In this document: in pieces, positions 1 to 21,265 of the stretch
Layout of the letters: each line of letters opens with the position of its first letter
Numbering within the stretch: the stretch's first letter is position 1
Virus record (IMG/VR): IMGVR_UViG_3300046787_000373
Location: 1 to 21,265 of that record
DNA: 21,265 bases
Strand: one strand, 5' to 3'
DNA from: a virus
Notes under the pieces: generated by a model
What the model saw: only the letters and a program-made list of their open reading frames with translations
Database searches by the model: none
What the model was told of the DNA's origin: nothing
Translations under genes and position numbers: made by a program

Positions 1-1
1 A

Positions 2-871
2 ACGGTATTCGGTGGAAATCTCATACCTAAAGAGGCGAGCGGGGCAACATTAGGTACTGCAAATATGCCATTTGCGGATATCTATATTCAATCGGCATCC
101 ATCCACATTCAGTCAGACACTCCGGGAGAACCTGACACTACATTGTCAAATGTGGGTGGTAATATTCAAATATCCGCCGGAGGTATGCAACTATTAGGAA
201 CCGGCTCATTTAATGCTGTTACCGCATCATTCGGTTATTTAAGTGGAAGTTTCACTCATATCGGGTCTCAATTTAATGAAGGGAATACCGTTACAACAGG
301 TTCATTACAAGTTAGTGGTTCATCTATACAAATTGGAGATAACACATTAATCGGTAATACATTATTAAGTGGTAGTATAGGAATAAGTGGTTCGGTATAT
401 ATTAATGGGAATAGACAATTTAATTATGGACAATTTTTTGATACAACAACTCAAAGTGGTTCAGCAAATGTTGCACATGTAATTACTATAAATTCAATCA
501 ATGTAAGTAGTGGGGTTAATATGGTTAGTGGTTCACAATTAAAAGTGGAGAATGATGGTCTATATAATTTACAATTTTCGGCACAATTGTTACAAACCAC
601 AAATGGGTCATCCGACATTTCAATTTGGTTAAGGAAGAATGGGAATAATATCCCATCGTCAAGTACGGATATTACAATTGAAAAAACGTCTGGAGGGGGA
701 AAATCAGTTGCGGCGTGGAATTTTATGTTAGATTTAAACGCAAACGATTATATCGAATTGGTTTGGTCATCTAACAGTGCGAATACCCAAATTTATCACA
801 TTGCACCACAAATTAATCCGATAAGACCCGAAACTCCTTCGATAATTGTTACTTTAACACAAATAATATAA
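2..871 (+). CDS. Tail fibre / receptor-binding protein, C-terminal part (5' end outside window)
   Basis: The reading frame is open from the left edge, so the gene begins upstream; the ATG at 65 is only an internal Met. The visible part has two regions. The first (about 130 residues) is low in complexity and rich in Gly, Ser, Ile and Thr, with short repeats of the type LSGSIGISGSVYING, as in beta-rich fibre shafts. The last ~150 residues resemble the C1q/TNF-like jelly-roll heads found on many phage fibres: a GQFFDTTTQ opening, then GLYNLQFSAQ, ISIWLRKNGNNI, a hydrophobic strand with NANDYIELVWSS, and a terminal strand ending VTLTQII. Such heads are usually trimeric and bind the host surface. 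A baseplate-like gene follows after one base, suggesting one transcript. The structural role is well supported; receptor binding is inferred from the fold resemblance. Confidence 0.65.
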   Translation, partial: TVFGGNLIPKEASGATLGTANMPFADIYIQSASIHIQSDTPGEPDTTLSNVGGNIQISAGGMQLLGTGSFNAVTASFGYLSGSFTHIGSQFNEGNTVTTGSLQVSGSSIQIGDNTLIGNTLLSGSIGISGSVYINGNRQFNYGQFFDTTTQSGSANVAHVITINSINVSSGVNMVSGSQLKVENDGLYNLQFSAQLLQTTNGSSDISIWLRKNGNNIPSSSTDITIEKTSGGGKSVAAWNFMLDLNANDYIELVWSSNSANTQIYHIAPQINPIRPETPSIIVTLTQII

Positions 872-872
872 C

Positions 873-1241
873 ATGGAATTTTTTATTAGACAAGGGGCAA
901 GTGACCCAATACTTAAAATGAGATTAATAGATGATGGTAAAAACGACAAATCATCTTTTAACGATATGTTTGAAAATTCTAACATTACTTTTGAAATGTA
1001 TGACGTTAAATCGGGAGATGCGGTCATATTAGATGGACAATGTAACATTACCACAAGAACAAAACATTATAACCAAACTACCGATGAATTTTATATTGTT
1101 TATAGATTTACTGAACAACAAACATCAGAGGTTGGTAAGTTTGAAGGTAAAATTACCGTTCAGTTTTTAGATACTGACCTTAACCCAACTACTAAACTTA
1201 TATTACCGGTTAAGGAAAAATTATACATTAATATTTTTTAG
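873..1241 (+). CDS. Small baseplate-type protein, possible BppU N-terminal-like domain
   Basis: A 122-residue soluble protein with no signal peptide or membrane segment. It starts one base after the fibre gene stop. Its pattern is that of immunoglobulin-like N-terminal domains of phage baseplate upper proteins: a start such as FFIRQGASDPILKMRLID, a strand with ITFEMYDVKSGDAVI, an EFYIVYRFTEQQTSEVGKFE stretch (the usual 'Y.f...T...G.y..' signature), and a C-terminal strand with LILPVKEKLYINIF. Such domains anchor fibres or form an adaptor in the baseplate periphery. Position next to a fibre gene fits. The family assignment is by pattern only; it could be another small beta-sandwich virion protein. 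Confidence 0.45.
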   Translation: MEFFIRQGASDPILKMRLIDDGKNDKSSFNDMFENSNITFEMYDVKSGDAVILDGQCNITTRTKHYNQTTDEFYIVYRFTEQQTSEVGKFEGKITVQFLDTDLNPTTKLILPVKEKLYINIF

Positions 1242-1265
1242 TACAACTTATTTTCATTATATTTG
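1234..1265 (+). promoter_or_regulatory. Candidate Bacteroidota-type promoter for the DNA polymerase gene
   Basis: TATATTTG at 1258-1265 matches the -7 box TAnnTTTG described for the primary sigma factor of Bacteroidota. A T-run at 1234-1239, about 19 bases upstream, would stand in for the -33 TTTG box but lacks the G. A transcript would start near 1272 and have a leader of about 60 bases before the ATG at 1331. This is the best TAnnTTTG match I saw at a gene start in the window; use by host polymerase early in infection is inferred. Confidence 0.45.
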
Positions 1266-1284
1266 CAGATGTAAACAAGACAAA

Positions 1285-1299
1285 TTGTGGATTCCACAA
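1285..1299 (+). promoter_or_regulatory. Palindrome in the polymerase gene leader
   Basis: TTGTGGATTCCACAA is a perfect 7-bp inverted repeat around a single central T. It lies 31 bases before the polymerase start and downstream of the candidate promoter, so it would be in the mRNA. As RNA it can form a 6-bp stem with a 3-base loop; as DNA it could be an operator. T4 gp43 represses its own translation through a leader hairpin, so an autoregulatory role is possible but unproved. Confidence 0.4.
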
Positions 1300-1330
1300 G
1301 ATAATATGTCACATTAAAAAAATATAAACT

Positions 1331-4228
1331 ATGAAAGAAGTTATCTCTCAGGAAGTTATCGAAAACTTTCTGAACGGTGGTGACGACGAAAAATACATCG
1401 TCGGAGTCGAATATGACTATCCCACCAATTCCATTTCCAAAATTATTCAAGATCCCGTAAAGGGTAAAATTGTTAAGACCGATTCATTTGTCCCATTCTT
1501 ATGGGTTGGTGATTTATCAAGTCTTAATTTCTATGGTAATTCTAAGGCAACCCAAAAGAAAATGATGGGTAAGTATGGTATTATTATTGAAAAATTAGAA
1601 ACATACGGTGACGAACGTATGGAGAACGGTTTAAAATACTTAGTTAAAAGTATTAAAAGTTATACCGATTTAATTAATTTCTTCAAGACGGGTGGACTTG
1701 ACCCGTGGGGTGAGGAAACAAGAAAGTATTTTACTATTTTATCTCCCGTTGAACAGTACTTGGTTCAGACAAAAAAACGTCTATTCAAAGGTATTGATGA
1801 TTACAATGGGGTTTATCGATTTGTATTCGATATTGAGACCACGGGATTAGACCCTGAAACTTGTAAAATCATATTGATTGGAGTTAAGGATAATCGTGGT
1901 CTTAATGAAACTATTAGTGCCTTCGGTGAAGATGGGGAGAAGGATTGTATTATAAGATTTTTCAAATACATCAGTGATTTAAAACCTACAATTGTTGCCG
2001 GTTATAACTCAGCTTTCTTTGACTTTCCATTTATTCTTAAAAGAGCACAAATTTTAGGGATTGACGTTGGACAATTAACTCAAATTTTTACTGGTACCGG
2101 AATTAAAGAAAAGAAAGGTATGTTAAAATTGGCCAATGAGATTGAGGATTATACTCAACACGTTATTTGGGGATTTAACATTATAGATATTGCACACTCT
2201 GTTCGTAGAGCTCAAGCAATTAATTCTGAAATTAAGTCGTGGGGTTTGAAATATATTACAACTTACTTAGAAAAAGAAAAAGAAAATCGTATCTACGTTG
2301 AGGGTGGTCAAATTTCAAAAATTTATCTTGATAATGAAAGTTATTATGTGAACCCTAAAACAGGTGGATATAAAAAGATTGGTGAACCCGGTACAGAAAA
2401 TCTTTTGGATAGATTCCCCGGTAAATTTGAAATTTGGACAGGTAGAAAAATTGTAGAGCAGTACCTTGACGATGACCTTTATGAAACTATGGTCGTAGAT
2501 GATAGTTTCAGTCAATCAACATTTTTAATTTCTAAATTGGTACCTACAACTTACGAGAGGGTTGCAACTATGGGTACCGCTACGTTATGGAAAATTATCA
2601 TGTTAGCGTGGTCATATGAGAATAACTTAGCAATTCCGGCTAAAGATGAGAAGAGACCATTTACAGGTGGATTATCTCGTTTATTAAATGTTGGGTACGC
2701 TAAGAACATTGTTAAGTTTGACTACTCTTCACTTTACCCATCTATTCAATTAGTTTATGATGTGTTCCCCGATTGTGACGTTATGGGTGTACAGAAATCT
2801 ATGTTAAAATATTTCCGTAACATTCGTATCAAATACAAACATCTTGCAGGTGAATTAAAAGATAGTGACCCGGTTCAATCGGAAATGTATGACCGTAAAC
2901 AATTACCGATTAAAATTTTCATTAACGCTTATTTTGGTTCCTTATCGGCACCTCACGTATTCCCATGGGGAGAAATGGATTCAGGTGAAACAATTACATG
3001 TATCGGTCGTCAATGTTTACGTATGATGATTATGTTCTACATGAAGAAAGGTTATAAACCTCTTGTAATGGATACGGATGGGGTTAACTTTGAAACGCCA
3101 GAAAGTGCTAAGGACACGGTTTACATTGGTAAAGGATTAAACGAATTGGTTATTGAAGGTAAGGAATATCGTGGTATTGAAGCCGATACCGCCGAGTTTA
3201 ATGATATATTCATGAGAAATGAAATGGGGTTAGATATTGACTATACAGCACCTTCCTGTATTAATGTATCTCGTAAAAACTATATTATTAAATTAGTAAA
3301 GAAAGGTAAAGAAAAAATTAAATTAACGGGTAACACCATTAAGTCGAAAAAATTACAAACGTATGTTGTGGAATTTTTAGATGAAGGTTTAAAACATTTA
3401 CTATCAGGTGATGGTTTATCTTTTCTTGAATTATATTACGATTATGTAGAAAAAATTTATAATAAAGAAATTCCTCTTTCCAAAATTGCAAACAAAGCAC
3501 GTGTTAAACAGACAGTTAAGGATTATAAACAATATGTCCAAAAAAGAACTAAATCAGGTTCTTTAATGTCGAGACAGGCACATATGGAATTAGTTGTTGC
3601 GGGAGATTATCCTGCGGGTCTTGGTGATACAATTTATTACGTAAATAATGGAGATAAGAAATCTTCAGGTGACGTTCAAAGAATTACAAAGGCGACGAAG
3701 AAACAACAAGAAGATTATCTTGCAAAATATGGTACACAAATTCCACAAGATTATATTCAAATTAATTGTTACATGATTGACGAAAAAGAAATCACAAACA
3801 ATCCCGATTTAAAAGGTGATTATAACGTTGCAAGATATCTTAGTAATTTTAATAAACGAGTGGAACCATTGTTAGTTGCATATAATCCCGCAATTCGTGA
3901 GGACATTCTTATTGAAGACCCAAAAGATAGACAATACTTTACTAAGGCACAATGTGAACTTGTAAATGGATTTCCTTTAAAAGAAAGTGGTCAAGATAAG
4001 TTTGATGAGGTTATGACCTTATCCGATAGTGAGGTTGCGTTTTGGAACCGAATTGGTCGTGACCCATTCTTTATGTACGTGGAAGATAGTCTTTCACTTG
4101 TTGACCCATATTGGGTTGATTACAACAGAAAGGTTTTAGCTTTACAAGCAAAAAGCACCGTTAGTAATGAAGATGAAATTCTCGGAACTAACGATGCTGA
4201 TTTAAATTTATTGGCAATTGAAAATTAG
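1331..4228 (+). CDS. DNA polymerase, family B with 3'-5' exonuclease (T4 gp43-like)
   Basis: A 965-residue replicative polymerase, near the ~900 of T4 gp43. Exonuclease motifs: Exo I FDIETTG with D167 and E169; Exo II GYNSAFFDFP with D231; Exo III YLDDD with Y378 and D382. Polymerase motifs: A DYSSLYPSI with D464; B K528-IFI-N532-AYFG; C DTDG with D581 and D583; then RKNYI and a TGNTIKSKK stretch like the family's DNA-contacting KKRY and KxKG region. All metal ligands are present, so both activities are expected. Motif C ends in Gly where the family usually has Ser (DTDS). A palindromic leader precedes the gene. The stop overlaps that of the convergent gp13-like gene by 4 bases. The A to B distance (about 64 residues) is short compared with T4 gp43. 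Confidence 0.95.
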   Translation: MKEVISQEVIENFLNGGDDEKYIVGVEYDYPTNSISKIIQDPVKGKIVKTDSFVPFLWVGDLSSLNFYGNSKATQKKMMGKYGIIIEKLETYGDERMENGLKYLVKSIKSYTDLINFFKTGGLDPWGEETRKYFTILSPVEQYLVQTKKRLFKGIDDYNGVYRFVFDIETTGLDPETCKIILIGVKDNRGLNETISAFGEDGEKDCIIRFFKYISDLKPTIVAGYNSAFFDFPFILKRAQILGIDVGQLTQIFTGTGIKEKKGMLKLANEIEDYTQHVIWGFNIIDIAHSVRRAQAINSEIKSWGLKYITTYLEKEKENRIYVEGGQISKIYLDNESYYVNPKTGGYKKIGEPGTENLLDRFPGKFEIWTGRKIVEQYLDDDLYETMVVDDSFSQSTFLISKLVPTTYERVATMGTATLWKIIMLAWSYENNLAIPAKDEKRPFTGGLSRLLNVGYAKNIVKFDYSSLYPSIQLVYDVFPDCDVMGVQKSMLKYFRNIRIKYKHLAGELKDSDPVQSEMYDRKQLPIKIFINAYFGSLSAPHVFPWGEMDSGETITCIGRQCLRMMIMFYMKKGYKPLVMDTDGVNFETPESAKDTVYIGKGLNELVIEGKEYRGIEADTAEFNDIFMRNEMGLDIDYTAPSCINVSRKNYIIKLVKKGKEKIKLTGNTIKSKKLQTYVVEFLDEGLKHLLSGDGLSFLELYYDYVEKIYNKEIPLSKIANKARVKQTVKDYKQYVQKRTKSGSLMSRQAHMELVVAGDYPAGLGDTIYYVNNGDKKSSGDVQRITKATKKQQEDYLAKYGTQIPQDYIQINCYMIDEKEITNNPDLKGDYNVARYLSNFNKRVEPLLVAYNPAIREDILIEDPKDRQYFTKAQCELVNGFPLKESGQDKFDEVMTLSDSEVAFWNRIGRDPFFMYVEDSLSLVDPYWVDYNRKVLALQAKSTVSNEDEILGTNDADLNLLAIEN

Positions 4229-5337
4229 ATTACATTATATGGTGTAGGCATTGCTCTATATTTTAAAGCCTTATTAAGATTCTCCGCTTCGTTACCTTTC
4301 CTCTCAAGGATTTTATCGGGGCGGAGTCTTTCTAATCTGGCCATAAGTTCTTCAACTAATTTCATTTTTTCATCCTTACCCTCAGTGATTAACGATTGGT
4401 AATCTAATTTAATTTGACTATCAGGAACTTGTAAGTCACCTGAAAATTTACCCCATATTCTTCCTAAACCTTCTTTAGAATAGGCAATAAGATATTTTCT
4501 TACCCAGTTCTGTGATGGTTTATTTAATTTATCCCATGTTAATTCTTCAGTCATAACATCGGAAGGTAATTTAATTACGTCTTTATTTTTCTCTAAACAA
4601 GTGTCTCTGTCGGTGGTTTCATAATACCAATACCAAACTTGAGTATTGTTGGCTATTGAACCGAAATCATATTTACCACCCGGTACATTGTAAAGGTGTA
4701 CTATTTTAGTACCGTTAGGTCCTGCAGTGATTCTATATGTTAAATCACCACCAATTAAACGGTTTTTAATGTTTCTATCTTGCATCCTTAATAATAGGTC
4801 AAATGCTGGCATCATGAAATAGTTACCTGAACTACCAATTTGTCCGTAACCACCAACTCCACCGAATCCACCACCACCAATACCACCAAATCCACCTAAG
4901 AATGGGTCAATGATAGAGTCACGTAATTCAGCACGACTAAACCATAAAAGTTCGTTTATTTCTCGACCTGCAGGAATTACATATGTTTGAGTTCCGCCAC
5001 TTAACGTGAAGAAATCTTTTTTTAATTCACTATCACCACCCGTTTGTAAACCAACAATTTTTGAATACGAATGTGTGTATTGAGTTTCATAATCTAAACT
5101 TCTTGTGGTAAATGCCCTTGATAATGATTGAGTATCCACGTCGAGACCCGCTAACCCTGACCATTGTGATTCAATTAACCAATCACTAACATATTGGTCA
5201 TATTCGGAAATGGCTAAATCCAAAAAGGTATCCATTTGTTCTTCCGTTAATTCTATCCCACGAACAGGCATACCTAAAAGGTGAAATACCTGAGTGTATA
5301 ATTTTTCTTTTTCTGCTGATGAAATAATTGTTCCCAT
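4225..5337 (-). CDS. Neck (head-completion) protein, T4 gp13-like
   Basis: A 370-residue soluble protein. Its N-terminus has the pattern LLGMPVRGIELTEEQ then LAISEYDQY (residues about 20-49), like the 'LGaP...vELt..Q...' helical opening of T4-type neck and connector proteins. It continues with a strand ending TYVIPAGREINELLWF (118-133), where gp13 homologues have a similar 'Y..lP..I..v' strand. An odd feature is a glycine-rich stretch at 148-168 (GGFGGIGGGGFGG), probably a flexible loop. In T4, gp13 and gp14 close the head before the tail joins. The gp14/gp15-like candidates lie about 3 kb downstream on the other strand. ATGG start, no Shine-Dalgarno. It is convergent with the polymerase and divergent from the nuclease gene. 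Longer than T4 gp13 (about 309). Another connector protein is the main alternative. Confidence 0.55.
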   Translation of the reverse strand: MGTIISSAEKEKLYTQVFHLLGMPVRGIELTEEQMDTFLDLAISEYDQYVSDWLIESQWSGLAGLDVDTQSLSRAFTTRSLDYETQYTHSYSKIVGLQTGGDSELKKDFFTLSGGTQTYVIPAGREINELLWFSRAELRDSIIDPFLGGFGGIGGGGFGGVGGYGQIGSSGNYFMMPAFDLLLRMQDRNIKNRLIGGDLTYRITAGPNGTKIVHLYNVPGGKYDFGSIANNTQVWYWYYETTDRDTCLEKNKDVIKLPSDVMTEELTWDKLNKPSQNWVRKYLIAYSKEGLGRIWGKFSGDLQVPDSQIKLDYQSLITEGKDEKMKLVEELMARLERLRPDKILERKGNEAENLNKALKYRAMPTPYNVI

Positions 5338-5350
5338 ATTTGATAAATAT
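5335..5350. promoter_or_regulatory. Divergent start region between neck and nuclease genes
   Basis: The two ATG codons are only 31 bases apart. The spacer holds a perfect inverted repeat, ATATTT-GAT-AAATAT (5336-5350). On the minus strand it provides TATTTATC four bases before the neck gene ATG, one of a set of such motifs at starts in this window. On the plus strand CATATTTG (5335-5342) is one mismatch from TAnnTTTG and would give a leader of about 20 bases for the nuclease gene. AT-rich sequence makes chance matches likely. Confidence 0.3.
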
Positions 5351-5368
5351 CGAATAAAATGTTATATT

Positions 5369-6289
5369 ATGGAAATGACCGCACAAGATATAAAAAATAG
5401 ATTACAGAATTTAGAAAAGAAAGACCCTCTTTTAGTGTTGGTTAATGAAGATGTTGTAAACTCATTTACGAATGACAACTTCATAAAACTTTACATTAGA
5501 AAAGAGATAAACGATATTTTAAAGGAATTGTACGAACCATTGGGTTGTTGGTTACAAAATCCACATCCTTCAGCTAAAAAAGGACATTTCGGTGTCGTTA
5601 TTGACGGTAAATGGAGTCCATTAAATCAAGTTGACACAAATTATAGTTGTCACGTTGTTTTATTCAATAGATGTAATAATTTTTTATTACAACAATATAG
5701 AAAATTAGGATTAGAAGAAATTGTTATTGACGGTGAGAAATTATCATATAAAAATCAATTTCAATTTGACGAAAATTACCATTTAGAAAAAGAAATCTCA
5801 AAGGAGAAAGTAAGGAAATTATTACTAATAATACGTCACAATAAAAATAAAATTTTCTTATCGGGAAATCAAATACACGACACTTTGGTGTCTATATGTA
5901 GAGATAGAATGAAAAGAGGAGATGAAAGACAGGAATTCTATATTGAACATATTAACGATTTTTTCAATGATATTACTAATATTGTTGCAACTGACGGTAG
6001 CGGTAATTCAGCCGATATGATTGAAGGTATTGACGTATGGACAACTCACACTAACTTAGGGAATAAAACTCATCAAGTTAAAGGTACGTGTGACATTGTG
6101 AAAGTATCGGGAGGATACGAAATAAAGGCATCGGTTAGTGAATCCTCAAAATGTAATTATTTTGTCTTTGTTTGTGGAAGACAAAGGATTATGGTTTTCA
6201 GAACCGATTATTCTAAAATAAATTTTTATAAAGGTATGGGTATTGTCTTCTTTAGTGAAGATTTATTACATTTAGACTTAAAATATTAA
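5369..6289 (+). CDS. Probable PD-(D/E)XK-superfamily nuclease
   Basis: A 306-residue protein from the ATG at 5369 (MEMTAQDIKNR). An upstream in-frame start at 5294 was not used because it would overlap the divergent neck gene and its start region. The C-terminal half has a nuclease-like core: a helix rich in Glu (DERQEFYIEHINDFF), then IEGIDVW with D222, and after 13 residues HQVKG with Q236 and K238, followed by hydrophobic strands (NYFVFVCG, RIMVFRTD). The D...(E/Q)xK arrangement after GID is typical of PD-(D/E)XK enzymes, including restriction and repair nucleases. The N-terminal 190 residues are not recognised; they contain AKKGHFGVVIDGKW and may bind DNA or a partner. No signal peptide or membrane segment. 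The next gene starts two bases after its stop, so they are probably co-translated. Substrate and role (host DNA breakdown, homing, defence) are unknown. Confidence 0.45.
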   Translation: MEMTAQDIKNRLQNLEKKDPLLVLVNEDVVNSFTNDNFIKLYIRKEINDILKELYEPLGCWLQNPHPSAKKGHFGVVIDGKWSPLNQVDTNYSCHVVLFNRCNNFLLQQYRKLGLEEIVIDGEKLSYKNQFQFDENYHLEKEISKEKVRKLLLIIRHNKNKIFLSGNQIHDTLVSICRDRMKRGDERQEFYIEHINDFFNDITNIVATDGSGNSADMIEGIDVWTTHTNLGNKTHQVKGTCDIVKVSGGYEIKASVSESSKCNYFVFVCGRQRIMVFRTDYSKINFYKGMGIVFFSEDLLHLDLKY

Positions 6290-6290
6290 T

Positions 6291-6497
6291 ATGACTGAAA
6301 AACTAAATGAATTAATGAGAATTTGTGGTATTAACCATTTAGTTTTCGTTTATCAAAAAGAAGGTAATAAAAATTTCATAAATGAAATTGATGAACCTGA
6401 AAAGACAATAATTGTTAATATTGTTGACACGGAAGATAAAGAGTTGGAAACTCTATTAGATTCTAAAATTAAAGAATTAAAGGAGTTGTTTCAGTAA
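6291..6497 (+). CDS. Small acidic protein of unknown function, coupled to the nuclease gene
   Basis: A 68-residue protein beginning MTEKLNELMRICG. The ATG follows the upstream stop by one base (taa-t-atg), so translation is probably coupled. It has about 15 Asp/Glu against 9 Lys/Arg, a beta-like core (HLVFVYQK, KTIIVNIVDT) and a charged C-terminal helix (ELETLLDSKIKELKELF). I do not recognise a family. Its acidity and tight pairing with a probable nuclease allow an inhibitor or partner role, but this is only inference. Its last 21 bases overlap the end of the convergent helicase gene. Confidence 0.6.
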   Translation: MTEKLNELMRICGINHLVFVYQKEGNKNFINEIDEPEKTIIVNIVDTEDKELETLLDSKIKELKELFQ

Positions 6498-8228
6498 GTC
6501 TTTACTGAAAGATTCAGAATATTCTCCATCACCCATAACTTGGTCAATAATACCTTTTTTCTTTTGTAAAATATTGTAGATAATCTTCTCAACGGTATTT
6601 TCAAATACAGGGTAATAAACAAGAACAGTATTCTTTTGTCCGTATCTATATGCCCTATCTTCACCTTGAGCGTGATCCGCGGGAACAAAAGATAAGTCAT
6701 TCATAATAACAACCTCAGCTGCGGTTAACGTAATACCAACACCCGCCGCTTTAATGTTTCCAATGAATACTTTAATTTTATCTTCATTCTGAAATCTATC
6801 AACGTTTTCTTGTTTTCTTTCTTTGGACATACGACCGTCAAGAGTTACAGAAATCTTTTTATATTTCTCGTGTAACATATCTAATGACATTGTAAAATTT
6901 GTCAAAACAATAACTTTTTTACCTTGTTCGACAAATTTGTCAATTAATTCACAAGTGTACGGTATTTTTTCATAAGCGATAAGTTGTCTAATTTTCATCA
7001 AACGGTTTATTGTAACGGTAATTGTTTCGTCATTTTTCTTATCGTTAGTTATTCGAGTAAAGTCTTCTAATTCCTCATCATACATTTTACTTGTCAATTC
7101 AACAAAAACCGGTGTAATAATTTTTTCGGGTAAATCAAGAATATCTGTTTTCATTCTTCGTAAAACAAGATTTTTTGTTCTTTCACGAAGTTCATCTAAA
7201 TTACTTGCACCACTTGTGTTCCATACTCTTCTCGCACCAACTTTAAATTGATAACCAGCACAATATCTACGTACGTAACTTTGCCAATTTAAAGTTAACG
7301 GTGAGTCAACAATTTTTAAAAGATTAAAATAGTTAATTGGTCTTGATGTCATTGGTGTTCCCGTTAATAACCAAACTTTTGGTATTTGGTCAAGAACGTC
7401 ATTTAACAATTTAGTTCTATTGGCGGTTGTGTTTGAAATATAATGTGCCTCATCAACAATCGCCAAATCGAATTTTGCATTGACCAATAATTTATAATCG
7501 TCACTATCCTCATTATTTTCGGTGGTGTGGTAGTTTTTTATAATATCATAGTTAATAATATAATAATCAAATGTTGAACCCCATTTACGACCTTCAACAA
7601 TTAACACTCTCTTATCACTATAATTTCCGATTTCTCTTTGCCAGTTAATTTTTAAAGATGCGGGACAAACGATAAGAACTTTCTTAGCACCCGATTCCAT
7701 CGATGCAATAACGGCTGCCGTCGTTTTTCCGAGACCCATATCATCAGCGAGGATAAACTTATCATTCGCTAATAACTTCTCAATGGCGACCTTCTGGTGT
7801 TCCATTGGAGGTCTACTATCATAAGGTGAATAATCTACGATACGATTTAATTTCTTTTCTTCTTGTAATATTGCGGCTTTAGGTAACCACATTGCATAGT
7901 TTTGTTCAGTATCTAAAACTTTACCCCAAATGTGATAAGCTTTGTCAGATTCACAAAGTAACTTTTCACACCATAATTTTTCAGGAACCTTCGGTAATAA
8001 CCTATCTTCCATTATTTTTTCACCAAAAGTGTTAACTATAGTAATATGTTTACGAGCAACCTTTGGGGTCACTTGATGGTATTTTTGTACGTATTCGGCT
8101 TGTGGTCTTGTAAGTTTAAAATTCTTGACCTCAACAAATTTCCTCTTCCAATCTAATAATTGATTATTAGACCCCTCATATGTTGATAATATATTTCTTG
8201 CCTCTATTTCAGGGATTTTTGTTTCCAT
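6477..8228 (-). CDS. SNF2-family DNA helicase/translocase (SMARCAL1-like core)
   Basis: A 583-residue superfamily 2 ATPase with the complete SNF2 set: EHQ (Q-motif region, 143-145), Walker A DDMGLGKT (162-169), motif Ia VLIVCPASLKINW, DEAH box (259-262), motif III LLTGTP (287-292), the SNF2 hallmark LVLRRMKTDILDLPEK (354-369), motif IV KVIVLTNF (438-445), motif V GVGITL (496-501) and motif VI QGEDRAYRYGQ (521-531). The compact size and lack of accessory domains resemble the phage and bacterial SMARCAL1/HARP-like branch, which remodels forks by annealing or branch migration. The first ~135 residues, including NYAMWLPKAAI, are not assigned. T4 uses UvsW for a comparable job; equivalence is inferred. 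It is convergent with the small acidic gene and divergent from the gp14-like gene. Confidence 0.9.
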   Translation of the reverse strand: METKIPEIEARNILSTYEGSNNQLLDWKRKFVEVKNFKLTRPQAEYVQKYHQVTPKVARKHITIVNTFGEKIMEDRLLPKVPEKLWCEKLLCESDKAYHIWGKVLDTEQNYAMWLPKAAILQEEKKLNRIVDYSPYDSRPPMEHQKVAIEKLLANDKFILADDMGLGKTTAAVIASMESGAKKVLIVCPASLKINWQREIGNYSDKRVLIVEGRKWGSTFDYYIINYDIIKNYHTTENNEDSDDYKLLVNAKFDLAIVDEAHYISNTTANRTKLLNDVLDQIPKVWLLTGTPMTSRPINYFNLLKIVDSPLTLNWQSYVRRYCAGYQFKVGARRVWNTSGASNLDELRERTKNLVLRRMKTDILDLPEKIITPVFVELTSKMYDEELEDFTRITNDKKNDETITVTINRLMKIRQLIAYEKIPYTCELIDKFVEQGKKVIVLTNFTMSLDMLHEKYKKISVTLDGRMSKERKQENVDRFQNEDKIKVFIGNIKAAGVGITLTAAEVVIMNDLSFVPADHAQGEDRAYRYGQKNTVLVYYPVFENTVEKIIYNILQKKKGIIDQVMGDGEYSESFSKDLLKQLL

Positions 8229-8276
8229 ATTGAAATATAAATAATTAGAATGTAAGATTAAACTATTTATTAGGAT
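8229..8276. promoter_or_regulatory. Divergent start region of helicase and gp14-like genes, paired TATTTAT motifs
   Basis: The 48-base spacer carries TATTTATA on the minus strand (8236-8243), seven bases before the helicase ATG, and TATTTATT on the plus strand (8264-8271), five bases before the ATG at 8277. No Shine-Dalgarno is present for either gene. Read in the opposite sense, 8236-8243 is TATAAATA, the T4 late promoter sequence, 33 bases upstream of the gp14-like ATG. Which reading matters cannot be decided from one genome. Confidence 0.35.
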
Positions 8277-8789
8277 ATGGACAATAAATTACCTATAACC
8301 AGATTATCTAAATTCCTTTCACAGGACGACTTTGACTTGAATATTCAAATAGGTCAAGAGTACCTTCATGGGGATTTGAACATGAAACTTGTGTTATATC
8401 GAGTTGATAGACAAAAGACGGATATTGATTCAGTTTACGCTGAAGTAGGTTCGGACGCAATTAAATATTTTCCACCTATTGAGTTTAATGGTTTGGTTAA
8501 AATTGAGGAACCTAAAAACAATTCATATAAAGGAGGAATACTTCGTTATAATGAACCGGGTAATATGATTTTATCGGTTTACATTAAACATTTAGAAGAG
8601 TTAAAGATTGATATTCGATATGGTGATTATATTGGATATCCTGAATCTGAAACAAAAACAAGATTTTACACGGTAACGAATGACGGGAAAGTTACCTCAG
8701 ACAATAAACATAATATGTTTGGATATAAACCATATTATAGATCAATAACTTGTGCACCAATACAAGACGCAGAATTTAGAGGAGTATAA
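8277..8789 (+). CDS. Virion neck/head-completion protein, possibly gp14-like
   Basis: A 170-residue soluble protein. The most characteristic part is YGDYIGYPE (115-123) followed by a strand RFYTVTNDGKV and a C-terminal KPYYRSITCAPIQ segment; T4 gp14 has a comparable 'GD.i.fp....f.i..v' stretch. Position supports this: the next gene is gp15-like and then comes the sheath, as in T4 (13-14-15-18-19). It is shorter than T4 gp14 (about 256 residues), so a distinct head-tail joining protein is also possible. The start ATGG lies five bases after TATTTATT. The following gene starts two bases after its stop, suggesting one transcript. Confidence 0.4.
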   Translation: MDNKLPITRLSKFLSQDDFDLNIQIGQEYLHGDLNMKLVLYRVDRQKTDIDSVYAEVGSDAIKYFPPIEFNGLVKIEEPKNNSYKGGILRYNEPGNMILSVYIKHLEELKIDIRYGDYIGYPESETKTRFYTVTNDGKVTSDNKHNMFGYKPYYRSITCAPIQDAEFRGV

Positions 8790-8791
8790 AA

Positions 8792-10027
8792 ATGGGAATA
8801 CCTAAAAGAAAAAACAATATATCAGTTTATCTTGATAAAGATTTAACTGAGAGAAGACAAGAGTTATTAGATAAAATAACGAAATCTGACACGAACCTAC
8901 CCGACTCAATTTTACACGATGACTTGGATATGGGATTATTGGATTATGTTAAAAATAATTTTCAAGTTGTTAGTGAGGGAAAAACCATTCCTGTAATTAA
9001 TAAAATATTGACCATACAAAGATGGGGAGAGTTCTCGAATAATTGGGAATTCGTTGACGACGACGGGAATATGCAATTACCGTTTATTGCGGTGATAAGA
9101 AAACCTGATGTACAACCGGGAACAAATCCGTCAATACAAAGAACGGTCCCTGATAGACATCAATTCTTTTATGCTTCTGTACCAACATGGAACGGAACAC
9201 AAATGGGTGCTGACATTTATAAAATACCTCAACCCGTACCTGTAGATATTAGTTACGACGTAACAATCATATGTAATAAGTTTAGAGATTTAAATCGTTT
9301 CAATAAAAAAGTACTACAAAATTTCTCATCAAGACAAGATTATACAATGGTGAAAGGTCACTATATTCCAATCGTTTTAGATTCAATTGACGATAATAGT
9401 CCTATCGACACTATTGACGGTCGTAGATTTTACAGTCAGAATTATAAATTCACGATGTTAGGTTTTTTAATAGACTCAGAAGAATTTGAAGTTAAACCTG
9501 CTGTTAGTAGATTTTTCTTAATGAATGAATTTATAAAAGACAATAACTACGCTAAAAAATTCATTAATAAAGATGTTGACGTTACATTAATGACATTCAC
9601 ATCAGAGAACAATCAAACGACGTTTAGTGTTGGTGAAACTATTGGTATTTTATTTAGTGTTTCAGTTGATGGTCAAATTGTAATTCCCGATGTTAACTAT
9701 TTTCATGTCGCATATACGTCAAAGATAACATTTAATAACCCATTACCTGATGGAAGTATTGTTATAATATCATATTATAAAGGTAAAACAAATGCTGTAG
9801 TTGATAACTATGGTAAAATTCTCCAAATTTCTAGAGAAAGTTACACTTATAGTGGTGGTCCGGTTACATTTACCACAACAAACGAACTTACAAACATTAT
9901 TTGTGTTGACGTGAATGGTTTGGTTGAAACGGAAGGTGAGGGATTTGAAATTTCGGGAAGACAGGAATTTACATTATTAGGTATTCCCGGTATTGGGTCA
10001 TCAGTTAATATAACTTATTTATATTAA
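8792..10027 (+). CDS. Tail terminator / sheath-stabilising protein, gp15-like, with C-terminal repeat domains
   Basis: A 411-residue structural protein. Residues about 60-240 follow the T4 gp15 plan: KTIPVINKILTIQRW, a loop, then IPQPVPVDISYDVTIICNKF (145-164), where gp15 has a 'P.P..i.Yelsi.t.y' segment, then a helix and YIPIVLDSID and FTMLGFLID strands. gp15 caps the finished tail and joins it to the neck. T4 gp15 has about 272 residues; the extra C-terminal part holds two similar units of ~54 residues, at 276-329 (VSVDGQIVIPDVNYF ... GSIVIISYY) and 358-411 (VDVNGLVETEGEGF ... GSSVNITYL). These look like small beta domains common in phage appendages. The SD-like GGAG at 8779 is within the upstream coding sequence and may be fortuitous. 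The stop overlaps the convergent regulator gene by 4 bases. Confidence 0.6.
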   Translation: MGIPKRKNNISVYLDKDLTERRQELLDKITKSDTNLPDSILHDDLDMGLLDYVKNNFQVVSEGKTIPVINKILTIQRWGEFSNNWEFVDDDGNMQLPFIAVIRKPDVQPGTNPSIQRTVPDRHQFFYASVPTWNGTQMGADIYKIPQPVPVDISYDVTIICNKFRDLNRFNKKVLQNFSSRQDYTMVKGHYIPIVLDSIDDNSPIDTIDGRRFYSQNYKFTMLGFLIDSEEFEVKPAVSRFFLMNEFIKDNNYAKKFINKDVDVTLMTFTSENNQTTFSVGETIGILFSVSVDGQIVIPDVNYFHVAYTSKITFNNPLPDGSIVIISYYKGKTNAVVDNYGKILQISRESYTYSGGPVTFTTTNELTNIICVDVNGLVETEGEGFEISGRQEFTLLGIPGIGSSVNITYLY

Positions 10028-10182
10028 TCTTCACCGTATAGGTCCTTTTTTTTTGGTTTTGTGAGTTCTTCTATAAATTTTTCTAAAACTTTATAAATCT
10101 TCAGTCCATTTTTTTCACAATGGGTTTTTAACATCTCATGATGTTTTTCACTGATTTTCACGTTTTTGGTTTTATTTTCCAT
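10024..10182 (-). CDS. Small ribbon-helix-helix (Arc/CopG-type) transcription regulator
   Basis: A 52-residue protein from the ATGG at 10182 (MENKTKNVKISEKHH). A longer in-frame version from 10206 was rejected because it adds a hydrophobic MYLFLSLY and overlaps the repeat array. It has the ribbon-helix-helix layout: a short strand KTKNVKIS (4-11), helix A EKHHEMLKTHCEKNG (12-26), a turn, helix B KIYKVLEKFIEELTK (28-42), and a basic tail KPKKK. Such proteins bind DNA as dimers, inserting the strand in the major groove at short repeats. The spacer upstream, shared with the tail sheath gene, holds phased AAGATA repeats that could be its operator, suggesting autoregulation and control of the sheath gene. 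The gene is monocistronic. Confidence 0.6.
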   Translation of the reverse strand: MENKTKNVKISEKHHEMLKTHCEKNGLKIYKVLEKFIEELTKPKKKDLYGED

Positions 10183-10187
10183 ATATA

Positions 10188-10229
10188 AAGATAAAAAAAG
10201 ATACAAAAGGATAAAATACTATCTTTTTT
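10188..10229. promoter_or_regulatory. Phased AAGATA array, candidate operator for the ribbon-helix-helix protein
   Basis: AAGATA at 10188 and 10198 and AGGATA at 10208 are spaced exactly ten bases apart, one helical turn, followed by the inverted copy TATCTT at 10220-10225. The outer parts form a perfect 10-bp inverted repeat, AAAAAAGATA (10194-10203) and TATCTTTTTT (10220-10229). The array begins six bases upstream of the regulator start. Binding by the adjacent regulator is inferred. Confidence 0.45.
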
Positions 10230-10244
10230 AAGAAATGTACGGAA

Positions 10245-10265
10245 ATCTTTGCTAAAAACAAAGAT
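10245..10265. promoter_or_regulatory. Inverted repeat abutting the sheath gene promoter motif
   Basis: ATCTTTG, seven bases, CAAAGAT is a perfect 7-bp inverted repeat. Its right arm overlaps an AAGATA (10261-10266) and touches the TATTTATA at 10265-10272, so a bound protein would sit on the promoter-like motif. It shares the AAGAT core with the array at 10188-10229, suggesting the same protein recognises both. It could alternatively act as a small RNA hairpin. Confidence 0.4.
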
Positions 10266-10272
10266 ATTTATA
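10265..10272 (+). promoter_or_regulatory. TATTTATA motif, candidate phage promoter of the sheath gene
   Basis: TATTTATA lies 36 bases before the ATG. The tail tube gene has the same motif at nearly the same distance (38 bases), and both leaders are A-rich and G-poor and end at ATGGCA. As these two genes encode the most abundant tail proteins, a shared strong late promoter and leader is plausible. No experimental anchor. Confidence 0.4.
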
Positions 10273-10308
10273 AAATAAGTAATAAAATAATTAACCAAAC
10301 AACAATCG

Positions 10309-13158
10309 ATGGCAAATTCAAACAGAGTATTCGTTTCTCCAGGTGTCTACACATCAGAGAAGGATCTAACATTCGTAGCTCAAAGTGTTGGAGTTACAAC
10401 ATTAGGTTTAGTTGGTGAGACACTAAAAGGTCCCGCTTTCGAACCAATTTTAATTTCAAATTTTGACGAATTCAAAACATATTTTGGAGGTACATCACCT
10501 GAAAAGGACGGTGCCAATAACCCAAAATATGAATTAGCTTATGTGGCTAAATCATATCTTCAGGAGTCAAACCAACTATTCGTAACAAGAGTACTTGGAC
10601 TTACAGGATATAAACCAGTGAAAACATTCGGTATTAAAACTTTAGGAGGTGTTAACGTTGACTTAGTGTCAGTTCCAACAACTACTACAGGTACAACCGA
10701 CCCAACTTCATCTGCAACAATAACAGGAAGTACATTCTTTTCAGATTTAACAGGTAAAACCGCATCTGACGGTTTAACTATACCTGAAAGTATTGTATCA
10801 GGTACATATTCTCATAACGATTGGTTTGCAATTGGAGTTGTACCAACTTCATCAACAAGTGGTTTAACAGGTACAGAATTAATTTCTCCATTTAGTGGTA
10901 AAGTTTCTTCTGAAACAAATAACGGTAAAGAATGGTACAACACCTTCTTCACTAAAACAGGAGCAACTGATGCATCTATTGATGGTGTTTATTCATATTT
11001 GTTTGTTTACTCAACAGGTACAACTTCGTTTAGTACAACAAGATTTAAATACGGTGCAACATTAAACACAAATTATTCTGACGTTGTAGTTGCTGCATTG
11101 AGACCAAGAGGACATTATCAAGGTGAAACATTATCAATTGAAGTAACTGGTAATACAAGTTTCAGTTTAAGAGATGTAACGGGCATTGAATCTAACCCAA
11201 TGGGTGAATTCGTTATTAACGTAACAGGAACAACAGGTGGAGCAAAAGAATATACATGTTCATTAGATTCTACTTCAACAAAATACATTAACAAAGTTTT
11301 AGGTACAGAAGTGTTTGATAAAGGATATTCTGAATATCCAATTTATGCACATGAGGTATATCCTAACTTGGTTTCTTCAGCATTTAAAAGTGGAGAAATT
11401 AGAGGACTAAGTTTAACTCCTGTTTATAATAGTGAAGGTGACAACTTTAAAAAAGGTTGGGACACTACATTATCTCCAATGGTAGTTTCTGAAGTTCGAG
11501 GTGGGTCTGTTGCGGATTTATTTGAAGTAATTACTATTTCAGATGGTAACGCTGCTAACGTACAAGTTAAAGTTATGGTACAAAACATTAACATTGAAAC
11601 TGGTGAGTTTGATGTGTTAGTTAGAGATTTTAACGACACGGACGAAAATCAAGTTATTCTTGAGAAATTCACAAGATGTACTATGAATCCAGATTTACCG
11701 GGTTACGTTGCTAGAAAAATAGGTACAGCTGATGGAGAATTCCAATTAAATTCAAAATACATCATGTTAAACTTAGCGGAAAACGCGCCATCAGATGCGT
11801 TCCCTGCCGGTTTTAAAGGATTTATTAGTTCACAATTATCAGGTTCAACAACTTTAGGTAGTTTGGTTTACAAAACTGAATACTTCGACGCTGGTGATAC
11901 CATATACTATGACGCTGACGGTACACCTGTTTTAACAAACGGTGATAAAGTTAAGAGAGTATCATTAGGTCTTTCAAGTCAAGTAGGTTCACAATTTGAC
12001 GCTGACGTGTTTAAATTTAAAGGAACAGGTGCAACATTGAATACGTTTGGTTTCCACTTATCAGTTAACGCTGATGATATTGTTGATGTTAATAATAATA
12101 ACATTTATAAAACAACACCTTACGATTTAGAAGGAACAGATAAAGGTAAATTAGATAATATCAATTTCCGTAAATTTACATTCGCAGTTTGTGGTGGATT
12201 TGACGGTTTTGATATCTACAGAAATGTTAAAACATACGGAGATGGTTACATCTTTGGTAAAACAACATATAATGCGAGTGGATTATTTAGTTCAACTGTA
12301 GGAAACTCTGACTATTATGCTTACTTACAAGGTATTAATACTTTCTCTAACCCTGAAGCTATCGATATTAACGTATTCGCAACTCCGGGTATTAACTTTA
12401 TGGACCATAGTTCATTGACTTCACAAGCAATTGATATGGTTGAGAACGATAGAGCAGATTCACTTTATATCATTGGAGCACCTAACGTAGACACTGCGGA
12501 TGACGTTGTGAATAGTTTAGATGTTGTTTCATTAGATACTAACTACTCAGCAACATATTGGCCTTGGATTCAAGTTAGAGATACGGACAATGCAACACAA
12601 TTATATATTCCACCAACAGGTGAAGTATTGAAAAACATTGCGTTAACCGATAACGTTTCTTACCCATGGTTTGCAGTAGCGGGTTACTCAAGAGGTTTAG
12701 TAAACGCAATCAAAGCTAAAAAGAAGTTAACTCTTGATGAAAGAGATGAACTTTACAAAAACAGAATTAACCCAATTGCAACTTTCTCTGATACAGGTAC
12801 TATTATCTGGGGTAACAAAACGTTACAAGTTAGAGAATCTGCACTTGATAGAATCAACGTAAGAAGATTATTATTAAGAGCAAGAAAATTAATTTCAGCA
12901 GTGGCGGTAAGATTATTGTTTGAACAAAATGATGACCAAGTAAGACAAGAATTCTTGAGATTGGTTAATCCAATTCTTGAATCAATTAAGAAAGAAAGAG
13001 GTTTATTTGAATTTAAAGTTACAGTTTCTAACGACCCTGAAGACATCGATGCAAATACACTTAGAGGTAAAATCTACGTGAAACCAACTCGTTCTCTTGA
13101 ATTTATTGATTTAGAGTTCGTAATTACTCCAACAGGAGCTTCATTTGAGAACATTTAA
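10309..13158 (+). CDS. Tail sheath protein (T4 gp18-like), enlarged
   Basis: A 949-residue contractile sheath subunit. The N-terminus has the sheath signature VFVSPGVYTSEKD (7-19). The C-terminal ~250 residues match the T4 gp18 core: YIIGAPNV (720-727), PWFAVAGYSRGLVNA, LTLDERDELYKNRINPI, DRINVRRL (847-854), a VRLLFEQNDD helix region, and IYVKPTRSLEFIDLEFV (from 922), which forms the inter-subunit strand. Subunits polymerise around the tube and contract to drive injection. T4 gp18 has 659 residues; the extra length is in the middle (about 100-690), rich in Thr, Ser and Gly, probably outward-facing decoration. It has its own TATTTATA leader upstream and a strong terminator 17 bases downstream, so it is likely monocistronic and highly expressed. 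Confidence 0.93.
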   Translation: MANSNRVFVSPGVYTSEKDLTFVAQSVGVTTLGLVGETLKGPAFEPILISNFDEFKTYFGGTSPEKDGANNPKYELAYVAKSYLQESNQLFVTRVLGLTGYKPVKTFGIKTLGGVNVDLVSVPTTTTGTTDPTSSATITGSTFFSDLTGKTASDGLTIPESIVSGTYSHNDWFAIGVVPTSSTSGLTGTELISPFSGKVSSETNNGKEWYNTFFTKTGATDASIDGVYSYLFVYSTGTTSFSTTRFKYGATLNTNYSDVVVAALRPRGHYQGETLSIEVTGNTSFSLRDVTGIESNPMGEFVINVTGTTGGAKEYTCSLDSTSTKYINKVLGTEVFDKGYSEYPIYAHEVYPNLVSSAFKSGEIRGLSLTPVYNSEGDNFKKGWDTTLSPMVVSEVRGGSVADLFEVITISDGNAANVQVKVMVQNINIETGEFDVLVRDFNDTDENQVILEKFTRCTMNPDLPGYVARKIGTADGEFQLNSKYIMLNLAENAPSDAFPAGFKGFISSQLSGSTTLGSLVYKTEYFDAGDTIYYDADGTPVLTNGDKVKRVSLGLSSQVGSQFDADVFKFKGTGATLNTFGFHLSVNADDIVDVNNNNIYKTTPYDLEGTDKGKLDNINFRKFTFAVCGGFDGFDIYRNVKTYGDGYIFGKTTYNASGLFSSTVGNSDYYAYLQGINTFSNPEAIDINVFATPGINFMDHSSLTSQAIDMVENDRADSLYIIGAPNVDTADDVVNSLDVVSLDTNYSATYWPWIQVRDTDNATQLYIPPTGEVLKNIALTDNVSYPWFAVAGYSRGLVNAIKAKKKLTLDERDELYKNRINPIATFSDTGTIIWGNKTLQVRESALDRINVRRLLLRARKLISAVAVRLLFEQNDDQVRQEFLRLVNPILESIKKERGLFEFKVTVSNDPEDIDANTLRGKIYVKPTRSLEFIDLEFVITPTGASFENI

Positions 13159-13174
13159 TCTGAAATAAGAATGG

Positions 13175-13208
13175 AAAAAAAGGATTGTAGAAATACAGTC
13201 CTTTTTTT
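13175..13208. terminator. Intrinsic terminator after the sheath gene (bidirectional in form)
   Basis: The stem GGATTGTA (13182-13189) pairs with TACAGTCC (13194-13201) around a GAAA tetraloop with one G-T pair. Seven A's precede and seven T's follow, so the stem can extend to 15 bp and would also work on the other strand. It lies 17 bases after the sheath stop. Confidence 0.85.
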
Positions 13209-13209
13209 A

Positions 13210-13225
13210 TGTTCCATGTAGAACA
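13210..13225. repeat. parS-like palindrome TGTTCCATGTAGAACA
   Basis: The sequence matches the bacterial parS form TGTTCCACGTGGAACA at 14 of 16 positions; the outer TGTTC and GAACA arms are perfect and the two differences are in the core. It starts two bases after the terminator T-run. Whether ParB binds it is unknown; the altered CACGTG core argues for weak or no binding. Confidence 0.3.
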
Positions 13226-13257
13226 AAAAAAATATAACAATTTTATTTTTTTATTGC

Positions 13258-13345
13258 CCAGTATACTGGAACTAGATATACTAGTATTTATATTATATAA
13301 TAAAAAATTACTAGAAATATTATTTATACTGGAACTGGATACTGG
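13258..13345. repeat. Palindrome and direct-repeat cluster between sheath and tube genes
   Basis: CCAGTATACTGG (13258-13269) is a perfect 12-bp palindrome. It overlaps the first of two 17-bp direct repeats: TATACTGGAACTAGATA (13262-13278) and TATACTGGAACTGGATA (13325-13341), 16 of 17 identical and 63 bases apart start to start. Each copy is part of a set of three ACT(A/G)G boxes (13265, 13271, 13280; 13328, 13334, 13341), with another ACTAG at 13310. ACTAG-ATATA-CTAGT (13271-13285) is a further inverted repeat. The gene-free stretch 13159-13470 holds otherwise only the terminator, the parS-like site and the promoter motif. The cluster looks like protein-binding sites or a folded RNA; no known element is recognised. 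Confidence 0.55.
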
Positions 13346-13424
13346 AGGAATTTGTAAAAAACTACGAAAAATAATTGATAAAATCAAGTTTTACCCGAAA
13401 ATAAATTAATTTCTATTTCAGATA

Positions 13425-13432
13425 TATTTATA
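13425..13432 (+). promoter_or_regulatory. TATTTATA motif, candidate phage promoter of the tube gene
   Basis: TATTTATA, preceded by GATA, lies 38 bases before the tail tube ATG, as in the sheath gene leader. The leader is A-rich and almost free of G and of any Shine-Dalgarno. A second AT element, TATAAAATA, occurs at 13438-13446 and could be the true promoter box instead. Confidence 0.4.
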
Positions 13433-13470
13433 AGAAGTATAAAATAACAAAAAAATTTAACAAATACAAA

Positions 13471-13959
13471 ATGGCAGATTTACTAATGAAAATGCCGGTT
13501 CCTTACGAACCGAAAAGAGTTAACAGATTTATCGTTAGATTCCCATCATCTTTGGGTATCAACGAATGGTACGTAACTTCAGCGGCTAGACCGAGTGCAA
13601 AGATTAATTCAGTTGCAATTCCTTTCTTGAATACTTCAACTTACGTTGCTGGTAGATTCGAATGGAATGAAATAAGAATGACATTCAAAGACCCAATTGG
13701 TCCTTCAGCTTCTCAAGCTTTAATGGAATGGTTCCGTTTACACGCAGAATCAGTAACAGGTAGAATGGGATATGCTGCTGGATACAAAAAAGACATTGAA
13801 CTTGAAATGTTAGACCCAACAGGTGTTGTAGTTGAGAAATGGATTCTTCAAGGAACTTTCATTACTGACTTGAACTTCAACGAATTGGACTATTCAAGAG
13901 ACGATTTAGCATCTATCACATGTTCATTAAGAATGGATAGATGTATCCAAGTATTCTAA
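13471..13959 (+). CDS. Tail tube protein (T4 gp19-like)
   Basis: A 162-residue protein, essentially the length of T4 gp19 (163). It shows the tube-protein plan: an N-terminal arm, the strand NRFIVRFP (18-25), INEWYVTSAARPSAKIN (30-46) where gp19 homologues have a 'W.v..a..Ps' strand, WNEIRMTFKDP (65-75), a helix ALMEWFRLHAES (83-94), and C-terminal strands KDIELEMLDPTG, EKWILQGTFITDLNF and DLASITCSLRMD. Hexameric rings of this protein form the tube inside the sheath, through which DNA passes. It lies just after the sheath gene as in T4, but with its own promoter motif and terminator, which suits separate high-level expression. Confidence 0.92.
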   Translation: MADLLMKMPVPYEPKRVNRFIVRFPSSLGINEWYVTSAARPSAKINSVAIPFLNTSTYVAGRFEWNEIRMTFKDPIGPSASQALMEWFRLHAESVTGRMGYAAGYKKDIELEMLDPTGVVVEKWILQGTFITDLNFNELDYSRDDLASITCSLRMDRCIQVF

Positions 13960-13979
13960 TATACAAATTTTTTCATATT

Positions 13980-14030
13980 AAAACCAATAACCAAATTAGT
14001 AAATCTGTCTAATGGGTTGTTGGTTTTTTT
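13980..14030 (+). terminator. Intrinsic terminator after the tube gene
   Basis: AAAACCAATAACC (13980-13992) pairs with GGTTGTTGGTTTT (14015-14027) with one G-T pair. After a small internal loop, ATTAG (13995-13999) pairs with CTAAT (14009-14013) around a nine-base loop. A run of seven T's ends at 14030. It lies 20 bases after the tube stop. Confidence 0.85.
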
Positions 14031-14068
14031 ATTTTCCATAAACTTTACTTTCAAATAGTTATAGTTTA

Positions 14069-14076
14069 AATTTATA
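14069..14076 (+). promoter_or_regulatory. TATTTATA-like motif at the gp26-like gene start
   Basis: AATTTATA matches TATTTATA at 7 of 8 positions and ends two bases before the ATG at 14079. A terminator lies 49 bases upstream of this ATG, so this gene needs its own promoter in 14031-14078. A classic -10 box so close to the start would give a leaderless transcript or one lacking the ATG, so the motif may instead serve translation. Confidence 0.25.
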
Positions 14077-14078
14077 TT

Positions 14079-14828
14079 ATGGAAGAATTTAGATTAGACC
14101 CCTCAATCGCTTACGATGTGGTCGTATTACCAACAAAAGGTATACATTATAAAAATAGAAAAAAATCTGTAAGAGTTGCCTATCTAACGGCATCCGATGA
14201 AAACATCCTATCTTCACCTAGCTTAATTGCAACGGGAACGGTAGTTGATGAACTACTAAAAAGAAAAATCTTAGACAAGGACCTACCAATTGATGAAATT
14301 GTTGAGGAAGATCGTCAAGCGATTTTAATCTTTTTAAGAAACACTGCATTTGGTTCTGAGTATAAAATTAGTGCCCTTGACCCAAAAACTGATAAAACAT
14401 TTTCATTTGAAATTGATTTAAGTGAAATTAAAGTAAAAGATTTCAATTTAACTGAAGACTCAAACGGTGAATATTCATACTATTTGGAAAAAAGTAAAGT
14501 TGAGATTTCATTTACGTTTTTAACTTTAACACAAGAAAAAGAAATTGATTCAATTAAAAAAAGTTGGAACGGTATCGGTGTTGCTCCTATTGTAACGAAA
14601 CAACTTGAAATGATGATTAAATCAGTAGGGGGGAATAGAGATTTATTAACTATTCGTAATTTTGTTGAAAACCTACCAATTAAAGATTCTCAAGATTTTA
14701 AAAAATTTATTAACGATAATAAACCGGGGTTGGATTTAACCCAAACTATTGAAACCCCGTCCGGAGAGACTATCCAAGTTGAAATTGGATTCGGGGTTGA
14801 GTTTTTTCGTCCTTTCTACGGATTATAA
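14079..14828 (+). CDS. gp26-like baseplate hub / tail-assembly chaperone protein
   Basis: A 249-residue soluble protein resembling the T4 gp26 baseplate family: LPTKGIHYKN (17-26), YLTASDENIL (35-44), a helix with VVDELLKRKI, EEDRQAILIFLRNTAFG (76-92), and an acidic EIDLSEIKVKDF segment. It lies between tube and tape-measure genes, where contractile and siphoviral tails encode an assembly chaperone in two lengths by frameshifting. The last 80 bases overlap a second open frame, and TTT TTT C at 14802-14808 sits seven codons before the stop (see the separate entry). The unshifted product ends EFFRPFYGL. The gp26 resemblance is by motif; the assembly role follows from position. Confidence 0.65.
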   Translation: MEEFRLDPSIAYDVVVLPTKGIHYKNRKKSVRVAYLTASDENILSSPSLIATGTVVDELLKRKILDKDLPIDEIVEEDRQAILIFLRNTAFGSEYKISALDPKTDKTFSFEIDLSEIKVKDFNLTEDSNGEYSYYLEKSKVEISFTFLTLTQEKEIDSIKKSWNGIGVAPIVTKQLEMMIKSVGGNRDLLTIRNFVENLPIKDSQDFKKFINDNKPGLDLTQTIETPSGETIQVEIGFGVEFFRPFYGL

Positions 14829-14961
14829 GAAAGGTCAATTAGACGAAATTTTATTTTTAGTTAAACGAGGATTCACATACGGCGATATTGTTAACATGCC
14901 AGTTTATATTCGACGTTATTATATAAATTATATTGTCGAAAAAGAAACGGGAAATGATTAA
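14749..14961 (+). CDS. Second-frame extension of the gp26-like protein, probably made by +1/-2 frameshifting
   Basis: This frame is +1 relative to the upstream gene and open from 14740 to the TAA at 14959. No ATG precedes its conserved-looking part; the only candidate starts are TTG at 14749, 14779, 14785 and 14797, while every other gene in the window starts with ATG. The downstream part reads YKKGQLDEILFLVKRGF, then YGDIVNMPVYIRRYYINYI and a charged tail, like a real helical domain. A shift at the T6 run (14802-14807) would add about 50 residues (VLSTDYKK...) after residue 243, giving a product of about 293-294 residues. Independent start at a TTG is the alternative. The tape-measure gene begins 17 bases after its stop. 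Confidence 0.6.
   Translation: MKPRPERLSKLKLDSGLSFFVLSTDYKKGQLDEILFLVKRGFTYGDIVNMPVYIRRYYINYIVEKETGND
14802..14807 (+). other. Candidate programmed frameshift site (T6)
   Basis: In the gp26-like frame the codons are GAG TTT TTT CGT CCT. A -2 slip on TTT re-pairs with TTT and continues TTC GTC CTT; a +1 skip of C continues GTC CTT. Both enter the second open frame. A -1 slip would reach a TAG at 14840 after 11 codons and is not supported. Phage Mu uses a -2 shift at the equivalent place. Confidence 0.5.
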
Positions 14962-14967
14962 GACATC

Positions 14968-14975
14968 TATTTATA
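14968..14975 (+). promoter_or_regulatory. TATTTATA motif at the tape-measure gene start
   Basis: A perfect TATTTATA ends three bases before the ATG at 14979. It is too close for a usual -10 box unless the transcript lacks a leader. It belongs to the window-wide set of such motifs near starts. Confidence 0.3.
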
Positions 14976-14978
14976 CGT

Positions 14979-16934
14979 ATGGCAGCAGATAATAAAAAAT
15001 TACAACAGTTAGCAAGAACTGACCCTGACGGATTTGAAACGTACTATCGTCAAAATGTTGATAGGAACGCGTCGGGCGCAACAATTGCGGCTAAACAATC
15101 TTATTGGAGAAGTGTTGATTTATCCACGTTGTCAACATCCTCTTCATCTTCCACCTCTTCTACATCGTCCGGTGCGTCAACTGCCGGTGACATGGCTCTC
15201 GCCGCGGAAACCGGTGGGGTTGGATTAGCAATCAAAAAAACATTTGGATTTCTCGATAACGCAATAAAAGGTACCGCCAATATTGCTGAACAATTTTATG
15301 ATACACAAATAGGTCAAGCGGACGCTCAGGGTTCAGATAAAGTTAAAAAATTATTTGACATTGTACAAAACGGTGGATTAAATCCCGTAAAACTACTTTC
15401 TGAGGGTATGGCTGCGGTAGGTGAGGAATTAATTAGTCAATTAAAAACCGAATCCGAATTACGAAGTGAAATTAATAGTAAGTCGATGCTTACGGGTCAA
15501 TTATCTGAAGACCTAAGAAAAGACATGGTTGAATCATCAATCGGAGCTGCGAGATATGGAATGTCGTTGGCTGACATTGGTGACCTATACGTTGGACTTA
15601 CAGAAAATTCAGGTAAATTTAGTTTAATTAATAAAGGTTTAATTGATACCGTAGTACCTGTGGCTAAGTCACTTAGTATGTCGATGAAGGAATTTGCCAA
15701 TACTATTAGCACGTTCGAAACTGTCGGTGCAGGTGCTGACCTTACAGTTAATAAAATTAGTACTGCAATTACTGATTCAGTAGCGTTAGGTTTAAACGCA
15801 AGAAAAATAACTGAATCTATGCAACAAAACATAGGTAAATTAAACGAATACGGATTTAAAAAGGGGATTGATGGGTTAAAAGAAATGACACAAAAATCTG
15901 CAGAATTTAGAATGAGTATGGATTCCGTGTTTTCAGTTGCTGAGAAAGTATTCAGTCCCGAAAAGGCATTAGACTTATCGGCAAACTTACAAGTTTTAGG
16001 TGGCGCAATTGGAGATTTCAACGACCCACTTAAATTAATGTACATGGCAACAAATAATGTGGAAGGATTACAAGACGCATTAATCGGAGCTGCCGGGTCG
16101 TTATCAACTTATAATCAAGAACAGGGAAGATTTGAAGTAACAGGAATTAATTTAAGAAAATCTAAAGAAATGGCGGACCAGTTCGGTATTTCAATGGGTG
16201 AATTAAATAAAATAGCAATCGCAGCTGCGGAAAGAACACAAGCATCGACTGCGTTGATGTCTTCAGGTTTAGTAATGAAAGAAGAAGATAGGGAATTTTT
16301 AACTAACCTTTCAAGAATGGAAGGTGGTGAAATGAAAATTACCGTACCTGAATCTTTAGCGAAGAAATTAGGTTTATCTGACACTAAAATTGCGTTAGAT
16401 GAATTAAAACCTGAAATGATGAAGGCGTTATTATCTAACAGAGAAGCATTTAAAGAAATGAGTCCCAAAGATATGGCGATGGCTCAATTAACGGAAACAC
16501 AACAAATGGCTCGAGACATGGGAGTCGTTGCCGCATATTATAGAGTAAGAGGCGCACAAATAATTAAAGGTGCGGCTAAAGGAATGGGTGGACCCGAATT
16601 CGAAAATCTACGTAAAACCATTTCAGATTATGCAAAAGATACGGTAAATAAACCAAGTGATTATGGTTTAGAAAAAAGATCGGAGAATAAGGCGAAGGAA
16701 GTGAGAGCAAATCCCATAGAATCAATAAGAGAATTTGGACGAGATTTAATTGATAAAGTTAAAGGTGACAAAACAACAGCATCAATCGAAACAAATCAAA
16801 AAGTCACACATGAATTTGTATTTGGTAGAAGCGACGCATTAATGGATTCTTGGAAACGAGAAATGGTAAGAGATACAAGTGTGGCTTCTAATTTTACTGT
16901 TACCAATAAAAACGAATATACTTCGCCAGCATAA
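14979..16934 (+). CDS. Tail tape-measure protein candidate (T4 gp29-like role)
   Basis: A 651-residue, mostly alpha-helical protein directly after the assembly-chaperone gene, the standard tape-measure position. Residues 49-68 form a Ser/Thr-rich linker (STLSTSSSSSTSSTSSGAST). The middle has long amphipathic helices without cysteine-rich or catalytic motifs, with segments such as ANLQVLGGAIGDFNDPLKLM and LRKSKEMADQFGISMGELN. The C-terminal ~120 residues are polar and basic, with a KRSENKAKEVR stretch. Size is close to T4 gp29 (590). At about 0.15 nm per helical residue it would set a tail of roughly 98 nm, similar to T4; this is an estimate. Tape measures determine tube length and are ejected with DNA. 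Another helical virion or internal protein is possible but less likely. Confidence 0.65.
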   Translation: MAADNKKLQQLARTDPDGFETYYRQNVDRNASGATIAAKQSYWRSVDLSTLSTSSSSSTSSTSSGASTAGDMALAAETGGVGLAIKKTFGFLDNAIKGTANIAEQFYDTQIGQADAQGSDKVKKLFDIVQNGGLNPVKLLSEGMAAVGEELISQLKTESELRSEINSKSMLTGQLSEDLRKDMVESSIGAARYGMSLADIGDLYVGLTENSGKFSLINKGLIDTVVPVAKSLSMSMKEFANTISTFETVGAGADLTVNKISTAITDSVALGLNARKITESMQQNIGKLNEYGFKKGIDGLKEMTQKSAEFRMSMDSVFSVAEKVFSPEKALDLSANLQVLGGAIGDFNDPLKLMYMATNNVEGLQDALIGAAGSLSTYNQEQGRFEVTGINLRKSKEMADQFGISMGELNKIAIAAAERTQASTALMSSGLVMKEEDREFLTNLSRMEGGEMKITVPESLAKKLGLSDTKIALDELKPEMMKALLSNREAFKEMSPKDMAMAQLTETQQMARDMGVVAAYYRVRGAQIIKGAAKGMGGPEFENLRKTISDYAKDTVNKPSDYGLEKRSENKAKEVRANPIESIREFGRDLIDKVKGDKTTASIETNQKVTHEFVFGRSDALMDSWKREMVRDTSVASNFTVTNKNEYTSPA

Positions 16935-16947
16935 TTTAAATTAAACC

Positions 16948-16955
16948 TATTTATT
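16948..16955 (+). promoter_or_regulatory. TATTTATT motif upstream of the large tail protein gene
   Basis: TATTTATT lies 13 bases before the ATG at 16969, overlapping TATAAAAG at 16955-16962. The spacer after the tape-measure gene is only 34 bases and has no terminator, so co-transcription with the tape-measure gene is equally likely. Confidence 0.25.
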
Positions 16956-16968
16956 ATAAAAGAAAATA

Positions 16969-19900
16969 ATGCCAAGTAACTTAGATTTTGATTCAACCAA
17001 GAGGTTTAGAGATTATATATTAGGTAAGACCTTAAATCAACCTAACGGTCCACAAACATATACAAGTGGAGCATATACTGTGCAAAATTTAAGTGACCTA
17101 CCAAACAGAGATTTGGGTAACGTTGACGACAATAGAGTTAACGATTTAATGCAAATCAACAACACAAACACATTTAAACCAACAGAATTCTTTGTAAACG
17201 ATACATTAAATACTTTACCAAGGAAGGCGAATTTATCTTTGTATCCATATTTTACATTCAATAACCATAACTTAATTGGTATAATGGGTTCTGAAAATAA
17301 CTCAACTGAATCTGAATTATATAAGTTTGCATCGTCGTACATAAAATTAGACCCTAACGGTCCTGTACTTTCAAGAATTGCTAGAAACATAGATAAGGCG
17401 ACAAATGGTAAAGTTAGATTATTAGATGCGTTAAATGGTAATACCACAACCGCCATTAATATTATAACAGGTAGAGAACCTTTAGTTGAAGCGAACTACG
17501 ATATCACAGTAGCAAAAACGTTACCGGGTAAAGCAATTGATTTTTTACAAACGGTCTCGGGAGTTGAATTTCCTTTTAGTGAAATCCCTGGCGATTATTT
17601 AAGTAACCCGTCGAATCCAATAAACTATAGACCAACAGCATCGACTGAAGTTGGTAAATTATGGCAAGACGTTACGGGTGTTTTAGGTTCATTAGTTGGT
17701 ATCCAAAGAAGACCTAAATTATCAAGAAAACCTTCCGATTTGTTTATTGAACATATGGGTCAAGGTCAAAAAAATGCGTTATTCCATAACTTATCGTTTT
17801 CAAAATACGCACCGAATTATACCACAACTGCAAGGTCACAGAATACATCAAAAATATTTAATTTTGTTGATAAAACCGCACAAGGTATAAAATCATTATT
17901 AGGTACTGAAGCACCTGCAGGAGTTGCATATATTGGTGACGATAGAGGTAATGATGTAAAATACGCAATGAATGACTTCAACGACAGACCGGTGAGAGGT
18001 AGTTATTATCTTTCATTAATGTTTGACGAAGTATCAGCTAATTTATTCCAAAAAAGTAAAAACATCACTGAAGGAGGTTCTATTGGTGGTAATTTAACTT
18101 GGACATCGAAAAATTCAAAAAATAAATTAGGTCAACATAATGCTGAATGGTCGGGAGAAAGTAGTATATTACAAGAAACACTTTCAACTAAATATGGTTT
18201 TAGAGAAGATTCAATTTTAGGTCACACTCAAGAAATATTAGATTCGATGCCGTCCGATGGTGGTGCGGCACGTTCACATGTTGCCAATGTAATTGACCAA
18301 ACAAGTAGAGTTTTCGGTGAAGGTGATTTAATGATTTCAAGAGGTTCGGCCGTTAAATTTATTGATAAATTCTCAGGTACTGAAAGTGGTGTTGAATATT
18401 GTAGAGTATGGACTAAAGATAGGTCATACCTTAATTACTCGGACACCATGAAAAGAACTGCCAACATTAGAAAATACGATGGTAGTGTAATGGGTGGTCA
18501 AAGTAGACCATGGAATTTAAACATCGCACCAATGTCAAATGGTAAAAAATCATTTGACCAATCAACAAACATTTTTAATAACTATCCATACGGTGGAGGA
18601 TTTTACGCCAAAAAATATATGTTCTCAATTGAGAATTTAGCTTGGAAAACATCTAATACTGACGGATTTAGAGTTACGGATTTACCCGCTTGTGAAAAGG
18701 GTAGTAATGGTGGACGTGTTATGTGGTTCCCACCATATGATTTAAAAGTATCTGAACAAAACAGTGCAAGATGGGAAGAGAATTCATTTTTAGGAAGACC
18801 CGAACCAATTTACACATATCAAAATACATCAAGAACAGGTCAAGTTTCATTTAAAGTTGTGGTTGACCACCCAAGTATTTTAAATTTATTGGTAAGAGAA
18901 CATTTTAAAGGAATGTCAGATGAAGAGTCAGACAACTACATTAATGCGTTTTTTGCCGGTTGTGTTGATTTAGATTTTTATTCTTTAATTCAGACGTACA
19001 CTACGTTAGATAGTGACGATATTAAAAGAATAAAAGAATACCTTAATGCGGGTAAAGATAAACAAACCATAAAAAAATACAAGTACGTTACTGAACAGGT
19101 TGAAACAAAACAAAATGACACTAATGGAAACAAAACTATCCAACCAGAACCTTTTGACGATATTTTTTATTTTCCAAATGACGTACCTAAATTTAACATT
19201 AATAACAAATCGGTTGCTAATAGTAACTACGGTGTAATAAAGGCAGAATACTTAGTGCAGAAAAACAAATTCATTTCTGACTTAGATGCCGATTTAACAG
19301 CTTTACTATCAGATAACAGTGCCGATGCCGTTAAAGACATTAAAACTATTTTTAACAAAACAAAAGCGGAAGTGTTACCTATAAGTGGAACGTCTATTAA
19401 TTTAGTTAAAGATAAAATTTCGGCAGGTTTTGATACGGTTGAAAAAAACTATAATGATTTTGCTGCGAAAGTAGAACAACTTAAAAATGACATTTCAGGT
19501 AAAACTGTAACTGAAGCAGAATTAAGAATTGTAAGTTCAACCTCTGAAGTTGCAAACGATAAATATAATTTTTACTTAGGGGTTAGAAGAGGATATAGTA
19601 TTCTTTCTGAAACGTTATCTAAATTATCCAATGGAATAACAATAGATGAAAAATTCATTAATTGGTTTACGGTTGATTACTTAAAACAATTTGAGAAAAC
19701 AGGACTTACAAATGCGGGTCCATTAAAATATCCATTTAGAGATTTAGGTTACGATGTTGAAGGTTCATTAAATGTGTTTTTTACCACTACAGGTGAAAAT
19801 ACTGTACTTTCAAACGGAGGTAGTGAAACTAACTTAAATTGTAAACAAGTTATTCACACTAAAACTGGTTTAAAAGACGAGGCACCTGTTGCGTTCTTCT

Positions 19901-21265
19901 GTAGACAAGCGAATGTAAAATTAAAATATAATAAAATCGATAAACCACAAGATATTGTGGTTAAAATACCAAAAATAAAAGTAGAACCAGATGGTGAAAC
20001 CACAACAGGTGGAACACCAAAACCATCTATTGATGTAATGAAGAGAATTATAATGAAGACTCTTTCTGAATGTCACTACTTTAAAAAATTAGAGGAAGAT
20101 TCACCTGTGGCGTTTAAATCATTGACTGAAAAATTAAAATATTTTCACCCTGGTTTCCACTCAACCACACCTGAAGGATTAAATAGTAGATTAACTTTCT
20201 TATTACAATGTGTAAGACCCGGTGATACTATCCCTATTAAGGGTTTATCTGACAATACAGACGTTGGTGCAAGAAATACTACATTTGGTCCACCACCAAT
20301 ATGTGTGTTAAGAATTGGGGATTTCTACCACTCTAAAATCGTTATTAGAGACGTTAACATAAGTTACGACGATAGTCCTTGGGATTTAAATCCGGAGGGT
20401 ATTGGTGTACAACCAATGATTGCAACGGTAACAATGCAAATTGCGTTTATTGGAGGACAAGGTTTAGAAAGACCGGTGGAAAGATTACAAAATGCGTTAT
20501 CTTCAAATTTCTTTGCAAATACTGAAATGTTTGATGAGAGATCACAATCGACAGCAACAACAATTGGTGGTGAGGATAGAGAAAAATTCACTAAAGAATT
20601 TTTAGAAGAATTACAAAGAAAACCGTCATTCCAAGAACCAATAGAGAACCCAAATCCCGCAACAGTGACTGAGGGTACGTATATTGGTAAGTTAGTAGGT
20701 ACAAAGTTAAATTATGATGACAATATAAACATGGTATATAGTTCAATTGGACAATACTTTAATGTTTACCAATCAACATATAATGAAATAGTTAAAAAAT
20801 ACGGTTTAAAATTGGGTAGTTTATTTTTCTCACCAACGTATAGAAAGATAAAAGACTTGGAAGTGTATAGTCAAAGTAACCAATCAACACCACCTAAAAT
20901 TGAAATATTAGGACAATATGACCCAATAAAAGATTTATCTTTTTATTCAAGAGGTTTCAAGGCGGCGATGGAAAGTAAAATTGAGTCAGTAGATTTGACA
21001 ACGTTAATTGGTTTTAATGAAGGATTAAAGTCAGAATCGGCGATTGTTAACTCAAACAACATATTAAAACCATTTGTAAAGAAATTTATTAATGAAACAA
21101 TTGACGGGTTTACCGAAATAAAGTCAATAAAAAATTTGGAATCGGTAAGAGACGGAATTATATCGGCAATTGATAATGTTAACTACCTTGTTAATTACGT
21201 ACATGACGGTCAAGTTAGTGGGAAGACATTTACACAAGCAAACTTATCAGGTTACACATATGATA
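16969..21265 (+). CDS. Very large tail/baseplate structural protein (3' end outside window)
   Basis: The frame starting MPSNLDFDSTKRFRDYI is open for 1432 codons and runs off the right edge. There is no signal peptide or membrane segment. The N-terminal ~700 residues are a mix of beta and loop regions with many Asn, Ser and Gly. Residues about 770-850 are helical and may be coiled coil (VEKNYNDFAAKVEQLKNDIS). A distinctive region at about 1100-1170 has FGPPPICVLRIGDFYHSK, VNISYDDSPWDLNPEG and a strand ending QIAFIGGQ. This 'gd....i..v.....d..pWd......P....v...f.fig' pattern recalls domains of T4-like baseplate and tube-initiator proteins such as gp48, gp53 and gp54. Position after the tape measure supports a baseplate or hub role. 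Size far exceeds those T4 proteins, suggesting a fusion of several baseplate functions. No catalytic motif was recognised. Confidence 0.6.
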   Translation, partial: MPSNLDFDSTKRFRDYILGKTLNQPNGPQTYTSGAYTVQNLSDLPNRDLGNVDDNRVNDLMQINNTNTFKPTEFFVNDTLNTLPRKANLSLYPYFTFNNHNLIGIMGSENNSTESELYKFASSYIKLDPNGPVLSRIARNIDKATNGKVRLLDALNGNTTTAINIITGREPLVEANYDITVAKTLPGKAIDFLQTVSGVEFPFSEIPGDYLSNPSNPINYRPTASTEVGKLWQDVTGVLGSLVGIQRRPKLSRKPSDLFIEHMGQGQKNALFHNLSFSKYAPNYTTTARSQNTSKIFNFVDKTAQGIKSLLGTEAPAGVAYIGDDRGNDVKYAMNDFNDRPVRGSYYLSLMFDEVSANLFQKSKNITEGGSIGGNLTWTSKNSKNKLGQHNAEWSGESSILQETLSTKYGFREDSILGHTQEILDSMPSDGGAARSHVANVIDQTSRVFGEGDLMISRGSAVKFIDKFSGTESGVEYCRVWTKDRSYLNYSDTMKRTANIRKYDGSVMGGQSRPWNLNIAPMSNGKKSFDQSTNIFNNYPYGGGFYAKKYMFSIENLAWKTSNTDGFRVTDLPACEKGSNGGRVMWFPPYDLKVSEQNSARWEENSFLGRPEPIYTYQNTSRTGQVSFKVVVDHPSILNLLVREHFKGMSDEESDNYINAFFAGCVDLDFYSLIQTYTTLDSDDIKRIKEYLNAGKDKQTIKKYKYVTEQVETKQNDTNGNKTIQPEPFDDIFYFPNDVPKFNINNKSVANSNYGVIKAEYLVQKNKFISDLDADLTALLSDNSADAVKDIKTIFNKTKAEVLPISGTSINLVKDKISAGFDTVEKNYNDFAAKVEQLKNDISGKTVTEAELRIVSSTSEVANDKYNFYLGVRRGYSILSETLSKLSNGITIDEKFINWFTVDYLKQFEKTGLTNAGPLKYPFRDLGYDVEGSLNVFFTTTGENTVLSNGGSETNLNCKQVIHTKTGLKDEAPVAFFCRQANVKLKYNKIDKPQDIVVKIPKIKVEPDGETTTGGTPKPSIDVMKRIIMKTLSECHYFKKLEEDSPVAFKSLTEKLKYFHPGFHSTTPEGLNSRLTFLLQCVRPGDTIPIKGLSDNTDVGARNTTFGPPPICVLRIGDFYHSKIVIRDVNISYDDSPWDLNPEGIGVQPMIATVTMQIAFIGGQGLERPVERLQNALSSNFFANTEMFDERSQSTATTIGGEDREKFTKEFLEELQRKPSFQEPIENPNPATVTEGTYIGKLVGTKLNYDDNINMVYSSIGQYFNVYQSTYNEIVKKYGLKLGSLFFSPTYRKIKDLEVYSQSNQSTPPKIEILGQYDPIKDLSFYSRGFKAAMESKIESVDLTTLIGFNEGLKSESAIVNSNNILKPFVKKFINETIDGFTEIKSIKNLESVRDGIISAIDNVNYLVNYVHDGQVSGKTFTQANLSGYTYD

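Follow-up and report, generated by a model that had tools for sequence, protein, structure and literature searches.

A phage gp26-like gene with a second open frame: a tail assembly chaperone probably made in two lengths by +1 frameshifting at UUU_CGU with the aid of an upstream hairpin

A viral DNA stretch of 21,265 nt (IMG/VR record IMGVR_UViG_3300046787_000373, positions 1 to 21,265; hereafter the window) was analysed at a gp26-like gene that is overlapped at its 3' end by a second open frame (Table 1). Sequence comparison makes it highly probable that two lengths of a tail assembly chaperone are made from this locus, the longer one arising by a +1 slip at UUU_CGU that an upstream RNA hairpin probably aids. 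Most ribosomes would terminate at position 14828 and yield the short form. Some ribosomes, holding peptidyl-tRNA-Phe on UUU 14805-14807 while CGU awaits in the A site, would slip forward onto UUC 14806-14808, continue with the codon GUC, which gives the junction EFF-VL, and read the second frame into a long form of 293 aa with a helical C-terminal domain of about 50 aa. Once the ribosome has passed, the hairpin would fold again, which would promote the +1 slip and curb wasteful -1 slipping on the U run. On the model of lambda G/GT, coating of the tape measure may fall to the short form and recruitment of tail tube subunits to the long one. We infer the shift itself and its efficiency, as well as what the hairpin does and the function as a chaperone.

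Table 1. Features of the putative chaperone locus and its flanks (window coordinates)
Feature	Position	Strand	Remarks
Tail tube gene (context)	13471..13959	+	phrog_4542 tail tube, E 7.7e-25
gp26-like gene	14079..14828	+	249 aa; putative short chaperone (TAC-N)
Second (+1) open frame	14740..14961	+	conserved part 14803-14958, predicted C-terminal domain of the long form (TAC-C)
Upstream RNA hairpin	14754..14797	+	predicted; ends 4 nt ahead of T6
Hairpin outer stem	14754-14759/14792-14797	+	ACCCCR pairs with YGGGGT
Hairpin inner stem	14772-14777/14785-14790	+	RYCCAA pairs with TTGGRT
Shift site UUU_UUU_CGU	14802..14810	+	candidate; UUU_Y site in 190 +1 relatives; UUU_Ynn known as +1-prone
651-aa ORF (context)	14979..16934	+	tape measure or tail protein, by position only

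The gp26-like protein belongs to PF12322, T4_baseplate (E 4.5e-9; 36.8 bits against a curated cut-off of 24.5), and matched the baseplate hub family phrog_150 with an E of 4e-11. A tail tube gene was present upstream in all 75 close relatives with room for it, and 73 of 75 had a homologue of the downstream 651-aa ORF. Close relatives keep the order tail tube, gp26-like gene, second frame and downstream tail gene. The 651-aa ORF had no Pfam match and nothing significant among annotated tape measures; an annotated tape measure lies directly downstream in the phages immuto and LIS04. The flanks of a chaperone pair, tail tube and tape measure, were thus found, the tape measure side of the window by position only. 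An open-ended ORF of at least 1432 aa (16969-21264) follows the putative tape measure gene, and either of the two could encode this protein, as neither ORF has a match among annotated tape measures. An AF2 model of the short form reached a pLDDT of 88. In the PDB it came closest to 2ob9, the tail assembly chaperone of HK97 (Z 4.8, 90/104 residues), a weak match that stood above the rest; a Foldseek search of the model against the PDB gave no significant chain, with the HK97 chaperone at E 2.5. Gene position and the homology of T4 gp26 and gp51 support the initial annotation in its assignment of a chaperone pair to the interval from the tail tube to the tape measure gene, and the short and long forms would act as such by analogy with the known pairs. 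Further observations concern other parts of the window. The tail sheath (10309-13158, 949 aa) has sheath domains only at residues 664-940, so it carries a very long N-terminal or inserted region. A Shine-Dalgarno sequence is missing from nearly all window genes, as in Bacteroidota phages, the gene at 8792 with AGAGGAG being an exception. No tRNA genes were found in the window.

The second frame overlaps the gp26-like ORF by 89 nt and runs 133 nt past its stop, as the initial annotation had it. Each of the 80 nearest relatives, which are 71-96% identical, has it at +1. Altogether 190 relatives were classified as +1, all with the same frame relation (71 after removal of redundancy), and a sequencing error was ruled out by this recurrence in 190 loci. 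The arrangement also occurs in distant annotated phages, namely Flavobacterium immuto, Microcystis Mel-JY01, Listeria LIS04, Bacillus SP-15, Streptococcus GXN1 and Rhodothermus RM378. Past the gp26 stop the pN/pS ratio was 0.25 in the +1 frame versus 2.8 and 1.4 in the other two frames; the gp26 body had 0.30. This low ratio indicates that the second frame evolves as a protein, and by this sequence measure both frames are coding. In one locus (L014) a premature stop cuts the second frame short, close to the contig end.

Translation of the second frame as a separate gene, started at TTG or in some relatives at an ATG by reinitiation or coupling, was weighed against frameshifting. The window has in-frame TTG codons and, as had been noted, no ATG ahead of the second-frame domain, and a part of the window clade has a second-frame ATG at -11, so that some of the product could also come from internal initiation in these relatives. 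However, 25 of the 71 non-redundant loci offer no ATG, GTG or TTG in the interval that begins at the upstream stop and reaches 40 nt beyond the slip codon, in many loci the +1 frame is blocked by a stop codon lying as close as 5 nt ahead of the slip codon, and in L050, L057 and L066 the second frame is without any start codon; where no start codon is available, independent initiation is impossible. The strict retention of UUU would also be left unexplained. ATG-started second genes, which the initial annotation had named as refuting evidence, were indeed found, but in one small side branch: in L262 (2141-2480) and L267 (2129-2470) the second domain is a separate gene in another frame, with its ATG just past the gp26 stop. 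L262 has no shift site and in this branch the site is lost or unproductive, so these genes do not refute the remaining loci. A separate gene is therefore very improbable. Slippage of the RNA polymerase on T6, giving mixed mRNAs, has the homopolymer in its favour; its likelihood is negligible, as relatives with just three to four consecutive T (TTC TTT CGT, TTC TTT TGG) keep the arrangement and six T are short for such slippage. An internal Shine-Dalgarno element was rejected as well: GGGG stands 8 nt ahead of the slip codon in the window clade and is absent from the other +1 clades, and the general lack of Shine-Dalgarno sequences in window genes weakens this reading further. The kept +1 relation, the kept UUU, the startless relatives and the pN/pS of 0.25 together make frameshifting into the second frame very likely; on this comparative evidence the long form arises by a frameshift, in agreement with what had been proposed.

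As to the direction of the slip, the initial annotation had left +1 and -2 side by side and had taken T6 (14802-14807, seven codons ahead of the gp26-like stop) as the slippery element. A P-site UUU was found in 190/190 +1 loci, with a chance probability of 2e-9 for the 71 non-redundant loci given the TTT/TTC usage of the same genes; this count is partly built in, because the slip codon was assigned by rule, as whichever in-frame TTT with C or T after it came last within the second frame. Independent support for the conservation of TTT comes from a codon-level alignment: Phe codons 242 and 243 are both TTT in all 43 unique window-clade sequences, and other invariant Phe codons mostly vary between TTT and TTC. 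The codon preceding the slip codon varies among +1 loci (TTT, TTC, CTT, AGC, AAC or GAG), so T6 is not needed; the codon that follows is mostly TGG, CGT or CGC. A -2 shift as in Mu, with the P-site UUU moving back two bases to give EFFFVL, is permitted by re-pairing on T6 in the window and in 62 of the 71 non-redundant loci, and such shifts are used by Mu and others according to a review (PMC5009743). Re-pairing at -2 is impossible in the other nine, which come from several lineages (TTC TTT CGT, TTC TTT TGG, AAC TTT CTA and others) and keep the +1 relation, with the caveat that in one of them (L085) an alternative UUU one codon later could still re-pair. At +1, re-pairing onto UUU or UUC is possible in 71/71, with the conserved UUU followed by a pyrimidine in every case. 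This common feature is a known +1 site: UUU_Ynn is especially prone to +1 shifting in bacteria (PMC5009743), and the window site UUU_CGU fits this class by its sequence. A -2 shift is thus very improbable, and of the earlier pair of readings +1 is the favoured one. T6 is present in the window as described. Relatives that lost it and kept the second frame, a case that the initial annotation had set as a refuting one, do occur (TTC TTT, CTT TTT); they remove only the -2 reading and the role of T6 as the key, and leave UUU plus pyrimidine as the conserved site.

Just upstream of the shift site, at codons 228-239, synonymous codon choice was unusually constrained, and a hairpin that the initial annotation did not mention was found at 14754-14797. 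Its pairing is kept at 100% of cells in 24 haplotypes. In nine haplotypes an outer pair has A-U in place of G-C, each change falling on a third codon position, and a second pair covaries from U-A to C-G; these are few independent changes among close relatives. None of 500 shuffles reached the pairing or the covariation score of the hairpin, and slid controls paired at 58% or less. Across the 71 non-redundant loci the 36 nt upstream of +1 sites were more structured than synonymous shuffles (mean z -1.03, p 1.6e-10) versus z -0.07 to -0.26 in windows further upstream, and versus z -0.10 upstream of -1 sites (+1 against -1, p 5e-5). The hairpin was not visible in several single +1 loci (e.g., L087, L098). 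Structure as a downstream stimulator was not significant, neither at +1 sites (z -0.34, p 0.065) nor at -1 sites (z -0.38, p 0.11), and an Rfam search gave no match. Upstream hairpins beside shift sites stimulate +1 and attenuate -1 shifting (PMC3639245, PMC6321510), which has been demonstrated on 70S ribosomes (PMC6321510). By analogy, refolding of the hairpin probably contributes to setting the slip at the window site.

The relatives include lineages with another shift direction. The second frame lies at -1 in the uncultured jumbo phage LR756511 and in Agrobacterium phage Atu_ph07, and an in-frame T TTT TTC was present in all 66 loci of the -1 group. U_UUU_UUC sites for -1 were observed in a group that includes jumbo phages (most of L101-L171, L088 and L091), in which many gp26-like ORFs have 330-400 aa and an extra N-terminal stretch. 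Cyanophage DSL-LC02 (L272:3543-3863) and the Aeromonas phages Ah1 (L273:2565-2878) and phiAS5 (L276:2595-2878), Straboviridae, have a -1 frame with U_UUU_UUC at the gp26 end, which is unannotated or labelled hypothetical. T4 gp26 and gp51 are homologous (E 3e-6); gene 26 shares an overlap with gene 25 and lacks a second frame. In a profile comparison the C-terminal tails of gp51-type proteins matched the domain encoded by the second frame (E 3.6e-5, probability 71). By these matches gp51 would be a gp26 homologue plus a tail related to the second-frame domain, which fits a short/long pair of the lambda type. Conceivably the chaperone family has switched shift direction between lineages, some shifting +1 at UUU_YGN next to a natural hairpin that refolds upstream and others -1 at U_UUU_UUC, where such a hairpin is missing; we lean slightly against this. 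If true, the phage gene would be a natural example, on bacterial ribosomes, of frameshift direction being determined by a 5' hairpin. Since +1 and -1 shift sites both occur naturally within one gene family, the idea that the hairpin sets the direction is directly testable on bacterial ribosomes. Existing phage records omit the second frame or label it hypothetical, and the analysis corrects the annotation for this large phage group.

The T4-like chaperones belong to the same family as the window locus (PF12322, phrog_150) and follow the same short/long logic. Vladimirov and colleagues reportedly describe several T4-like groups that keep the frameshift, while T4 would carry the short and the long form on separate genes, 26 and 51. 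A title by Vladimirov, Gautam and Davidson on tail assembly chaperones of T4-like phages (Virology 2022) is cited in PMC10885494, and PMC12846349 refers to the work as a source for poly-T signals of -1 frameshifting in the chaperone genes of T4-like phages. With T4-like chaperones published in 2022 (Vladimirov et al.), the novelty that had been claimed for a link between gp26-like proteins and the classical chaperone pair was not borne out. The central idea had been established before; what may be new are the +1 direction, the shift site of the type UUU_YGN and the hairpin ahead of it. In the T4-like phages the signals cited in the literature are poly-T and -1, and T4 itself has two genes, in contrast to the +1 shift at UUU_YGN with an upstream hairpin proposed for the window. 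An older review describes the G-T shift as conserved except in T4 (PMC5009743).

As proposed for the window locus, lambda gpG/gpGT and P2 E/E+E' make two lengths from one start; the shift occurs close to the 3' end, and the gene is flanked by those for tail tube and tape measure. The shift of P2 is -1. No sequence match was found between the N-domain of the window protein and the lambda and P2 chaperone families. Lambda likewise uses -1, unlike the +1 predicted for the window locus; its short form binds the tape measure, its long form binds the tube as well, and neither product is in the virion (PMC5009743). UUU_CGU is also the core of the influenza PA-X site UCC_UUU_CGU according to that review (PMC5009743), so the PA-X cassette matches the window clade in its core. 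PA-X and yopN-tyeA, both with UUU_Ynn +1 sites, are genes unrelated to the window locus, and the accessible descriptions of them include no upstream hairpin. The hairpins of bidirectional frameshifting (PMC3639245, PMC6321510) stand beside the shift site, favour +1 and attenuate -1, as proposed for the window; these are a coronavirus attenuator and designed reporters, whereas that of the window would be a natural phage element.
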